This document shows, in pieces, positions 1-64,000 of a stretch of DNA of 64,000 nt; position 1 is the stretch's first letter, and the number at the start of each line of letters is the position of its first letter. The stretch comes from Streptomyces sp. NL15-2K (GTDB taxonomy: Bacteria > Actinomycetota > Actinomycetes > Streptomycetales > Streptomycetaceae), in contig NZ_CP130630.1 of the NCBI RefSeq assembly GCF_030551255.1, forward strand, positions 5,189,501-5,253,500. The letters run 5' to 3'. The notes below the pieces were generated by a model that worked only from the letters and a program-made list of their open reading frames with translations, ran no database searches and had not been told where the DNA came from. Made by a program: the position numbers and the translations under genes.

Positions 1-371
1 TCGGTCACCCCGCGTCCGGCAACCACGGCGGAGGACGCCATGGGCATGGAGCGGAAGCGGTCGATGACGCCCTTGGTGGAGTCGTAGACGACGACGGTGG
101 CGGTGTTGATGAAGCCGAACGCCATCGTCATCACGAACATCCCGGGCATCAGGAAGTCCTTGTAGTCCCCGCCGCCGGGCACCTGCATGGCGCTGCCGAA
201 GACATAGCCGTAGAGCAGGACGGACAGGATCGGGAAGCCCAGTTGCCAGGCGATGTTGACGGGTTGGCGGCGGTAGTGGGTCAGGCCGCGCCGGACGATG
301 TTCCAGCAGTCCGCGAGCAGCCAGTACGTAGCCCCACGCGTGCCCGGCGAGCTCAAGTCGACGGCGCTCAT
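1..371 (-). CDS. DrrB-like ABC-2 type permease (partial, runs off the left edge)
   Basis: Membrane subunit of a two-component drug exporter. The first 123 residues are in the window and begin [14 protein letters not shown] predicted cytoplasmic stretch ([18 protein letters not shown]) leads into the first membrane segment ([16 protein letters not shown]), then a [19 protein letters not shown] stretch and [14 protein letters not shown]. This matches the N-terminal half of ABC-2/DrrB permeases. Its ATG overlaps the stop codon of the ATPase gene (ATGA at 368-371), so the two are translationally coupled and form one operon. The C-terminal membrane segments lie outside the window. The exported substrate cannot be read from sequence. 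Confidence 0.9.
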
Positions 372-1339
372 GCGGCGGCCCCCTTCGCTTCCGAAGCCTC
401 GGTCCGGCGTCCGGTCAGGTGCAGGAACACGTCGTCCAGGCTCGGCCTGCGCAGGCCGATGTCCTCGACCCGGACGCCCTCGTCCTGGAGGGTCCGCGCC
501 ACCTCGGTCAGCGCGGACACCCGGTCGGTCACCGGGGCGTGCACCCGCAACTCCCCCTCGTTCGCCTCGGGTTCGCCGTCCGAGACCCGGGCGACCACCT
601 TCACCACGCGCGGGATCTCGGACCGCTCGGCGACCACGACCTCGATACGGTCGCCGCCGATCCGGTTCTTCAGCCCGTCCGGGGTGTCGTCGGCGATGGC
701 CCGCCCCTGGTCGATGACGGTGATGTGCGAGGCGAGTTTGTCGGCCTCCTCCAGGTACTGCGTGGTCAGCAGCACGGTCGTGCCGCTCGCCACCAACGCC
801 CGTACGGACTCCCAGACCTCTCCCCGGCTACGGGGGTCGAGGCCCGTCGTCGGCTCGTCGAGGAAGAGGACGGCCGGCGCGAGGATCATCGAGGCGGCGA
901 GGTCGAGTCGGCGCCGCATGCCGCCGCTGTAGCCGCCGACGCCCTTGTCGGCGGCGTCGGTCAGGTGGAACTGCTCGAGCAGTTCGGTGGCCCGCAGCCT
1001 GGCCCGCTTGCCGCCGAGGTGGAACAGGCGGCCGAACATCTCCAGGTTCTGCCGGCCGGTGAGCACCTCGTCCACGGCCGCGTACTGCCCGGTGAGCCCG
1101 ATCCGGGCGCGCACCTCGCGCGACTGCCGGGCCACGTCCAGCCCAGCCACCGTCGCACGGCCGCCGTCCAGCCGGACGAGCGTGGACAGGATGCGGACGG
1201 CGGTGGTCTTCCCTGCGCCGTTCGGCCCGAGCAGGCCGTGCACGGTGCCCTCACGGACGGCCAGGTCGAAGCCGTCGAGAGCGCGCTTCTCGCCGTAGCG
1301 CTTCTCCAGGGCCTGTGCCTGGACGGCGTACCCCTCCAT
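368..1339 (-). CDS. DrrA-like ABC transporter ATP-binding protein
   Basis: ATPase subunit (323 aa) of the DrrAB-type exporter, expected at the cytoplasmic face of the membrane with the permease at 1-371. Visible motifs: Walker [13 protein letters not shown], signature [14 protein letters not shown], Walker [13 protein letters not shown] and H-loop [11 protein letters not shown]. These are followed by the roughly 90-residue C-terminal extension usual in the daunorubicin-resistance subfamily. The start is set at ATG 1339 ([18 protein letters not shown]). The frame stays open upstream but crosses the divergent promoter. The gene is divergent from a TetR regulator at 1428, the usual arrangement for a drug-inducible efflux operon. 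Confidence 0.93.
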
Positions 1340-1362
1340 GGATTCCCTCCCTAGGTAACTGA

Positions 1363-1396
1363 GTACACCGTACCCGATTGCGCGTACGCCGTACCC
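1363..1396. promoter_or_regulatory. Direct-repeat operator candidate in the divergent exporter/TetR promoter
   Basis: The 88-bp gap between the ABC operon and the TetR gene holds two near-identical 13-mers, GTACACCGTACCC (1363-1375) and GTACGCCGTACCC (1384-1396). They start 21 bp apart, about two helical turns. Each contains a GTAC..GTAC core. They sit where both promoters must lie, so they are the best candidates for binding by the adjacent TetR protein. No binding data are available. Confidence 0.45.
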
Positions 1397-1427
1397 AATT
1401 ATTTTCCGAGGACCTAAGCTGAATCGC

Positions 1428-2219
1428 ATGACGAGCGGCAAGGGCGGCAGCAGCGATACCGGCGGCGGTACGGAAACCAGTGGCAGCGGCGACATCGAGC
1501 GCACCCTCCAGCTGCTGTGGGACACCGGCCGGCGCCCCAGTCGCGGTCCCAAGCCGACCCTGACCCTCGACCAGATCGTGGAAGCGGCCGTCCGGGTCGC
1601 GGACACCGAGGGCCTGGAGGCGGTGTCGATGCGCCGCGTCGCCGCCGAGCTCGGCACCGGCACGATGTCGCTGTACCGCTACGTCCCAGGCAAGGGCGAG
1701 CTGCTCGACCTGATGCTGGACCGCGTCCAGAGGCCCTCCGAGAACCCGGCGGACCTCGGCGACGGAAGCTGGCGCTCCGCCCTGGAGGCCATGGGCCGTT
1801 CGACGCTCGCCCTCTACCGCCGCCACCCCTGGCTGCTCCGGGTCAACCAGTCACGCCCGATCCTCGGCCCGAGCGCGCTCGACAGCATGGAGAAGGTGCT
1901 CTCACGCATCAGGCCGATGGGGCTGACCGACCCCGAGCTGGTCTCGGCGATCATCGCGATCGACGGGTACGTCGTCGGCGCCGCGCGCACCCAGCTGTAC
2001 CAGCAGGAGGCGGAGCACCGGACCGGCCTCACGGACGCGGAGTTCTGGCAGGCCCAGGTGCCCGCACTCGAGAAGGCCATGGCGTCGGGCCGTTACCCGG
2101 TCATGGCCTCCCTCTCCGAGGACACCTTCGGCCCCGACTTCGACCACTTCGAGTTCGGGCTGCAGCGGATCCTGGACGGGCTGGAGGCGTTCGTGTCACG
2201 GCGTCGGGCAGCGCGGTGA
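1428..2219 (+). CDS. TetR family transcriptional regulator
   Basis: 263 aa. After a Gly/Ser-rich tail of about 40 residues comes the TetR helix-turn-helix: TLDQIVEAAVRVADTEGLEA, then SMRRVAAELGTGTMSLYRYV. The C-terminal half resembles the tetracycline-repressor-type ligand-binding domain (TetR_C). It is divergent from the DrrAB-like exporter and probably represses it until a ligand binds. The ATG at 1428 has only a weak upstream Shine-Dalgarno. Ligand unknown. Confidence 0.9.
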   Translation: MTSGKGGSSDTGGGTETSGSGDIERTLQLLWDTGRRPSRGPKPTLTLDQIVEAAVRVADTEGLEAVSMRRVAAELGTGTMSLYRYVPGKGELLDLMLDRVQRPSENPADLGDGSWRSALEAMGRSTLALYRRHPWLLRVNQSRPILGPSALDSMEKVLSRIRPMGLTDPELVSAIIAIDGYVVGAARTQLYQQEAEHRTGLTDAEFWQAQVPALEKAMASGRYPVMASLSEDTFGPDFDHFEFGLQRILDGLEAFVSRRRAAR

Positions 2220-2220
2220 C

Positions 2221-2402
2221 CTAGGGCCTGTGTCGAAAGTGGCGTCGTCCGCCCGAAGGGCGGGCCGGGCGGAAGCCCTCGTACTGGATGTACTTGGGCT
2301 TTCGCCCGGTGCGGCGAGTGGGGGCACCTCCCACGCCTTTAGGGCAGTGGGCAAGCGTGCCGGGCGCCGCCCGGCAGGCGCCACTTTCGACACAGGCCCT
2401 AG
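2221..2402. repeat. MITE-like palindromic element 1 (182 bp)
   Basis: The ends are a perfect 24-bp inverted repeat (2221-2244 and 2379-2402) beginning CTAGGGCCTGTGTCG. Inside is a second hairpin, AAGCCC..GGGCTT around GTACTGGATGTAC (about 2271-2303), which recurs almost unchanged in the adjacent element at 2401-2566. There is no coding capacity. It lies exactly between the convergent stops of the TetR gene and the gene ending at 2578, so it could also act as a bidirectional terminator. Confidence 0.7.
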
Positions 2403-2566
2403 TGCCCCGGCAGGCAACGTTTGCCCGTCAAGGAGCGGCGTCCGGTGCGTGCTCTCGGCGTGCCGGCCGGAAGCCCTCGTACTGGACGTACTTGGGCTTT
2501 CGGCCGGTGCGGCGAGAGCACGTGCCGGGCGTCGCGACGGGGCGAACGTTGCCTGTCGGGGCACTA
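2401..2566. repeat. MITE-like palindromic element 2 (about 166 bp)
   Basis: Inverted ends AGTGCCCCGGCAGGCAACG (2401 onward) and its complement with one mismatch (2545-2565) differ completely from the ends of element 1. The inner core at 2469-2501 matches that of element 1 except for one base. The two elements share the CTAG at 2399-2402, and another CTAG closes this one at 2563-2566. The first ten bases of the element recur just outside it (2566-2575), next to the TAG stop of the neighbouring gene. Confidence 0.6.
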
Positions 2567-2577
2567 GTGCCCCGGCA

Positions 2578-3558
2578 CTACCTTCTGCGCCGCAACCGCC
2601 GGAATCCCAGCAGCGCCACGAAAGCGACGGCCAGGACGATCGCCCCCGTCTTCACGTTGCCGTCACCACTGCCGCCGTCGCCGTCCGAGGCATCCGACGA
2701 GCCCGAACCCCCACTGCCGGACGGTGACTCGGACCCACCGTCACCGGGAGCGTCCTTCGCCGCCACCGGACTGTCCGTGCCCTCGCTGCCGTACATGATC
2801 TTCGTGCCGTCGGCCGAGTAGCTGACGGACTCCCCCTGCCCCTGAAGCGGCACGCTGAGCCGCTCACCCCGCTTGATCTTCCCGCCGTTCCAGTCGTACC
2901 AGATGCCGCCGAGGTAGCCGCGTACGGCGAGCTGCCGGCCGTCCGGAGAGAATGCGGCGTCGGTGGCCCACAGGTCGACCGGGGCGATGGGCTTGAAGAT
3001 GTTGCTCCCGGAGGGGGAGAGCTCGGCCGGGCCCTCGTAGAGATGCCCGCCGTCCTCCTTCTTGTCGATGATGTAGACCCGCCCGGTCTTGGGGTGCACG
3101 ACGAGCGACTCGGCGTCCCGGGGGCCGTCGGAGTACTTCACGACGTACTGGGTGGCCCGGATCGTCTGGTCCTTGAGCGTCTTGGGCTCGGGCAGCTTGT
3201 AGACCCACACGTAGGGCCACCGGCCGCCGAAGTTGTCGCCGATGTCGCCGACATAGAGCTGGTTGTCGGGGCCCATGGCGATGCCCTCGACATCACGTGG
3301 CGTGCCCACACCGGTCATGGTGATCGTCGCGACTGTCTCGCCGGTGCCGCTGTCGACCGCGTAGAGGTAGGCGCCCTTGTCCTGGTCGTTGTGCGTCCAG
3401 TAGATGCCGGGGTGCTGACGTGAGGCGGCGAGGCCGCTGGACTCGGTGATGCGCGTGTCCTTGATGGTGAAGCTCTTGTCGCCGTCGGCGGCGGAGGCGG
3501 GCACGGCGAACGCACCCACGAGCAGGATTCCGGCGAGGAGAGCGAAGGGTCGGCGCAT
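2578..3558 (-). CDS. Secreted, membrane-anchored beta-propeller-like protein
   Basis: 326 aa. A Sec signal peptide (MRRPFALLAGILLVGAFAVPASAA) is followed by a repeat-rich extracellular domain with WTHNDQDKGAYLYAVD, DVEGIAMGPDNQLYVGDIGDN and FSPDGRQLAVRGY, a pattern typical of WD40/PD40-like beta-propellers. A Gly/Ser/Asp-rich spacer (about residues 275-295) leads to a C-terminal membrane helix (VKTGAIVLAVAFVALLGF) ending RRLRRRR. That layout points to surface display anchored from the C-terminus. No LPXTG motif is seen. Substrate and role are unknown. The TAG stop abuts a MITE-like repeat. Confidence 0.82.
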   Translation of the reverse strand: MRRPFALLAGILLVGAFAVPASAADGDKSFTIKDTRITESSGLAASRQHPGIYWTHNDQDKGAYLYAVDSGTGETVATITMTGVGTPRDVEGIAMGPDNQLYVGDIGDNFGGRWPYVWVYKLPEPKTLKDQTIRATQYVVKYSDGPRDAESLVVHPKTGRVYIIDKKEDGGHLYEGPAELSPSGSNIFKPIAPVDLWATDAAFSPDGRQLAVRGYLGGIWYDWNGGKIKRGERLSVPLQGQGESVSYSADGTKIMYGSEGTDSPVAAKDAPGDGGSESPSGSGGSGSSDASDGDGGSGDGNVKTGAIVLAVAFVALLGFRRLRRRR

Positions 3559-3647
3559 GCCGTCAAGCCTGCCATCCCGAACGACGTTTCACGGCGCGTG
3601 GCCGGACTCACACCACGCCCGCCGCCGCGATCCCTCATGATGAGCGG

Positions 3648-4334
3648 ATGCTCAGGATCATGCCGGTCGGCGACTCCATGACGATCGGAAGCACGGGCGA
3701 CCACACGTGGCGCTACCGGATGTGGCGGCACCTGTGCACGACGTACGGCGGCCCGTTCGCCCTGGTCGGCCCGCGCGAGACGCTGTACGACAAGGCCGCG
3801 GACGCGCCGACGTCGTACGCCTACGCCGAACCGGACTTCCCCCGCGCCCACCTGGCCGGCTGGGGCGAGGGCTGGCTGCACATGGCTCCGCTGATCGGGG
3901 AGGCGGTGCGCGGCTGCCGGGCGGATGTCCTGCTGGTCTCCCTGGGCCTGATCGACCTGGGCTTCTACACGAACGCGGAGCAGACCGCGCAGAACGTACG
4001 GGAGTTCGTGGCCGAGGCACGGGCGGCCAGGCCGCGCGTGCGGATGGTGCTGCTGCCGGTCATCCCGAACACCCGGGCCGCGTCGGACCCGTCCTTCGCC
4101 GCGCAGGTCGACCTCTTCAACGAACTGCTGGCGAAGGCCGCGGCGGACCTGGACGAACCCCGCTCGCCGCTGCTGCTGGCGTCGATTCCGCCGTCGTACG
4201 ACATCCACACCGATACGTACGACGGCACGCACCCCAACGCCGGCGGTGAGCACAAGATCGCGGAGGCGTTCGCGGACGCCCTGTACCAGGGGTGGGGGAT
4301 GGGGGAGCCCTACACGGCCGCCCTCGGGTACTGA
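3648..4334 (+). CDS. SGNH/GDSL-type hydrolase
   Basis: 228 aa, apparently cytoplasmic because no signal peptide is seen. The nucleophile block is MPVGDSMTIG near the N-terminus (GDS). The C-terminal catalytic block is YDGTHPNAGGEHKIAEAF, with the DGTH..G pattern carrying Asp and His. Likely an esterase or lipase acting on a small ester or carbohydrate ester, substrate unknown. Starts at ATG 3648. Its 3' end overlaps the convergent AadA-like gene by 25 bp. Confidence 0.85.
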   Translation: MLRIMPVGDSMTIGSTGDHTWRYRMWRHLCTTYGGPFALVGPRETLYDKAADAPTSYAYAEPDFPRAHLAGWGEGWLHMAPLIGEAVRGCRADVLLVSLGLIDLGFYTNAEQTAQNVREFVAEARAARPRVRMVLLPVIPNTRAASDPSFAAQVDLFNELLAKAAADLDEPRSPLLLASIPPSYDIHTDTYDGTHPNAGGEHKIAEAFADALYQGWGMGEPYTAALGY

Positions 4335-5080
4335 TCCTCGATGGCCCGGCGGAGGAAGTCCGCGCAAGGGCGGACGGCGGGGCGCAGGTCGTCCCGGTCC
4401 CAGTGCTCACGCTCGTCACCGAGGTAGACGGCACGGGCGTGCGCCAGCACGGGCCGGTGCTCGTCCGGCAGCCTCTCGAGCACCCAGTCGGCGGCCGCGT
4501 CCTTGGAACGGATCGTGTCCGTGGCCAGGGTCGTCCAGATCCGGGCGAGGGTGAGCAGCACGTTGCGGGTGTCGGAGTGCAACTCGTCCATGAGCTCCGG
4601 CACGCCGGCGACGATGGCGCGCCTGAGGTCGTCGTGCGGGACGGGGTCGAGGACGTCGGCGGGCAGGGGGCCGTAGAGGGGTGCGTCGCCTTCCAGGACC
4701 ATGGTGAGGAGGGGCGCGAGGTCGGGGCTCGGCTCGGGGGCGGGGACGAGGCCCCGCTCGAAGTCGTCCCGCAGCCACTCGCCGTACAGGAACTCGCAGT
4801 TGGGCGGGTAGCGCCAGGGCCGCACCTCCGACTGCACTACGACGATCAGCTCGACGGGGCGTGCCTTTGGGCCGCCGGACACCTTGAGCAACTCGTCGAC
4901 GAGGGCTCGGCGTTGGGCGTGCGTGGTGGGTTCGCGTACGACGACCAGGACGTCGATGTCGCTGTGGGGGCGCAGGCCGGTCAGGGCGGCGGAGCCGTGG
5001 AGGTAGATGCCGAGGGTGTTGTCGGCGCCGAGGATGCGGTGGGCGAGGGGGACGAGGTGCGACGCGTGGGGGTCCGGCAT
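4310..5080 (-). CDS. AadA-like aminoglycoside nucleotidyltransferase (DUF4111)
   Basis: 256 aa, the usual AadA length. Nucleotidyltransferase motif LHGSAALTGLRPHSDIDVLV carries the GS and the metal-binding DxD. The following RPVELIVVVQSEVRPWRYPP and CEFLYGEWLR blocks match the ANT(3'')/ANT(9) family and include the Glu expected as catalytic base. The C-terminal helical domain has RNVLLTLARIWTTLAT and KDAAADWVLERLP. The family adenylylates streptomycin and/or spectinomycin. Whether this chromosomal copy gives resistance is untested. ATG 5080 is preceded by GAGAGGAAAG. Confidence 0.85.
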   Translation of the reverse strand: MPDPHASHLVPLAHRILGADNTLGIYLHGSAALTGLRPHSDIDVLVVVREPTTHAQRRALVDELLKVSGGPKARPVELIVVVQSEVRPWRYPPNCEFLYGEWLRDDFERGLVPAPEPSPDLAPLLTMVLEGDAPLYGPLPADVLDPVPHDDLRRAIVAGVPELMDELHSDTRNVLLTLARIWTTLATDTIRSKDAAADWVLERLPDEHRPVLAHARAVYLGDEREHWDRDDLRPAVRPCADFLRRAIEDQYPRAAV

Positions 5081-5172
5081 GTGGCTTTCCTCTCAGTGTC
5101 CCGGTCACTGTGCGTATCGTTGTACTGCGCGGCTGCACTCGTCCATGGGGGGCAGCCGGGGAGGAGCGCCAG

Positions 5173-5769
5173 ATGACCGTCCTGGAAGACAGGGTCGAGA
5201 TCGATATGGCCGACGAGAACACCAAGCGCTTGGACGAGTGGTTCGAGCGGCTTGAGCGACTGCCCGTCCCCGAGGGATACAAGGTTGAGATCGTCGGGGG
5301 CTACATCTACATGACTCCGCAGCGGGACATCCACTGGGAAACCATTCGTGAGATCCTCTGGGCCCTCGAAGACCGCTTCGGAAGGCGGCACGCGCGGGTC
5401 TTCTCGGATGTCCGGGTCGACTTCCCCGGCCATCAGAACGGTTTCTGCCCCGACGTGGCCAAGTTCCGCAGCGGCGCGACGAAAGACGAGGAGGGCCGCT
5501 GGCAGTACAAGGACATCGAGTTCATCGGAGAGGTCGTCTCGAAGGGAACGGCTTCCAACGACTACGGCCGCAAGAAGATGGCCTACGCGGCAGCCGAGGT
5601 CCCCGTGTACCTCATTGCCGACCCCTACCAGGGCAGGTGCACCGTTCACACCGAGCCCAAGGACGGGGAGTATCAGTGTGAGCTGCGCGTCGACTACGGA
5701 ACCGATGTCGACCTGACCACCACCCCCCTCGGCTTCACCCTCAAAACCTACGACTTCCCCCGCGACTGA
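5173..5769 (+). CDS. Uma2 family (DUF820) PD-(D/E)XK nuclease-like protein
   Basis: 198 aa. The core is recognisable: VEIVGGYIYMTPQRDIHW, then CPDVAKFRSG with the acidic residue, then EVVSKGTASNDYGRKKMAYA and VPVYLIADP, matching the E..K..Y and DP signature of Uma2 proteins. Streptomyces genomes carry many paralogues of unknown biological role. ATG 5173 is chosen because GGAGGAG lies just upstream. An ATG at 5110 is in frame but lacks a good ribosome binding site. Confidence 0.85.
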   Translation: MTVLEDRVEIDMADENTKRLDEWFERLERLPVPEGYKVEIVGGYIYMTPQRDIHWETIREILWALEDRFGRRHARVFSDVRVDFPGHQNGFCPDVAKFRSGATKDEEGRWQYKDIEFIGEVVSKGTASNDYGRKKMAYAAAEVPVYLIADPYQGRCTVHTEPKDGEYQCELRVDYGTDVDLTTTPLGFTLKTYDFPRD

Positions 5770-5779
5770 CGACGCCCTC

Positions 5780-7396
5780 TCAGAACCCGACGTCGGCCGA
5801 CCGATACGTCGGCGGCCGACGCGCCCCGCTCGCCCGCTCATAGGCATACGCCAGCCGCAGCAACGTCGGCTCACTCCAAGCCGTACCCATGAAGGTCACC
5901 CCTACCGGCAACCCGAACGCGAACCCCGCCGGCACGCTGATCGCGGGGTACCCGGCGAGTGCGGCGGGGGTCGACGCGCCGCCGCCGTAGCTGTCCCCTC
6001 GGATCAGGTCGATCTTGGCCGGCGGTCCGGCGGTCGGCATCACCAGCGCGTCCAGGCGGTGCCGGCGCAGCACCGCGTCGATGCCCTCGGCGCGGGACAG
6101 CCGGTGGTTGGTGGCCAGCGCCTCGCGGTACTCACGCTCGGTGAACTCCAGCTCGTGCACCGCCTCCAGCCCGTCCTGCCGTACGTAGCGCAGCTCGCGG
6201 TCGGCGTGCTCGCGGTTGAACTCGATCAGCTCGGCGAGGCTGCGCGGGTGGTCGCCGGGGGCGGCGGCCAGGTAGGCGTTCAGTCCGCGCTTGAGCTCAT
6301 AGACCTGGACGACCATCGAGCTCGGCAGGTCCTCCAACTGCTCGGCCGTCGGGATGTCGGCCGGGTCGACCACGGTCGCGCCGGCCTCGCGCAGCGTGGC
6401 GATCGCCCGCTCCGCGATCTCGTCGGCGTGGTGGCTGTAGCCGAAGTACACGGAGCGCGGCACGCCGATGCGGGCCCCGCGCAGTCCGTCGGCGTCCAGG
6501 AAGCGGGTGTAGTCGCGGTGGAAGTGGCCCCGGCTCGCCTCGGTCGCCGGATCGCGGTCGTCGACGCCGACGAGGGTGCCCAGCAGAATCGCCGCGTCGC
6601 GGACCGTGCGCGCCATCGGGCCGACGCTGTCCTGGCTCGGCACACCGGGGATCACGCCGCCGCGCCCGACCAGTCCGACGGTCGGCTTGACGCCGACGAC
6701 GCAGTTCGCCGACGCCGGGTCGATGATCGACCCGTTCGTCTCGGTGCCGATCCCGGCGACGCACAGGTTGGCCGCGACGGCGACCCCCGTACCGGAGCTG
6801 GATTCGTTCGGCGAACGGTCCAGCTTGTACGGGTTGCGGGTCTGTCCACCACGGGCGCTCCAGCCCGCGTGGTGGGTGAGCGACATCCCGCCGGCCCACT
6901 CGCTCAGGTTGGTCTTGCCGAGGATGACGGCACCGGCGGCACGCAGCCGGGCGGCGACCGTGGCGTCCCTGGCCGGCCGGAGGCCTTCCAGGGCGAGGGA
7001 GCCGGCCGTCGTGTGCATGCGGTCCCCGGTCTCCACCAGATCCTTCAGCAGGATGGGCATGCCGTGCAGCGGTCCGCGCGGGCGCCGTTCGGCGTCCAGC
7101 CGCCGGGCCTCCCGTAACGCGTCGGGGTTGGTCTCGATCACCGAGCGCAGGAGGGGATCGACGCGTTCGATCCGGTTCAGGTAGTAGCGGGTGAGGCGTT
7201 CGGCGTCCAGCCGTCCGTCGTCCATCCGCCGGCGCAGCTCTGTGATGCCCAGTTCGTCGAGCTCTCCTGGCGCGGTGTGGGCCTGAACCCGGGCCTGGGC
7301 CTGGGCAGAGGCTGCGCCGAGCCATGGTGTGGCCGCCGCCGCGGTACCGAGCGCGAGCACGCTGCGGCGAGTGGTGTGTGACGCGGAAGTACTCAT
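5780..7396 (-). CDS. Tat-exported amidase (amidase signature family)
   Basis: 538 aa. The N-terminus SHTTRRSVLALGTAAAATPW has the twin-arginine motif, so export through Tat is likely. The amidase fold follows: LHGMPILLKDLVETGDRM with the catalytic Lys, then the Ser-rich block RSPNESSSGTGVAVAANL and GTETNGSIIDPASANCVVG with the nucleophile Ser. The usual GGSS(S)GS sequence reads NESSSGT here. The catalytic SSS and GSI serines are kept, so activity is still expected. Substrate unknown. ATG 7396 was chosen because the Tat motif follows at once; the longer open frame has no support. Confidence 0.88.
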   Translation of the reverse strand: MSTSASHTTRRSVLALGTAAAATPWLGAASAQAQARVQAHTAPGELDELGITELRRRMDDGRLDAERLTRYYLNRIERVDPLLRSVIETNPDALREARRLDAERRPRGPLHGMPILLKDLVETGDRMHTTAGSLALEGLRPARDATVAARLRAAGAVILGKTNLSEWAGGMSLTHHAGWSARGGQTRNPYKLDRSPNESSSGTGVAVAANLCVAGIGTETNGSIIDPASANCVVGVKPTVGLVGRGGVIPGVPSQDSVGPMARTVRDAAILLGTLVGVDDRDPATEASRGHFHRDYTRFLDADGLRGARIGVPRSVYFGYSHHADEIAERAIATLREAGATVVDPADIPTAEQLEDLPSSMVVQVYELKRGLNAYLAAAPGDHPRSLAELIEFNREHADRELRYVRQDGLEAVHELEFTEREYREALATNHRLSRAEGIDAVLRRHRLDALVMPTAGPPAKIDLIRGDSYGGGASTPAALAGYPAISVPAGFAFGLPVGVTFMGTAWSEPTLLRLAYAYERASGARRPPTYRSADVGF

Positions 7397-7431
7397 GTAC
7401 CGGAACGCTAGAGGCGTCGTAGACGTAACTC

Positions 7432-7496
7432 GCTCCGGCTGTCCCCCGGTTCTGTGGGGGCAGTGTCCCCCCACCGGACAGGGGGACAGCCGGAGC
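7432..7496. other. 65-nt nested hairpin in the amidase/AKR divergent gap
   Basis: Perfect 15-bp arms, GCTCCGGCTGTCCCC (7432-7446) and its complement (7482-7496), enclose further nested complements (CCGGT..ACCGG and GGGGG..CCCCC). It lies about 36 bp upstream of the amidase ATG and would fall in its leader RNA. It is also about 90 bp upstream of the AKR ATG. It could be a transcript-stability or attenuation structure, or a symmetric protein-binding site. Confidence 0.5.
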
Positions 7497-7584
7497 AGGA
7501 GCGGGTCGACCGGCCGCAGTTCTGTCGAACGTCGTGGAAAGCACGCTTGCATAGAGCGCACTCCACGTCGTTGGCTAGGCAGTC

Positions 7585-7740
7585 ATGAAGTACACGCAGC
7601 TCGGACGCACGGGACTCAAGGTCAGCCGACTCGTCCTCGGGACGATGAACTTCGGTCCGCAGACCGACGAAGCCGACAGCCACGCCATCATGGACGCCGC
7701 GCTGGACGCGGGAATCAACTTCTTCGATCAGCAATTTTGA
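7585..7740 (+). pseudogene. Aldo/keto reductase, 5' fragment (interrupted by element I)
   Basis: MKYTQLGRTGLKVSRLVLGT begins a normal AKR. The reading frame leaves the family after residue 48 (GINFFD) and runs into QQF and a TGA. The rest of the gene resumes at 20548. Joining 7585-7727 to 20550-21384 gives an uninterrupted 325-residue AKR with the expected FFDTANVYGWG sequence. The break falls inside the codon of the conserved catalytic Asp48 (GA|C). The fragment alone cannot fold as an AKR barrel. Confidence 0.93.
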
Positions 7741-7744
7741 CGCC
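7720..7744. other. attL of element I
   Basis: Host AKR sequence ends at 7727. Element sequence then carries CAATTTTGACGCC (7732-7744), whose exact complement lies at 20528-20540 near the right junction. In the excised circle these 13-mers would face each other around the GA crossover, the expected form of a serine-integrase attP. Confidence 0.8.
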
Positions 7745-7863
7745 GAACTGCATCGTAGCGTGTCACCAGCGCGCATGTGGCACCACGGAGAGCGCCGACC
7801 GCCACCCCCAACTCGCCCTGCACGCAGAGCAGGAGGCAGCGGTCCACATGCAGATTTGTTACT

Positions 7864-8853
7864 TCACCATGCGAAAGCTTCGGGGGACGGTCCCGGCCCC
7901 GGGAAGATCTCGTCGAGAGCCGCAAGGAGCTCCGCGCCCAGGTCCAGGTCGAGGGCGCGCAGCGCTGAGTCAAGCTGCTCCTGCGTGCGTGGGCCGACGA
8001 TCGGTCCTGTCACGCCGGGACGGGTGAGCAGCCAGGCCAGGGCGGCCTCGCCTGGTTCGATGCCGTGCTTGTCGAGCAGGTTCTCGTACGCCTGGATCTG
8101 CTCGCGCGTGCGGGCGTCCTTGAGGGCGTCGGCGGCCCGTCCGCTCGCCCGGCGCCCCTCCGTGGCCTCCTTCTTGAGGACTCCGCCGAGCAGCCCGCCG
8201 TGCAGCGGCGACCACGGGATGACCCCGAGGCCGTAGACCTGCGCGGCAGGGATGACCTCCATCTCGGCGCGGCGCTCGGCGAGGTTGTAGAGGCACTGCT
8301 CGCTGACGAGCCCGACCCGGCCGTGTGTCTTCGCGTTCTCGTTGGCCTGGGCGATCTTGTAGCCGGGGAAGTTCGAGGAACCGGCGTAAAGGATCTTCCC
8401 TTGTTGGACCAGGACGTCGATCGCCTGCCAGATCTCCTCGAACGGCGTCGAACGGTCGATGTGATGGAACTGGTAGACGTCGATGTAGTCGGTCTGGAGC
8501 CGCTTGAGGGAAGCGTCCACGGCACGGCGGATGTTCACGGCGCTGAGCCGGTCATGGTTGGGCCAGGCCGGTCCGTCGGCGCCCATGTTCCCGTAGACCT
8601 TGGTGGCCAGGACCGTCTTGTCACGACGCCCGCCGCCCTTTGCGAACCAGGTACCGACGATCTCCTCGGTGCGCCCCTTGTTCTCACCCCACCCGTACAC
8701 ATTTGCAGTGTCAACGAAATTCAGCCCCGCATCGAGCGCCGCATCCATGATGGTGTGGCTGGTGGCTTCATCCGTCTGAGGCCCGAAGTTCATCGTGCCG
8801 AGCACGATGCGACTGACCTTGAGTCCGGTACGTCCCAGCTGCGTGTATTCCAT
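7864..8853 (-). CDS. Intact aldo/keto reductase carried by element I (replacement copy)
   Basis: 329 aa, complete AKR, very similar along its whole length to the interrupted host AKR (for example both have TDYIDVYQFHHIDR and NLAERRAEMEVIPAAQ). Tetrad residues are visible: Asp48 and Tyr53 (VDTANVYG), Lys85 (TVLATKVYG) and His130/131 (QFHH). It probably uses NADPH to reduce aldehydes or ketones, substrate unknown. It lies just inside attL in opposite orientation to the host gene. Around codons 44-53 it uses AAT, GTT, ACT and GCA codons that are rare in this genome, exactly where the host gene has the integration site. ATG 8853 is chosen because family homology begins there, although the frame is open upstream. 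Confidence 0.93.
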   Translation of the reverse strand: MEYTQLGRTGLKVSRIVLGTMNFGPQTDEATSHTIMDAALDAGLNFVDTANVYGWGENKGRTEEIVGTWFAKGGGRRDKTVLATKVYGNMGADGPAWPNHDRLSAVNIRRAVDASLKRLQTDYIDVYQFHHIDRSTPFEEIWQAIDVLVQQGKILYAGSSNFPGYKIAQANENAKTHGRVGLVSEQCLYNLAERRAEMEVIPAAQVYGLGVIPWSPLHGGLLGGVLKKEATEGRRASGRAADALKDARTREQIQAYENLLDKHGIEPGEAALAWLLTRPGVTGPIVGPRTQEQLDSALRALDLDLGAELLAALDEIFPGPGPSPEAFAW

Positions 8854-8921
8854 GGTCGCCAAGCGAACCCCTTCGAGTCCACTCCACGCAAGACGTCCGG
8901 CGGGCGGCGGGTACGCCTGCC

Positions 8922-9462
8922 TCAGGCGCCCTCGCCGATGTGCCGGTACAGCGTGGCGCGTGAGACGCCCAGGGCCCTGGCGATGGCGTTGACGCTCTCG
9001 CCCTTGGCCCGTCTGGCGCGGGCGACCGTGAGCATGTCGTCGTTCATGACAGCGGGCCGTCCACCGGTACGCCCCTGCGCCCTGGCCGCGTCCAGCCCGG
9101 CGCGGGTGCGCTCCTTGATGAGGCTGTGCTCGAACTCTGCCATCGCTCCGACGACCTGGAGCATGAGGCGGCCGTCGGCCGTGCCGGGGTCGATGTTGGC
9201 CAGTGCACCCGTGAGCACCTTGAAGCCGATGTCCCGCTCTCGAAGGGTGTCGACCATGGACACGAGGTCGATGAGCGACCGAGCGAAGCGGTCCAGCTTC
9301 CACACACACAGGCTGTCGCCGGCACGGGCGTAGTCGAGTGCTGCGTGCAGCTCTGGCCGATCGGTGTTCTTGCCGCTCGCCTTGTCCTCGAAGATGCGGG
9401 CGCAGCCTGCGTCGGCGAGCGCGTCACGCTGGAGCTGCGCCTCTTGGTCGCCGGTGGAGACG
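8922..9462 (-). pseudogene. Small serine resolvase, 3' part (split by nested element)
   Basis: From RVSTGDQEAQLQRDALADAG to the end this is a normal resolvase/invertase: RVS catalytic motif, WKLDRFARSL, GAMAEFEHSLIKERT and a C-terminal helix-turn-helix (SVNAIARALGVSRATLYRHI). The first beta strand is missing. Upstream the frame enters unrelated sequence of the nested element. The missing residues MNTGQLIGYA are encoded at 15899-15930. Joining the pieces at the shared 7-mer restores 190 codons in frame. It was probably the element's resolution or stability function and is now likely inactive. Confidence 0.9.
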
Positions 9463-9469
9463 CGGGCGT
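9463..9469. repeat. 7-bp core repeat at left end of nested element
   Basis: CGGGCGT, identical to 15899-15905. On the minus strand it encodes part of the resolvase GYAR sequence. GTTAGCTCT at 9468-9476 recurs at 9526-9534, giving direct repeats at the left end that could be recombinase-binding sites. Confidence 0.8.
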
Positions 9470-9568
9470 TAGCTCTGCGGTTTGAGTGTGTCTCGTGAGG
9501 GTGAAGTTCTGTCCCTCGTATGAGTGTTAGCTCTTGCTCTGTTTCGTGTCTCACTCCAGGTTCGTTCC

Positions 9569-10996
9569 GTGATCCTTCACTACTTCAGTTCAGCCGGGTG
9601 GGAAGAGTGGGGCCTGCACGACCGGCCCGTCATCCGGGAGGCCATGCCCGTCCTCATCGACGAGGACCTCTGCTTCGAGGACGCCGCGGGCCCGCGTCCG
9701 ACGATGGTGATGAACCTGTGGCTCCGGGAGTTACCGGTCAGCGGGGCGCCGTCACCGAAGTCCTGGCGGACGTACGCCCAGGCACTCAAGGGCTGGGCGG
9801 AGTTCCTCGACGCCCGCCGGATCTCTGTCTTCGCCGAGCGGCAGCGACTTCGGGATGCGTTGTCGATGTATGCGGAGTACCGGCTGTCCGGTCCGTTGGA
9901 GGTGCGGCTGAGCCCGGCGAGCTGGAATCTGGCGGTCAAGACGCTCTCGTCCTTCTACCAATGGGCAGCGGCCGAGGGGCATGCGCCGACGGTCCCGTTC
10001 TCCTACGTGCGGCAGTCGGTGACCCGCCCGGATGGCGCGCGGGTGGAGGTTGCCAGGAATCTGGCGACGGTGCGTACGGGAAACGCGCACGCGACGCGGA
10101 AGTACCTGGAGAGGCCGTACGCCGAGCTGCTGATGCACGCGTTGGCGGGTAACGACCCGGCGGGCGAGCGGGATGTCTCGTTTCGGGGGCGGGAGACCGG
10201 CCGCAACGCGGCCGTGATCGGCCTGGCGCTGTCCAGCGGGCTGCGGTCGCAGGAGTTCACGCATCTGACGGTCTACGAGGTGCCGTCGTTGCCGCGCCGC
10301 CGCACGGCGGTGCCGGTGCCTCTGGTGCTCGCCGCTCCGACGGCGAAGGGCAGAAGGGGTCGCTCGACGTGGATCGGCTATGACGACCTGGCCCGGGTTC
10401 ACGACTACATCGGCTGGGAGCGGGCGGCGGCGACGGAGGACTCGCGCTGGCGGCCCCGCGATCCGCTGTTCGTCGAAGCCCCCACGCATGACGGCGCACT
10501 CATCAACGGGACCCGCCGCCGCTGGCACACCCTCACGCCGGCCGAGCGCCTGCGGCTGGTGGCGCCCGGCGGGGGCAGCGCTCTGCTGGCGGTGCAGTCC
10601 GGCGGGAAGCCGTTCGTCGACTGGGCGACCGTCCTGCGCCGCACCGCGCAGCGGATCCGGGACCGCTACGAGCCGTCCTTCCCGCATGTTCACCCCCACG
10701 TCACCAGGCACACTTTCGCGATGGCGACGCTGGAGCGCCTGGTGCGCGGCTACTACCAGCAGGCTGCTCAGCTGGTCGTGGACGCTGGTGGTGATGACGC
10801 GCTGGCGCTCTACCTGACCAAGGCCGATCCGCTGCTGGTGCTGCGCGACCTGTTGGGGCATACCAGTGCCGTCACCACTCAGGCATATCTGCATCTGCTC
10901 GACACCCAGCGGATCTACCGCGACGCCTACGCAGCCGCCGGGGGAGCCCCGGCCGCGGACGAGGCGGCGGCAGTCGAGTTCGAGGACGAGGTCTGA
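9569..10996 (+). CDS. Tyrosine recombinase 1 of the trio (TnpA-like)
   Basis: 475 aa from GTG 9569 (an in-frame start at 9524 is possible). The N-terminal SAM-like DNA-binding region includes SWRTYAQALKGWAEFL. The catalytic domain has Arg in SSGLRSQEFTHL, the HxxRH box HPHVTRHTFAMATLE, LLGHTSAVTTQAYLHL with the second His, and the nucleophile Tyr. All active-site residues are present. First gene of a four-gene overlapping operon: its TGA overlaps the next ATG at 10996. Expected to catalyse integration and excision of the nested element together with the next two proteins. Confidence 0.9.
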   Translation: MILHYFSSAGWEEWGLHDRPVIREAMPVLIDEDLCFEDAAGPRPTMVMNLWLRELPVSGAPSPKSWRTYAQALKGWAEFLDARRISVFAERQRLRDALSMYAEYRLSGPLEVRLSPASWNLAVKTLSSFYQWAAAEGHAPTVPFSYVRQSVTRPDGARVEVARNLATVRTGNAHATRKYLERPYAELLMHALAGNDPAGERDVSFRGRETGRNAAVIGLALSSGLRSQEFTHLTVYEVPSLPRRRTAVPVPLVLAAPTAKGRRGRSTWIGYDDLARVHDYIGWERAAATEDSRWRPRDPLFVEAPTHDGALINGTRRRWHTLTPAERLRLVAPGGGSALLAVQSGGKPFVDWATVLRRTAQRIRDRYEPSFPHVHPHVTRHTFAMATLERLVRGYYQQAAQLVVDAGGDDALALYLTKADPLLVLRDLLGHTSAVTTQAYLHLLDTQRIYRDAYAAAGGAPAADEAAAVEFEDEV

Positions 10997-12720
10997 TGCC
11001 GGCCGAGATCCAGCAGCCGTTGGCGGTGCTGTTCACCCTGCCGGACGGCGTCGTCCATCACGGGGCTCTGCACGATCTGCCGAACCAGCAGATGGCCGCG
11101 GACCTGGCCATGGGGCTGGTGGCGGCCACCCACCCGCACGGGCCGATCCGCACCCGCTCCGTGGCCCGGCAGTACATGACGACGATGCGCCGGATGGCGC
11201 ATGATCTCGACGCCTTGGGTGCCACGGGTGGTCTTGCCGATCTGACCCCGGCCACGCTGGTGCAGTACTGGCTGACCTGCGACTACCACCGCGAGCGGCG
11301 TATCCGCGTGGTGCTGGATGCTTTCCAGGAGACCACCGGAGGGCTGGATGAGGGCATCTGCCGCCACCTTGCCGGGCGGCGGATCAACAAGGCCGGGAAG
11401 AGCCGGCCCAACCAGCCCTACAGCGACGGCGAGTGGCAGCGGCTCGAAGCCGCGTGCACCGAGCAGATTGCGGAGGCCCGCCGCGCTCACCGCAAGGCGC
11501 TGGAGGCGGCCGCCCGCGGCGCCGACCCGTCCGCCCACGGAATCACCCTCGACAACGTCGCCTGGCTCTGGCTCCACGCAGGGCCCGCGGAGGCGAGAAG
11601 AGCCGTCGAGCGGCTCGGCACAGCGGACGTCGACATGGACGGGGCGCAGATCGCCGGGGTGGAAGCGGCGCTCTTCCCGGTGACCGACACAGCACTCGCC
11701 TACCTCACTCTGTTCGCGATGCGCACGGGTATCGTCCCGGACGGCATCGACGCGCTGCGACTCGACGACATCACCCGGACCTCGGCCAACACGGTCCTGC
11801 TCTCCTACCGCAAGGGACGCACTGGGGGCGAGGTGCTCAACCTCCCCCGCGACGCGGTGCGGTTGCTGGACCGCTGGCTGGATCACTCGGCCCCGCTGCG
11901 CGAACATGCCGGTGAGCTGGCCGGGCATCTGTGGATCCACATGGGCCGCGATGGCGGCGGCCGGGGAGCCGGACGGGGCAGGATCTTCGCCCGGCCCCGC
12001 ACCCAGAGCAGGCGACGGGCGTGGATGGAGTCCTCGGGCGTGCTCGGCGACGACGGACGGCTACTGCCGGTGCACGGTGGCCGGGTCCGTGCCACCTACC
12101 ATCACCGCCGCGACCGGGCGGCCTGGACCGGGCGCACAACGATCGACCCCAACCACAGCGCCCGCGTCGAGGGTGACCACTACCTCAGCTCTCACACCCC
12201 GGCCCAGTTGGATGCCTTGGAGGGCGTCATCGAGCAGGCCCAGGGCGACGTGCGCCGCAAGGCTGGCCCGCCGGTCGTGGTCAGCGGCGAGGACGCTGCC
12301 GCATTCGCCGCGTCGTTCCCGCGTCTGGTCGAGGACGCCGGTCTGGACGCGGCGACCATCAAGGCTCTGCTCTCCGGTGAACAGGACGTGTTCGTCGCCG
12401 CCTGCGCCAGTCCGCTGAACAGCCCGCACGCGCCGGCGGGAACTTTGTGCCCGGCCCGGCCGTGGGTGTGTCTGCTGTGTCCGCTCGCGGCGTTCGCGCC
12501 CCGTCACCTGCCCAACCTGCTCCGGCTCAAGGAGTACTTCTCCCGGCAGGCCCAGCAGATGACCACCGCCCAGTTCCTGCAGATCTTCGGCCCGTATGCG
12601 GCCCGGCTGGACGAGGACATCCTGCCCCGGTTCGGCCCGGCCGCCATCGACGCCGCCAGTCGGCAGATCAACGAGACCGGCGCCTTCCTGCCGCTGAACC
12701 TGGAGGAACAGTCCCAGTGA
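10996..12720 (+). CDS. Recombinase 2 of the trio, degenerate tyrosine recombinase
   Basis: 574 aa, coupled to its neighbours by ATG and GTG overlaps. The middle of the protein resembles a tyrosine-recombinase catalytic domain (LFAMRTGIVPDGIDALRLDD, RVRATYHHRR, TIDPNHSARVEGDHYLS), but the first catalytic Arg position reads GIV instead of GLR. This subunit may therefore have a structural or regulatory role in a mixed complex. The C-terminus has a Cys cluster (CASPLN, GTLCPARPWVCLLCPLA) that could bind zinc. Residue assignment is by eye and should be treated as provisional. Confidence 0.75.
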   Translation: MPAEIQQPLAVLFTLPDGVVHHGALHDLPNQQMAADLAMGLVAATHPHGPIRTRSVARQYMTTMRRMAHDLDALGATGGLADLTPATLVQYWLTCDYHRERRIRVVLDAFQETTGGLDEGICRHLAGRRINKAGKSRPNQPYSDGEWQRLEAACTEQIAEARRAHRKALEAAARGADPSAHGITLDNVAWLWLHAGPAEARRAVERLGTADVDMDGAQIAGVEAALFPVTDTALAYLTLFAMRTGIVPDGIDALRLDDITRTSANTVLLSYRKGRTGGEVLNLPRDAVRLLDRWLDHSAPLREHAGELAGHLWIHMGRDGGGRGAGRGRIFARPRTQSRRRAWMESSGVLGDDGRLLPVHGGRVRATYHHRRDRAAWTGRTTIDPNHSARVEGDHYLSSHTPAQLDALEGVIEQAQGDVRRKAGPPVVVSGEDAAAFAASFPRLVEDAGLDAATIKALLSGEQDVFVAACASPLNSPHAPAGTLCPARPWVCLLCPLAAFAPRHLPNLLRLKEYFSRQAQQMTTAQFLQIFGPYAARLDEDILPRFGPAAIDAASRQINETGAFLPLNLEEQSQ

Positions 12721-14891
12721 CGACCGCCCATGCCGCCGCCGTCCCGGTCCTTGCCGGACGGCACCCCTTCCGCGGTCTGCCGGTCATCGAGACCGCTGGC
12801 CTGCGGCGCGATCCCCGCAGCCCTCGCCCCGTGTTCGACCAGGACGTGTGGGACCTGACCGGCCTCGCTGACGCCCCGGTGGTGATGAGCAGACACCGCA
12901 AGATCCTTGACTTCACCGCCATCGCCAGCTCGCGCTGGCGGCAGGTCGCCCGCGAGTATCTGCTGGCACGACTGGCCCCGCTCCATCCGGATGTGGCCAC
13001 CCTGCCGTGGGCCTTCCGCGTCCCGCTGAACCCGAACTCGCTCTGGTCCGAGCTGAAACACCTGGCCCTGTGGTTCAACTACCTCACCTCGGTCGGCGTC
13101 ACCTCGCTGTCCCAGGTCCGCCAGCACCACTGCGACGCCTACCTCGCCACGGTCTCGCGCACCACCGCCGATCCCAACCGGCCGCTGTCGCCTTCGACCA
13201 CGGCGGCGAGGGTGCGTATCCCGCAGTTCCTCGCTCTCTACACGGAGATCCTCAGCGACCGCTACCAGCCAGGTTTCACCCCGTGGGCGGGACGCGGCGC
13301 CGACGAGGTCGCCGGATACGTACGCAGCGACGAGAACCGGGTGCCACCGGTTCCGGATGCGTTGCTGCGGCCCCTGCTGGCGAACTGTCTGTACTTGCTG
13401 GAGACGATCGGCCCGCCGCTGGCGGCCGAGGTCGCGGCAGCCCGCGCCGCCGACGACCGCGAGGCCGCCTCGCAGCGGAGCCTGCTGGTCCACCAGATCG
13501 ACAAGGTGCGCGAGGCCGTCGACCAGCGGCGTGGTGCCGGGATCCCGGCACCACAAGCCCAGTCATCGACCGTCGCCCAGCGGCTCAAGGGCGGATGGGA
13601 CCCAGACGATCCGCTTCTGCACATGGCCTGGCACCCCTTCGTCGTCGAGACCGCAGGCGCCATGGGCCACCGTCGGCAACTGGAGACTCTCCGCCCCGAG
13701 CTGGAACGCTGGGTGAGCCAGTGCGGCCTGCAACCGCCCTGGTGCCGTGACGCGGCTCGGATTCCCCGGCACGGCGACGGCGAACTGGTGCCGTGGGCCT
13801 TGCCGATGGCCCGGCACCAGCTGGACGCGACGGTCTACGTGGTCACCTCAGCCGCCTATTTCCTCACCTCGGCGCTGTCCGGCATGCGCACCTCCGAGCT
13901 GGCGGAACTGACCAGCGGATGCCGACAGCAGGAACAGCGACCCGGCGGCGGCACCCGCTACCGTCTGGTCTCCCGCCGCATCAAGGGCGAAGCGTTCGGC
14001 GGGACCGAGGACGCCTGGGTGGTCATCGAGGACGTGCATCACGCCGTCACCACCGCCGAAGCCCTCACCAGCGCCCCGCCGGGCCAGCGGCTGTTCGCCA
14101 AGGCGTCCAACAACAGCAACCGCCGCTACACAGCCCTGCGTTCATGGGTGAACGGCGAGCACGGACAGCGGCTCGGGCTGGAACCCCTTCCAGACGGACC
14201 GGTCAACCCGCGAGCCCTCCGCCGCACCCTCGCGATGGCCATCGCCCAGCGCCCGCACGGCCTGATGGCCACGAAACTGCACCTCAAACACGTCAGCGTC
14301 GCCACGACCGAGGGGTATGCCGCCCGCCCCGGCGGGCACCAGGCTGCCTTCGCTGCCGAGGTTGCCGCCGAGGAAGAGGCCGAACACCTGCGACTGACCG
14401 TCGCTGCCTATGAGGACTACCAGCGCGGCATCCTGCCCAGCGGACAAGGCGCCCGCGACCTGATCACGGCCTTCAAGGCCGCCGACCAGGCCCTGGACCG
14501 GCATGAGGCCGGGCCGGTCACCGTCATCGACGACCGCCGCGTCGAGCGGGTCCTGAAGGCGAAGGCCAAGACCCTCCACATCGGAGTAGGCAACTACTGC
14601 TGGTTCTCCGACCCGAGCAAGGCGTTGTGCCTGAAACTCGCCGGCACCCCGGACGCCGACAAGCCCCTGATGGGGATGTGCGACTCGGCCCGCTGCCCGC
14701 AGGCTACCCACCATCCCCAGCATCGGCAGGTCTGGGCCGACCACGCCGAGAGCACCCAGGCCGTCTTCCTCGGCAACCCCAGACTCTCCAAGCCCGAACG
14801 GGCCCGAGCCCAGACCGCGTTCGATCGCGCCACTCGCATCGTCGCCGAGATCGACACCGCCGGACACGCAGACGAGGAGCTCGCCCCATGA
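12717..14891 (+). CDS. Recombinase 3 of the trio (TnpB-like tyrosine recombinase)
   Basis: 724 aa from GTG 12717, which overlaps the previous TGA; upstream in-frame sequence is out-of-frame readthrough of recombinase 2. Catalytic region: SALSGMRTSELAELTSG (Arg), RALRRTLAMAIAQ (Arg box; the usual His is replaced) and LHLKHVSVATTEGYA (His and Tyr). The C-terminal domain carries YCWFSDPSKALCLKL and MGMCDSARCPQATHH, a likely zinc-binding Cys/His cluster. Long N-terminal domain (about 400 aa). Stop overlaps the next gene (ATGA). Confidence 0.85.
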   Translation: MTTAHAAAVPVLAGRHPFRGLPVIETAGLRRDPRSPRPVFDQDVWDLTGLADAPVVMSRHRKILDFTAIASSRWRQVAREYLLARLAPLHPDVATLPWAFRVPLNPNSLWSELKHLALWFNYLTSVGVTSLSQVRQHHCDAYLATVSRTTADPNRPLSPSTTAARVRIPQFLALYTEILSDRYQPGFTPWAGRGADEVAGYVRSDENRVPPVPDALLRPLLANCLYLLETIGPPLAAEVAAARAADDREAASQRSLLVHQIDKVREAVDQRRGAGIPAPQAQSSTVAQRLKGGWDPDDPLLHMAWHPFVVETAGAMGHRRQLETLRPELERWVSQCGLQPPWCRDAARIPRHGDGELVPWALPMARHQLDATVYVVTSAAYFLTSALSGMRTSELAELTSGCRQQEQRPGGGTRYRLVSRRIKGEAFGGTEDAWVVIEDVHHAVTTAEALTSAPPGQRLFAKASNNSNRRYTALRSWVNGEHGQRLGLEPLPDGPVNPRALRRTLAMAIAQRPHGLMATKLHLKHVSVATTEGYAARPGGHQAAFAAEVAAEEEAEHLRLTVAAYEDYQRGILPSGQGARDLITAFKAADQALDRHEAGPVTVIDDRRVERVLKAKAKTLHIGVGNYCWFSDPSKALCLKLAGTPDADKPLMGMCDSARCPQATHHPQHRQVWADHAESTQAVFLGNPRLSKPERARAQTAFDRATRIVAEIDTAGHADEELAP

Positions 14892-15313
14892 GGCAGGAAC
14901 ACCAGACCGAAGCCGAGGCCAGAATCCGGGCGGCGATGCGCCAACTCCTCACCGGTCCCGTCCCCGACGGCCTGAAATGCGACGTCAAGAGCCTGTGCAC
15001 CCTCGCCAGAGTGCCGCGGCCGACCTTCTACCGCACCTACCCGCATCTGAAAGCCGAGTTCGACCGCCAGCGAACCGCCACCCAGGAAGCCGGACGACAA
15101 CCTGACCAACGCCTGGCGCAGATCGAACGACTCAAGGCCGAAGTCGCGACTCTGCGCGAGCGCCTCAGCCGGAAGGACACGGAGCTCGACGCACTGAAGG
15201 AGTTCCAGACCACAGCCTTGTCTCGCCTCGCCGCACAGCACGAGGAGATCGTGATGCTGCGACGCGACTCGTTCCCAGCCTCAAGCAGCCCTCAGCTGCG
15301 TCCTGTTGAGTAG
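14888..15313 (+). CDS. TnpC-like accessory protein (DUF6262-type)
   Basis: 141 aa. An N-terminal helix-turn-helix-like region (VKSLCTLARVPRPTFYRTYP) is followed by a coiled coil (about residues 70-120, RLAQIERLKAEVATLRERLS). Small helical partners of this kind accompany Tn554-like recombinases and are thought to stimulate or orient recombination. The ATG overlaps the stop of recombinase 3, so it belongs to the same operon. Confidence 0.8.
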   Translation: MRQEHQTEAEARIRAAMRQLLTGPVPDGLKCDVKSLCTLARVPRPTFYRTYPHLKAEFDRQRTATQEAGRQPDQRLAQIERLKAEVATLRERLSRKDTELDALKEFQTTALSRLAAQHEEIVMLRRDSFPASSSPQLRPVE

Positions 15314-15425
15314 CCGTCACGGCACGGAAGGGCTTGTCGGCCACATCCTTCAATCTCGCGGACATCTATCAATGTCGCTGAGATTGAGCTATGTTCGCGA
15401 CACGTCAATCAAGGAGGTTTCGTTC

Positions 15426-15710
15426 ATGGCAAGTCCTCGCGTCCTCAGGCTCACCTTCGAGTTTCACGTCCCGGAAGGACTCAACGCGAACATCCGCTTT
15501 GCCCGCATTGAGAAGGCCGCCGCTTCCCTGACTGCAGGTATCCAGGCGCTCGCGTCGACCGCCTTCCCCTGGGCCGATCGCCTCGTCGTGCGCAAGGAGT
15601 GGTCTTACCAGTGGTGGGCACCTGAGGCTGACGAGATCCCGCTGCCGCCCTCCGACTCCAACACCGTGTCCAACGACGTCCCGGAGCCGGCTACAACCGC
15701 CAAGGAATAA
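15426..15710 (+). CDS. Small protein of unknown function in nested element
   Basis: 94 aa with a strong ribosome binding site (AAGGAGG at 15411-15417) before ATG 15426. Sequence features: VLRLTFEFHVPEGLNANIRF, then a Trp-rich WSYQWWAPEADEIPLPP. No signal peptide or membrane segment. It sits 110 bp after the recombinase operon and is followed directly by a terminator, so it is probably separately controlled. Not recognised. Confidence 0.7.
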   Translation: MASPRVLRLTFEFHVPEGLNANIRFARIEKAAASLTAGIQALASTAFPWADRLVVRKEWSYQWWAPEADEIPLPPSDSNTVSNDVPEPATTAKE

Positions 15711-15728
15711 CACACCCCATTGCGATGA

Positions 15729-15762
15729 CTGAGGCCCACGGTCTTGTGGTCGTGGGCCTCAG
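15729..15762 (+). terminator. Intrinsic terminator after the nested element operon
   Basis: Twelve-base-pair stem CTGAGGCCCACG and its complement around a 10-nt loop, 18 nt after the stop at 15710. There is no T-tract, as is common in high-GC genomes. Confidence 0.8.
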
Positions 15763-15898
15763 CGCTTGAAGTTTGATCGACTTTCGAAGTGGTCCGGGCC
15801 CGTGAGACACGAAGTCAGACGTTCAATGCGCCGACATTGCCAATGAGACCGCGGACAGGCAATACACAACCGACTGGACACGTCTCATGCCCGGCTAT

Positions 15899-15930
15899 CG
15901 GGCGTACCCGATGAGCTGGCCAGTGTTCAT
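15899..15930 (-). pseudogene. Small serine resolvase, 5' fragment
   Basis: ATG 15930 followed by codons for NTGQLIGYA and the first two bases of an Arg codon. IGYAR is the canonical first strand of small serine recombinases, ending just before the catalytic Ser. Continuation at 9462 gives GYARVSTGDQ. In its present place the frame stops after MNTGQLIGYAR. Confidence 0.88.
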
Positions 15931-15963
15931 GTTCGCCGTCACAGCCGAGACAATCTCAGAACT

Positions 15964-16075
15964 CGTCTCAATACGTCAAGCCTGAGGCGGGGGTTTCGAG
16001 ACGGGTTTTGAACAGCGCTGGGCTCCCTTCTGGGATGCCTGATACCTCGTCTCGCAAACCTTGGTTTCTGAGACG
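15964..16075. promoter_or_regulatory. res-like recombination/operator site upstream of the resolvase
   Basis: Four copies of a CGTCTC-based half-site occur in alternating orientation upstream of the resolvase ATG: CGTCTCAATAC (15964), the complement of CGTCTCGAAACCC (15991-16003), CGTCTCGCAAACC (16048-16060) and the complement of CGTCTCAGAAACC (16063-16075). The last two form a 28-bp dyad with a 2-bp centre, the size of a crossover site I in Tn3/gamma-delta res sites. The rest of the gap to 16311 shows no clear gene. Confidence 0.6.
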
Positions 16076-16311
16076 CCCGTTTCTGAATCACGCGCTGCGC
16101 CCTGTCGGTCGCGGTGGCAACCGACGTACGCCGTCTGCCTGTGCGTCGCTGTGATCTCGCGGGCCCGCTGGTAGCGAAGCCTGCCAGCCGCTCGCGCGGA
16201 CGCAGCACGAGCCAGCCTTGGCGATGAGGGAAGGGGGTATGACCCCCGGAGGGGTCTTTGCCCGACCGCCGAGTCTTACCGGCCGAGATCGCGCCACGGT
16301 TTCAGGGTTGA

Positions 16312-16851
16312 TCAAGCTCTCACGGCATTGCGCAGGAACATCCTCACCATGGCTTCCATGTGCACTGCTGCGCCCTCGACTTCGGGCCAGATCTCTTCTG
16401 TAAGCACATCTCGTGGCGTCCGGAGAATTTCGACGCTCCATCTGGCCGACAGCCGCAAGACCTCATTCACGGCTTCGAGGAACTCCTCATACACAAAGTT
16501 GACCCCAGTCTCCTCCTCCCATGACGACACTGCGGCGCGAAATCGGAGGCGCTGATCCGCGAGCCGGTCGGCGTGCATCCGTGCGTCGTGCCGCAGTTGT
16601 TGAAGCTCATGCGCAGCACCGGGGGGATCAGCCTCTCTCGCTGCGTAGTTCCAGACCTTTTTGACAGTCTCGGAGAGGCGCACCATGTTCACATACATCT
16701 CGCTGGCGGCGCGTCGACGCGGAGAGTCCGTCTGGTGCTCGACAGTGATCGAGTACTTGTCGCCGAATACCGTCTCTTCCATCGTCTGGCGATCGGCGTT
16801 GAACTGAACTCCTACGTGCTGACCCTGCTGGTCGAAGCTGCTTTCATCCAC
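16312..16851 (-). CDS. Hypothetical protein with N-terminal FDQ..VGVQFNA motif
   Basis: 179 aa from GTG 16851, overlapping the upstream gene's TGA by 8 bp, so translation is coupled. It starts SFDQQGQHVGVQFNADRQTM, then FGDKYSITVEHQ and a long helical, charged C-terminal part (about residues 55-175). The partner protein begins with the same kind of motif. Similar N-Q/V-Q-N stretches occur in actinobacterial proteins associated with conflict or effector systems, but I cannot assign a function. Confidence 0.7.
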   Translation of the reverse strand: MDESSFDQQGQHVGVQFNADRQTMEETVFGDKYSITVEHQTDSPRRRAASEMYVNMVRLSETVKKVWNYAAREADPPGAAHELQQLRHDARMHADRLADQRLRFRAAVSSWEEETGVNFVYEEFLEAVNEVLRLSARWSVEILRTPRDVLTEEIWPEVEGAAVHMEAMVRMFLRNAVRA

Positions 16852-17152
16852 CGAGCGCCCCAAGTATTGCGGCGATCTGACTCCCGATTCCCGTGGCCAG
16901 GCTGCCCATCTCAAGCACTCGCCGCAGCCGCCCTCCCGTCTCAGCGGTGTCGCCAGACACTGCTGCATCGCGCGCGGCTACCAGCTCCGCCTGCACTTCG
17001 GGAGGCAAGGGTGGCTCCGTCCGGTGAGCCTGCGCCAGAACGTTTTCCACCCCAGCAGCGATGTCGGCCATCGAGGCCGACGATCCAACGATCATGTTCT
17101 CAGCGTTGTGCTGAACGCCGACAGTCTGGTTGTGCTGGTTGAAGGTTGCCAC
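16844..17152 (-). CDS. Hypothetical protein with N-terminal FNQ..VGVQHNA motif
   Basis: 102 aa from GTG 17152 (an ATG at 17263 is in frame). It starts ATFNQHNQTVGVQHNAENMI, paralogous in its first 20 residues to the downstream gene. The middle is Ala/Glu-rich and helical. The C-terminus LATGIGSQIAAILGALGG is hydrophobic, Gly-rich and possibly amphipathic or membrane-active. Coupled pair; function unknown. Confidence 0.65.
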   Translation of the reverse strand: MATFNQHNQTVGVQHNAENMIVGSSASMADIAAGVENVLAQAHRTEPPLPPEVQAELVAARDAAVSGDTAETGGRLRRVLEMGSLATGIGSQIAAILGALGG

Positions 17153-17537
17153 GCGGTCACGGTACGGCGCACGCGGCACTCTGAACAACGCGTTCACAGT
17201 CTCAACTTTCGTACCCTGCTGCCTCGTTCGAGTAGGAGTGGCGGCAGCGGACCAAGGGGCCATGCCCCGAGGGGCGCTGTCGCGCCCTACAGCCGTTTAC
17301 TGTCGAGCCGCACAAGCTCTGTCGGCCCCGAAAGGGGCCGCACATCTGTCAGCCGCCTTCCGATGTGGCGGCCTTCCGGCCGCCCCTGCTGCTTACCTCT
17401 TCGTCGTTGCACGGCTTCTGGCTTCGCTGTTCGCCAGAGGTCTGCGTGCTGGTCGGCCGCAGGCCGCCAGAGGTCAGACGGCTGACGTACTTACGTAAGT
17501 GAAGTGAGGAGCGAGGCTTGCCGAGCGGAGCGAGGTA
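17153..17537. other. Hairpin-rich non-coding region of element I
   Basis: No convincing gene in 385 bp. It contains several GC-rich hairpins (CGGCCCC-GAAA-GGGGCCG, GGCGGCC..GGCCGCC, GGTCGGCCGC..GGCCGCC) and a GACGTACTTACGTAAGTG palindrome-like stretch, followed by GAGCGAGG/GAGCGGAGCGAGG direct repeats. It lies immediately downstream of the RepA-like gene. A replication or transfer origin of the excised element is possible but unproven. Confidence 0.4.
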
Positions 17538-17589
17538 GCTGGTGGTGGTGACCGCTTCCTGTAAAGGGGGAGCCATCACCACCACCAGC
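17538..17589 (-). terminator. Terminator after the RepA-like gene
   Basis: Fourteen-base-pair inverted repeat GCTGGTGGTGGTGA (17538-17551) and its complement (17576-17589), starting 3 nt after the stop of the minus-strand gene at 17592. Confidence 0.7.
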
Positions 17590-17591
17590 GC

Positions 17592-18548
17592 TCAGGCCGT
17601 GGCGGCAGGCTTTCGGACCCAGCGTCCGCCGACACGCTCCAGCCGGTCCCTGAGCTTCGGCCGTACGGTCTCGGGCTTCCTGTCGACGATGGGCGCGTAG
17701 CGCCTCGACAGCGCGAGCGCCGACTCCTCTTCCGGCTGTTCCTCGATGATCCGCGCGACGAGGTCTTCGTCCCAGGTCTTCGCCTTGGGCAGGCTGACGA
17801 CCTTGAGTCCCGGCTCCACTCGCTCCCAGACGGGGATTTCCGAGCCGTTACTCGCCGTCCTCATGGTGACTGCGATGTCGAGATCGCTCTTGGCCCGGTT
17901 GATCGCGGTCTGGATGCTGCGCCCCTTCTTGGACTTCCGCAGGACGATGACGCCGCGGACGCCTCCGGCCATCGCCCGCCCGCCAATGGGAGCGGAGGCC
18001 GTGGTGAGCCCCTCGCCGTTACCCTTCGGCGTGTGCGTCACCGCGAGCACGGGGATGCCGGACTTGCTGATCGGCTTGAGCTTGTCGATGGTGTTCCGGG
18101 CCGTGACGGAGGAGGCGACGTCCTCACCGTCACCGAGGGCGCCCAGCACGTTGTCGAGGACGAAGAGGTCGGCGCCCAGCGTCAGGAGGTCGTCGTGGAC
18201 GCCCTGCCAGTAGCCGGGCTGGCTGGTGTCCTCCACGGGGAAGACGGTGACGGAGTCCCTCGGGACTGCGCCGTGCAGCCGCTCGCGGAGTTCCCCCTCG
18301 GCGCCGTCGTCGGTGAGGCCGAAGACGATGTGGCGGCAGAGGCGCAGCACGGGGAGACCGAGGAATTCGTCGGCTCCGTTCAGGAGGGCGGCGGACATCC
18401 CAGCGGCGAAGTTCGTCTTCCCGGCCTTGGGCTCGCCGGCGAGCATGGTGATGTTGCTGGTGAGCAGGTCGCCAATGAGGAACGCCTGCTCGTACGGGAC
18501 GTGCTCGATCTCGTGGAGCTTGCGCCCCTTGGTGGTGATGGCTCCCAC
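17592..18548 (-). CDS. RepA/RecA-fold AAA ATPase (replication helicase-like)
   Basis: 318 aa, GTG start. Walker A is GEPKAGKT at residues 38-45, after the hexameric-helicase-like lead LLTSNITMLA. Walker B is ADLFVLDNV. Further RecA-core blocks are VLAVTHTPKGNGEG and GGRAMAGGVRGVIVLRKSKKG. The C-terminal part (about 230-318) is a winged-helix-like tail. This is the RSF1010 RepA/AAA_25 type found in plasmids and integrative elements, where it opens DNA for replication. It lies between the integrase and the hairpin-rich region, supporting a plasmid-like excised state. Confidence 0.82.
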   Translation of the reverse strand: MGAITTKGRKLHEIEHVPYEQAFLIGDLLTSNITMLAGEPKAGKTNFAAGMSAALLNGADEFLGLPVLRLCRHIVFGLTDDGAEGELRERLHGAVPRDSVTVFPVEDTSQPGYWQGVHDDLLTLGADLFVLDNVLGALGDGEDVASSVTARNTIDKLKPISKSGIPVLAVTHTPKGNGEGLTTASAPIGGRAMAGGVRGVIVLRKSKKGRSIQTAINRAKSDLDIAVTMRTASNGSEIPVWERVEPGLKVVSLPKAKTWDEDLVARIIEEQPEEESALALSRRYAPIVDRKPETVRPKLRDRLERVGGRWVRKPAATA

Positions 18549-18757
18549 GGTTTGTCGGGCCCCTTCCTGTGAGGCGCACGAATGCGCCGGTAACCCCCGC
18601 CGGACGGCGGGACATGTGCCTCCCTTTCTTCGCGGGGGGGGACCGGCGCCGGACGGCGCGGTCTCTCATCACAGGTGGCGCCCAGGGCGTGATGCCCGGA
18701 CTCGGTCTCGTGCGGTCGGGAGCGACGGCGACGACCTGCCGGGCATCCTACAAAGGC

Positions 18758-18797
18758 CGAGAGGACCCTGCGTTCGGGGCCCCCTCGGTTCCTCTCG
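18758..18797 (-). terminator. Terminator candidate after integrase I
   Basis: CGAGAGGA (18758-18765) pairs with TCCTCTCG (18790-18797), with GC-rich pairing inside the loop. It lies 14 nt after the minus-strand integrase stop at 18811. Confidence 0.5.
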
Positions 18798-18810
18798 CCC
18801 TTCGGCTTCG

Positions 18811-20460
18811 TCACTCTTCGCTGCGAATCGCTGCCATGTTGCGTACGCGCTGCTTGAAGTCCATCGGGATCAGAACCTGAACCCGTCCGACGGAGTGCTG
18901 CCACATGCCGTCATGGCCGTCCACGGACATGGCCTGCGCGGCCGTCATCCCCCGGATCGGCTCTGCGTGGATGACAGCCTTGGCCCCTGCGGCACGGAGC
19001 TCCTTGCCCTTCTCGTGCTGGGTCGACAGCTTGCTCCACCGCTCCCGGTAAGTCTCTCCCGTGGGGATCTCCTCCCAGGTGTCCGGTCGTGTGGGCTGGG
19101 CGATGAGTTGCTCGCGTCGCGCGTCCAGCCGCTTGTACGTCTCGCGGTACTCCTGCTTGCCCAGCTCGCTGGAGTAGAGGCCCGCCTCGCGGTCTTCCCG
19201 CAGGTCCGCCAGGGCACGGTTCACTTCCTCGATGTCGCGCGTGTAGTCCACCCCCGGACGGAAGACCTTCCGGACGATCTCGACGTCCCCTGCGGCGAGG
19301 AGGAACGCGTTCTCCACGGCGTCCTCCAGCGTGTGAGCCGCAATGCCCTTGCTTCCGGTCGGGCACGGCTTGTGGGTGGTCCGCGAGGCGCAGCGGTAGT
19401 AGGGCCAGTTACGGCCGGGGCCGAGATACGCGGGTTCCCCACAGGTGCAGAACGCAACCCGGAGCAGGGGTGAGCCGCCCTTGCGGTTTCCGTTGCGCTG
19501 ACTGGTGTTCTCGTCCAGCTTCTTGTTGGCCAACTCCCACTCCTCCTGCGTGATCAAGGGCTCCGCGCGCTGAAGAGGCTGGCCATCGGCGTCCCGGACG
19601 ACTCGGGTCCGCTTCACCTTCTTCCCGTCAACCATCACTTCCTCAGTCACTTCCATCTGCCCCAGGACACAGCGGGAGCGCACGACCTTGGACGTGTTCG
19701 CGGCGGTCCAGCGGCTCCCCTTCGGGGTCTTGCCGCTCCGGATCATCTGGGCGTCCAGGGACGTCGGGGTCTTGGACGTGTCCTCGTTGAGCCACTGCGC
19801 GATGCTGTTCGCCGACTCACCTTCGATGAGACGGCGAACGATCTCGCGAAGCGTCCCGGCCGTGTCCGTTCCGTAGTCGTCCGGCACCAGCTTCCACCCC
19901 TCGCCGGTCTCCTGCTTCTCCTCGCGGTACCCATACGGAGTGCGGCCACCGCGCCAGCGTCCCTCCTTCACCAGGTGGTTGTAGGACGACTTGGCCCGCG
20001 CCTTGATGGCTTCGAGCTCCCCCTCCGCGAAGGACGCGATCAGGCTCAGGAGGAGCTTCCCCATCTGCGTGTTCAGGTTGATCCCGTCCTCGACGGTGGC
20101 TACCTCCTTGCCGTTCTTCTCGCACCACTCCAGGAGGGTGTGCACGTGCAGCACGCGCCGCGAGAGGCGGTCGATCTTCAGCGCGCAGAGGATGTCGTAC
20201 TCATCGGCGCGCGACTCCTCCATCGCGATCCTGTGCTCGATCGCGCTGACCTCCTTTCCGATGGTCGAAGGCAGCCACTTGCCGAACTCCGGGCGCTTCC
20301 ACGGCTCTACCCCGCCAGACACGTCGATGTCCTCGACCCATCCCACGACGACGTGCCCCTCCTGGTCGGCCCATCGCTGGATGGACCGACGCTGACGCTC
20401 CGGCGATGTGGTCTCGTCCGACACCCTCGACAGACGGACCACACCCAGAACTCTCGCCAT
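18811..20460 (-). CDS. Large serine recombinase (integrase of element I)
   Basis: 549 aa from ATG 20460 (a further in-frame ATG at 20487 is possible). Resolvase domain about 1-150 with catalytic Ser11 in VVRLSRVSDETTSPERQR, ALKIDRLSRR and SFAEGELEAIKARAK. A recombinase domain about 160-300 follows (WRGGRTPYGYREEK). The zinc ribbon is CTCGEPAYLG..YYRCAS..KPCP. A coiled coil occupies about 400-470. It begins about 90 bp from attR, as phage and ICE serine integrases usually do. Expected to recombine attP with the AKR attB without other factors; excision would need a directionality factor, not identified here. Confidence 0.93.
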   Translation of the reverse strand: MARVLGVVRLSRVSDETTSPERQRRSIQRWADQEGHVVVGWVEDIDVSGGVEPWKRPEFGKWLPSTIGKEVSAIEHRIAMEESRADEYDILCALKIDRLSRRVLHVHTLLEWCEKNGKEVATVEDGINLNTQMGKLLLSLIASFAEGELEAIKARAKSSYNHLVKEGRWRGGRTPYGYREEKQETGEGWKLVPDDYGTDTAGTLREIVRRLIEGESANSIAQWLNEDTSKTPTSLDAQMIRSGKTPKGSRWTAANTSKVVRSRCVLGQMEVTEEVMVDGKKVKRTRVVRDADGQPLQRAEPLITQEEWELANKKLDENTSQRNGNRKGGSPLLRVAFCTCGEPAYLGPGRNWPYYRCASRTTHKPCPTGSKGIAAHTLEDAVENAFLLAAGDVEIVRKVFRPGVDYTRDIEEVNRALADLREDREAGLYSSELGKQEYRETYKRLDARREQLIAQPTRPDTWEEIPTGETYRERWSKLSTQHEKGKELRAAGAKAVIHAEPIRGMTAAQAMSVDGHDGMWQHSVGRVQVLIPMDFKQRVRNMAAIRSEE

Positions 20461-20527
20461 GCTCGTTCTCGCTCTCCCCTGCAGCACGCATCGTGCACAA
20501 GGAGTGACGGTATGTGGTTCGGATCAT

Positions 20528-20556
20528 GGCGTCAAAATTGATCTTTGGACACCGCC
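20528..20556. other. attR of element I
   Basis: GGCGTCAAAATTG (20528-20540) is the inverse of the attL arm at 7732-7744. Host AKR sequence resumes with GA at 20548-20549, then CACCGCCAACG. Confidence 0.8.
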
Positions 20557-21384
20557 AACGTCTACGGCTGGGGCGAGAACAAGGGCCGCACCGAGTCGAT
20601 CATCGGGAACTGGTTCGCCAAGGGCGAGCGGCGCGACAAGGTCGTCCTCGCCACCAAGATGTACGGCAACATGGCCGGGGACGGCGAGGCCTGGCCCAAC
20701 CACGACAAGCTGTCCGCCCTCAACATCCGGCGGGCCGTCGACGCCTCGCTGAAGCGGCTGCAGACCGACTACATCGACGTCTACCAGTTCCACCACATCG
20801 ACCGGAACACGCCCTTCGAGGAGATCTGGCAGGCCATCGACGTCCTCGTCCAGCAGGGCAAGATCCTGTACGTCGGCTCCAGCAACTTCCCCGGCTACAA
20901 GATCGCCCAGGCCAACGAGGTCGCCGCCCGGCGCGGGGGCACCATCGGTCTCGTCAGCGAGCAGTGCCTGTACAACCTCGCCGAGCGGCGCGCCGAGATG
21001 GAGGTCATCCCGGCCGCGCAGGACTACGGCCTGGGCGTCATCCCCTGGTCGCCGCTGCACGGCGGTGTGATCAAGAAGGAGGTCCAGGGCGGACGCCGTG
21101 CCTCCGGACGGGCGGCCGACACCCTCGCCGACCCCGCCGCACGCGCGCAGATCCAGTCGTACGAGGACCTGCTGGAGAAGCACGGGGTGGAGCCCGGCGA
21201 GGCCGCGCTGGCCTGGCTGCTGACCCGGCCCGGCGTGACCGGGCCGATCGTCGGGCCGCGCACCGCAGAGCAGCTCGAGTCCGCGCTGCGCGCGGTCGAG
21301 CTGGAGCTGAGCGAGGAGCTGCTGGCAGGCCTGGAGGAGATCTTCCCGGGGACGGGGCCCTCCCCGGAGGCCTTCGCCTGGTAG
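20548..21384 (+). pseudogene. Aldo/keto reductase, 3' fragment
   Basis: Continues the AKR from Asp48: DTANVYGWGENKGRTESII to the end GPSPEAFAW. It is intact to its stop, with Tyr, Lys and QFHH residues all present. A TTG at 20545 could start translation of this part, but the protein would lack the first beta-alpha units of the barrel. Element I separates it from its start at 7585. Confidence 0.93.
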
Positions 21385-21435
21385 CACGCCTGGTAGCACG
21401 CCGGGCCATGACCCGGCAGGGGGCGGGGTGGTCGG

Positions 21436-21525
21436 TTACCTGCCGACCGCCGCCGCCACCGCTACCACCACGAGCATCAGCACGAGCACACCGGCCATGA
21501 TCCGGTTCCGGGTTTTCGGGTCCAC
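21436..21525 (-). CDS. Tiny single-span membrane peptide
   Basis: 29 aa, GTG start, DPKTRNRIMAGVLVLMLVV then AVAAAVGR. A basic N-terminus precedes one hydrophobic helix. Peptides with this KTRNRIMAGVLVLM pattern recur in streptomycetes and are usually unannotated or hypothetical. Function unknown. Confidence 0.6.
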   Translation of the reverse strand: MDPKTRNRIMAGVLVLMLVVVAVAAAVGR

Positions 21526-21549
21526 GCCTTCGAGCCTAACCGGCCGCCC

Positions 21550-22128
21550 TCAGGGCCTGACCGGCGGCCCGAGTGCCCAGCGGGCGACCGCCTCGTAACG
21601 CGGCTGCTCCCCCGGTACCCCCGACGTCGGCAAGTTGCTGCGGACCAGGACCAGCTCGTCCACCGTCCACGTACGGCTCGTGAAGGTCTTCAGGGCCTCC
21701 ACATACGGCCGTACGTCGATGTCCTCCCGGCTGCGGGCCACCGTCAGGTGGGCCTTGTAACGGCGGTGCTCCCCCATCGGTACGCCCGCCTTCCGCGCCG
21801 CCGACTCCGCCCGTTCCGCCAGCAGACGCAGGGTCGGCAGGTCACCCTCGGCGCCCGCCCACAGCGCGCGGCCGTGGCCGAACTGGCCGCCTCCGCGCAA
21901 CGCCAGCGGGAAAGCGTCCGTACGGTGGGCGGCCCGCTCCAGCCGGGCCGACAGTTCCGGTACGAGGTCGTCGTCGACCTCGCCGTAGAACGCGAGGGTG
22001 AAGTGCCAGCCGGGGCGGCCGGTCCAGCGCAGGTCGTGCGCGCCGGGCAGCTTCCTCAACTCGGCGATTTCGGCGGCCAGTTCATGGGCCACTTCCTCGG
22101 GGGGCAGCACGGCGGCGAAGAGTCTCAT
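21550..22128 (-). CDS. thpR: RNA 2',3'-cyclic phosphodiesterase (ThpR/LigT, 2H family)
   Basis: 192 aa, the normal length. The two HxT motifs are GWHFTLAFYG and YKAHLTVARS, with the MRLFAAVLPP opening typical of ThpR. Enzymes of this family hydrolyse 2',3'-cyclic phosphate ends of RNA. ATG 22128 is preceded by GGAAGGG. Ends convergent with the tiny membrane peptide and AKR fragment. Confidence 0.9.
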   Translation of the reverse strand: MRLFAAVLPPEEVAHELAAEIAELRKLPGAHDLRWTGRPGWHFTLAFYGEVDDDLVPELSARLERAAHRTDAFPLALRGGGQFGHGRALWAGAEGDLPTLRLLAERAESAARKAGVPMGEHRRYKAHLTVARSREDIDVRPYVEALKTFTSRTWTVDELVLVRSNLPTSGVPGEQPRYEAVARWALGPPVRP

Positions 22129-22169
22129 GGACGTCACCCTTCCAGGGAACGGTCACCTAGTCTGCCTCC

Positions 22170-22691
22170 ATGGAGATCACCATCAGGGAAGGCCGACCCG
22201 ACGACATCCCCGTGATACTCAGCATGCTCGACAGCAGTGTGGAGTGGCTGGTCTCACAGGGGCGCCCCGGCCAGTGGGGGACGAAGCCCCTGTCGGAGAG
22301 TCCGAAGACCGTGCAGTCGGTCGCCCGGTACATGGACGAGGGCGATGTGTACATCGCCGAGGTCGACGGCGTACCGGCCGCCACGCTCACCCTCACCGAC
22401 TCGGCCGGCGCCTACCTGTCCCACCTACCGCCGCCCGGCGAGCCCGAGCGCTACATCCACTGGCTCGCCTCCGACCGCCGCTTCAAGGGCCACGGCGTGG
22501 GCAGCGCCCTGCTCGCGCACGCCGCCGAGGAGACGAGGCGAGCCGGGGTCCGCCTGCTGCGGGTCGACTGCTACGCCGGCGACGACGGCAAGCTGGTCCG
22601 CTACTACGAGAGCAACGGCTTCACCCGCACCGAGACCTACACCACCGGCGAGAACGACTGGCCGGGCCAGGTGCTGGCCCGGAGGGTGTGA
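22170..22691 (+). CDS. GNAT family N-acetyltransferase
   Basis: 173 aa, divergent from thpR. GNAT core: the acetyl-CoA binding loop is RRFKGHGVGSALLAHA (R-x-x-G-x-G/A), then VRLLRVDCYAGDDGKLVRYY and ESNGFTRTETYTTG. The substrate is not predictable. It is complete and starts at ATG 22170, with the family sequence MEITIREGRPDDIP beginning at once. Confidence 0.88.
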   Translation: MEITIREGRPDDIPVILSMLDSSVEWLVSQGRPGQWGTKPLSESPKTVQSVARYMDEGDVYIAEVDGVPAATLTLTDSAGAYLSHLPPPGEPERYIHWLASDRRFKGHGVGSALLAHAAEETRRAGVRLLRVDCYAGDDGKLVRYYESNGFTRTETYTTGENDWPGQVLARRV

Positions 22692-22700
22692 TCACCCTCC

Positions 22701-22750
22701 GGGACTCCGGGACTCCGGGACTCCGGGACTCCGGGACTCCGGGACTCCGG
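22701..22750. repeat. 8-bp tandem repeat (GGGACTCC x 6)
   Basis: Six perfect head-to-tail copies between the convergent GNAT and MFS genes. Not self-complementary, so not an obvious terminator. Likely prone to slippage. Confidence 0.9.
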
Positions 22751-22764
22751 CCACCGCGGGTGAC

Positions 22765-24162
22765 TCACGCCACCGTCGCCAGCTGCTCGTCCCGCTCCTC
22801 CCCCTGCTCGCGCGGGACGAAGCGCACGTGCGGATGGCCGCGCTTCCAGCCGACCGACAGCCGCAGGTTGCCGACGCGGGCCAGGATCAGGCCGATCACG
22901 GCGGCGGCGATGGCCGCCACGGCGCCGCCTGCGGCTAGGCCGACCCGGGCGCCGTAGGTGTCGGTGATCCAGCCGACGATCGGCGCGCCGACCGGCGAGC
23001 CGCCCAGGAACACCATCATGTACAGGGCCATGACGCGGCCTCGCATGGCCGGGTCGGTGGTCATCTGGATGCTGGTGTTCGTGGTGACGTTGACCGTCAT
23101 GCCGAAGAGGCCGAGCGGGATCATGAGCAGGGCGAACAGCCACAGCGTGGGCGTCATGGCCGCCAGGATCTCCAGCGTGCCGAAGGCGATCGCGGCCGCG
23201 ATCAGCAGCCGCATCCGGGCGGTGCCGCGCCGGGCGGCGAGCAGGGCGCCGGCCAGGGAACCGACCGCCATCAGCGTGTTGAACATGCTGTAGGCGCCGG
23301 CGCCCGCGTGGAACACGTCGTCCGCGAAGGCCGAGAGGTAGACGGGGAAGTTGAAGGCGAAGGTTCCGACGAATCCGACGAGGACGATCGGCCAGATCAG
23401 CTCGGGCCGGCCGGTGACGTAGCGGACGCCCTCCCGCAACTGCCCCTTCCCCTTCGGCGCCCGCTCGACGGCGTGCAGGTCACGCGAGCGCATCAGCAGC
23501 AGGCCGGTGAGGGGCGCGACGAAGGACAGGCCGTTGAAGAGGAACGCCCAGCCCGTGCCCACGCCGGTGATCATCAGGCCGGCGACGGCGGGGCCGACCA
23601 GGCGGGCCGACTGGAAGTTGGCCGAGTTCAGGCTGACCGCGTTCTGCAGCTGGCCGGGGCCGACCAGTTCGGAGACGAAGGACTGGCGGGCCGGGTTGTC
23701 GACGACGGTCGCGAGGCCTACGGCGAAGGCGGCGACGTAGACGTGCCAGAGCTGGACGTGGCCGGTGAGGGTCAGCACGGCCAGGGCGATCGCGGTGAGG
23801 GCCAGCGCGGACTGCGTGACGAGCAGCGTGGGGCGCTTGCGCAGGCGGTCGACGAGGACGCCGCCGTAGAGCCCGAAGAGCAGCATCGGCAGGAACTGCA
23901 GGGCCGTCGTGATGCCGACGGCGGCCGAGGAGCCGGTGAGGCTGAGAACGAGCCAGTCCTGGGCGATGCGCTGCATCCAGGTGCCGATGTTGGAGACGAC
24001 CTGGCCCATGAAGAACAGGCGGTAGTTCCTGACCTTCAGGGAGCTGAACATCGACGCCTTGCGGGCGCCTTCGGCAGGCGCGTCGGAGGGGGTGTCGGGT
24101 GCGGTCTGGGACTCGTGGTGGGTAGGTGCGGGGGCGGAGTCTGCTCCGGGTCCCGAACTCAA
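22765..24162 (-). CDS. MFS transporter (MFS_3 / EntS-like)
   Basis: 465 aa, about 12 hydrophobic segments between residues 45 and 435. Family features: FSSLKVRNYRLFFMGQVVS, IGTWMQRIAQDWLVL, GLYGGVLVDRLRKR (motif A) and DNPARQSFVSELVG. The polar N-terminal tail is Pro/Ala-rich. Members export siderophores or drugs; the substrate is unknown. A TTG start at 24162 is inferred from GAGGAGG upstream. It lies 24 bp after the MarR gene in the same direction, so it is probably controlled by it. Confidence 0.87.
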   Translation of the reverse strand: MSSGPGADSAPAPTHHESQTAPDTPSDAPAEGARKASMFSSLKVRNYRLFFMGQVVSNIGTWMQRIAQDWLVLSLTGSSAAVGITTALQFLPMLLFGLYGGVLVDRLRKRPTLLVTQSALALTAIALAVLTLTGHVQLWHVYVAAFAVGLATVVDNPARQSFVSELVGPGQLQNAVSLNSANFQSARLVGPAVAGLMITGVGTGWAFLFNGLSFVAPLTGLLLMRSRDLHAVERAPKGKGQLREGVRYVTGRPELIWPIVLVGFVGTFAFNFPVYLSAFADDVFHAGAGAYSMFNTLMAVGSLAGALLAARRGTARMRLLIAAAIAFGTLEILAAMTPTLWLFALLMIPLGLFGMTVNVTTNTSIQMTTDPAMRGRVMALYMMVFLGGSPVGAPIVGWITDTYGARVGLAAGGAVAAIAAAVIGLILARVGNLRLSVGWKRGHPHVRFVPREQGEERDEQLATVA

Positions 24163-24186
24163 AAGTGTTCGCCTCCTCGTCGCTGC

Positions 24187-24624
24187 TTACAGGTGTGCGA
24201 GCTTCTCCAGCACGGGGGCGGCGGCGCGCAGTTTCGCCCACTCGTCCTCGTCGAGGCCGTCGACCAGGGTGGCCAGGAAGGCGTTGCGCTTACGGCGGCT
24301 CTCCTCGAGCATCGCCTCGGCCTGCTCGGTCTTCGTGACGACCTTCTGGCGCCGGTCCTCGGGGTGCGGCTCGAGACGGACCAGCCCCTTGGCCTCGAGC
24401 AGCGCGACGATGCGGGTCATCGAGGGCGGCTGGACGTGCTCCTTGCGGGCGAGCTCGCCCGGAGTGGCCTTGCCGTGCAGAGACAGGGTTCCGAGCACCG
24501 ACATCTCGGTGGGGCTCAGCGACTCGTCGACCCGCTGGTGCTTGAGCCGACGGGACAACCGCATCACGGCGGAGCGAAGGGAGTTCACGGCGGCAGCGTC
24601 GTCGCCATGTGTAAGGTCCGGCAT
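24187..24624 (-). CDS. MarR family transcriptional regulator
   Basis: 145 aa. Winged helix: LSPTEMSVLGTLSLHGKATP, ELARKEHVQPPSMTRIVALL, and the wing RLEPHPEDRRQKVV. First gene of a two-gene operon with the MFS exporter, which suggests ligand-relieved repression of the exporter. Start at ATG 24624; an in-frame ATG 15 bp further upstream is also possible. Confidence 0.88.
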   Translation of the reverse strand: MPDLTHGDDAAAVNSLRSAVMRLSRRLKHQRVDESLSPTEMSVLGTLSLHGKATPGELARKEHVQPPSMTRIVALLEAKGLVRLEPHPEDRRQKVVTKTEQAEAMLEESRRKRNAFLATLVDGLDEDEWAKLRAAAPVLEKLAHL

Positions 24625-24633
24625 CTCTTTAGG

Positions 24634-24645
24634 GTAACTCATTAC
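24634..24645. promoter_or_regulatory. Candidate MarR operator
   Basis: GTAACTCATTAC, a dyad with GTAA/TTAC arms, lies 10 bp upstream of the marR-like ATG. Its position fits autoregulation. Inferred from symmetry only. Confidence 0.4.
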
Positions 24646-24776
24646 TCTCGCTAAACAAGCTGGCGCGTACAGAGATTCCCGTAACCCCGACCACGAAAAC
24701 CCGATTATCACCCTTACGAGTGAGACGGTGGCGGAAAGTGAACGCCACCCGGCACCCGACCGCGACCCTCGTGTCC

Positions 24777-24959
24777 ATGGGGACCAGCGTGCTGAGCTTG
24801 CGGATGGACGGGGAGCTGCTCGAGCGGCTCCGGCACCATGCCGCGAAACGGGGAATGAGCGTCCAGGACTATGTGGTCCGGACGCTCGCCCGCGACGACT
24901 TCGACGAGCGGTTCCAGGCCGCCGTCGAGGAGACGGAGAAGTTCTACGGGGTCACGTGA
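24777..24959 (+). CDS. Small ribbon-helix-helix-like protein
   Basis: 60 aa. VLSLRMDGELLERLRHHAAKR (about residues 4-24) followed by GMSVQDYVVRTLARDDF resembles the beta-helix-helix of Arc/CopG or Phd-type antitoxins. The tail is FQAAVEETEKFYGVT. No toxin gene adjoins it. It is divergent from the MarR-MFS operon. The start is uncertain: ATG 24777 or upstream GTG/ATG codons in frame. Confidence 0.65.
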   Translation: MGTSVLSLRMDGELLERLRHHAAKRGMSVQDYVVRTLARDDFDERFQAAVEETEKFYGVT

Positions 24960-24992
24960 CCCACGTTGTACGGGGGCACGTGACCCTCGGGA

Positions 24993-26441
24993 TCAGGTGA
25001 GGCCGAGCGCCGGCATCAGGTAGTAGAAGGCGAACACGGCCGACACGACGTACATCGCGGCGGGAATCTCCTTGCCGCGCCCGGCCGCCAGGCGCAGCAC
25101 GACGAAGGTGATGAAGCCCATGCCGATGCCGTTGGTGATCGAGTAGGTGAACGGCATCATGACCATCGTCACGAAGGCCGGGATGGCGATCGTGTGATCG
25201 GCCCAGTCGATCTCCTTGACCGAGCCGGCCAGGATCAGGAAGCCGACGGCGAGCAGGGCCGGGGTGGCCGCCTGGGACGGGACCATCGTGGCGACGGGCG
25301 TCAGGAACAGCGCCACGGCGAACAGCCCGCCGGTGACGACGTTCGCGAAGCCGGTCCGGGCGCCCTCGCCGACACCCGCCGTGGACTCGACGAAGGCGGT
25401 GGTGGCCGAGGAGGAGCCGGCCCCACCGGCGGCGACCGCGAGGCCGTCGACGAAGAGGACCTTGTTGATGCCGGGCATCTGACCCTGCGCGTCGGTCAGC
25501 TCGGCCTCGTCGCTGACGCCCATGATCGTGCCCATCGCGTCGAAGAAGCACGACAGCAGCACGGTGAAGACGAAGAGGACGCCGGTCAGGAGGCCGACCT
25601 TGGCGAAGCCGCCGAAGAGGCTGACCTGGCCGATCAGGCCGAAGTCGGGGGTGGCGACGGGGTTGCCCGGCCACTTGGGAGTGGTGAGCCCCCAGGAGGG
25701 GATGTCCGCGACCGCGTTGATCACGACCGCCAGGACGGTCATCGTGACGATCGAGATGAGGATCGCGCCGGAGACCTTGCGGACGATGAGCGCGAGGGTG
25801 AGCAGGGCGCCCAGGACGAAGACGAGCGCCGGCCAGCCGCCCAGGTGCCCGTCGCCGCCGAGCTGGAGCGGGACGGTGGTCCGGGCGGCGTCCGGGATGC
25901 GGGAGACGAAGCCGGAGTCGACCAGGCCGATCAGCATGATGAACAGGCCGATGCCGATGGAGATGGCCTTGCGGAGGCCGTAGGGGACGGCGTTCATCAC
26001 GCGCTCGCGCAGGCCGGTGGCGACGAGCAGCATGACGATGAAGCCGGCGAGGACGACCATGCCCATCGCGTCGGGCCAGGACATCCGGGGCGCGAGCTGG
26101 AGTGCGACCACCGAGTTCACACCGAGCCCGGCGGCGAGCGCGATGGGCACGTTGCCGATGACGCCCATGAGCAGCGTGGTGAACGCGGCGGTCACGGCCG
26201 TCGCCGTCACCAGCTGCCCGTTGTCGAGCTGGTGCCCGTACATGTCCTTCGCGCTGCCCAGGATGATCGGGTTCAGCACGATGATGTAGGCCATCGCGAA
26301 GAAGGTGGCGAACCCGCCGCGGATCTCCCGGGGCAGGGTGCTGCCGCGCTCGGAGATCTTGAAGTAGCGGTCGAGAGCGCCGTACGCGGGCGTGCCGCCC
26401 GGCTGCGGCGCGGGAACCCTGGCGGGGGCCGAGGTGGACAT
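24993..26441 (-). CDS. NCS2 family purine permease (AzgA/PbuG-like)
   Basis: 482 aa with 12-14 membrane segments. Diagnostic stretches: EIRGGFATFFAMAYIIVLNP, GLGVNSVVA, SIGIGLFIMLIGLVDSGF, CFFDAMGTIMGVSDEAEL and SSSATTAFVESTAGVGEGAR. These define the AzgA-like adenine/guanine/hypoxanthine permeases. Proton-driven purine base uptake is expected. ATG 26441 has GAGG 7 bp upstream. Confidence 0.9.
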   Translation of the reverse strand: MSTSAPARVPAPQPGGTPAYGALDRYFKISERGSTLPREIRGGFATFFAMAYIIVLNPIILGSAKDMYGHQLDNGQLVTATAVTAAFTTLLMGVIGNVPIALAAGLGVNSVVALQLAPRMSWPDAMGMVVLAGFIVMLLVATGLRERVMNAVPYGLRKAISIGIGLFIMLIGLVDSGFVSRIPDAARTTVPLQLGGDGHLGGWPALVFVLGALLTLALIVRKVSGAILISIVTMTVLAVVINAVADIPSWGLTTPKWPGNPVATPDFGLIGQVSLFGGFAKVGLLTGVLFVFTVLLSCFFDAMGTIMGVSDEAELTDAQGQMPGINKVLFVDGLAVAAGGAGSSSATTAFVESTAGVGEGARTGFANVVTGGLFAVALFLTPVATMVPSQAATPALLAVGFLILAGSVKEIDWADHTIAIPAFVTMVMMPFTYSITNGIGMGFITFVVLRLAAGRGKEIPAAMYVVSAVFAFYYLMPALGLT

Positions 26442-26592
26442 GCGGGACCTCATCACCGGCGGACTTCCCCCAGGCCGCATGGGTGTTTCCTACGAACAGA
26501 AGCGATCAGAGACAAAACCGTTTCAGTATGAACATATGAGGTTCGGAGCGCTATCTCCGCGCGTAGACCTCGTCGCCTCGTAAGCTGTGACC

Positions 26593-26874
26593 ATGGCCAA
26601 ATGGACCCCGAAGCACGAGGCGCCCGAGCCCCTTGAGGGCCCCGTCGTCGCCACCATCACCGGTGGCACGATCATCTGGTTCGTCCTCTTCCTGGTCCAG
26701 CTCCCCTTCTACGGCTGGTTCGACGACCACGGCCACACCTGGTGGCTGTGGACCTGCCTGGCCGGGGGCGGCCTGGGCTTCATCGGCATCTGGTACGTCC
26801 ACAAGCGCGACGCGGCGATCAAGAGGGCGGCGACCGCTGACGAAGAAGCCTCGGCCGCCGCCGCCGCCGAGTGA
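26593..26874 (+). CDS. DUF2530 membrane protein
   Basis: 93 aa with two membrane helices (about 22-42 and 52-70: TGGTIIWFVLFLVQLPFY and WWLWTCLAGGGLGFIGIWYV) and an Ala/Glu-rich tail. Matches the actinobacterial DUF2530 family, function unknown. Divergent from the purine permease. Confidence 0.85.
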   Translation: MAKWTPKHEAPEPLEGPVVATITGGTIIWFVLFLVQLPFYGWFDDHGHTWWLWTCLAGGGLGFIGIWYVHKRDAAIKRAATADEEASAAAAAE

Positions 26875-26986
26875 CCCGCCGCGCGTAGTACCACGGCATC
26901 AATCGTCACCGTCTCCCTCATCCCCAAGTCGGATCTTCCGCCCACTCGGCGGGTGAACCCCCAAATCCGCACGTACCGTCGAACGC

Positions 26987-29380
26987 ATGACGCACACCGA
27001 CGCGGGCACCGAACTCGGCCCTGTGCACCCCACCGCGATCCCGACCCCGGTGACCGGCCTCACAGCATCCGAAGTCGCGGAGCGCGTCGCACGCGGCGAG
27101 ATCAACGACGTGCCGGTGCGCAGCAGCCGCTCCACCGCCGACATCGTCCGGGCGAACGTCTTCACCCGGTTCAACGCGATCATCGGCGTGCTCTGGGTGA
27201 TCATGCTGTCCGTCGCGCCGATCCAGGACAGCCTGTTCGGCTTCGTGATCCTCGCCAACACCGGCATCGGGATCGTCCAGGAGTGGCGGGCGAAGAAGAC
27301 CCTGGACTCGCTCGCGGTGATCGGCGAGGCCCGCCCCACCGTCAGACGGGACGGCGTGGCCGCCGAGGTCAGCACCTCGGAGATCGTGCTGGACGACCTC
27401 ATAGAGATCGGTCCCGGCGACAAGGCCGTCGTCGACGGCGTGTGCGTCGAGGCCGACAACCTGGAGATCGACGAGTCGCTGCTCACCGGCGAGGCGGACC
27501 CGGTGGTCAAGCGGCCGGGGGATCGGATCATGTCCGGAAGCTTCGTGGTCGCGGGCGGCGGCGCCTTCCAGGCGACCAAGGTCGGCCGCGAGGCCTACGC
27601 CGCCCAGCTCGCCGAGGAGGCCTCCCGCTTCACGCTCGTCCACTCCGAGCTGCGCTCCGGCATCTCCACGATCCTCAAGTACGTCACCTGGATGATGGTC
27701 CCGACCGCGCTCGGCCTGATCATCAGCCAGCTGTTCGTCAAGGACAACGACCTCAAGGACTCCATCGCCCGCACGGTCGGCGGCATCGTGCCGATGGTCC
27801 CGGAGGGGCTGGTCCTGCTCACCTCGGTCGCCTTCGCCATCGGCGTCATCCGACTCGGCCGAAAACAGGTCCTGGTCCAGGAACTGCCGGCCATCGAGGG
27901 CCTCGCCCGCGTCGACACGGTCTGCCTCGACAAGACGGGCACGCTGACCGAGGGCGGCATGGACGTCACCGAGCTGCGGGCGCTGAACGGCAGCGACGAG
28001 TCGTACGTCCGCAAGGTCCTCGGCGCCCTCGGCGAGTCCGATCCCCGCCCCAACGCCTCCCTCCAGGCGATCATCGCCGCCTACCCGGACGCGGAGGACT
28101 GGCGCTGCACCGAGTCCCTCCCCTTCTCCTCCGCCCGCAAGTACAGCGGGGCCTCCTTCAGCGACGGCAACGGGGAGGCCGGCACCTGGCTCCTCGGCGC
28201 CCCCGACGTCCTGCTCCCCGACGACGACCCCGCCCTCACCGAGACCGAGCGCCTCAACGAACAGGGGCTGCGGGTGCTGCTGCTGGCCCGCGCCGCACGC
28301 GACCTCGACAGTCCCGAGGTCGCGAAGGAAGCCAAGCCCACCGCCCTCGTCGTACTGGAACAGCGCCTGCGGCCGGATGCGGCCGACACCCTGCGCTACT
28401 TCGCCGAGCAGAACGTCGACGCCAAGGTCATCTCCGGCGACAACGCGGTGTCGGTGGGCGCGGTGGCTTCGAAGCTGGGGCTGAGCGGAACCACGATCGA
28501 CGCGCGCCGGCTCCCCGCCGACCAGGAGGGGATGGCCACGGCCCTCGACGAGGGCACGGTCTTCGGGCGGGTCACCCCGCAGCAGAAGCGGGACATGGTG
28601 GGGGCGCTGCAGTCCCATGGCCACACGGTCGCGATGACCGGCGACGGCGTGAACGACGTCCTCGCCCTCAAGGACGCCGACATCGGCGTGTCCATGGGCT
28701 CGGGCTCCGAGGCCACCCGGGCGGTCGCGCAGATCGTGCTGCTCGACAACAGCTTCGCGACGCTCCCCTCCGTGGTCGCGGAGGGCCGCCGGGTCATCGG
28801 CAACATCACCCGAGTCGCCACGCTCTTCCTCGTCAAGACCGTCTACTCGGTGCTGCTGGCCATCCTGGTGGTGTGCTGGCAGGTGGAATACCCCTTTCTC
28901 CCCCGCCACCTGACCCTGCTCTCCACCCTGACCATCGGCGTCCCGGCCTTCTTCCTCGCCCTCGCGCCCAACAAGGAACGCGCGAAGCCGAACTTCGTAC
29001 GGCGGGTCATGCGGTACTCGATCCCCGGCGGGATCTTGGCGGCGACGGCGACTTTCACGACGTATCTGATCGCCCGGAACCACTACTCCGGCAGCGGCGC
29101 GCTGGACGCGGAGACCAGCGCCGCGACGCTGACGCTCTTCCTGATCTCGATGTGGGTACTGGCGATCATCGCCCGCCCGTACACCTGGTGGCGGATCGCG
29201 CTGGTCGCGGCGATGGGCGCCGGGTTCCTGCTGGTGCTGGTGGTGCCGTGGTTGCAGGAGTTCTTCGCGCTGAAGCTGGTCGGGGTGACGATGCCGTGGA
29301 TCGCGGTCGGCATCGCGGTGGTGGCGGCGGTCGCCCTGGAGGTGCTGTGGAGGTGGGTCGACCGCCGTTTCCCGGCGTGA
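26987..29380 (+). CDS. P-type cation-transporting ATPase (CtpE-like)
   Basis: 797 aa. The phosphorylation motif is DKTGTLTEGG with Asp315. The actuator loop is ESLLTGEADPV. The membrane motif VPEGLVLLTS replaces the CPx of heavy-metal pumps. The hinge is TGDGVNDVLALKDADIGV. About 10 membrane segments. This combination fits the mycobacterial CtpE subgroup, reported to import calcium and support the envelope. Ion specificity here is an inference. Monocistronic and convergent with the secreted protein at 29394. Confidence 0.88.
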   Translation: MTHTDAGTELGPVHPTAIPTPVTGLTASEVAERVARGEINDVPVRSSRSTADIVRANVFTRFNAIIGVLWVIMLSVAPIQDSLFGFVILANTGIGIVQEWRAKKTLDSLAVIGEARPTVRRDGVAAEVSTSEIVLDDLIEIGPGDKAVVDGVCVEADNLEIDESLLTGEADPVVKRPGDRIMSGSFVVAGGGAFQATKVGREAYAAQLAEEASRFTLVHSELRSGISTILKYVTWMMVPTALGLIISQLFVKDNDLKDSIARTVGGIVPMVPEGLVLLTSVAFAIGVIRLGRKQVLVQELPAIEGLARVDTVCLDKTGTLTEGGMDVTELRALNGSDESYVRKVLGALGESDPRPNASLQAIIAAYPDAEDWRCTESLPFSSARKYSGASFSDGNGEAGTWLLGAPDVLLPDDDPALTETERLNEQGLRVLLLARAARDLDSPEVAKEAKPTALVVLEQRLRPDAADTLRYFAEQNVDAKVISGDNAVSVGAVASKLGLSGTTIDARRLPADQEGMATALDEGTVFGRVTPQQKRDMVGALQSHGHTVAMTGDGVNDVLALKDADIGVSMGSGSEATRAVAQIVLLDNSFATLPSVVAEGRRVIGNITRVATLFLVKTVYSVLLAILVVCWQVEYPFLPRHLTLLSTLTIGVPAFFLALAPNKERAKPNFVRRVMRYSIPGGILAATATFTTYLIARNHYSGSGALDAETSAATLTLFLISMWVLAIIARPYTWWRIALVAAMGAGFLLVLVVPWLQEFFALKLVGVTMPWIAVGIAVVAAVALEVLWRWVDRRFPA

Positions 29381-29393
29381 GGGCCGCCGGCGG

Positions 29394-30293
29394 TTACCTC
29401 ACGTCGACGTAGTCACCGACGGCGTTGACCGCCGGTGTCGTCGTGGTGCCCGCGAAGCTGAAGCGCCAGTAGCCGTCGTAGGTGGCCGTGGCGGTGGCCT
29501 TCAGGTTGCCGTACAAGTCCGAGTAGACAGTCTTGACGGTGGTGTACGTGCTGGTGCCGGCCTTGCGGAACTGGAGCTTGACCGGCTGGTTGGTGTAGCC
29601 GTGGTACTTGTTGTCCTCCCAGTTGGCGCGGGCCAGCTTGCCCGTGGAGGTCACGGTCTTGCCCTTGTAGACCGGCTCGGGACCGGCGTTGACGTTCAGC
29701 GTGGAGTAGCGCTGGACCTTGGTGGTGCCGAGGCCGCCCTGGTCGGCTTCCGCCGAGTTGCTGTAGGTGAGGGCCAGCGCGCCGGCCGACCAGGTGCCGG
29801 CGTCGGCGTTGATCAGTTCCCCCTCGGCCGGGTAGATGTCGATGTCACCCTTGCAGGTGGCGGTGGTCGACGAAGTCGCGGTGCAGGTCGCCGGGTAGTC
29901 GCCGAACAGCATGTTGGACGGGGAGTCGTACGAGCCCTTGTAGATGTAGGGGCCGGTGGCGAAGTCGTCGGAGGTGATGTCGACGTCCGAGCCGTGGGTC
30001 ATCGTGTACGTGACCGTGCTGGCGACCTTGTTGGTGGTGCCGACCTTGATCGCCGCGGCGATCTTGAGGTTCGAGAAGGTGACGTCCAGGGCCGTCGTGT
30101 CGGCGGAGGTGCTGAACGCGGTGATGCCGGAGTGTGCGGTGTGCGCGGTGTGCGCGGTGTGCGCTGCGGCGAAGGCCTTCGCGGCGTCCGTACGGAAGGA
30201 CGACGAGGTGTCGGCGGCCTGCGCGGCCGGCACGGCGAGGGCGGAGAGAGCCAGGGCGCCGGTGACGGCGGCCACGGTGGCACGGATGCGCAT
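29394..30293 (-). CDS. Secreted protein, paralogue A
   Basis: 299 aa. The Sec signal MRIRATVAAVTGALALSALA, ending VPAAQA, is nearly identical to that of the next gene. The mature N-terminus has a HTAHTAHTAH tandem repeat encoded by 9-bp units. The C-terminal roughly 110 residues (PVYKGKTVTSTGKLARANW, GYTNQPVKLQFRKAGTSTYT, AVNAVGDYVDVR) match paralogue B and resemble an Ig-like/bacterial surface fold. Two Cys residues (ATCTAT, ATCKGD) may form a disulphide. Role unknown. Confidence 0.82.
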   Translation of the reverse strand: MRIRATVAAVTGALALSALAVPAAQAADTSSSFRTDAAKAFAAAHTAHTAHTAHSGITAFSTSADTTALDVTFSNLKIAAAIKVGTTNKVASTVTYTMTHGSDVDITSDDFATGPYIYKGSYDSPSNMLFGDYPATCTATSSTTATCKGDIDIYPAEGELINADAGTWSAGALALTYSNSAEADQGGLGTTKVQRYSTLNVNAGPEPVYKGKTVTSTGKLARANWEDNKYHGYTNQPVKLQFRKAGTSTYTTVKTVYSDLYGNLKATATATYDGYWRFSFAGTTTTPAVNAVGDYVDVR

Positions 30294-30321
30294 GTGTTCC
30301 CCAGGTGGAGAAGTGATCTAG

Positions 30322-30353
30322 GAGTCTCTTGACTCGGGTGATCAGATCCGCGA
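30322..30353. promoter_or_regulatory. Shared regulatory motif upstream of paralogue A
   Basis: Dyad GAGTCTCTTGACTC (30322-30335) followed by GATCAGATCCGCGA (30340-30353). The same pair with the same 18-bp offset occurs upstream of paralogue B, so both genes are probably controlled together. Confidence 0.55.
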
Positions 30354-30430
30354 GGGGCGGGGAGAGTTGTGGCCACCTGGCTTGATTTGGCCGGCGCATA
30401 GCCAATGCTTAGCTCGCGTATGACACAAAC

Positions 30431-30468
30431 GGAAACGCCGACCCCTGGAGACCCGGGGCCGGCGTTCC
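30431..30468 (-). terminator. Terminator after paralogue B
   Basis: GGAAACGCCGACCCC (30431-30445) pairs with GGGGCCGGCGTTCC (30455-30468) around a short loop, 29 nt downstream of the minus-strand stop at 30497. Confidence 0.75.
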
Positions 30469-30496
30469 GATTGTTACCGCTTGTTACCGCGCGTGG

Positions 30497-31372
30497 TCAC
30501 CTCACGTCGACGAAGTCACCCGTGGCGTTGACCGCCGGGGTGGTCGAGGTGCCCGCGAAGGAGTACCGGAAGTAGCCGTCGGCGGACGCCTTCACGGTGG
30601 TGCTCAGGTTGCCCGTGGAGTTCGTCTTGATGGTCTTCACGGTGGTGTAGGTGGTGCTGCTCTTCTTGCGGAACTGGAGCTTGACCGGCTGGTTGGTGTA
30701 GCCGGCGTACTTGAAGGTCTCCCAGTTGGCGCGAGAGAGCTTGCCGGTGATGGTGATGGTCTTGCCCTTCTTCACCGGCTCCGGGGAGGCGTTGACCGTC
30801 AGCTTCGACAGCCTCTGGACCTTGTGGGTCCTGTAGAAGTCGTTCCAGTAGATCTCGCCGTCAGCGGAGAGGGCGCCCACGGTGACGTGCCAGGTACCGG
30901 CCAGCAGGTTGGCGTACAGGTCACCGATCCCACCGCCGGTCACACCAGGTGTGGCCGTGATGGTGAGCTTGCAGTTCGACGTCGTGGCGCTGGTGGCCGT
31001 GCAGTTGGCCACCTCCTCGTTCGGCGGGAGGAAGCCGTCGACGTCCTCCTCGACGTCCGTTCCGTGCCACAGGTCGATGTAGGCGTCCTCGATGCCGCTG
31101 GGGTGGCTGGCAGTCAGGGACACGGTGATGGTCTTGGCGGCGCTGGCGCCGACGACGACGTTCTTGCCGGCGTTCACCTTGACATTGGAGACGGTGGGCG
31201 CGGCGGCGGCAGTGCTGAACGCCGACTTGGCGGAGGAGGCGCCGAAGCGCTCCGCGGCGCTCGGCCGGTCCAGGCTCGCGGCACCCTGCGAGTCGGCCTG
31301 CGCGGCCGGTACGACGAGGGCGGACAGGGCCAGGGCGCCGGTGACGGCGGCCACGGTGGCACGTATGCGCAT
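30497..31372 (-). CDS. Secreted protein, paralogue B
   Basis: 291 aa, same signal peptide as paralogue A (MRIRATVAAVTGALALSALV) and the same C-terminal domain (PVKKGKTITITGKLSRANW, GYTNQPVKLQFRKKSS, AVNATGDFVDVR). The middle differs: NVKVNAGKNVVVGASAAKTI and SHPSGIEDAYIDLWHGTDV. A tandem duplication with a diverged central region is the simplest explanation. Expected to be extracellular; function unknown. Confidence 0.82.
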   Translation of the reverse strand: MRIRATVAAVTGALALSALVVPAAQADSQGAASLDRPSAAERFGASSAKSAFSTAAAAPTVSNVKVNAGKNVVVGASAAKTITVSLTASHPSGIEDAYIDLWHGTDVEEDVDGFLPPNEEVANCTATSATTSNCKLTITATPGVTGGGIGDLYANLLAGTWHVTVGALSADGEIYWNDFYRTHKVQRLSKLTVNASPEPVKKGKTITITGKLSRANWETFKYAGYTNQPVKLQFRKKSSTTYTTVKTIKTNSTGNLSTTVKASADGYFRYSFAGTSTTPAVNATGDFVDVR

Positions 31373-31451
31373 GTGTTCCCCACGTTGAAAGGGGCCCCGC
31401 CGCCCGTCGTTGCACACGGCTCGTGGTCACGGCGAGGCCCAAGTGATCGCA

Positions 31452-31483
31452 GAGTCTGTTGACTCGTCAGATCAGATTCGCGA
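31452..31483. promoter_or_regulatory. Shared regulatory motif upstream of paralogue B
   Basis: GAGTCTGTTGACTC (31452-31465) and GATCAGATTCGCGA (31470-31483), same order and spacing as at 30322-30353. About 80-110 bp upstream of ATG 31372. Confidence 0.55.
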
Positions 31484-31536
31484 CGCAAGGGAACGGTTGT
31501 GCGATCAGTGAGGGAAATGTGCAGGAAATTCAAAGA

Positions 31537-34500
31537 TCAGTCGAACCACCGATCCCGCGCCAACTCCTCCGTCCGCGAAGGATCCTCCAGCAGCGCCGCC
31601 ACCTCGAACCGCCGAGGCCACTGCCTCGCCGCCCAGGCCAGCCCGGCGGCCACGCCCTCCACAGTCGCGGCGTGCAGCACCCCGTCCGCCGTGAGCCGCC
31701 AGTCCAACGCGACCCCGTCGACGACCAGTTCCTCGTGCTCGACGTACGACGAAGGGGTCCGCGCCCCGAGCAGCACCCGCACCGACTCCGGTACGTCGTG
31801 CTCCGTGCCCTCGGAGGACACCTCGCCCGTGACGGACTCGCTCAGGCGCCGCACCTGGAAGAGCTCGGCCAGCTCGGCCGCCCGTGTCGGCCGGACCGGC
31901 AGCAGCGGGACGCCCTCCGTGAACGGGAGCAGGTCCGGCGAGTCGACGACCACGGCGTCGGCCGCGTCCACGACCTCCACCCGCCCGTCCACGACGGCCC
32001 GCAGCTCGTCCGGCAGGGTCACCTGGTCGGGGTCCAGGTCGGCCAGCGCGCTGTAGAGGGCGTGCAGTTGGGTGGACGTGACCCGACGGTCCGGGTCGGC
32101 GAGGCGGTCGAGGAGCTCCGCCGCACCCCCCGGCTCGTCCAGCAGCGCGGCCACCGACGTCCGTACGCCCAGCGCCCGCAGCACCTGCTCGTCGTCGAAG
32201 CCGGTCGCGTCGGCCTCGTCGTAGAGGCCGCGCAGGAGCGGGTCGCCGCCGGCGGCCAGGAGGCCGGCCGGGCGGCGGCCGTCGAGCACCGGGTGCCCGC
32301 GCAGCCACCAGGCCGTGTACGGCCGTACGACCTCGTGCGTGCCGTCGGGGAGAAGGATCCGTACCGGTTGGACGATCGCGTCACGCAAGGGGGGTTGCGA
32401 CAGCAGCGCCAGCGCCTGGGGCCACTTGTCGTCGTCGACCAGGTCCAGGTCCCGTACGGCGACGAGCTCCGTGGCGACCGGCGGTACGGGGGTGTCCGGG
32501 AAGCGGTCGAGGATGTCCTCGCACCACACGTCCACGGCGTCCAGCAGACCCGCGTCGTCGGGCTCGGCGAAGTCTCCTTCGCGGGGCTCCAGTTCGTCCG
32601 GGTCGAGGACGACGTCGGTGGCGCGGACGAGCGCGAAGCTGGCGAGAACGCCGCAGGCGGCCAGCGGTTGTTCGCCCCACTTGTCCGCCAAGTCGGCGTC
32701 CACCGCGGCGAGTTCCCCTTCCCGCATGACCTGGTGGAAGGGGCTGCCGGGGAGGACGAGTTCGCCCGCGGGTGCCGGTTCCCCGTCCTCGTCGGGGAGA
32801 GCGAGGGCGCCGAGCCAGGGCTCGTCGCCGGGTTCCAGGCCGGCGTCCCGGACGAGGGCGAGGACGGTGTCGGCGAGCTCCTCGGCGTCGGGAGCGTCCT
32901 GCTCCCAGTCCAGTCCGCCCTCGTCGTCGAGGGACGCGGCTACGGCGGCCCTGACCTGCGGCGTCGTGAGAACGGCTCGCGCAGTCGCGGGCAGCGCGCC
33001 GAGCTTCTCCAGGAGCGGGTGGGCGGCGTCCGGGTGAGCGACCTTGAGGCCGAGCCGGGCGAGGACCTCGGGGTCGATACGGGCCGCGTCCGGGATGGGG
33101 AGGAGGACCTGGCGGGGGCCGATGGTGGTCCGGCCGTCGGCGAGCGGCACGGGCAGCCCGGAGAGCCGGTCCGGGTCGACGCCGGCGAGGCTGTCGTAGA
33201 GCCGCCGCCACCAGTCCGGGGCCTTCTCCAGCCCCGCCAGCCGGTCCACGGCGTCGGTGAGCGGGACCCTGGCAACACCCAACGTCCGCAGCTCCACGCG
33301 CCGTTCGAGCCCGGCGGGGAGGAGGGTGGGAAGCACCTCGGCGAGGACGCGCACAGTATCCGTACCCGCCCCTTCCACCACCTCGGCGTCGCGGGGGCGG
33401 AGGGATTCGGGCAGGTCGGTGTCGTGACGGGCGGGTTCGAGGGCCGGGGGCAGGAAGGAGGTCCGGGGCAGCCGTTCGAGGATCGCCTGGCGCAGCGCGC
33501 CGTCCAGCTCGCCCTTGCCCAGCGGGCCGGGCACGAGGTCGATGATGCCGGTGGTCACCGGCCGCCAGTCGGCGAGGAGCGCGGCATACGCGTCCGCCGC
33601 CCGCTGGACCAGGAAGTCGGTCAGCGGGCCGGGCGCGGCATGCCGGCGGGTGGAGTCCAGCGGGAAGGACGCGATGAGCAGGGCGGGCACGCCGAGGGGC
33701 TCGTCGCTGGGGGTGGGCGCGTGGACGAAGGGGCTGGTGCGGGGGCGGGCCGGGGTGCCGTCGGTGGCGTCGACGGGCACGGCCCAGGTGACCGACCAGT
33801 GGGGGCGCAGGCGCTCCTCGACGGGGCGGTCGGCTAGCAGGTCCGGCGTGAGCGGCCCGTGCGCGGCGGTCGTACGCCAGTAGGTCGTACCGTCCCGCGA
33901 ATCCTCTACGACGGTGAAGGCCCCGTCGGTACGGCGGCGCAGGGTCCGGGTCTCCTCGGTCTCGATCTCGATCACGACCTCTTCGAGGCCGGGGAGGGCG
34001 AGGAGGAGAGCGTCGTCGACGGCGTTCAGGAGACGCTCGGCGAGATCGGCGGCGGCCGTGTCTCGCAGGGGCAGGATGACGGCCGTCTCGTACGGGTCGG
34101 GGGCGGTGCCCTCGGCGGCGAAGGGAAGCCGGAGAAGCGGCACGTGCCCGTCACGGCGGCGGATCTCGTCCCCCAGCCCCGGGCTGTGCCGGGCCGTGTC
34201 GGCGGCCAGGACCCGGGCCTCGCCGAGGGACCAGCGGACGCCGCCGTGCCGGCCGACGACGGCGGGCTCGTCGGTGACGGCGAGAACGGCGGCGAACCCG
34301 ACGCCGAAGCGGCCGACGGAGGGGGTGTCGCGTTTGGCGGAGGCGCGGAGGGTCGACAGGGACTCCACTCCCGCCGCGTCGAGAGGGGCGCCGGTGTTGG
34401 CGGCGACGAGGACGCCGTCGCGGAGGGTGAGGCGGAGGCGGCCGGGTACGCCCGCCCTGGCGGCGGCATCGGCGGCGTTCTGGGCGAGCTCGACGACGAG

Positions 34501-34659
34501 CCGGTCCCGGTACCCCCCGAGGACAAGATCTTCCTCGGCGTTGGCGTCCTCGCGGAAGCGGGCGGGGCTGGTGGCCCAGGCGTCCAGCACGCCTCGCCTG
34601 AGACGGGCGGTCCCGAAGGGGTCCGCGCCCTCGGCCGCGGGCCGCACGAACTTGCTCAC
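31537..34659 (-). CDS. Sacsin-type Hsp90-like ATPase protein
   Basis: 1040 aa. The N-terminal GHKL ATPase is clear: VVELAQNAADAAARAGV (N-box), GVLVAANTGAPLDAAGVESL (the DxGxG-like turn is weak) and SVGRFGVGFAAVLAVTDEPA (GxGF lid). This matches the sacsin N-terminal ATPase-like domain. The remaining 850 residues have no recognised domain and are Asp/Glu/Leu-rich. Probably a cytoplasmic chaperone-like or conflict-system ATPase. GTG 34659 has GAGAGGG upstream. Divergent from the 1.5-kb repeat region. Confidence 0.82.
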   Translation of the reverse strand: MSKFVRPAAEGADPFGTARLRRGVLDAWATSPARFREDANAEEDLVLGGYRDRLVVELAQNAADAAARAGVPGRLRLTLRDGVLVAANTGAPLDAAGVESLSTLRASAKRDTPSVGRFGVGFAAVLAVTDEPAVVGRHGGVRWSLGEARVLAADTARHSPGLGDEIRRRDGHVPLLRLPFAAEGTAPDPYETAVILPLRDTAAADLAERLLNAVDDALLLALPGLEEVVIEIETEETRTLRRRTDGAFTVVEDSRDGTTYWRTTAAHGPLTPDLLADRPVEERLRPHWSVTWAVPVDATDGTPARPRTSPFVHAPTPSDEPLGVPALLIASFPLDSTRRHAAPGPLTDFLVQRAADAYAALLADWRPVTTGIIDLVPGPLGKGELDGALRQAILERLPRTSFLPPALEPARHDTDLPESLRPRDAEVVEGAGTDTVRVLAEVLPTLLPAGLERRVELRTLGVARVPLTDAVDRLAGLEKAPDWWRRLYDSLAGVDPDRLSGLPVPLADGRTTIGPRQVLLPIPDAARIDPEVLARLGLKVAHPDAAHPLLEKLGALPATARAVLTTPQVRAAVAASLDDEGGLDWEQDAPDAEELADTVLALVRDAGLEPGDEPWLGALALPDEDGEPAPAGELVLPGSPFHQVMREGELAAVDADLADKWGEQPLAACGVLASFALVRATDVVLDPDELEPREGDFAEPDDAGLLDAVDVWCEDILDRFPDTPVPPVATELVAVRDLDLVDDDKWPQALALLSQPPLRDAIVQPVRILLPDGTHEVVRPYTAWWLRGHPVLDGRRPAGLLAAGGDPLLRGLYDEADATGFDDEQVLRALGVRTSVAALLDEPGGAAELLDRLADPDRRVTSTQLHALYSALADLDPDQVTLPDELRAVVDGRVEVVDAADAVVVDSPDLLPFTEGVPLLPVRPTRAAELAELFQVRRLSESVTGEVSSEGTEHDVPESVRVLLGARTPSSYVEHEELVVDGVALDWRLTADGVLHAATVEGVAAGLAWAARQWPRRFEVAALLEDPSRTEELARDRWFD

Positions 34660-34808
34660 GTTTCCCTCTCCTCATCTACGTGAGGACGAAGGTACCGCCT
34701 GGGGGGCGTGGGTGCGCCGCCGCCCGCCCCGGGGTCGGCCGGGGGCTCCTCGGCCGAGCGCACCGCAGAGCGGGTCGGCCACCTGGACGTAGTTGATCGG
34801 CACCGTGG

Positions 34809-35090
34809 GGCCGCCCGCTTCTTTGCCAGTGTCGTGCTTCCACGACCCGAGTAAAGGGCGCTCCGCTGTCGCTCCGCGTCGCCTTCGGCGATCGGCCTAC
34901 GGCCGACCCTTGACTCGGCTCGCTCCAGCACGGGTGAGAAGCGAGCGGGCGGCCCGGAGGGATGGGTGGCCCAGGTCCGCCAGTCCCTTGGGTCGGTTGG
35001 GGGGGTGGGCCGGGGTTCGGGGCGCGGTCGCGCCTCGCCAGCACGCCGGGTGGGCCTGGCGGCGATCGGTGAGTGGGGGATGCGGGGCGC
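34809..35090. repeat. Left arm of a roughly 270-bp inverted repeat
   Basis: From GGGCCGCCCGCTTCTTTGCC through CGACCCGAGTAAAGGGCGC and the GAGAAGCGAGCGG block this segment matches the complement of 35868-36136. It carries one extra roughly 11-bp duplication near 34861. No gene is seen. It continues directly into the tandem repeat. Confidence 0.85.
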
Positions 35091-35434
35091 GCGCTCGCGC
35101 CTCGCCGGCACGCCGGGTGGGCCTGGCGGCGATCGGTGAGTGGGGGATGCGGGGCGCGCGCTCGCGCCTCGCCGGCACGCCGGGTGGGCCTGGCGGCGAT
35201 CGGTGAGTGGGGGTTGCGGCGCGCGCTCGCGCCTCGCCGGCACGCCGGGTGGGCCTGGCGGCGATCGGTGAGTGGGGGTTGCGGCGCGCGCTCGCGCCTC
35301 GCCAGCACGCCGGGTGGGCCTGGCGGCGATCGGTGAGTGGGGGTTGCGGGGCGCGCCGGCGGAGCGGGGGCACGCCGGGTCGGCTCAGCGGCTTGCGGTG
35401 AGTGGGAGGTGCGGGCAGGCAGGGGGACCCGGGC
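35041..35434. repeat. 65-67 bp tandem repeat, five full units plus a diverged sixth
   Basis: Units start GCACGCCGGGTGGGCCTGGC at 35041, 35108, 35175, 35240 and 35305, with a degenerate one at 35370. Periods are 67, 67, 65, 65 and 65 bp. Each includes GGCGATCGGTGAGTGGGG. All six frames stay open through the array only because of composition; no protein is credible. Confidence 0.9.
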
Positions 35435-35511
35435 GGCGGGCGGGCCAGAGCCGCGCATGCCCCGATCCGTCCCCTCCCGCAGCTCGGAGGGCTGAGCGGT
35501 GGGCTCGGGCA

Positions 35512-35593
35512 GTAATTGGCAGATCTGTTCCACCCTCGCGAGAGAAAACCGCAGGTCAGGTACTCGTGCCGGTGGAACAGATCTGCCAATTAC
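35512..35593. repeat. Perfect 23-bp inverted repeat with 36-nt loop
   Basis: Arms 35512-35534 (starting GTAATTGGCAGATCTG) and 35571-35593 are exact complements. The arms are AT-richer than their surroundings. The feature lies near the centre of the larger inverted repeat. Confidence 0.9.
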
Positions 35594-35636
35594 CGACCCG
35601 GTGGCCTGGTCGCCTGGCGCTGCCGGACGGGGCACT

Positions 35637-35857
35637 CCGTGATCCTCGCGCTCTCCGAGGGGTTCATGGCGACGGCGGTCGCGCTCGCGCGGCGTGCGGG
35701 AATCGAGGTGGAGATGCCCGAGCCGGGGTCCGGCCACGTGTGTGGTGGCGTCCAGCGCGACGTGCAGGTTCCCGGCAATCCCCGGACCGCGTCAGCCGCC
35801 GTCGTCACCGCGCTGGACACGCGGGCGCGGGAGATGGACCGCTGGATGGCCCGCTGA
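35637..35857 (+). pseudogene. Possible gene remnant
   Basis: A protein-like frame, ILALSEGFMATAVALARRAG then IEVEMPEPGSGHVCGGVQRD, ends at a TGA after REMDRWMAR. The codon bias looks coding, but there is no start signal and the upstream part is the palindrome. It may be the 3' end of a lost gene. Not recognised. Confidence 0.3.
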
Positions 35858-35867
35858 GCCCAGTGTG

Positions 35868-36136
35868 CCCCGCAACCCCCCACTCACCGATCGCCGCTGA
35901 GCCCTCCCGGCGTGCTGGCGAGGCGCGACCGCGTTCCCGGACGCCGGTCCGCCCCTCGGCCGACGCAAGGGGACCCCACCTGGGCCACCCGTCCCTCCGG
36001 GGCCGTCCGCTCGCTTCTCACCCGTGCTGGAGCGAGCCGAGTCAAGGGTCGGCCGTAGGCCGATCGCCGAAGGCGACGCGGAGCGCCCTTTACTCGGGTC
36101 GTGGAAGCACGACACTGGCAAAGAAGCGGGCGGCCC
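35868..36136. repeat. Right arm of the roughly 270-bp inverted repeat
   Basis: Complement of 34809-35090, including one inverted copy of the tandem-repeat unit (CACTCACCGATCGCCGCTGA near 35880). It ends about 65 bp from the stop of the DUF3027 gene. Confidence 0.85.
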
Positions 36137-36203
36137 AACGGTCACTCGCAAATGCCGGGCCCGAAGGAGGCCCACGCCTCCGGTGCGGCCACTGCCGTGG
36201 CTG

Positions 36204-37127
36204 CTACGAGTGCCCCAACTCCACGTCCTCGTCGGAGATCTCCGGCACAGACCCCGAATCCCGAGCCGGCCGCAGCGGGAACGGATCCACCCGCGTTTCG
36301 TCGATCACCGGCGGAGCCGGACGCGGTGGCTTCGGCATGACCGCTGCCTCGGAGTGGCCGCCGCAGCCGTACGACAGGGACACCATCCGCCCGTCGGCCG
36401 GTGAGAACTCGTTCGCGCAGACGCCGAAGGCCTGGCCCAGTGATCCGCCGATCGGCACGAGGAAGCCGCAGCTCACGCAGGACGCGGGTGCCGCCTGGGC
36501 CATGGGGGTCTTGGCGCCGTAGGACTCCTCCCAGCGGTCGGCGGCGACGTGCAGGCCGTAGCGGGACAGCACGCGGGCCCGGCGCATGCCGAGTTCCTCG
36601 GCGATCGCGGCGATCGAACCGCGTACGGGGGCGACGGGGAGGTTCGCCGGGGCGGCCTGGGTGACCTCCGCGTCCTCGGCCTCGACCAGTTCGGCCATCT
36701 CGTGCGAGACGGGGGAGCTCGGCAGCGGCTCGTCCTCGCCGGTGTAACCGGGCTCCAGGCGGAGGTCGTCGGCCTCGGTGGGGAGCAGGTCGCCCGGGCC
36801 CATGTCGCCCGGCCGCAGCCGCTCGCTCCACGGCACCCACTCGGGGGCGAGGAGCGCGTCCGGCCCCGGCAGCAGGACCACCTCGTCCAGCGTGACGACC
36901 TTCGCACGGGAGGCACGGGCGACCGTCACGGCCCAGCGCCAGCCCCGGTATCCGAGCTCTTTGCACTCGAAGAAGTGCGTGACGACACGGTCACCCTCGG
37001 ACACCAGACCGGCGTGCTCGCCTACGACACCTGGTGCGGCTGCCTCCTCCGCGGCGGAGCGGGCGAGGTCGACGGCCTCGGCGCACAGGCGGTCAGGGGT
37101 GCGGCTTCGCGTGGTCGCTGCGCTCAC
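36204..37127 (-). CDS. DUF3027 family protein
   Basis: 307 aa from GTG 37127, with GGAGAG upstream. Conserved blocks: HFFECKELGYRGWRWAVTVA, VTLDEVVLLPGPDALLAP, EWVPWSERLRPGDMGPGDLL, then SRYGLHVAADRWEESYG and SCVSCGFLVPIGGSLGQAFG. The two CxxC-like positions and CANEFSPADGR suggest a metal site. This is the conserved actinobacterial DUF3027, function unknown. The frame extends upstream without start signals. Confidence 0.87.
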   Translation of the reverse strand: MSAATTRSRTPDRLCAEAVDLARSAAEEAAAPGVVGEHAGLVSEGDRVVTHFFECKELGYRGWRWAVTVARASRAKVVTLDEVVLLPGPDALLAPEWVPWSERLRPGDMGPGDLLPTEADDLRLEPGYTGEDEPLPSSPVSHEMAELVEAEDAEVTQAAPANLPVAPVRGSIAAIAEELGMRRARVLSRYGLHVAADRWEESYGAKTPMAQAAPASCVSCGFLVPIGGSLGQAFGVCANEFSPADGRMVSLSYGCGGHSEAAVMPKPPRPAPPVIDETRVDPFPLRPARDSGSVPEISDEDVELGHS

Positions 37128-37441
37128 AGGTATCGCTTCTCTCCTACGCCGTCTCTCGGGTGCCGCTGCCTGTCGGCGGCGGGGCGGACGGAGCGGACCC
37201 GGGGACCGCGTCGACGTCCACGCCCGCTCACGCTCGGGCGCACCTGTACCACCCATTCTGCGGGATGGCTGAGATATGCACGCTACCTGTTCGCGTGGCC
37301 CTGGCCTACACCGACGCCTACACCCACCGGACTGTCACCGGACCGTTCCCCGGCGGCTGGCCGGGGCGACGGCCACCGGAAGTGCGCGGTCATAGGCGCG
37401 TAACCGCACTACACACAGCATTCTCGGGGCACTATGACGGG
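37128..37441. promoter_or_regulatory. Divergent intergenic region, DUF3027 / MFS
   Basis: 314 bp between two divergent genes, presumably holding both promoters. I see no clear operator, repeat or small gene in it. Confidence 0.4.
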
Positions 37442-38923
37442 GTGGCAGCCGCGAAGTCGCCCCAAGATGCCACCGGGATCGGTGGGCCCAAAGGAATGCC
37501 CAAGGGAGCCAGAGGCCTCAAGGGCATCAAAGGCATCAAGGGCTTCAAGGGGAGCAGTCGAGGCAGCGGGTCGGGCCGGGTCGGCGGCTCTCTCCGCTCG
37601 GTCGGTCGTGCCCTGCACCTCCCCGTCACCGGCCCCGCCCGCGGCATCCGCAAGGCGACCCACGCGCACGGCGCCGGCGAGTCCGGCCTGGGCAAGCTGA
37701 TCGAGCTGCACGGTGTGAACGGCGCCGGGGACGTGATGATCACCGTCGCCCTCGCCTCCACCGTGTTCTTCTCCGTCCCGACCGACGAGGCCCGCGGCCG
37801 CGTCGCCCTCTACCTCGCGATCACCATGGCGCCCTTCACGGTCCTCGCCCCGGTGATCGGCCCGCTCCTCGACCGGCTCCCGCACGGCCGCCGCGCCGCC
37901 ATGGCGGGCGCGATGCTCGCCCGGGCCCTGCTCGCGCTCGTCCTGTCCGGCGCGGTCATCACCGGCAGCATCGAGCTGTATCCGGCCGCGCTCGGCGTGC
38001 TGGTCGCGTCGAAGGCGTACGGCGTGGTCAGAAGTGCCGTCGTCCCCCGGCTCCTGCCACCCCGCTTCTCCCTGGTGAAAGCCAACTCACGTGTCACCCT
38101 CGGCGGACTCCTCGCGACCGGTATCGCCGCGCCGATCGCGGCGGGATTGCAGGCGATCGGTCCGCGCTGGCCGCTCTACGGCGCCTTCGTGATCTTCATC
38201 GCCGGTATGTTCCTGTCCTTCTCGCTCCCGCCGAAGGTCGACTCGGCCAAGGGCGAGGACACCGCGCTGCTGGCGGCGGACGAAGCGCACCTGCACGGGC
38301 CGCACCTGAAGCCGGTCAAGCGTCCGGGGCTGCGGACGGTCGGCATCGCCGTCACCCACGCCCTCGGCGCCAACGCCGCCCTGCGCTGGCTCTCCGGCTT
38401 CCTGACCTTCTTCCTCGCCTTCCTGCTGCGGGAGCACCCGCTGACGGGCGAGAGCGCGGCGGTCTCGCTGGGCCTGGTGGTCGTCTCGGCGGGTGTGGGC
38501 AACGCACTCGGTACGGCGGTCGGGGCGTGGCTGCGCTCGAAGGCGCCGGAGATCATCATCGTGACGGTCGTCGCGTTCGTGCTGGGCACCGCGATCACGG
38601 CCGCGATCTTCTTCGGCGCGTTCCTGGTGGCGTGTCTGGCGGCGGTGGCCGGGTTCTCGCAGGCCCTGGCCAAGCTGTCGCTGGACGCGCTGATCCAGCG
38701 GGATGTGCCGGAGCAGGTGCGTACGTCGGCGTTCGCGCGCTCCGAGACGCTGCTCCAGATGTCCTGGGTGTTCGGTGGGGCGGTCGGCATCGTGCTGCCC
38801 CTCAACGGCACGCTGGGCCTCTTCGTCGGCGCCGCGGTCGTCGCCACCGGCTGGCTGACCACCGTCAAGGGCCTGCTGAGCTCGGCCCGGCAGGGCGGTC
38901 ACGCGCGGCCGAGGGTGGCGTGA
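37442..38923 (+). CDS. MFS transporter with Gly/Lys-repeat N-terminus
   Basis: 493 aa from GTG 37442; ATG 37489 is an alternative. The N-terminal cytoplasmic tail is a collagen-like basic repeat (MPKGARGLKGIKGIKGFKGS) about 40 residues long. About 12 membrane segments follow from VMITVALASTVFFS, with LAPVIGPLLDRLPHGRRAAM (motif A-like) and a central loop at LPPKVDSAKGED. MFS_1-type exporter of unknown substrate. Divergent from DUF3027. Confidence 0.82.
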   Translation: MAAAKSPQDATGIGGPKGMPKGARGLKGIKGIKGFKGSSRGSGSGRVGGSLRSVGRALHLPVTGPARGIRKATHAHGAGESGLGKLIELHGVNGAGDVMITVALASTVFFSVPTDEARGRVALYLAITMAPFTVLAPVIGPLLDRLPHGRRAAMAGAMLARALLALVLSGAVITGSIELYPAALGVLVASKAYGVVRSAVVPRLLPPRFSLVKANSRVTLGGLLATGIAAPIAAGLQAIGPRWPLYGAFVIFIAGMFLSFSLPPKVDSAKGEDTALLAADEAHLHGPHLKPVKRPGLRTVGIAVTHALGANAALRWLSGFLTFFLAFLLREHPLTGESAAVSLGLVVVSAGVGNALGTAVGAWLRSKAPEIIIVTVVAFVLGTAITAAIFFGAFLVACLAAVAGFSQALAKLSLDALIQRDVPEQVRTSAFARSETLLQMSWVFGGAVGIVLPLNGTLGLFVGAAVVATGWLTTVKGLLSSARQGGHARPRVA

Positions 38924-38971
38924 GGAGCTTCTCGGGTACGGCACGCCGCACCCCGCGTAGGAGGACCACTC

Positions 38972-38998
38972 ATGGCGCCAGATAGCCTTCGGCCATGA
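38972..38998 (+). CDS. Eight-codon leader ORF upstream of the DUF2771 lipoprotein
   Basis: ATG 38972 encodes MAPDSLRP and stops at TGA 38996-38998, overlapping the lipoprotein ATG at 38995 (ATGA). It has the strongest ribosome binding site in the area, AGGAGG at 38959-38964, 7 bp before its ATG; the downstream gene has none of its own. This suggests translational coupling through a leader peptide. Expression is not shown. Confidence 0.5.
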   Translation: MAPDSLRP

Positions 38999-39513
38999 CC
39001 ACCCTGCCCCGCGGCAGAGCCGCTAATGAACACCGCTTTGTGCGACGCCGCCGCGCCGTCGCCGCCGCCGGCGCCGTTACCGCCGGACTGCTCGTCCTGT
39101 CGGCCTGCGACAAGCCGACGCCGCGCGCCACCGTGACGGTCGGCCACGACTCGGTGAGCTCCGAGGCCGAGTGCTACGAGGACGGCAAGAACCTCGGCCG
39201 CGAGGAAGCCACCAAGTGCGCGCTGAAGAAGGCGTCGGACACGATCAAGGTGCCGCAGAGCGAGACGCTGCGGATCGGGGTCGACCCGGAGGTCGCGGAC
39301 ACGGGCTGGGCCCTGTGGATCAACGGTCAGCAGGTCACGAGCGTGTACAAGAAGACGTACTACTCCTTCCAGGGCGTCGACCTCTTCGCCGATCAGCAGG
39401 GTCAGGCCGCGCCGAAGACGCTGAACATCAGCATCGTCGAGCAGAACAAGGCCGCGCAGAGCGACGAGTTCAAGGGTGTGTGGAACTTCAAGCTGGAGAA
39501 CGCGGACGCGTGA
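38995..39513 (+). CDS. DUF2771 lipoprotein
   Basis: 172 aa. The basic N-terminus (FVRRRRAVAAAGAVTAG) precedes the lipobox LLVLSAC, with Cys about residue 38, so it should be a lipid-anchored extracytoplasmic protein. The DUF2771 domain follows: ETLRIGVDPEVADTGWALWI, then NGQQVTSVYKKTYYSF. Function unknown. It lies just upstream of mqnB in the same direction. Confidence 0.85.
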   Translation: MTTLPRGRAANEHRFVRRRRAVAAAGAVTAGLLVLSACDKPTPRATVTVGHDSVSSEAECYEDGKNLGREEATKCALKKASDTIKVPQSETLRIGVDPEVADTGWALWINGQQVTSVYKKTYYSFQGVDLFADQQGQAAPKTLNISIVEQNKAAQSDEFKGVWNFKLENADA

Positions 39514-39526
39514 GCTGCGGCCGGCC

Positions 39527-40282
39527 ATGCGCGTCCTCGTAGCCACCGCGGTTCCTGTTGAACGGGATGCGGTGGCGAAGGCGTTTGACGGGGTGCCGCT
39601 GGGTCGGCTGTCACTGAGGTCCGTTGAGGCCGTGCCCGGCGTTGCAGGCTGTGCCCAACCCACTGCCGGTAAGACCACCATCGACCTCCTCGCCGTCGGC
39701 GTAGGCCCCGCCCTCGCCGCCGCCTCCACCGCCTCCGCCCTCACTGCGGCCGCCCTCGAAGGCGCCCCCTACGGCCTCGTCGTCTCCGCCGGGATCGGCG
39801 GTGGTTTTCAGCCCGAGGCTCCCCTCGGCTCGCTCGTCGTCGCCGATGAGATCCTCGTGGCCGATCTGGGCGCCGAGACCGCCGACGGGTTTCTGCCGGT
39901 GACCGAGCTGGGCTTCGGGAGTGTCAGCCATCGTCCGCCGGAAACACTCGTACGAGATGTCGTGTCGGCCACCGGAGCGCGCGCCGGTGCCGTACTCACC
40001 GTCTCCACCGTGACCGGCACCGCCGAGCGCGCCGCGGTTCTCCGTGCCCGTCACCCCCGCGCCCTCGCCGAGGCCATGGAGGGCTTCGGTGTCGCCGAGG
40101 CGGCGGCCCTGCACCACACGCCCGTGCTGGAGCTGCGCGCGGTCTCCAACCCGGTCGGCCCGCGCGACCGCGCCGCCTGGCGCATCGGCGACGCTCTCAC
40201 GGCGCTGACGGCGGGTTTCGGGAAGCTCAGGCCCGTACTGGAGAGTTGGAACCCATATGACCCCACTGACCCCAACGAGTGA
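39527..40282 (+). CDS. mqnB: Futalosine hydrolase
   Basis: 251 aa, nucleoside phosphorylase fold: LLAVGVGPALAAAS, YGLVVSAGIGGGFQ and the C-terminal EAMEGFGVAEAAALH with the conserved Glu-Met-Glu block that recognises the ribose. It removes hypoxanthine from futalosine to give dehypoxanthine futalosine in the menaquinone pathway of streptomycetes. It overlaps mqnD by 26 bp, which supports the assignment and implies co-translation. The start ATG 39527 is 14 bp after the lipoprotein stop. Confidence 0.92.
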   Translation: MRVLVATAVPVERDAVAKAFDGVPLGRLSLRSVEAVPGVAGCAQPTAGKTTIDLLAVGVGPALAAASTASALTAAALEGAPYGLVVSAGIGGGFQPEAPLGSLVVADEILVADLGAETADGFLPVTELGFGSVSHRPPETLVRDVVSATGARAGAVLTVSTVTGTAERAAVLRARHPRALAEAMEGFGVAEAAALHHTPVLELRAVSNPVGPRDRAAWRIGDALTALTAGFGKLRPVLESWNPYDPTDPNE

Positions 40283-41129
40283 GCCCGCGCGGTCTCTGCA
40301 GATCGCCTACTCCCCCTGCCCCAACGACACCTTCGTCTTCGACGCCCTCGCCCACGGCCGCGTCCCCGGCGCCCCCGCTCTCGACGTGACCTTCGCGGAC
40401 ATCGACATCACCAACGGTATGGCCGAGCGCGGCGAGTTCGACGTGCTGAAGGTGTCGTACGCCGTGCTGCCGTACGTCCTCGACGAGTACGCGCTGCTGC
40501 CGTGCGGGGGTGCGCTGGGCCGGGGTTGCGGGCCGCTGGTGCTCACGCGGGAGGCCGGGGTCGACCTGACGGGCCGTACCGTCGCCGTGCCGAGCGAGAG
40601 GTCGACTGCGTATCTGCTGTTCCGGCTGTGGGCGGCGGACACGCTGCCGGGTGGAGTCGGCGAGATCGTGGTCATGCCGTTCCACGAGATCATGCCCGCC
40701 GTACGGGACGGAAAGGTGGACGCGGGGCTCGTCATCCACGAGGCACGCTTCACGTACGGGAACTACGGGCTGCACAAGCTCGCGGACATGGGCGAGCACT
40801 GGGAGAACACGACCGGGCTGCCGATTCCGTTGGGCGCGATCATCGCGAAGCGCTCACTGGGGGCCGAAACTCTGACGTTGTTGGCCGATTCCATTCGCAC
40901 GTCCGTACGTGCGGCCTGGGACGACCCGGAGGTCTCCCGTCCGTATGTGATGGAACACGCCCAGGAAATGGACCCGGCCGTAGCCGACCAGCACATCGGC
41001 CTGTACGTCAACGAATTCACCGCCGACCTCGGAGAGGACGGCTACGCGGCGGTCCGGGGGCTTCTGACGCGCGCGGCGGCCGAGGGGCTGGTGCCGCCCC
41101 TCGGCCCGAACGCGCTCGATTTCCCGTGA
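40257..41129 (+). CDS. mqnD: 1,4-dihydroxy-6-naphthoate synthase
   Basis: 290 aa. IAYSPCPNDTFVFDALAHGR is the family hallmark, followed by FDVLKVSYAVLPYVLDEY and AGLVIHEARFTYGNYGLHKL, with the His proposed as catalytic base. It converts cyclic dehypoxanthine futalosine to 1,4-dihydroxy-6-naphthoate in the futalosine menaquinone pathway. It forms an operon with mqnB. mqnA and mqnC are not in the window, as is usual in Streptomyces. Confidence 0.94.
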   Translation: MTPLTPTSEPARSLQIAYSPCPNDTFVFDALAHGRVPGAPALDVTFADIDITNGMAERGEFDVLKVSYAVLPYVLDEYALLPCGGALGRGCGPLVLTREAGVDLTGRTVAVPSERSTAYLLFRLWAADTLPGGVGEIVVMPFHEIMPAVRDGKVDAGLVIHEARFTYGNYGLHKLADMGEHWENTTGLPIPLGAIIAKRSLGAETLTLLADSIRTSVRAAWDDPEVSRPYVMEHAQEMDPAVADQHIGLYVNEFTADLGEDGYAAVRGLLTRAAAEGLVPPLGPNALDFP

Positions 41130-41142
41130 GCTCCTGAGACGG

Positions 41143-41526
41143 TCAGACGTCCAGCTGGTCGGCGACCGCGCGCAGCAGGCCCGCGATCTTCTTGCCGGCG
41201 GTCTTGTCGGGGTAGCGGCCCCTCTCCAGCATCGGGGTGATGTTCTCGAGGAGGGTCGTCAGATCCTGGACGATGGAGGCGAGTTCGTCCGGCTTCTTGC
41301 GGGTCGCGGCCGCGACCGAGGGGGTCGGGTCGAGGATGGTGACCGAAAGGGCCTGGTCACCGCGCTGCCCGGCGACGACTCCGAACTCCACTCGCTGTCC
41401 GGGCTTGAGCGTCTCGACTCCGGCGGGGAGGACCGAGGAATGGACGAAGACGTCACCGCCGTCGTCGCGGGAGAGAAAGCCGAAGCCCTTCTCGCTGTTG
41501 AACCACTTGACCTTGCCGGTAGGCAC
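41143..41526 (-). CDS. Cold-shock-domain protein with C-terminal extension
   Basis: 127 aa from GTG 41526. The cold-shock domain (1-66) begins [20 protein letters not shown] (RNP1) and continues [12 protein letters not shown] (RNP2). A roughly 60-residue helical extension ([20 protein letters not shown], then [15 protein letters not shown]) is typical of the longer actinobacterial type. Binds single-stranded nucleic acid. Convergent with mqnD. Confidence 0.9.
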
Positions 41527-41690
41527 GTCTGTCCTCGTCCTCGTACTCGTCGGGAAAACTGCTTCTGAAACGGCTCTTGATAGCACTCGGGCGGGTCGTC
41601 GGGACCCGCCGGTACCAAGGCTAATGCTCTTCAGGCCGGTGACAAGACGTCACCCGGTTGTTCCTTCGCGCAGGGAACTACCCTGGTCGA

Positions 41691-41939
41691 GTGCGTGACA
41701 AAACCCAAACGAATTCCGCCGCGCCCGGTGACCGACTGATCCGTACCGGTGCGATCGTGTTCTTCATCGGTGCCGTGGCCACTCTCGTCACCGTGGCGCC
41801 GTTCCTTCTCGGTACGACGCCTTTTCCGACGTACATGTTCGGTTTGAGCATGCTCATGGGCGTCGGGTTCCTGGTGGCCGGCGCCGGCGTACTGCGGTCG
41901 GTCGCGGCGGGGCGCCGTCAGGCGCGGGCGGGGCGATAG
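41691..41939 (+). CDS. Two-span membrane protein
   Basis: 82 aa, GTG start. Hydrophobic segments TGAIVFFIGAVATLVTVAPF and MFGLSMLMGVGFLVAGAGVL, ending in a basic tail (GRRQARAGR). No family recognised beyond a conserved streptomycete membrane protein. Its 3' end overlaps the convergent HAD gene by 22 bp. Confidence 0.75.
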   Translation: MRDKTQTNSAAPGDRLIRTGAIVFFIGAVATLVTVAPFLLGTTPFPTYMFGLSMLMGVGFLVAGAGVLRSVAAGRRQARAGR

Positions 41940-42577
41940 GCCGAAAGCCACCCCGGGAACTCGGTGAGGTCCGCCAGGACCACGTCCGCCCCGGCGGCGC
42001 TCAGCTCATCCCTGGCGCACGGCCCCGTCGCGACCGCCACCGACAGGGCGTCGGCGGCCCGGGCGCCCCGGACGTCCCCGACGTGATCGCCGACGTAGAC
42101 GGTCGCCCCGTGCTCGCGCAGTGCCTCGGCCTTCTGCTCCGCCCACAGGTCGCCGACGACCGCGTCGGGCTCGATGCCCAGGTGCTCCAGGTGCAGCTTG
42201 GCGTTGGGCTCGTGCTTGGCGGTGACGACGACGGCCCGGCCGCCGGCCTCCCGTACGGCCGCGATCGCCTCGCGGGCACCGGGCAGCGCGAGCGTCGGCA
42301 CGATGGCGATCGTCGGGTACATGGACCGGTAGAGGTCGCTCATCGCCTCCACCTCCTCCGCCGGGAACCAGTGGACCAGCTCCTCGGCCAGCGGCGGACC
42401 GAGCCGGGTGACGGCCAGATCGGCGTCGATGTACGTCCCCGTCCGCTCGGACAGCGCCAGGTAGCAGGCGCGGATGCCGGGCCGGGAGTCGATGAGGGTC
42501 ATGTCGAGGTCGAAGCCGACGGTCGGGGCCGGGAGGGCGGAGGAGGCGGCGGGGGCGGAGAAGGTCGTAGAGGCCAT
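41918..42577 (-). CDS. HAD family hydrolase (phosphatase)
   Basis: 219 aa. Motif I VGFDLDMTLIDS carries the DxDxT nucleophile. Motif II is AVVVTAKHEPN. Motifs III and IV are EQKAEALREHG and VYVGDHVGDVRGARAA. Phosphoglycolate phosphatase-like in layout; substrate not predictable. ATG 42577 or an ATG three codons upstream. Confidence 0.87.
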   Translation of the reverse strand: MASTTFSAPAASSALPAPTVGFDLDMTLIDSRPGIRACYLALSERTGTYIDADLAVTRLGPPLAEELVHWFPAEEVEAMSDLYRSMYPTIAIVPTLALPGAREAIAAVREAGGRAVVVTAKHEPNAKLHLEHLGIEPDAVVGDLWAEQKAEALREHGATVYVGDHVGDVRGARAADALSVAVATGPCARDELSAAGADVVLADLTEFPGWLSAYRPARA

Positions 42578-42687
42578 ATGGGCCATTGTGCCCAGCGGGT
42601 ACGCGGGTCAGGCGGCCGAGAGGGCCGAGAGGTGTGAGCTGCCTCTGTGTGAGCTGCCTCCGCTTGTGACCTACCTCTGCTCGTGAC

Positions 42688-43737
42688 CTACCTCTGCTTC
42701 TGCGACCGCCACACCAGGTACAGCGCCGACGCCACGGCGGCGCCCCGCAGCACCCACGGCCAGGTCTGGGCGACCGCGTCGTTCATCTGCCCCTCGGCGA
42801 TGGGCGTGCCCCAGCGGCCCTCGGTACGGCCCCACAGCCAGAGGAGCCCGGCCGCGACCGACAGGCCGGGCAGGATCATCACCGCCAACTTCGTCTCCGC
42901 GTCGGACAGCCGCCGCGAGAGGTAGGCGATGCCCCAGCCCAGCAGCAGGGCGACCAGGTTGCCGAGGATCGCACCCGCGACGAGGAGTCCGGCGGCGAGG
43001 AGCAGGAGGGGGTTGCTCCAGCGACCGCGCGTGCCCGTGACCACGCCCTTGCCCTTGCCGTTGCCACGCAGCGGGGGCAGGAACCGCCGCCGACGACGAG
43101 CCGGGGCCTCCACTACGACGGCTTCGGCCTCCTCGGCCTTCTCCAGGGTCGGTGCGGGCTTCTCGACCGACGTCTCCTTCGCCGGCTCCTTCGGTGGCGG
43201 CGGCTTGAGCAGCTCCGGGATCTCCACGCCGCCGACGAACCCCGGCACGCTGTCGCCGACACCGAAGGGGCTGCTGTCGACCCGCCACCAGTCGGGCTGG
43301 GCCGCCGTGTCCCCGAGCTCGTCCTCGCCCGCGAGGTGCGGCGGGGAGGGCCCCTCGGAGGGTTCGGGGCGCGGCGCCTGGGCCGGACGCGGGCGCGGCA
43401 CGACCCGCCGCAGCCCCTTCGGCCGGCCGCCGCCGTCGTCGTCGGAGTCCTTGTCCACGGCCCGCTGTACGGGTACGGAGGCGGCCGGCGCCTGCGAGGC
43501 GCTGCCGCCGGTACCGCCCGCGGCGTCGACGACCTCGTGCGGGCTGCCGAGCCGGGCGATGATGCGGCGGACGGCGGCGGGGCTGTCGACGGGGGCCTTG
43601 GCCCGGCGCCGGTCGATCTCGTTGCGCAGCTCCGAGACCAGGCGCATGCGGGTGGACGACGGCAGCTGCCGCTGCTGAGCGACGTCACCGACGCGGCTCA
43701 GATACTCGTAGACGACCTGGTCACTCTCGATACCCAC
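42688..43737 (-). CDS. Membrane protein with DUF1700-like N-terminus
   Basis: 349 aa from GTG 43737. The N-terminal helical domain, VVYEYLSRVGDVAQQ and SSTRMRLVSELRNEIDRRRA, resembles the DUF1700/helical region of small regulators. A long Pro/Glu-rich disordered stretch follows (about 75-215), then four hydrophobic segments (LLLLAAGLLVAGAILGNLVA to GAAVASALYLVW). Possible membrane-bound sensor; function unknown. Divergent from the gene at 43950. Confidence 0.75.
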   Translation of the reverse strand: MGIESDQVVYEYLSRVGDVAQQRQLPSSTRMRLVSELRNEIDRRRAKAPVDSPAAVRRIIARLGSPHEVVDAAGGTGGSASQAPAASVPVQRAVDKDSDDDGGGRPKGLRRVVPRPRPAQAPRPEPSEGPSPPHLAGEDELGDTAAQPDWWRVDSSPFGVGDSVPGFVGGVEIPELLKPPPPKEPAKETSVEKPAPTLEKAEEAEAVVVEAPARRRRRFLPPLRGNGKGKGVVTGTRGRWSNPLLLLAAGLLVAGAILGNLVALLLGWGIAYLSRRLSDAETKLAVMILPGLSVAAGLLWLWGRTEGRWGTPIAEGQMNDAVAQTWPWVLRGAAVASALYLVWRSQKQR

Positions 43738-43949
43738 GAAGTCCCCTCCGGGGTCGGTGCGTTGGATACCCGTTGGATGACGGTATCGCGTATTTCCGGC
43801 GGCTCGGAGCTGCGACTTGGGGTGGACGAGGCCGCGAGGCCGATGGGGGTCCGGGGGCGGAGCCCCAGGGCGCGCACTCCCATCGCACCCCCATCCCACC
43901 CGCGTCTACACGGCTCAACCGCCGGAGGCAACCCGGTACCGTAAGTCGG

Positions 43950-46580
43950 ATGAGCAACCCGGCCACCCCGCCGCGTTCCCTCGCGGAGGCGCTCCGTGCC
44001 AGGGACGACACCTCCCTGGCCGCGCTCCTGCGCGCCCGTCCCGACCTCATCACCCCCGTCCCCACCGACCTCACCCAGCTCGCCACCCGGGCCGGCACCC
44101 GGGCCTCGGTCGTGCGTGCCCTGGAGCGGCTCGACCGTTTCGCGCTGCAGACGGCGGAGGCGCTGGCGGTGGCGGCGGACCCGGCGCCGTACGGGGAGCT
44201 GCTCGGTCTGCTGGCCGGCGACGCGGGCGACCCGGCGGTGGCCGCGGCGCTGCCGCGGGCTGTGGCGACCCTGCGCGAACAGGCCCTGGTGTGGGGCGAC
44301 GACGACCGGCTGCGTCTGGTCCGCACGGCCCGTGAGCTGCTCGCGCCCTCGCCGCAGCATCCGTCCCCGACCGGCCTCGGTCCGACGGTGCAGGAGGCGA
44401 CGGCGGGCATGTCGCCGGGCCGGATCCAGGAGATCGTCACGGCCGCCGGGCTGCCCTCGACGCACGACTCGGTGTCGGCGGTGACCGCGCTCACCGCACT
44501 GTTCACCCACCGCAAGCGGATGGCGAGGCTGCTCGCCGGCGCCCCCGAGGAGTCGCGGGAGGTTCTGTCCCGTCTGGTCTGGGGGCCGCCGTACGGTCAG
44601 GTCACCGCCGACCCGGCGGCACATCTGCGCTGGCTGCTGGACCGGGGGCTGTTGCTGCCGACGGCGCCCGGGACGGTCGTACTCCCCCGGGAGGTGGCCC
44701 TGCATCTGCGCGAGGGCCGGGCCCACCGCACCGTCGAGCCGTTGCCGCCCGCCGTGGAGACGGCGGCCACGCACCGTCCACAGGTTGTGGACGCGACGGC
44801 GGCCGGGCAGGCCTACACCGCGCTGGCCACCGTCGAGGAGTTGCTGAAGGACTGGGACGAGGGCGGGCCGACCGTGCTGCGGGCGGGCGGCCTCAGCGTC
44901 CGCGACCTGAAGCGGACCGCCGTCGCCCTGGACGTCTCGGAGCCGGTCGCCGCCTTCTGGGTCGAACTGGCCTACGCGGCGGGCCTGATCGCCTCCGACG
45001 GGGAGGCCGACGAGCGGTACGCGGCGACCCCGGCCTACGACGAGTGGCTGGAGCAGCCGCCGGCACAGCGCTGGACGCGGCTGGCCGAGGCGTGGCTGGC
45101 GGCGACGCGGACGTCCGGGCTGGTCGGCGGGCGGGACGCGAAGGACCGTACGTTGTCGGCGCTGGGGCCGGGCCTCGACCGGTCCGCGGCGCCTGAGGTA
45201 CGGCACCGGGTGCTGACCCTGCTGGCCGGGCTGCCGGAGGGCGCGGCACCGTCCGCCGAGTCGGTGCTGGCCCGCCTGCGCTGGGAGCGGCCCTTGCGAG
45301 GGCCGCAGCAGGAGGACGACCTGCGCTCCCGGCTGACCCGGTGGACGCTGTCCGAGGCGGAGATGCTCGGCGTCACGGGCCGGGGCGCGCTGTCGGGGCA
45401 CGGCAGGGCGCTGCTCGGGGCGGGGACGGCGAAGACGGCCGTCTCGGCGGGGCCCGCGCGGGGCGACCGCGCCGCCGGTCCGTCGGCCGAGGGTCCCTCG
45501 GCGTCGGGCCGGGCCGACGGACACGCCCTCACCGCGGAGGGACCGTCCGACGTCTCCTCCGGCCCCGGCGACAAGCTCCCCGTCCACCACCGCCCCGCGC
45601 CGCACGTCGAGCCGCTCTCCCCCACCGAGCAGGCCGCCGCGTCCGCCGCGGCCGCCCGCCTCCTCGCGCCCCTACTGCCGGAACCGCTGGACCACGTCCT
45701 GCTCCAGGCCGACCTGACGGCGGTGGCGCCCGGCCCGCTCCAGCGGCCGCTGGCGGACATGCTGGGCGTGCTCGCGGACGTGGAGTCGAAGGGCGGGGCC
45801 ACGGTCTACCGCTTCACGCCCGGTTCGGTCCGCCGCGCCCTGGACTCCGGCCAGGCCGCCTCCGACCTGCACGCCTTCCTCGCCGCGCACTCCCGTACGC
45901 CGGTCCCGCAGCCGCTCACCTATCTGATCGACGACGTGGCCCGCAAGCACGGCCACCTGCGCGTGGGCGCCGCCTCCGCCTACGTCCGCTGCGACGACGA
46001 CGCGCTGCTCAGCGAGATCCTCGCGGACAAGCGTGCGGCGGGTCTGCGGTTGCGCCGCCTGGCCCCGACCGTGGTGGCCGCCCAGACCGACCCGGCCGCG
46101 CTCCTGGAGGGCCTGCGCGCGATGGGCTTCGCGCCGGCCGCCGAGTCCGCGGAGGGCGACGTACTGATCACCCGCGCCCACGCCCGTCGCACCCCGCCGC
46201 GCACGGCCCCCGAGCCGGTCCCGGACGGCCCGCCGGTCCCCGACGCGACCCTCCTGACGGCCGCGATCCGCGCGATCCGGGCCGGCGACCTCGCCTCCAC
46301 CACTCCCCGCAAGCCCACCGCGGCCCCGGGCGCGGGCGGTGAGCTCCCCCGCACCAGTTCCGCCGAGACCCTCGCCACCATGCAGGCCGCCGTCCTCACC
46401 GGCGAGGCCCTGTGGATCGGCTACGTCAACGTCGAGGGCGCCGCCAGCCAGCGCGTCATCGCCCCGATCCGCGTCGAGGGCGGCTTCGTGACGGCGTACG
46501 ACCACACGGCGGACGAGGTACGGACGTATCCGCTGCACCGGGTGACGGGGGTCGCGGAGCTCGCCGACGAACAGCGCTGA
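43950..46580 (+). CDS. XPB/Ssl2-like N-terminal domain protein with C-terminal WYL domain
   Basis: 876 aa. Annotated in related genomes as a helicase C-terminal domain-containing protein. The middle and C-terminal parts resemble the helicase-associated Ssl2/XPB N-domain (LDHVLLQADLTAVAPGPLQR, RFTPGSVRRALDSGQAASDL). The end is a WYL-like beta domain (ALWIGYVNVEGAASQRVIAP, GGFVTAYDHTADEVRTYPL). No Walker motifs, so it has no helicase motor itself. It probably partners the XPB helicase encoded at 55121 in DNA repair; element II now separates them. Confidence 0.82.
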   Translation: MSNPATPPRSLAEALRARDDTSLAALLRARPDLITPVPTDLTQLATRAGTRASVVRALERLDRFALQTAEALAVAADPAPYGELLGLLAGDAGDPAVAAALPRAVATLREQALVWGDDDRLRLVRTARELLAPSPQHPSPTGLGPTVQEATAGMSPGRIQEIVTAAGLPSTHDSVSAVTALTALFTHRKRMARLLAGAPEESREVLSRLVWGPPYGQVTADPAAHLRWLLDRGLLLPTAPGTVVLPREVALHLREGRAHRTVEPLPPAVETAATHRPQVVDATAAGQAYTALATVEELLKDWDEGGPTVLRAGGLSVRDLKRTAVALDVSEPVAAFWVELAYAAGLIASDGEADERYAATPAYDEWLEQPPAQRWTRLAEAWLAATRTSGLVGGRDAKDRTLSALGPGLDRSAAPEVRHRVLTLLAGLPEGAAPSAESVLARLRWERPLRGPQQEDDLRSRLTRWTLSEAEMLGVTGRGALSGHGRALLGAGTAKTAVSAGPARGDRAAGPSAEGPSASGRADGHALTAEGPSDVSSGPGDKLPVHHRPAPHVEPLSPTEQAAASAAAARLLAPLLPEPLDHVLLQADLTAVAPGPLQRPLADMLGVLADVESKGGATVYRFTPGSVRRALDSGQAASDLHAFLAAHSRTPVPQPLTYLIDDVARKHGHLRVGAASAYVRCDDDALLSEILADKRAAGLRLRRLAPTVVAAQTDPAALLEGLRAMGFAPAAESAEGDVLITRAHARRTPPRTAPEPVPDGPPVPDATLLTAAIRAIRAGDLASTTPRKPTAAPGAGGELPRTSSAETLATMQAAVLTGEALWIGYVNVEGAASQRVIAPIRVEGGFVTAYDHTADEVRTYPLHRVTGVAELADEQR

Positions 46581-46819
46581 GGGCGGCGGCTCACTCCTGG
46601 CTCACCCCTCGCTGACTCCCTGTCTCAGACTCCCTGTCTCACTCCCGCGGGTGTACGTCCGCGTTCATGCGCGCCACGCCGGAGACTTCCCACCCATGAG
46701 GGAGCTTGACCGGCCTGCCGCATTCCGGCGCGAGCCGCCGGGCAGCCACCGGGTGTCCTGATCAGGCCCGAGTCGCCCGGCCGGGAGCTCGGGCGAGTAC
46801 CCCGAAAGGAAGTCCCCGC

Positions 46820-46948
46820 ATGCGTATTGCCCGTCGCGTCGCCGCCGTTCTGACCGCCACCGCCGTGATGATCGGTGCCTGCGCCACCCAGGCCGCCGCC
46901 GTCGGCATCGATATCGCCGGGTTCCTCATCGAAACGCCGCCGGTCTGA
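46820..46948 (+). CDS. Tiny secreted peptide 1
   Basis: 42 aa with AAAGGAAG upstream. Signal peptide MRIARRVAAVLTATAVMIGA, ending CATQAAA, leaving a mature peptide of about 15 residues, VGIDIAGFLIETPPV. A Cys lies near the end of the signal. Could be a secreted signal or wall-associated peptide. Function unknown. Confidence 0.6.
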   Translation: MRIARRVAAVLTATAVMIGACATQAAAVGIDIAGFLIETPPV

Positions 46949-47033
46949 CGCGCTTCGCTCATCCAAGGGCCGGCCCGGCGTTCCCGGGCCGGCCGCCCCT
47001 CACCCTCCGTGCGTGAAAGGCCTGCCAGTCCCC

Positions 47034-47270
47034 ATGCGTACCAAGCGTCCCGCCCCCACCCGTTCCGCGGCCGTCGCCGTATCGGTCGCCGCCCTGGTCT
47101 CCGCCGCCGCTCTCCTCCTCGGCGGGCTCGCCCCCGAGGCGGCGGCCGCCCCGGCCGCGCCGCTGCCGCTCCCGGTGCCCGGGGCCGGCGGCGAGCCCCT
47201 CGTCAATGTCGACGGGCACATTTTCGCCCAGCCGCTGGTCAACAACCTCACTCTGCCCACGTCGAAGTAG
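47034..47270 (+). CDS. Tiny secreted peptide 2
   Basis: 78 aa, signal peptide MRTKRPAPTRSAAVAVSVAA to PEAAAA. The Pro-rich mature part reads PLPLPVPGAGGEPLVNVDGH, then FAQPLVNNLTLPTSK. It lies 85 bp after peptide 1 in the same orientation and may be co-transcribed. Start ATG 47034, or GTG 47013 in frame. Ends convergent with the YqhA-IstB-like fusion gene (23-bp overlap). Confidence 0.6.
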   Translation: MRTKRPAPTRSAAVAVSVAALVSAAALLLGGLAPEAAAAPAAPLPLPVPGAGGEPLVNVDGHIFAQPLVNNLTLPTSK

Positions 47271-48501
47271 CCCGCCGCATCCGGTAGCTGTCCCCGTCGA
47301 TCCGCACGGTCTCGGCGTGGTGGGCCAGGCGGTCCACCATCGCCGGGGCGGACGGGCCGCCGAAGATCTCGTCCCAGCGGGCGAGCGGCCGGTCACCGGT
47401 CACGATCAGCGAGGCCCGCTCGTAGCGGTGCGCGACCAGTTGGAAGAAGAGGGCGGAGGTCTCCGCGTCGAAGGGGGTGTAGCCGACCTCGTCGACGACC
47501 AGCACCGGGTAGGCGTCGAGCGCGGCCAGTTCCTCGGCGAGCCGGCCTTCCGCCCGTGCGCCGGCCAGCCGGGCGGCCCACTCGGCCGCGGTCGCGAACA
47601 GCACCTGGTGGCCGGCCTGGCAGGCACGCACGCCGAGCCCGATGGCCAGATGCGTCTTGCCGGTGCCGGGAGGGCCGACGAAGACCACGTTGCGCCGGGT
47701 GGTGACGAAGTCCAGCTTGCCGAGCCGGGCCACGGTGTCCCGGTCGAAGGTCCGGGGGTGTTCCTCGTCGTAGTTCTCCAGCAGCTTGCGGGCCGGGAAC
47801 CCGGCGGCGCGGATGCGCTCCTCGGCACCGGCGTCCGCCTCGCGCGGGGCCGCCTGGGCGGGGATCGGCGCGGAGGTCCGGGCGGGGGCGGGCTGCGGCG
47901 CGGTCGCCGCCGGGGGTTCGGCCGCCGTCGCGTGGCTCTCCTTGTGCGCCTGGGCGGGCTCGGCCCGGGCCAGCATCGGCCCCGACATGTACGCCAGGAT
48001 CGCCGCCGACAGGATGAAGGCCATGTGGATCGTCGTGCCCCACAGCAGGGAGTGCTGCGCGGTGTGCTGGACGTCCACGAACATCTGGAGCAGGTGGACG
48101 GAGCTGATGCCCACGATGGCGGTGGCCAGCTTCACCTTCAGCACGTTGGGGTTGACGTGCGAGAACCACTCCGGCTGGTCCCGGTGGCCGGTGAGGTCGA
48201 TGCGCGAGACGAAGGTCTCGTAGCCACCGACGATCACCATGATGAGCAGGTTGGCGATCATGACGACGTCGACCAGCTTGAGCACCGAGAGCATGACGTA
48301 GGTCTCGGTGGCCTGCCCGGACACGCACCGGAGGATTAACGTCCACAGTTCGTTGAAGAACTTGTAGACGTACACCCCTTGGACGACGACGAGGCCGAAG
48401 TAGAGCGGCGCCTGGAGCCAGCGGGTCGCGAACAGGGCGTACCCGAGCATGGCGGTCGGCGCGGACGGGGGGCGAGACTGGGAATCAGTGGAGAGCTGCA
48501 C
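47248..48501 (-). CDS. Fusion of YqhA-like (UPF0114) membrane domain and IstB-like AAA+ ATPase
   Basis: 417 aa, GTG start. Residues 1-180 match the YqhA/TIGR00645 family with four membrane segments (APLYFGLVVVQGVYVYKFFN, VDVVMIANLLIMVIVGGYET, NVLKVKLATAIVGISSVHLL). A Pro/Ala linker of about 45 residues follows. Residues about 225-417 are an IstB/DnaC-like AAA+ domain: VVFVGPPGTGKTHLAIGLGV (Walker A), YPVLVVDEVGYTPFDAET (Walker B) and SLIVTGDRPLARWDEIFG. IstB is normally a soluble IS21 helper and no IstA transposase is nearby. One continuous frame encodes both parts. Confidence 0.8.
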   Translation of the reverse strand: MQLSTDSQSRPPSAPTAMLGYALFATRWLQAPLYFGLVVVQGVYVYKFFNELWTLILRCVSGQATETYVMLSVLKLVDVVMIANLLIMVIVGGYETFVSRIDLTGHRDQPEWFSHVNPNVLKVKLATAIVGISSVHLLQMFVDVQHTAQHSLLWGTTIHMAFILSAAILAYMSGPMLARAEPAQAHKESHATAAEPPAATAPQPAPARTSAPIPAQAAPREADAGAEERIRAAGFPARKLLENYDEEHPRTFDRDTVARLGKLDFVTTRRNVVFVGPPGTGKTHLAIGLGVRACQAGHQVLFATAAEWAARLAGARAEGRLAEELAALDAYPVLVVDEVGYTPFDAETSALFFQLVAHRYERASLIVTGDRPLARWDEIFGGPSAPAMVDRLAHHAETVRIDGDSYRMRRATSTWAE

Positions 48502-48656
48502 GACCAGCCATTGTTGGGAAGCCGCGGCCGTACGGCTCTATCCGTGCACTCGCAGGGCTGAATAGACATCCTGTAAGACAGGACGTGGCCAGGCAGGAAC
48601 GATCAGGCACACTGGACGTTTGGCCGTGCAGAGCCCTGTGGAAAGGCAGCCCGCGC
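48502..48656 (+). promoter_or_regulatory. Original XPB promoter and leader, now cut off from its gene
   Basis: 155 bp between the divergent fusion gene and the original xpb start. It contains a CCTGT-aag-ACAGG dyad near 48570 and a ribosome binding site (GGAAAGG) before GTG 48657. Element II follows after three codons, so transcription from here now enters the element. Confidence 0.55.
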
Positions 48657-48675
48657 GTGAATGGCACACGATCCC
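48657..48675 (+). other. Original XPB start (3 codons) and attL of element II
   Basis: GTG AAT GGC (48657-48665) are the first codons of the XPB gene (VNG). Element sequence starts ACACGATCCCAGCGG. GC at 48664-48665 recurs at 55128-55129. Joining 48665 to 55130 yields VNGLIVQSDKTLL, the expected XPB N-terminus, in frame. Confidence 0.75.
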
Positions 48676-48760
48676 AGCGGCCCGAGTGTCGTCTCGGGTG
48701 GGCGCCGGATTCCACTGCTCCGGGCCGGTCGTGCTGTCGTAGGGACGGGGCATCTGCTGG

Positions 48761-48943
48761 TCAGCCGGGATCCGGTAGTTGGGCGATCCGGTGGAGGGCG
48801 GCGGTGATGTGGTGGGTCCAGGGCCAGTGCCGGGCCAGGCGGAGGATCCGTCGGCGGCCGGGGGTGACGAGTTGTCCCGCCGTGGTGAACAGGCGAAGCC
48901 GCAGACGTCGGGGCTCCCAGAGCCTGGTCAGGTCTCCCAACAC
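48761..48943 (-). pseudogene. IS1380-type transposase, C-terminal remnant
   Basis: About 60 codons: DLTRLWEPRRLRLRLFTTAG, then RRRILRLARHWPWTHHITAA. The WPW motif near the end is characteristic of IS1380-family transposase C-termini. The rest of the gene and the IS ends are not found nearby. Confidence 0.65.
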
Positions 48944-49020
48944 TCGGGGACGGCGATAGGGACGTTCTACGTCCCGAAGTGGTGTTTGTCGGAGGTTCCG
49001 ACGTCCCCCTGAGCGACAGG

Positions 49021-49263
49021 ATGCTCGTGCACATGGCGAGCAACCAGCAGACCAGACCAGGCATCGGTGAACTGGCGAAGGACACCGCCAGGAACCGCAT
49101 CGGCGTTGTCATGGATGAGGTCGGCGGCCGTGTGCGGATAAGGCCGATCGGCGGTGGCGCCGAGTGGGACGCCATGCCGGACAACGTGGAGCCGCCGAGT
49201 GCGCGGGAGGAACTGAGCGCACGTCTGGCCATCAAGAACCGCAACCGTCGGGCCGGGCTGTGA
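49021..49263 (+). CDS. Small conserved protein of integrative elements
   Basis: 80 aa from ATG 49021 (ATG 49033 also possible). Contains GIGELAKDTARNRIGVVMDE, VRIRPIGGGAEWDAMPDNVE and ARLAIKNRNRRAGL, a small SH3-like beta layout common on streptomycete plasmids and pSAM2-like elements. Role unknown. Its TGA overlaps the next ATG. Confidence 0.65.
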   Translation: MLVHMASNQQTRPGIGELAKDTARNRIGVVMDEVGGRVRIRPIGGGAEWDAMPDNVEPPSAREELSARLAIKNRNRRAGL

Positions 49264-49361
49264 TGCGCGTGATCGGCCAGTACGCGGGAGTCCTGTTCAT
49301 CGTGGTGATCAGCGGGTCGTGCGGTCTGGTGATCGGCATGGCTCTCGCCATGGGCCAGTAG
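49263..49361 (+). CDS. Tiny membrane peptide
   Basis: 32 aa, VIGQYAGVLFIVVISGSCGL then VIGMALAMGQ, one membrane helix. Its start overlaps the stop of the previous gene (TGATG), so it is translationally coupled. Function unknown. Confidence 0.6.
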   Translation: MRVIGQYAGVLFIVVISGSCGLVIGMALAMGQ

Positions 49362-49456
49362 ACGGGCCGCCCCGGACGGGCGCCAACCCCCGGCTCCCTC
49401 TTCCCCGTTCGGGGCCGGCCATCCAACCCACGCACCGACACACAAGGAGCAATCGC

Positions 49457-49900
49457 ATGACGGCAACGGCGAACGACCAGAAGACCGGACGCGCGGTGGC
49501 TGGTGAGGAGCTGTTCGAGAGCCTCGCCCACTTCGTGGTCATCCACAACGGGCAGTCGCCCGACCGTGCCGAGCGGATCGCGGACCAGGCGGTGGCCTTC
49601 CTGGTCACGGCGGCTACCGCCACGATTCCCATGGTCCCGTCGGATGACGTGGACCTTGGTCTGCACGCGCTCATCCTGCACACGAAGGAGTACGCGGAGC
49701 TGTGCGAGCGGTACGCGGGCCGCTTCCTGCACCACAACCCGAAGCTGGGCGGAGGGGCTCGCGACCCTGAGAAAGTCGCCACCTCGGCACGCGCCATGAA
49801 GGCGGGCGGTTTCATGGTCTTCGACGACCTGTGGACCGTGGACGGCACGAACCTCGCGCAATGCGACTCAGACTGCGGCCGACCGTACGGACAGGCGTAG
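49457..49900 (+). CDS. Glycine-rich-domain (GRDP)-like protein
   Basis: 147 aa, strong ribosome binding site AAGGAG 7 bp before ATG 49457. The pattern DVDLGLHALILHTKEYAELC, then ERYAGRFLHHNP resembles the conserved helix of GRDP-like proteins (D..LH.FILHT..Y..FC). C-terminal Cys pair (CDSDCGRPYGQA). Function unknown. It lies 70 bp before the kinase-like gene and is probably co-transcribed. Confidence 0.6.
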   Translation: MTATANDQKTGRAVAGEELFESLAHFVVIHNGQSPDRAERIADQAVAFLVTAATATIPMVPSDDVDLGLHALILHTKEYAELCERYAGRFLHHNPKLGGGARDPEKVATSARAMKAGGFMVFDDLWTVDGTNLAQCDSDCGRPYGQA

Positions 49901-49970
49901 CACACGACATCAGCGACGCGGCCGACCTCGACTCGTGGCCGGCCGCCTTCGCTCGGAAGGAGAAGAGACG

Positions 49971-50807
49971 TTGTCCGGCTCAACCCCTGAACTGCCGATC
50001 GTGGTGCTCGACGCGCTCATGCCCACGGCTCAGCGCCTGGTCCTCAATCGTCGGGGCTCCATGGTCTGGGAGGTGGAGGGCCCTCGCGGCCGCCACGCCG
50101 TGAAAGTCGGCTATCCGATCGAGGCCACGGCCGACTGGCCCGCCCAGCCCTGGACCGCGCTAGCGCCCGCCCGCGAGGGTGCCGTGCTGTATCACCTCGG
50201 CCTCGCTGACTTCGCGTACGGCGAGTGGGAAGACGGGACCTGGAACTTCCAGCCGTGGCATGAGGGGCCGGACCTGTACCGACTGTGCGAGCCCTGCCGT
50301 AGGCCGGACTCGTCCATCGCACCGCACACCAGCGTGGCGTTGGGCTGCGTCGAGGCTCTAGCAGAACTCCACGCCAAGGGCTGGGCACACGGTGACGTTC
50401 AGCCCGCCCACTTCATCATCGGCTCGGAACGAACGCACCTCATCGATCTGGCCCTTGCCCGAGGCGGCCACGTACCCGAGGGGTACGACTTCCCGTTCCG
50501 CGGCTGCCTCGTCCACTACGAGGCACCGGAGATCGCACGCAGCGTCCTCGACACCGGAGAAGCCAAGCCGACGCCGGAAGCCGACATCTACGCGCTCGGC
50601 GCCTCCCTGCTGATCTCCGCTACCGGTTGGCGGACGATGGAGTACCCGGACGACGCCCCCCGCTCGGTGCAGAGAGAGGCCGTGGCTGACGGTCGGCGCC
50701 GACCCGTGAAGGCGCCCGGTGAGCTGGGCGAGTTGATCGACGCGATGCTCAGCCATGCGCCAGGGGACCGCCCCACCATCTACGAAGTAGGCAAGGCTCT
50801 GAGCTGA
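49971..50807 (+). CDS. Protein kinase-like protein with altered catalytic motifs
   Basis: 278 aa from TTG 49971 (AAGGAG 8 bp upstream). Kinase lobes are recognisable: RHAVKVGYPIE (ATP-binding Lys), GWAHGDVQPAHFIIG (catalytic loop, HGD for HRD, and His where the metal-binding Asn is expected), THLIDLALARG (DLA for DFG), YEAPEIARS (APE) and EADIYALGASLL. These changes suggest an atypical or weak kinase. Soluble; partner unknown. Confidence 0.75.
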   Translation: MSGSTPELPIVVLDALMPTAQRLVLNRRGSMVWEVEGPRGRHAVKVGYPIEATADWPAQPWTALAPAREGAVLYHLGLADFAYGEWEDGTWNFQPWHEGPDLYRLCEPCRRPDSSIAPHTSVALGCVEALAELHAKGWAHGDVQPAHFIIGSERTHLIDLALARGGHVPEGYDFPFRGCLVHYEAPEIARSVLDTGEAKPTPEADIYALGASLLISATGWRTMEYPDDAPRSVQREAVADGRRRPVKAPGELGELIDAMLSHAPGDRPTIYEVGKALS

Positions 50808-51381
50808 TTCCGAATACACAGACACCAAGGCTGCCGGGTACGTCGCCAAGTACGCCACGAAGAACGCCGAAGGTGCGGGCACCGTAGACCGCACCCTGAT
50901 GTGCCGTCCCTGTGTCGGACGTGGCTACGTACGCGGCCCTGACGGCTTCCACGACCGGTGCGCCGACTGCGACGGCACCGGACAGGCCGAAGCCATCAAG
51001 GCCCTGGCCGTGCAGCAGCACGTACGGCAGATGATCCGCACCGCATGGGCCCTCGGCCACCTGCCGGAGTTCGCCCACCTCAAGCTCTGGAAGTGGGCAC
51101 ACATGCTCGGCTTCCGCGGCCACTTCTCCACCAAATCCCGCGCCTACTGCACCACCCTCGGCGCACTCCGCGACGTACGCCGCGCCTGGCGCCTCGCCCA
51201 GGCCGAAGCCGCCCGCACCCGCGCTGGCCTCCCCACCACCGACGAGACCACCCTCGTCACCGCCTCCTCCTGGACCTACCTCAGCAGCGGCTACCGCCCC
51301 GGCGAAGAACTCCTCGCCGCCCAGGTCCGCCACGACATCGCCCACACCCAACGCCTCAAGCAGGAGGGGGATTTCTCATGA
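50803..51381 (+). pseudogene. RepSA-type replication initiator, C-terminal remnant
   Basis: About 190 codons with no start: ADSEYTDTKAAGYVAKYATK, the zinc-finger-like CRPCVGRGYVRG..CADCDGTG, then LGHLPEFAHLKLWKWAHMLG, FRGHFSTKSRAYCTTLGALR. These are the C-terminal hallmarks of pSAM2-type RepSA initiators (normally about 450-500 aa). The N-terminal half is missing, and the frame begins inside the kinase gene's end. Element II has therefore probably lost autonomous replication. Confidence 0.8.
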
Positions 51382-51887
51382 CCAACCGCAAGACGACGTT
51401 CGTCGGCCGCTTCCACTGCGGCCAAGGCTCCTGGCGTGTCTCCACTGGGACTGAGGAAGTCGCCACGGTCATCGGGCAGCTCTTCGGCAGGCAATCGGCG
51501 TCCCACGACAGCCACGAAGCCGACCACTTCGAAGTGCTGCCCCGATCAACCTCCATGCGGGTCGTCATCTCCGGCCCCGAATCCATCAAGGCCGGCCTGC
51601 TGACAGCCGCACCCCGCTATGAACCCCAACCCAGTACTCGCCTCTCGTTCCGCCTCGCCGACGCACACGCCCTCGGCGGCTTCCGCCTCAGTTCCCCCTC
51701 ATGGGACCTGGCAGAGTCCGTCCCCACGCTGAGGACCGCACTGTCCGAGACGGACGGGGACGCCCTCTGTGAACTCGTTGCAGAGATAGTCGAGTTCACA
51801 ACCCGCGACGGTGCGGCGCTGTCGTATTGCCGCCCTTCTATCAAGGTCATCGGACCTTGGCACGACCCCGACCAGCACGCCGCCTAA
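51378..51887 (+). CDS. Hypothetical protein of element II
   Basis: 169 aa, AGGAGGGGG upstream, ATGA overlap with the RepSA remnant. Begins TNRKTTFVGRFHCGQGSWRV; later SMRVVISGPESIKAGLL and ALSYCRPSIKVIGPW. Mixed alpha/beta, no signal. The position after rep often holds excisionase genes, but no helix-turn-helix is visible. Not recognised. Confidence 0.65.
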   Translation: MTNRKTTFVGRFHCGQGSWRVSTGTEEVATVIGQLFGRQSASHDSHEADHFEVLPRSTSMRVVISGPESIKAGLLTAAPRYEPQPSTRLSFRLADAHALGGFRLSSPSWDLAESVPTLRTALSETDGDALCELVAEIVEFTTRDGAALSYCRPSIKVIGPWHDPDQHAA

Positions 51888-51889
51888 TG

Positions 51890-52071
51890 GGAACTGTCGG
51901 GTCGTAGAGACTCGGTGCCGTAGCCGCCAGTGGGTGAGCACTCACGCCGCCGGAAGCATCCGACTTCTGAGGTCAGACCGTGCCCCTGCTGGTGGGCCGG
52001 AAGGCCAGACCGTTGATGGGGTGGCGTGCCCGCCGGGCAGTGGGGCGTGAGCACTGGATCCATTAGGCCGC
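51890..52071 (+). ncRNA. Candidate bridge RNA region of the IS110 element
   Basis: Established knowledge: IS110-group elements encode a bridge RNA in the non-coding end upstream of the transposase. This segment is non-coding, lies in that position, and has several internal dyads (for example GTGAGCACTCAC near 51933, GGGCCGGAAGGCC near 51998). GTGAGCACT recurs near 52048. No structure was computed. Confidence 0.35.
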
Positions 52072-52125
52072 GTGCCGCGCCTTCCGCGGGCTGCACGGAG
52101 CGAAGTACCGGACTGGGAGGGTGAG

Positions 52126-53352
52126 TTGCTGCTGATCGGCGATGACTGGGCCGAAGACCACCATGATGTCGAGGTCCAGGACGAGGCGGGCCGGAAACTG
52201 GCCGTGGCGAGGCTGTCCGAGGGCGTGGAGGGGATCGCGAAGCTGCACGAGCTCGTTGCGAAGCACGGCGGCGAGGACCTTGATCCGGCCGGGGTGGTGA
52301 TCGGGATCGAGACCGACCGTGGTTCGTGGGTGCAGGCGCTGATCGCCTCCGGCTACCGGGTCTATGCCATCAACCCCCGGCAGGCCGCCCGGTTCAAGGA
52401 GCGGTACGGCTCCTCCGGTGCCAAGAGCGACAAGGGCGACGCGCACGCGCTGGCCGACATGGTCCGCATCGACCGGGACCAGCTGCGTCCGGTGGCCGGG
52501 GACAGCGAGCAGGCCCAGGCCGTCAAGGTCGTCGCCCGCGCCCACCAGACCTTGATCTGGGAACGCACCCGCACGTTCCAGCGGCTGCGCAGCACGCTGC
52601 GCGAGTACTTCCCCGCCGCCCTGCACGCCTACGCGGATCTCACGCTGACCAGCACGGACGCGCTAGAACTGCTGATCAAGGCCCCCACCCCGGCGGCCGG
52701 GGCAAAGCTGACCCGCACCCAGATCACCGCCGTCCTGGCCCGCGCCCGCCGGCACAACCGGGACGCGAAGGCAGCCACGATCATCACCGCGCTGCGCGAG
52801 AAGCAACTCGGCCTGCCCGAGCCGGTCACCGCCGCCTACGCGGCCACCGCCACCGCCCACGCGAAGCTGCTGATCGCCCTCAACGAGCAGATAACCGACC
52901 TGGAAGGGCAGGTGAAGGCCCATTTTCTGAAGCACCCGGACGCTGAGATCTACCTCTCGATGCCCGGCATCGCGGAGATCACCGGCGCCCGGGTGCTCGC
53001 CGAGTTCGGAGACGACCCCACCCGCTACGCGTCCGCGAAGGCCCGCAAGAACTACGCCGGCACCAGCCCGATCACCCGGGCTTCCGGCAAGAGCCACACC
53101 GTCCAGGCCCGCTACGTCCGCAACAACCGCCTCGCCGACGCGCTGCAGACCCAGGCGTTCTCCGCCCTGCGGGCATCACCCGGCGCCCGCCGCTACTACG
53201 ACAAACAACGCGCCCGCGAAGCCGGCTACAACCCCGCCCTGCGGCAGCTCGGCAACCGCCTCGTCGGCATCCTCCACGGATGCCTCAAGACCCGAACCCT
53301 CTACGACGAAGCGACCGCCTGGTCACACCACGCCCACACCCCGACCGCTTGA
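52126..53352 (+). CDS. IS110 family transposase
   Basis: 408 aa from TTG 52126 (GGGAGGG just upstream; GTG 52072 is an in-frame alternative). The N-terminal RuvC-like DEDD domain has LLIGDDWAEDHHDVEVQDEA, GVVIGIETDRGSWVQALI, and SDKGDAHALADMVRID. The C-terminal Transposase_20 domain has LSMPGIAEITGARVLAEFGD and NYAGTSPITRASGK, with the catalytic Ser expected here. Appears intact. Confidence 0.9.
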   Translation: MLLIGDDWAEDHHDVEVQDEAGRKLAVARLSEGVEGIAKLHELVAKHGGEDLDPAGVVIGIETDRGSWVQALIASGYRVYAINPRQAARFKERYGSSGAKSDKGDAHALADMVRIDRDQLRPVAGDSEQAQAVKVVARAHQTLIWERTRTFQRLRSTLREYFPAALHAYADLTLTSTDALELLIKAPTPAAGAKLTRTQITAVLARARRHNRDAKAATIITALREKQLGLPEPVTAAYAATATAHAKLLIALNEQITDLEGQVKAHFLKHPDAEIYLSMPGIAEITGARVLAEFGDDPTRYASAKARKNYAGTSPITRASGKSHTVQARYVRNNRLADALQTQAFSALRASPGARRYYDKQRAREAGYNPALRQLGNRLVGILHGCLKTRTLYDEATAWSHHAHTPTA

Positions 53353-53388
53353 CACCAAACGACATGGGGTGTCTGACCTGAACACAGA

Positions 53389-53430
53389 CAGCGACGCCCC
53401 CACCTCGTCCGTCCGGTGGGGGCGTCGCTG
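53389..53430. terminator. Strong terminator between IS110 and integrase II
   Basis: Perfect 16-bp stem CAGCGACGCCCCCACC (53389-53404) with its complement at 53415-53430. It lies 22 nt after the minus-strand integrase stop and 36 nt after the IS110 transposase stop, so it can serve both. Confidence 0.8.
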
Positions 53431-53452
53431 CGTGTGTCCGGTGAAGTCGTCG

Positions 53453-55093
53453 TCAGCCCTGGCTGTCAGCCGCCTCGGTGTCCTGTTCGCTCTCTTTCGC
53501 CGCTGCCGCCCGCCGCATGTGCCCCTCCTCGCCGAAGTACACCGACAGACGCGACGTGTCCAGCTTCTTGCCGCCACGCCGCGCGGGTGCCACCTCCACG
53601 TAACCGCCCGCGTTCAACAGCAAATCTCGCTTACCGGCCACGTCCGAGCGCTTCCACTGCTCGGCGTGCGTCTCGCCGGTCGGCTCCGCCTTCACGCCGC
53701 CCGGTTTCGCCGTTCGCTGCCTCTCCTTCAGGGTCGCCAGTCGCTCTTCCAGCTTGGCGTACTGCTCCGCGTACCGGATCGCTCCGTCGTCGCCTCTGAA
53801 CAGGCCCCGGTCGTAGCGATCCTTTTGCAGGTCGGCCAGCGCTTCCTCGGCCTGCCTGATCTGCGGGCGAAAGTCCTCTCCCACCTCCTGGACCATCCGC
53901 ATCACGGAAAGGTGGCCGTACCTCGCGAGGAACTGCTCGGTGACGTGCTCCTCGGTGGTCACCCCGGCCACGGTCGGCCCGTAACACTTCACGCCCGGCT
54001 TCTCCTCCCCCTTGGCCGCCCGCTGGCGGTACTTCAGGGGACCAATGCACCGGTACCGAAGCTGACCGTTGCACCCGCTGAAGGTGTACATGCGCTCGCC
54101 GCAGACTCCGCAGTGCATGATGCCGCGCAGCAGCGACGTCCCCTCCCGGCGCTTATCACCGGGATTGGCCCGGCGCTCCAACTCATCCTGGAGCGCCTGC
54201 CAAGTGTCCGTGTCGAGGATCGGCGGGCGGTTGACCAGGGGCAGACCGTCCGTCCGCAGGATCGGCTTTCCGTCCTCGATGACCTGGCCGAGCAACTGGG
54301 GATTGCCCAGCAGGCTGCGCAGCGTCGTCGTGTACCACTGCTTGGAGTCGCTGCGCTTGCCCGTGGTTTGGCGTGAGGCGTGGCCGGGCGATGGGACGCC
54401 CTCCTTGTTGAGGTCGTTGATGATCTGCATCAGGGAGTCCTTGGCCAGAACCCGTTCCACGATCTTCCTGATCGTCTTGGCCTCGTCCTCGTTGACCGCG
54501 AGGACCTTGCCCGCCCCGTTGGGATTGGGGACGACCATGTACCCGTACGGGACCCGACCGCCGGTGTAGCGACCCTCGCGACGCAGGTGCTCATGCGCGC
54601 TGGACACTCGCATTCCGATGGTGTCGGATTCCAGCTCCGCAAAGACCGCGATGACCTTCGCCATGGCTCGCCCCATGGACGACGTGAGGTCGAGCGGCTC
54701 CGTAGCCGACGCGAGAGCGACGCCCTGGTGCTCGGCGAGTCGCATGATCTCCGTGAAGTCGACCGTCGAGCGTGCGAGCCGGTCGATCTTGAAGAACACG
54801 ATCAGGTCCAGCTCGGCGAGCCGGGTCAGAATGCGTTGCAGACCCGGCCGGTCGAGGCCCCGCGAGAAGCCGGAGACATCGATGTCTTCCTCGACAACCA
54901 TGACGTTCCAGCCACGTGCCTCACACAGCGCCTCGCACGCCGATCTCTGGCGCTCAGGAGAAGTCGTCTCGTCCGTTTCACGCGATAGGCGAACATAGAT
55001 AGCGGCGCGCATCCCCGGCGCGTCGGCCGGTACGCCCTTCCGGCGCCGGGCACGGGGCATGGCCCGAGCCGTGGCAGGTGTGGTGTCTGTCAC
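53453..55093 (-). CDS. Large serine recombinase (integrase of element II)
   Basis: 546 aa from GTG 55093. Resolvase domain with catalytic Ser37 in IYVRLSRETDETTSPERQR, VFFKIDRLARSTVDF and VFAELESDTIGMRV. Recombinase domain with YTGGRVPYGYMVV. Zinc ribbon CGVCGERMYTFSGC..LRYRC..VKCYG. A coiled coil occupies about 420-470 (IRQAEEALADLQKDRYDRGL). Lies beside attR. Expected to recognise the 5' end of the XPB gene as attB. Confidence 0.92.
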   Translation of the reverse strand: MTDTTPATARAMPRARRRKGVPADAPGMRAAIYVRLSRETDETTSPERQRSACEALCEARGWNVMVVEEDIDVSGFSRGLDRPGLQRILTRLAELDLIVFFKIDRLARSTVDFTEIMRLAEHQGVALASATEPLDLTSSMGRAMAKVIAVFAELESDTIGMRVSSAHEHLRREGRYTGGRVPYGYMVVPNPNGAGKVLAVNEDEAKTIRKIVERVLAKDSLMQIINDLNKEGVPSPGHASRQTTGKRSDSKQWYTTTLRSLLGNPQLLGQVIEDGKPILRTDGLPLVNRPPILDTDTWQALQDELERRANPGDKRREGTSLLRGIMHCGVCGERMYTFSGCNGQLRYRCIGPLKYRQRAAKGEEKPGVKCYGPTVAGVTTEEHVTEQFLARYGHLSVMRMVQEVGEDFRPQIRQAEEALADLQKDRYDRGLFRGDDGAIRYAEQYAKLEERLATLKERQRTAKPGGVKAEPTGETHAEQWKRSDVAGKRDLLLNAGGYVEVAPARRGGKKLDTSRLSVYFGEEGHMRRAAAAKESEQDTEAADSQG

Positions 55094-55107
55094 GGTGACA
55101 ATCCAAC

Positions 55108-55140
55108 CGCGGAGGTATGCGTGTCCTGCCTAATCGTCCA
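55108..55140 (+). other. attR of element II with substitute ribosome binding site and start codon
   Basis: Element DNA supplies GGAGG (55111-55115) and GTG 55121, 5 bp later, followed by TCC TGC. Host XPB sequence resumes at 55130 (CTA ATC GTC CAG). The reading frame and total codon count of XPB are unchanged; only residues 2-3 change, NG to SC. Confidence 0.78.
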
Positions 55141-56761
55141 GTCCGACAAGACCCTGCTCCTGGAAGTCGACCACGAGCATGCCGACGACTGCCGTCGGGC
55201 CATCGCGCCGTTCGCCGAGCTGGAGCGGGCGCCGGAGCACATCCACACCTACCGGGTGACGCCGCTCGGCCTGTGGAACGCGCGGGCGGCCGGGCACGAC
55301 GCCGAACAGGTCGTGGACGCGCTGGTGCAGTACAGCCGCTACCCCGTGCCGCACGCGCTGCTCGTCGACATCGCCGAGACGATGGACCGGTACGGGCGGC
55401 TGACCCTGTCCAAGCACCCGGCGCACGGCCTCGTCCTCACCACCACCGACCGGCCGGTCCTGGAGGAGATCCTGCGCTCGAAGCGGGTCGCCCCGCTGGT
55501 CGGCGCCCGCATCGACCCCGACACGGTCCTCGTCCACCCCTCCGAGCGCGGGCAGATCAAGCAGGTACTGCTGAGGCTGGGCTGGCCCGCCGAGGACCTC
55601 GCCGGGTACGTCGACGGCGAGGCGCACCCGATCGAGCTGGCCGAGGACGGGTGGGCGCTCAGGCCGTACCAGAAGCAGGCGGTGGAGAACTTCTGGCACG
55701 GCGGCTCGGGCGTGGTCGTCCTGCCCTGTGGCGCCGGGAAGACGCTGGTCGGCGCCGGTTCCATGGCGCAGGCGAAGTCGACCACGCTCATCCTCGTCAC
55801 GAACACCGTCTCCGCCCGGCAGTGGAAGCACGAGCTGGTGAAGCGGACCTCGCTGACCGAGGAGGAGATCGGCGAGTACAGCGGGACGCGGAAGGAGATC
55901 CGGCCGGTCACCATCGCCACCTACCAGGTGCTGACGACCAAGCGGAAAGGCGTCTACCCGCACCTGGAGCTGTTCGACTCCCGGGACTGGGGTCTGGTCA
56001 TCTACGACGAGGTGCACCTGCTGCCGGCGCCGGTCTTCAAGTTCACGGCGGACCTCCAGGCGCGGCGGCGGCTGGGGCTCACGGCCACCCTGGTGCGGGA
56101 GGACGGCCGCGAGTCGGACGTGTTCTCGCTGATCGGCCCGAAGCGGTTCGACGCGCCGTGGAAGGAGATCGAGGCGCAGGGCTACATCGCGCCCGCGGAC
56201 TGCGTCGAGGTCCGGGTCAACCTCACGGACTCCGAGCGGCTGGCGTACGCCACTGCCGAGACCGAGGAGAAGTACCGCTACTGCGCGACGACGGAGACCA
56301 AGCGGAAGGTCACGGAGGCGATCGTCCGGCGCTTCGCGGGCCAGCAGATCCTGGTCATCGGCCAGTACATCGACCAACTCGACGAACTGGGCGAGCACTT
56401 GAACGCGCCCGTCATCAAGGGCGAGACCTCCAACGCCCAGCGCGAGAAGCTCTTCGAGGCCTTCCGGCAGGGCGAGATCAGTGTGCTGGTGGTGTCGAAG
56501 GTGGCGAACTTCTCCATCGACCTGCCGGAGGCGACGGTCGCCGTCCAGGTGTCGGGCACGTTCGGGTCGCGGCAGGAGGAGGCGCAGCGGCTGGGACGGG
56601 TGCTGCGACCGAAGGCGGACGGCCACCAGGCCCACTTCTACTCGGTGGTGGCCAGGGACACCCTCGACCAGGACTTCGCGGCACATCGGCAGCGGTTCCT
56701 GGCGGAGCAGGGGTACGCGTACCGGATCATGGACGCGGACGAGTTGCTGGCGGAGAGCTGA
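55121..56761 (+). CDS. DNA repair helicase, XPB family (5' end rebuilt by element II)
   Basis: 546 aa. N-terminal XPB damage-recognition-like domain (LIVQSDKTLLLEVDHEHADD). Helicase motifs: VVLPCGAGKTLVGAG (I), GLVIYDEVHLLPAP (II, DEVH), LGLTATLVREDG (III), ISVLVVSKVANFSIDLPEAT and EEAQRLGRVLRPKADG (VI). SF2 3'-5' helicase with a likely role in DNA repair. The first three codons and the Shine-Dalgarno come from element II, and its original promoter is 6.5 kb away. Any present promoter must lie within or near the integrase gene on the opposite strand. Confidence 0.92.
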   Translation: MSCLIVQSDKTLLLEVDHEHADDCRRAIAPFAELERAPEHIHTYRVTPLGLWNARAAGHDAEQVVDALVQYSRYPVPHALLVDIAETMDRYGRLTLSKHPAHGLVLTTTDRPVLEEILRSKRVAPLVGARIDPDTVLVHPSERGQIKQVLLRLGWPAEDLAGYVDGEAHPIELAEDGWALRPYQKQAVENFWHGGSGVVVLPCGAGKTLVGAGSMAQAKSTTLILVTNTVSARQWKHELVKRTSLTEEEIGEYSGTRKEIRPVTIATYQVLTTKRKGVYPHLELFDSRDWGLVIYDEVHLLPAPVFKFTADLQARRRLGLTATLVREDGRESDVFSLIGPKRFDAPWKEIEAQGYIAPADCVEVRVNLTDSERLAYATAETEEKYRYCATTETKRKVTEAIVRRFAGQQILVIGQYIDQLDELGEHLNAPVIKGETSNAQREKLFEAFRQGEISVLVVSKVANFSIDLPEATVAVQVSGTFGSRQEEAQRLGRVLRPKADGHQAHFYSVVARDTLDQDFAAHRQRFLAEQGYAYRIMDADELLAES

Positions 56762-56779
56762 GGGGCGGTCACCTGCGGG

Positions 56780-56965
56780 TCACCTGCGGCGGACGCCCGC
56801 CTCCTCGCCGTACTCACCGAGGATCATCACGTCGAAGGCGGCGCCCGCGAACACCTTGACGGCTCGCAGGGCATCGCCGAAGACGTGACGGTGGCCGTCC
56901 AGGAGGGGCGTGGCGCCGGCCGGGCGGGGCGGGCGCGGGGCGGGGGAGATGGTTGCTGCGCTCAT
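56780..56965 (-). CDS. Small hypothetical protein
   Basis: 61 aa from ATG 56965: SAATISPAPRPPRPAGATPL, then FGDALRAVKVFAGAAFDVMI. Short Pro-rich start and one amphipathic or hydrophobic helix. Convergent with XPB (18-bp gap). Probably a conserved streptomycete small protein; function unknown. Confidence 0.55.
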   Translation of the reverse strand: MSAATISPAPRPPRPAGATPLLDGHRHVFGDALRAVKVFAGAAFDVMILGEYGEEAGVRRR

Positions 56966-57085
56966 ATGTCCATGGTGGCGTTCCGGACATAAGGAGGGCA
57001 TCGGTCTGCGGGTCGAACCGGAATGGTCGCCGGGTAGTACTTCCGGCTGAGGTCCCTGCCCCCAGGGTGGAGGGGGCGTCCCCTA

Positions 57086-57216
57086 GGGGACCGGTGAGCT
57101 GGCCGACTCGGGGACCGGTGAGCGGATCGACTCGGGGACCGGTGAGCGGATCGACTCGGGGACCGGTGAGCGGACCGACTCGCGGCATCGGTGAGCGGAC
57201 CGACTCGCGGCATCGG
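57086..57216. repeat. 24-bp tandem repeat upstream of helD
   Basis: Four head-to-tail 24-bp units (GGGGACCGGTGAGCGGATCG plus ACTC) at 57086, 57110, 57134 and 57158, then diverged units GCGGCATCGGTGAGCGGACC. They lie in the 408-bp gap between the gene at 56780-56965 and helD. The rest of the gap shows no gene. Confidence 0.9.
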
Positions 57217-57373
57217 GAACGACCAAAAAACCATTGGCCCCCGGCTCCCCCGCTCACCTACACTCTCCGCTCTTGCCCGCCTCCCTCCCGGAGTGCCGCC
57301 GACCGGACGGAAACCGGCCGGCATCACGCAGCCGCTCGTCCACCTCTCCAGCAGGTCCTCCGGAGGCACTCCC

Positions 57374-59413
57374 TTGTCCACGCCCGCCGACGATCCCCTC
57401 TTCCGTGAGCGCTCCCACCTCGCGCGCTCCCGTGCCGCCCTGCGCGCGATGCGCGAGGACGTCGAGTCCCTCGACATCACCGACGTCACCGCGAACTGGG
57501 TCAACGCCGAGGCCCTCTCCCATCAGATCGACGAGCGCATCAAGGCCCTGGCCGACCTCAGCGACACCCCGCTGTTCTTCGGCCGGCTCGACTACCTGTA
57601 CGCGCCGGGGGCCGAGCAGGCCGAGGGGGCGGAGAGCGAGCGCTTCTACATCGGGCGCCGGCACGTGCACGACCACGACGGCGACCCGATGGTCATCGAC
57701 TGGCGTGCGCCGGTCTCGCAGCCGTTCTACCGGGCGTCCAAGAAGGACCCGATGGACATCGCGCTGCGCCGCCGCTTCGGCTACACGGGCGGCGACCTCA
57801 CGGCGTACGAGGACGAGCACCTCTCCGACCCGGCCGAGGCAGCCCTCACCAGCAAACTCCTCCAGCGCGAGATCGAGCGCCCGCGCGTCGGACCGATGCG
57901 GGACATCGTGGCGACGATCCAGCCGGAGCAGGACGAGATCGTCCGCAGCGGGCTGGGCGGCACCGTGTGCGTGCAGGGAGGCCCCGGGACCGGGAAGACG
58001 GCCGTCGGCCTGCACCGAGTCGCCTATCTCCTCTACGCCCACCGCGACCGGCTCGCCCGCACCGGCACCCTGGTCATCGGACCGAACAGATCCTTCCTGC
58101 ACTACATCGAGCAAGTGCTCCCCGCCCTCGGCGAGCTGACCGTCCGCCAGGCCACCGTCGACGACCTGGTCGCCCACGTCGAGGTGCGCGGCACGGACGA
58201 CGCGGCGGCGGCGATCGTCAAGGGCGACGCGCGGATGGCCCAGGTGCTGAAGCGTGCCGTCTACTCACACGTGTCCATGCCGACCGAGCCGGTCGTCGTC
58301 GTGCGCGGCTCACGCCGCTGGCGGGTCCCGGCGTACGAACTCGAGGACATCGTCCGCGAGCTGCTCGACCGGGACATCCGCTACGGCGCCGCCCGCGAGG
58401 CCCTGCCGCAGCGCATCGCGCACGCCGTGCTGGTGCAGATGGAACGCTCCGGCGAGGCCCCCGACGACCGCGTGCAGGACGCCGTCGCCCGCAACGCCGC
58501 CGTGAAGGCGGCGGTCAAGGCGGCCTGGCCGCCGGTGGACCCGGCCAAGCTCGTGCTGCGGCTGCTCACGGACCCGGACTTCCTCGCCGTACACGCGGAA
58601 GGCTTGCTGAGCGAGGACGAGCAGAAGACGATTCTCTGGGCGAAGCCTGTCCGCAGCGTGAAGTCCGCCAAGTGGTCGCCGGCGGACACGGTGCTGATCG
58701 ACGAGGCGAACGACATCGTGCAGCGCACGCACTCCCTCGGCCATGTGGTGCTGGACGAGGCGCAGGACCTCTCCCCGATGCAGTACCGGGCCGTCGGCCG
58801 CCGCTGCACCACCGGTTCGGCGACCGTCCTCGGCGACCTGGCCCAGGGCACCACCCCCTGGGCGACCCGCAGCTGGGACGAGGCGCTCGCCCACCTCGGC
58901 AAGTCGGACGGCGTGGTCGAGGAGCTGACGGCCGGTTTCCGCGTGCCGACGGACGTCATCACGTACGCCTCCCGGCTGCTCCCGCACATCGCCCCGGGCC
59001 TGACGCCGGTCGCGTCGGTCCGTGAGAACCCCGGCTTCTTCGACGTCCGCGAGATCACCGACACCACCCAAGTGATCGCCGCCTGCGAGGAGTCGCTGCG
59101 CAACGAGGGGTCGACCGGCCTGATCGCCGCCGACGCCCGCGTCCCGGCGCTGGCGGAGGCGCTCACGGCGGCGGGCATCGGCTACCTGGCCCCGGGTGAG
59201 GAGACGACGTACGAGACCCGGCTGACGCTCGTCCCGGCCTCCCTCGCCAAGGGCCTGGAGTACGACTACGTGGTCCTGGACGAGCCGCAGGCGGTGGTCG
59301 ACGGCGAACCGGACGAACGGACGGGTTTGCGCCGCCTGTACGTGGCCCTCACCCGAGCGGTGTCGGGCCTGATCGTGACGCATGCGGCTCCGCTGCCGCC
59401 GCAGCTGACGTAG
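57374..59413 (+). CDS. helD: HelD-like SF1 helicase (class II, RNA polymerase-associated)
   Basis: 679 aa from TTG 57374 (GGAGG 7 bp upstream). N-terminal coiled-coil arm (SHLARSRAALRAMREDVESL), then FYIGRRHVHDHDGDPMVIDW and RAPVSQPFYRA, a HelD hallmark. SF1 motifs: VCVQGGPGTGKTAVGLHRVA (I), VVLDEAQDLSPMQY (II), LGDLAQGTTPWA (III), LAKGLEYDYVVLDEP (V) and LYVALTRAVSGLIV (VI). HelD proteins remove or recycle stalled RNA polymerase and some confer rifamycin tolerance. No rifamycin-associated element was seen upstream. Confidence 0.88.
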   Translation: MSTPADDPLFRERSHLARSRAALRAMREDVESLDITDVTANWVNAEALSHQIDERIKALADLSDTPLFFGRLDYLYAPGAEQAEGAESERFYIGRRHVHDHDGDPMVIDWRAPVSQPFYRASKKDPMDIALRRRFGYTGGDLTAYEDEHLSDPAEAALTSKLLQREIERPRVGPMRDIVATIQPEQDEIVRSGLGGTVCVQGGPGTGKTAVGLHRVAYLLYAHRDRLARTGTLVIGPNRSFLHYIEQVLPALGELTVRQATVDDLVAHVEVRGTDDAAAAIVKGDARMAQVLKRAVYSHVSMPTEPVVVVRGSRRWRVPAYELEDIVRELLDRDIRYGAAREALPQRIAHAVLVQMERSGEAPDDRVQDAVARNAAVKAAVKAAWPPVDPAKLVLRLLTDPDFLAVHAEGLLSEDEQKTILWAKPVRSVKSAKWSPADTVLIDEANDIVQRTHSLGHVVLDEAQDLSPMQYRAVGRRCTTGSATVLGDLAQGTTPWATRSWDEALAHLGKSDGVVEELTAGFRVPTDVITYASRLLPHIAPGLTPVASVRENPGFFDVREITDTTQVIAACEESLRNEGSTGLIAADARVPALAEALTAAGIGYLAPGEETTYETRLTLVPASLAKGLEYDYVVLDEPQAVVDGEPDERTGLRRLYVALTRAVSGLIVTHAAPLPPQLT

Positions 59414-59444
59414 CTGCCGTAACTGCCGTAACTGCCGTAACTGC
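59414..59444. repeat. 9-bp tandem repeat after helD
   Basis: CTGCCGTAA in three perfect copies plus a partial one, starting directly after the helD TAG. Confidence 0.85.
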
Positions 59445-59544
59445 GGGCAGTCGTGCCGCTGGGGCGGCACGGGTGGGCGCAGGCGGCACCCCGTCAGCGC
59501 CGGGCCGCGCGACCCACCCCCGCCCAGCCCCCCACGCCGGGCAC

Positions 59545-60240
59545 CTACGAACCGCCGTCCAGCACCGCCCGCCACTCGGCCACGGCCCGCTCCGAAACCG
59601 GCCCGTCCCAGCCGCCGGGCCGCGCCGCCCCGCCGATGTGGAATCCGTCGATCCCAGCGGCCGTCAGGATCGGCACGTGTTCCAGGCGCAGCCCGCCTCC
59701 CACCAGCAGCTGCTGCTCGTACCCCGGCTCCCCGCGCCGCGCCGCCTCGGCGAGCAGCGTGGGGAGCCCATCGTCCACACCGGCGGCCGACCCGGCCGTG
59801 AGGTACGTATCGAGCCCAGGCAGCCCGTCCAACTGCTTGCGCAGGGCGTCCCGGTCGGCGGCCCGGTCGATCGCCCGGTGGAAGGTCCACCGGCAGCCGT
59901 CCAGCCCTTCCACGATCCGCTCCACGGCCGCAAGGTCCACCCCGCCGTCCGCGTCGAGGAACCCGAGCACGAACTCCTCGGCCCCCGCCTCCCGCATCTC
60001 GTGCGCGATCCGCACCAGCCGCCCGAGGTCCCCCGCCGCGAACCCGTCCGCGAGCCGCAGCATCACGCGCAGCGGGATGTCCACGGCGGCGCGGATACCG
60101 GCGACGGTCGCGACCGACGGGGTCAGTCCGTCGGCCGCCATGTCGGTGACCAGTTCGAGGCGGTCCGCGCCTCCGGCCCGGGCGGCGAGCGCGTCCTCGG
60201 CGTCGAGGGCGATCACCTCCAGGACTGCACGCTTGCTCAT
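59545..60240 (-). CDS. cutC: CutC family protein
   Basis: 231 aa, TIM-barrel CutC: VLEVIALDAEDALAARAGGA, DRLELVTDMAADGLTPS, RVMLRLADGFAAGD, GCRWTFHRAIDRAADR and LLVGGGLRLEHVP. The family was linked to copper homeostasis, but its biochemical role is still unclear. Divergent from the HD-domain gene with a shared regulatory region. Confidence 0.9.
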   Translation of the reverse strand: MSKRAVLEVIALDAEDALAARAGGADRLELVTDMAADGLTPSVATVAGIRAAVDIPLRVMLRLADGFAAGDLGRLVRIAHEMREAGAEEFVLGFLDADGGVDLAAVERIVEGLDGCRWTFHRAIDRAADRDALRKQLDGLPGLDTYLTAGSAAGVDDGLPTLLAEAARRGEPGYEQQLLVGGGLRLEHVPILTAAGIDGFHIGGAARPGGWDGPVSERAVAEWRAVLDGGS

Positions 60241-60250
60241 GGGACCCCAT

Positions 60251-60309
60251 TCGTCTTCGTTCGTCTTCGTTCGTCTTCATCGGGCGACTAGAGGTCTAGA
60301 GGTCTAGTC
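60251..60309. promoter_or_regulatory. Repeat-rich divergent promoter region, cutC / HD gene
   Basis: TCGTCTTCGT occurs three times head to tail (60251-60280). It is followed by GACTAG..CTAGTC (60286-60309) enclosing CTAG every 8 bp (CTAGAGGT repeated). GGTCTAG half-sites resemble those of GntR-type regulators such as DasR, but this is only a resemblance. Confidence 0.4.
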
Positions 60310-60368
60310 CAATTCCCAGACTACGCCTGTACGGGCCCCAAGCCAGGCCGCCGCGGGAGAATGACCAC

Positions 60369-61019
60369 ATGGCCGATCCCGACGCCCTGCGCACCCGCTT
60401 CACCCGCGCCCTGGAAGGAGCCCGGGGCCCCGAGGCCACCGGCCCCGACCCGGCCCCGTACGCCGACAGCCTGCTCGCCCGCTGGCAGGAACCGCAGCGC
60501 CGCTACCACACCCTCACCCACCTCACGGCGGTGCTCGACCACATCGACGTACTCGAACAGCACGCCACCGACCCGGACGCCGTCCGCCTCGCCGCCTGGT
60601 TCCACGACGCCGTCTACTTCCCCGACCGCTCCGAGAACGAGGAACGCTCCGCCCGCCTCGCCGAGCGCGCCCTCCCCGAGGCCGGGGTGTCACCGGAGAA
60701 GACCGCCGAGGTGGCCCGCCTGGTCCGCCTCACGGAGACCCACGCCCCGTCCCCCGACGACCGCAACGGCCAGGTTCTGTGCGACGCGGACCTGGCGATC
60801 CTCGCCGCGCCGCCGTCCGCGTACGCCGCCTACACGGCCGCCGTGCGCGAGGAGTACCACTTCATCCCGAACGACGCCTTCCGCGAGGGCCGTTCCGCGA
60901 TCCTCCGCCGGCTCCTCGACCTGCCACAGTTGTTCAGGACGCCGTACGGGGAGGCGGAGTGGGAGGCGACGGCACGCTACAACCTGCGGTCGGAGCTGGA
61001 AATGCTGATGCCGTCATGA
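60369..61019 (+). CDS. HD-domain metal-dependent phosphohydrolase-like protein
   Basis: 216 aa. RRYHTLTHLTAVLDHIDVLE (first His), LAAWFHDAVYFPDRSENEER (HD) and QVLCDADLAILAAPPSAY (distal Asp) make up the HD metal site. Substrate unknown. Divergent from cutC; ends about 50 bp before the next gene. Confidence 0.85.
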   Translation: MADPDALRTRFTRALEGARGPEATGPDPAPYADSLLARWQEPQRRYHTLTHLTAVLDHIDVLEQHATDPDAVRLAAWFHDAVYFPDRSENEERSARLAERALPEAGVSPEKTAEVARLVRLTETHAPSPDDRNGQVLCDADLAILAAPPSAYAAYTAAVREEYHFIPNDAFREGRSAILRRLLDLPQLFRTPYGEAEWEATARYNLRSELEMLMPS

Positions 61020-61070
61020 CGTCGGCCGGAGTAGCGTGGGACTCGCCCTCCGCAGGAAGGATCACGCTCC

Positions 61071-61367
61071 GTGAGTGAACAGCCCGTGCAACCGGAAGTA
61101 CCTGTCGAGCCACCGCCCATGCGGACCCTCGGCGAGGTGCGGGCCGCCCTCGCCGCAGGACTGGGCTTCCCGGGCGATCCGGCCCGCCTCGAAGCCGAAC
61201 TGGCGGCCACCTTGAACCGCGTCGACTTCACGGACCTGCACGAGGTTTCGGAGCTGATCGCGACATACCGCGGGCATGTCCTGACCCGTTGCGACCCCGA
61301 CTTCGAGGCGTCCCTCGCCGAGGGCGTCGAACTGGCCATGTCCCTCAAGCGGGACGGCGACCGTTGA
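61071..61367 (+). CDS. Possible antitoxin-like protein
   Basis: 98 aa, GTG 61071 after AGGAAGG. Acidic and helical: MRTLGEVRAALAAGLGFPGD, ARLEAELAATLNRVDFTDL, then HEVSELIATYRGHVLTRCDP. Its TGA overlaps the next start (TTGA), the arrangement of many antitoxin-toxin pairs. No family is recognised with certainty. Confidence 0.6.
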   Translation: MSEQPVQPEVPVEPPPMRTLGEVRAALAAGLGFPGDPARLEAELAATLNRVDFTDLHEVSELIATYRGHVLTRCDPDFEASLAEGVELAMSLKRDGDR

Positions 61368-61663
61368 GCGAACTCGGGGCCATCGTGGAGATCACACACA
61401 CGGCCCGCAAACGGCTGGATCTGCTCGGCCCAGACGCAGCATCGGCTGTCGAGCGCCTGCGTGAGGAACTGGAGCGAACACCACATACGGGGCGACGCGT
61501 CCGCGTCCTCGACCACGGCGCGGAAGTCTGGGTGACGCGCGTCGAGGCCCGGGCCGGCTGCCCCGCCCTGTCCGTGACGTACGTCTACGCACCCCACCCC
61601 GCACCGCCGACCGGCGCCATCGTGTCCGTCGTACCGGACGACACCCGGAGTGAGGATGTCTGA
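61364..61663 (+). CDS. Possible RelE/ParE-like protein
   Basis: 99 aa from TTG 61364 overlapping the upstream stop; GTG 61385 is also in frame. VEITHTARKRLDLLGPDAAS, VERLREELERTPHTGRRVRV, EVWVTRVEARAGCPALSVTY: small alpha/beta layout with a terminal beta sheet like RelE-fold toxins. Weak evidence only. It overlaps the GNAT gene downstream. Confidence 0.55.
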   Translation: MSELGAIVEITHTARKRLDLLGPDAASAVERLREELERTPHTGRRVRVLDHGAEVWVTRVEARAGCPALSVTYVYAPHPAPPTGAIVSVVPDDTRSEDV

Positions 61664-62207
61664 GCTGTCCGGTCACGGCGCCCCGATCCATATCCCCGCC
61701 GACCGCCTCACTCTCCAGGGCGTCACCCCCGCGGCTGCCGCCGACCTGAGCGCGGGCGGCGGCGGAGGCTTCGACTGGCTGGGGGGCAGGCCCTACGAGG
61801 GCACGCTGGAGGCCGCCGGGATGATACTGAAGGCCTGCGAGGCCGGGGTGCATCGTCCGGAGTTCGGCCTGTTCGTCCTCGTGCGGAAGGAAGACGGCCG
61901 CGCGATCGGCGGCATGGGTTTCCACGGGGCGCCGGACGAGGAGGGCAAGGCAGAGATCGGCTACGACCTGGTGGAGAGCGCCCGCGCCAACGGCTACGCG
62001 ACCGAGGCACTGCGCGCCCTGTCGGAGTGGGCGCTGGCCCGCGGCGACGTACACGTGCTCATGGCGACGATCGAGCAGGGCAACACCCCCTCCCAGGGCG
62101 TGGCGGCACGGGCCGGATTCGTCCGGGCAACCGTGGAGGAGGAGCGGTCGGTGCAGGAGCAGCACGACGCGGAGGCGGCACTCCGGTTGTATGTCCGCCG
62201 CGACTGA
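61656..62207 (+). CDS. GNAT family acetyltransferase (RimJ/RimL-like)
   Basis: 183 aa from ATG 61656. Blocks: LFVLVRKEDGRAIGGMGFHG, EIGYDLVESARANGYATEAL (acetyl-CoA loop), VLMATIEQGNTPSQGVAARA and GFVRATVEEERSV. Fits the Acetyltransf_3 type that modifies N-termini or small amines. Overlaps the preceding gene by 8 bp, so it is part of a three-gene cluster. Confidence 0.85.
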   Translation: MSELSGHGAPIHIPADRLTLQGVTPAAAADLSAGGGGGFDWLGGRPYEGTLEAAGMILKACEAGVHRPEFGLFVLVRKEDGRAIGGMGFHGAPDEEGKAEIGYDLVESARANGYATEALRALSEWALARGDVHVLMATIEQGNTPSQGVAARAGFVRATVEEERSVQEQHDAEAALRLYVRRD

Positions 62208-62252
62208 CGCCCCGTCGGCGACAAGACCGAGTCACCGTATCCCCGACCGCAA

Positions 62253-62735
62253 ATGCCCCTGGTGGAACTACAGTTGTCTCTCCAACGGGAGCCTGGCGGA
62301 GCCGGTGTGGCTGAGGGGGACGGGAACGGCATGAGCGAGCAAGCCTTGGACCGGGTCGGAGAAGCCGGTGAGGTCGCTGGAGACACCACGGTCCAGGTCT
62401 CGGTGGACGGGCAGACCCTGCCGTTCTGGGTGACGGCGACCGAGGAGGACGTCGCGCTCGCCGCGCAGGACAGCGACACCATGGGCCTGTTCAGCCGCGA
62501 CGGCGACGCCGTGCTGCGCGCGGTGCCCCTCGGCCCGCTCCGCAAGAACCTCGCCGACGCCGTCGACGCCCTGCAGCGGATCTTCCAGGAGGTCGCCGAC
62601 CGCGGCGGCCCGCTCCCGCTGGCCGAGGCACAGCTCTCCTTCCAGGTCACCGCGAGCGGAGGCATCCAGCTCGTCGGCTCGGGGCAGATGCAGGGTTCTC
62701 GGAGCCTGACGCTGACGTTCAAGCGGCCCGACTGA
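62253..62735 (+). CDS. Trypco1 / CU044_2847-like protein
   Basis: 160 aa from ATG 62253; ATG 62332 is an alternative. MPLVELQLSLQ (first strand), then the core PLRKNLADAVDALQRIFQEV and PLAEAQLSFQVTASGGIQLV, SGQMQGSRSLTLTF match the pattern of the trypsin-co-occurring domain 1 family. In predicted conflict systems such proteins pair with trypsin- or caspase-like proteases. The next gene is a caspase homologue 13 bp downstream, in accord with this. Confidence 0.75.
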   Translation: MPLVELQLSLQREPGGAGVAEGDGNGMSEQALDRVGEAGEVAGDTTVQVSVDGQTLPFWVTATEEDVALAAQDSDTMGLFSRDGDAVLRAVPLGPLRKNLADAVDALQRIFQEVADRGGPLPLAEAQLSFQVTASGGIQLVGSGQMQGSRSLTLTFKRPD

Positions 62736-62748
62736 GCGGGCCCGGCCC

Positions 62749-64000
62749 ATGCAGAAGTACAAGGCGCTGCTGATCGGGGCGAGCGACTACTCCGACAGCC
62801 CCAGCTTCGGGGAGCTGCCCTTCGTCCGGGACGACCTCCAGCGGCTGCGCGAGGCCCTGGCCGGCCGTGACTTCCAGGCCGACATCCTGGAGAGCCGGCG
62901 CGGCATCACGCCGAACACCGTGCGCGGTGCCGTCGACAAGTTCCTCGGCGGCGCCCGGCGCGGCGACACGCTGCTCATCGTGCTGAGCGGACACGGGATC
63001 CACATCGAGGGCCAGGACTACCTGGTGCCCGAGGACGCGGCCGACACGGTGCCGTTCGTCAACAACTGCATCAAGGTCGGCTGGCACCAGGAGGTCGAGC
63101 GGTCCCAGGCGGAGCGCGTGGTCTTCCTGCTCGACACCTGCCGCGAGGGCGTGATGCCGGACACCAAGTCGATTCCCGGGACCCGGCGTTGGAAGCCCCC
63201 GGAGATCATCGACACCCTGCGCCGCAAGGTCGCCTACGTCCACGCCTGCGCGGCACCCGAGGTCGCGCGGTTCGTCAGGGAGACGGACACGCTCCAGCCC
63301 GGCTACGACATGGGGACGCAGCAGGGCGAGTCGTTCAGCATCTTCTCGCGCGCCGTCGCCGACGTGATCACCGCCGACCCGCACGCGCTGCGGCTGCGGG
63401 AGTTCTCCGTGCAGGTGCAGCAGCGGGTCGACGAGTACTACCGCGCCTACGCCAAGCCGAACCCTCCGCAGCGGGTGAAGGTGACCTGCGAGACGGACGC
63501 CGACGGCGGGGACTTCCCGCTGCTGCCCGGCGCCGAGCGGTGGAGCGGGGACCACACCTGGGTGCGGAACGTCGAGAAGTTCCCGTGGCACCGCACCTCC
63601 GAGAACCCGGCGCGGGAGACCCTCAAGGACGTCTGCCGGGTCCTCGCGGGCCGGCTGGCCGCGACGTACGAGAAGGCGGCGCGGGCGCTGGGTGAGGATC
63701 CCTGGCACGACACCCTCCTGACCGAGCGCGCCCACAAACGGCTGGGGTTCCTGGTCGGCCGGCTGGACGACGGGACGCTGTCGCCGGCCGAGGCGGCGCT
63801 GGCCTTCCTGTTTCCCCTGGTCACCGAGACCCTCTGGGCCCAGGAGGCGGCCCAGCGCGTCGGCGTCCTCACCGCGAACGCCTCGGCCGCCGGGCCCGAC
63901 CAGGCCCGCTTCCACAAGTTCGCGAAGGGTTTTCCGCGGCTCAAGCGGCGCCTGGTCGCGCTGGAGAGCGCGGGCGACGACGCCGAGAGCAAGAAGGCCG
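62749..64000 (+). CDS. Caspase-family (peptidase C14) protein, partial at right edge
   Basis: 417 codons in the window with no stop. The p20-like caspase fold is clear: KALLIGASDYSDSPSFGELP, FVRDDLQRLREALAG, TLLIVLSGHGIHIEGQDYLV with catalytic His82, and ERVVFLLDTCREGVMPDTKS with catalytic Cys131. A helical region follows about residues 270-417 (ETLKDVCRVLAGRLAATYEK). The C-terminal part, where such proteins often carry a sensor or effector domain, lies outside the window. With the Trypco1-like gene it forms a likely two-gene defence or programmed-death module. Confidence 0.87.
   Translation, partial: MQKYKALLIGASDYSDSPSFGELPFVRDDLQRLREALAGRDFQADILESRRGITPNTVRGAVDKFLGGARRGDTLLIVLSGHGIHIEGQDYLVPEDAADTVPFVNNCIKVGWHQEVERSQAERVVFLLDTCREGVMPDTKSIPGTRRWKPPEIIDTLRRKVAYVHACAAPEVARFVRETDTLQPGYDMGTQQGESFSIFSRAVADVITADPHALRLREFSVQVQQRVDEYYRAYAKPNPPQRVKVTCETDADGGDFPLLPGAERWSGDHTWVRNVEKFPWHRTSENPARETLKDVCRVLAGRLAATYEKAARALGEDPWHDTLLTERAHKRLGFLVGRLDDGTLSPAEAALAFLFPLVTETLWAQEAAQRVGVLTANASAAGPDQARFHKFAKGFPRLKRRLVALESAGDDAESKKA

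Follow-up and report, generated by a model that had tools for sequence, protein, structure and literature searches.

A Streptomyces integrative element that interrupts an aldo/keto reductase gene and carries a probable rescue copy

The window analyzed here, a stretch of 64,000 nucleotides from Streptomyces sp. NL15-2K (contig NZ_CP130630.1), contains an integrative element that has split an aldo/keto reductase (AKR) gene and that brings with it an intact, diverged AKR gene of its own. We consider it very probable that the element integrates site-specifically and that the AKR it carries serves as a rescue gene. The sequence-only reading of this DNA had proposed rescue, and our analysis of the element and its relatives supports that proposal; that the carried gene makes insertion tolerable and rescues fitness is something we infer from the evidence below.

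The element and the gene it interrupts

The element spans positions 7728-20549 of the window (12,822 bp) and enters the resident AKR gene at the codons for Asp48 and Thr49, confirming the claim that the gene was split at Asp48. The 5' fragment (7585..7727, forward strand) retains codons 1-48, cut within Asp48, and the 3' fragment (20550..21384, forward strand) retains codons 48-325 in a frame that is still open. When we fused window positions 7585-7727 to 20550-21384, the joined junction gave a single stop-free frame of 978 nt encoding 325 amino acids, the very AKR that removal of 12,822 bp had been expected to restore. The complete homologue reported inside the element is also there: the cargo AKR gene (7864..8853, reverse strand; 329 amino acids) adjoins attL, is inverted, and shares 273 of 330 positions (83%) with the rejoined resident gene over the full length. 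Its product is AKR12D-like, matching the AKR12D PDB chains 8jwk (AKRtyl) and 8xr2 over the full length (E ~3e-182), and has valine for Phe47. By motif comparison, a promoter-like motif at 8854..8892 (reverse strand) is common to the cargo and resident AKR genes. The target gene is not repaired in place at either end: at attL the host frame reaches a TGA within eight codons, and at attR an in-frame TGA lies upstream of the resident 3' fragment.

The integrase gene (18811..20487, reverse strand) encodes 558 amino acids as listed, with an alternative start possible at about 20460. Judged by its domains, the protein is a large serine integrase: the Resolvase (PF00239) and Recombinase (PF07508) domains both score above the Pfam cut-offs, the zinc ribbon scores 22.1 bits, just under its cut-off of 25.3, and the protein is assigned to PHROG 95 integrase. 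The att sites of its relatives have an AC core and 13-bp arms, GGCGTCAAAATTG and CAATTTTGACGCC, that form an inverted repeat. Comparison of attL with attR across these relatives assigns the crossover core to the AC within the codon for Thr49; the GA dinucleotide shared by both junctions, which had been taken for the core, was not borne out. In the window, attR (20528..20560) has GGCGTCAAAATTG as its 13-bp arm, matching the attL arm in inverted orientation, and attL (7717..7745) lacks nine bases, core included, that are kept in a sister element (L040) whose integrase is 99% identical. With attL damaged in this way, the window copy has probably lost the ability to excise; L033, for one, has an attL that looks intact.

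Further genes of the element are a small serine recombinase of the resolvase/invertase type (8922..9554, reverse strand; domain match), a row of four consecutive ORFs (9524..15313, forward strand) and an AAA_25 ATPase (17592..18548, reverse strand; domain match). The row comprises a tyrosine recombinase (9524-10996) and ORFs at 10996-12720, 12717-14891 (a weak tyrosine recombinase match) and 14888-15313, a layout that we take to be like that of the Tn554-type recombinase trio. No virion or transfer gene was found among the subset of element ORFs tested, and on this basis we do not class the element as a prophage or a conjugative element. The sister element retains integrase and AKR, with the other window genes present only as scraps; the four-ORF row is absent and only part of the ATPase is left. 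Two other elements (L020 and L078) have the small serine recombinase reduced to its 3' end, and two (L027 and L028) hold hardly anything besides integrase and AKR. Among the 14 elements with both ends placed, size ranges from 1.7 to 12.8 kb.

Recurrence and shared history of integrase and cargo

We found 24 distinct loci at which the integrase lies next to AKR sequence. A full-length, stop-free AKR is present at 23 of these, a recurrence that excludes chance; the 24th locus stops at a contig edge. The expectation that the AKR always travels with the integrase was thus upheld, and elements lacking the AKR, named beforehand as evidence against rescue, were not seen among those in the AKR gene. 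The cargo gene is 987-993 nt long, is on the same strand as the integrase in every case, and lies distant from attR. At the 22 loci where the broken host gene is visible, target and cargo are the same gene without exception. No broken host gene was seen at one locus (L031), so the AKR there might be the resident one.

Within the genus, the integrase (E<=1e-60) is found in 13 of 392 genomes, at the AKR gene in 10 and beside a ComM/YifB-like gene in 3. The remaining 379 lack it, and an AKR is present in 380 of the 392, as predicted if empty sites hold an intact gene. The integrase relatives at the ComM/YifB-like gene have 56-62% identity, and no second copy of that gene was found within about 16 kb in the three, of four, that were searched. 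Phage and plasmid records contained no close integrase, every best match being below 60% identity, and viral_contigs contained no close relative.

These counts bear on the possibility that the AKR is carried for a benefit of its own, for example in aldehyde or macrolide reduction, its kinship to the target being incidental or a source of extra dosage. AKR12D enzymes, S. coelicolor and S. albus members included, do reduce tylosin, as stated in PMC10923870, and the cargo AKR evolves under constraint. However, those 380 genomes have the gene already, so a genome that has taken up the element still has a single intact copy; identity of target and cargo at 22 loci is unexpected of ordinary cargo; and the cargo promoter motif is of the resident type. 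We regard this explanation as unlikely.

The divergences of integrase and cargo AKR are correlated. We compared distances for 18 of the 23 elements, excluding L027, L028, L030 and L031, which have no alignable host fragment, and L038, which has only an integrase fragment. With the distant L039 omitted (17 elements), the correlation between integrase and cargo distances was r=0.81 (p=1e-4), and with L039 included it was 0.52 (p=2e-4). For integrase and host fragment, r was 0.41 (p=0.02) with L039 omitted and 0.11 with it included; cargo and host-fragment distances also correlate (r=0.38, p=0.02). Between the window and its sister element, the integrase differs by 1.3%, the cargo gene by 0.6% and the host fragment by 13%.

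A separate cargo clade had been predicted. The clustering is real, with 7 changes of cargo/resident state on the AKR tree against a shuffled mean of 20.2, but because of those 7 changes a single clade was rejected: the 23 cargo AKRs form groups of 4, 11 and 6 and two singletons. Broken host fragments fall among resident genes in 18 of 20 cases, the other two (L032 and L038) lying within the third cargo group. Multiple cargo lineages, one of which (L039) falls near a resident gene, would suit a functionless capture, in which an ancestral element took att-adjacent AKR DNA by imprecise excision and kept it by inheritance, as would the position of the cargo next to attL, where an imprecise event would place captured DNA. 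Against such a capture, all 23 genes are full-length and stop-free, their dN/dS is low as in residents, the AKR is kept where other genes, even the integrase, are gone, and the cargo runs in the direction opposite to the host gene. We therefore judge capture to be very improbable.

Selection, divergence at attB and relics

Selection was measured on the region shared with the fragments, using a cleaned gene set. The median dN/dS was 0.14 for cargo genes against the nearest cargo gene, 0.18 for resident against resident genes, and 0.26 for broken fragments against residents, with fragments exceeding residents (p=0.004). In other words, the cargo AKRs are under purifying selection and the broken host fragments are relaxed.

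For the attB comparison we used 54 distinct resident genes, with duplicates and three proven relics removed and Val47 residents kept, and 22 cargo genes, the AKR of L031 being excluded for its ambiguous origin. The ratio of cargo to resident divergence was highest at codons 42-55 (1.87, among 22 non-overlapping segments). Codon 47, the best separator of the two groups, reads TTC in 46 of the 54 residents and in 0 of the 22 cargo genes; Val47 is also found in 8 of the 54 residents. Judged by divergence, the cargo AKR appears to be altered at the attB of the integrase, a pattern to be expected of a copy that has to avoid attack by the integrase it travels with. The 22 cargo genes represent about five lineages, so the divergence at codon 47 and over attB could partly reflect shared descent.

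Because the cargo AKR adjoins attP and is highly similar to the target gene, it might instead be a homology device (a recombination substrate, an attP accessory or a decoy) rather than a gene for a functional enzyme. This seems to us extremely improbable: dN/dS is low, Asp48 and Tyr53 are kept in 22 of 22 cargo genes examined, and divergence is greatest exactly where att function would require similarity.

Three genomes without the integrase (G281, G012 and G105) have a cargo-type AKR next to inverted scraps of the old gene. A cargo AKR at the locus without the element had been named as evidence against rescue; such AKRs do exist, but these three adjoin inverted remnants of the resident gene and so show replacement. 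In 126 sampled genomes with the AKR and the neighboring RNA ligase on one contig, the orientation was canonical in 101, inverted in 25 and other in none. The integrase is still present in 3 of the 25 inverted loci, and remnants of the old gene, which prove derivation from an element, were found in 2 of the 22 integrase-free ones (part of the interval was examined for G065, and G281 lies outside the sample). With remnants in 2 of 22 and Phe47 in many, we rejected inverted resident AKRs in general as proven relics; their wider derivation from such elements may serve as a lead.

One genome (G140) has a frameshifted AKR and, at E<=1e-140, nothing else that matches; we rejected this frameshifted copy as an excision scar, since it is a simple frameshift. 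Amidase matches from tblastn run without composition statistics were spurious and were disregarded.

Proposed mechanism and known systems

We propose that recombination by the large serine integrase joins attP to an attB spanning roughly codons 42-56 of a very widespread AKR12D-like Streptomyces gene. Targeting the conserved Asp48-Thr49 motif would give a wide host range, but destroys the gene. The diverged full-length AKR, inverted inside attL and with its resident-like promoter motif, comes with the element, so that the cell would still have a single AKR of like type, similarly controlled; if expressed, it could complement the broken gene and benefit the host. Since differences between the cargo AKR and resident genes are greatest over attB, above all at codon 47, its own integrase should recombine with it poorly. 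After insertion, selection would maintain the cargo gene while the host fragments decay, and erosion would presumably lead from the full element to integrase plus AKR and then to the AKR alone. At the end the cargo gene would be the resident AKR, now inverted. Sequenced genomes provide examples of full elements, of integrase with AKR and of the AKR alone, which leaves the process open to direct study. On balance we lean towards this fuller account, that of a natural home-and-rescue element that breaks a widespread gene at its catalytic core and whose integrase-resistant, recoded copy with a resident-type promoter becomes the new resident gene as its surroundings decay. Counting against rescue, the AKR may not be needed: 12 of the 392 genomes are without one at E<=1e-110, and the G140 copy is frameshifted.

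Mobile elements usually limit harm by targeting dispensable genes or by rebuilding tRNA or gene ends, as do the integrative elements that restore tRNA 3' ends and SXT in prfC. Integration into a conserved gene with the damage compensated is also described, in PMC6379469, for e14 in icd and Rac in ttcA. All these end-restoring elements resemble ours in site-specific entry into a conserved gene with compensation of the damage. They supply the missing end only, so that the original gene is reconstituted where it stood, whereas here a whole diverged gene arrives with its own promoter motif, facing the other way, and the resident gene is left broken.

Large serine integrase elements and phages of the phiC31, Bxb1 and TP901-1 type simply interrupt a gene. 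They and the relatives at the ComM/YifB-like gene share the integrase type of our element; unlike the AKR-site elements, those relatives showed no second target copy in the three of four searched. Synthetic cleave-and-rescue and home-and-rescue gene drives are designed, nuclease-based systems in eukaryotes. They likewise destroy the resident gene and supply a copy recoded at the target site of the enzyme, but the element described here is natural, integrase-based and bacterial, and its recoding is suggested by divergence.

The cargo AKR is like AKR12D enzymes over its full length, and the passages of PMC10923870 consulted do not deal with mobile copies. For Frankia elements, a figure legend of PMC3218068 names an AKR, but not as a target. 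In titles, abstracts and consulted passages of the open-access literature we found no account of an element that brings a complete substitute for the gene it targets; since a search for this idea is difficult to phrase, the absence is weak evidence.

A whole recoded rescue gene would open the most conserved, and hence most widespread, sites, such as enzyme catalytic motifs, without the cost of a knockout, and the element would become costly to lose after the resident fragments decay. It would also offer a specific mechanism, open to testing, for the replacement of a host gene by a horizontally transferred version. If this is true, successive rounds would drive xenologous replacement and gene inversion at the AKR locus.

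Anatomy and recurrence of the element

When the 12,822 bp of the element are removed, the fragments of the resident aldo/keto reductase (AKR) gene at 7585-7727 and 20550-21384 join into a single 978-nt frame encoding 325 amino acids, as the sequence-only reading had proposed. That reading also described a complete AKR within the element homologous to the whole broken gene, and this is borne out: the cargo AKR (7864-8853, reverse strand, 329 amino acids) is 83% identical to the rejoined gene over its full length. A large serine integrase lies at 18811-20487 on the same strand. Four ORFs nested in the element at 9524-15313, a recombinase-trio-like set that we take to resemble the Tn554 type and a small coiled-coil-like ORF, are absent from the sister element, L040. 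The host genome is 12.4 Mb in size. The AKR matches the known-structure enzymes 8xr2 and 8jwk, the latter from a study of AKR12D enzymes that describes tylosin reduction and high conservation in Streptomyces (PMC10923870).

We searched for the integrase in 392 genus genomes, finding it in 13 at E<=1e-60, in three of them away from the AKR, and in GTDB contigs, finding 19 loci. Merging duplicates from the same genomes left 24 distinct loci of integrase and adjoining AKR (the window, L020-L038, L039, L040, L041 and L046). The expectation that the AKR travels with the integrase held: 23 of the 24 have a full-length AKR on the integrase strand, all stop-free and 987-993 nt long, and the contig of the 24th (L037) ends about 1 kb beyond the integrase, too early to judge whether an AKR follows. 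L037 belongs to Actinorugispora endophytica, outside Streptomycetaceae; its integrase is 94% identical and lies in an AKR gene, which points to a wide transfer range.

From one end to the other, the layout is the 3' part of the host AKR, attR, the integrase, a variable stretch, the complete AKR, attL and the 5' part of the host AKR. At L020, L022, L027, L028, L030, L036 and L041, at least one of the two host parts is short, eroded or was not found; at L031 neither was seen. The L032 integrase is divided over two frames, and about 107 residues are left of the one in L038. The element spans 1.7 to 12.8 kb at the 14 loci where both ends could be placed. L040, whose integrase and cargo AKR are each 99% identical to those of the window, spans only 3.5 kb and still holds scraps of the window genes; the integrase and the AKR are therefore the parts kept.

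The cargo AKR tracks the integrase better than the host fragment does. Over 17 elements, leaving out the distant L039, integrase distance correlated with cargo distance at r=0.81 (p=1e-4) and with host-fragment distance at r=0.41 (p=0.02); including L039 (18 elements), the values were 0.52 (p=2e-4) and 0.11 (p=0.35). Between cargo and host fragment the correlation of distances was modest (r=0.38, p=0.02; with L039, 0.35, p=0.03). Divergence between the window and L040 is 1.3% for the integrase, 0.6% for the cargo AKR and 13% for the host fragment; between L021 and L034 it is 2.0%, 1.5% and 22%.

We placed 83 sequences on a tree. Of the 20 broken host fragments, 18 fell among resident genes, and L032 and L038 had theirs within a mostly-cargo group. 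The forecast of a separate cargo clade was only partly right: cargo and other labels change 7 times, against a shuffled mean of 20.2, but the 23 cargo AKRs split into three groups (4, 11 and 6 members) and the singletons L025 and L039, with some element-free resident genes near the first two groups. Elements have probably acquired or swapped their AKR cargo repeatedly, or else it has returned to the chromosome.

More distant integrases (L043, L044, L045 and L098; 56-62% identity) adjoin part of a gene that lies upstream of dprA and looks to encode a ComM/YifB-type protein, a name assigned by eye from motifs and the neighbour. At L043-L045, the flanking ORFs showed no second copy within about 16 kb, while L039, with an integrase 67% identical, is inserted in an AKR gene and carries an AKR, so that the rescue habit thus far goes with the AKR target. 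At L045 (genome G192), a further match resembling a large serine integrase, distant at 30%, lies about 9 kb beyond the first integrase.

Attachment sites and the state of the two copies

Relatives of the window element have an attL of the form host..TTCGAC-AC-CGCCAAC..CAATTTTGACGCC and an attR of the form GGCGTCAAAATTG..AC-CGCC..host. At both, element-derived variation stops and host-derived variation starts at the AC of the Thr49 codon, and the crossover core is therefore most simply this AC. The GA dinucleotide pointed out in the sequence-only reading is a by-product: compared with L040, the window attL lacks nine bases, the core among them. The window's copy is probably grounded. Surplus AC dinucleotides occur at the attL of L024 (one), L026 (three) and L035 (one), as if left by mis-repaired integrase cuts.

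We compared 22 cargo genes with 54 distinct resident AKRs, the latter unselected for attB sequence. Among 316 14-codon windows, the nine highest ratios of cargo to resident divergence all start at codons 40-48, and when 22 non-overlapping windows are ranked, the one covering codons 42-55 comes out on top (ratio 1.87; next 1.40; all-window median 1.10). Codon 47 discriminates best in the gene: 46 of the 54 residents have TTC, and every one of the 22 cargo genes has GTN or CTG; the L031 AKR has GTA. TTC is retained at all 15 readable attL sites, which is unsurprising because residents have it at 85%. The natural reading would be that the cargo gene has lost attB, although the weight of this divergence is limited by shared descent of the cargo genes within about five lineages.

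Selection was measured as nearest-neighbour median dN/dS over the shared region. Medians were 0.26 for broken host fragments (n=20), 0.18 for residents (n=54), 0.14 for cargo-cargo (n=22) and 0.19 for cargo-resident comparisons (n=22). Broken fragments had higher values than residents (p=0.004) and also than cargo (p=9e-5 for cargo-cargo, 0.02 for cargo-resident), and cargo was not above residents (p=0.97 and 0.22, respectively), all p-values being rough because related sequences are not independent. None of the 20 fragments has an in-frame stop, but they were chosen as single unbroken alignments, a set that leaves out the more eroded L027, L028 and L030.

In the DNA ahead of 22 cargo AKRs and one relic, a single block stands out from a variable background; it lies directly before the start codon and reads approximately CTTGC-N-GGAG-N-CTC-AAG-N-GTTGGCTTG. 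A block much like it is present ahead of 26 of 27 aligned resident AKRs, a subset of those collected (the exception is L097). This promoter-like block resembles operators of MerR-type regulators. Since cargo and residents have it in common, the cargo AKR looks to carry the resident kind of control.

Relics and inverted loci

Three genomes, G281 (L078), G012 (L099) and G105 (L118), have an intact inverted AKR with Val47, respectively 99%, 85% and 85% identical to the window cargo; beside it, pieces of the old gene remain in the opposite orientation (residues 267-325; 1-51 and 62-325; and 304-325). None has a match to the window-type integrase at the locus, or genome-wide at E<=1e-60. Next to the G012 AKR, 159 bp match the window DNA just past the integrase (81%, E=3e-37).

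The AKR is present in 142 of the first 150 genus genomes. In the 126 where it shares a contig with the neighbouring RNA ligase gene, the two are convergent in 101 and inverted in 25, with no other arrangement. The integrase is present in three of these 25 (G000, G019 and G040), and old-gene remnants were found in only two of the 22 integrase-free inverted genomes, G012 and G105. Eight genomes (G004, G015, G066, G071, G098, G115, G134 and G143) lack the integrase, show the inverted arrangement of AKR and RNA ligase and carry Phe47, and no older-gene remnant was found in them; these are either ancient rescue replacements or plain inversions.

A proposed whole-gene rescue

With an AKR in 380 of 392 genus genomes (12 without at the search threshold), the gene is widespread, though not necessarily essential. 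In G140 (L116), the resident AKR has a frameshift shortly before attB, and a search at E<=1e-140 found no other AKR; the AKR may be dispensable there, or the frameshift may be a sequencing error.

We propose that the element integrates into the conserved catalytic motif of the resident AKR, at the cost of that enzyme, and supplies a similarly controlled copy to which its integrase would be blind. The broken fragments then decay and the element erodes, perhaps in that order, down to the rescue gene. The comparisons establish the anatomy, the association of integrase and AKR, the selection pattern, the divergence at attB and the end states; the cargo copy itself would be expressed, complement the lost enzyme, resist the integrase and benefit the host. 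Known elements such as e14/icd and Rac/ttcA restore one end of their target gene (PMC6379469). Here, in contrast, the element brings a whole diverged AKR with its own promoter motif, on the opposite strand and with an altered attB, an arrangement of which searches of open-access literature brought up no description.
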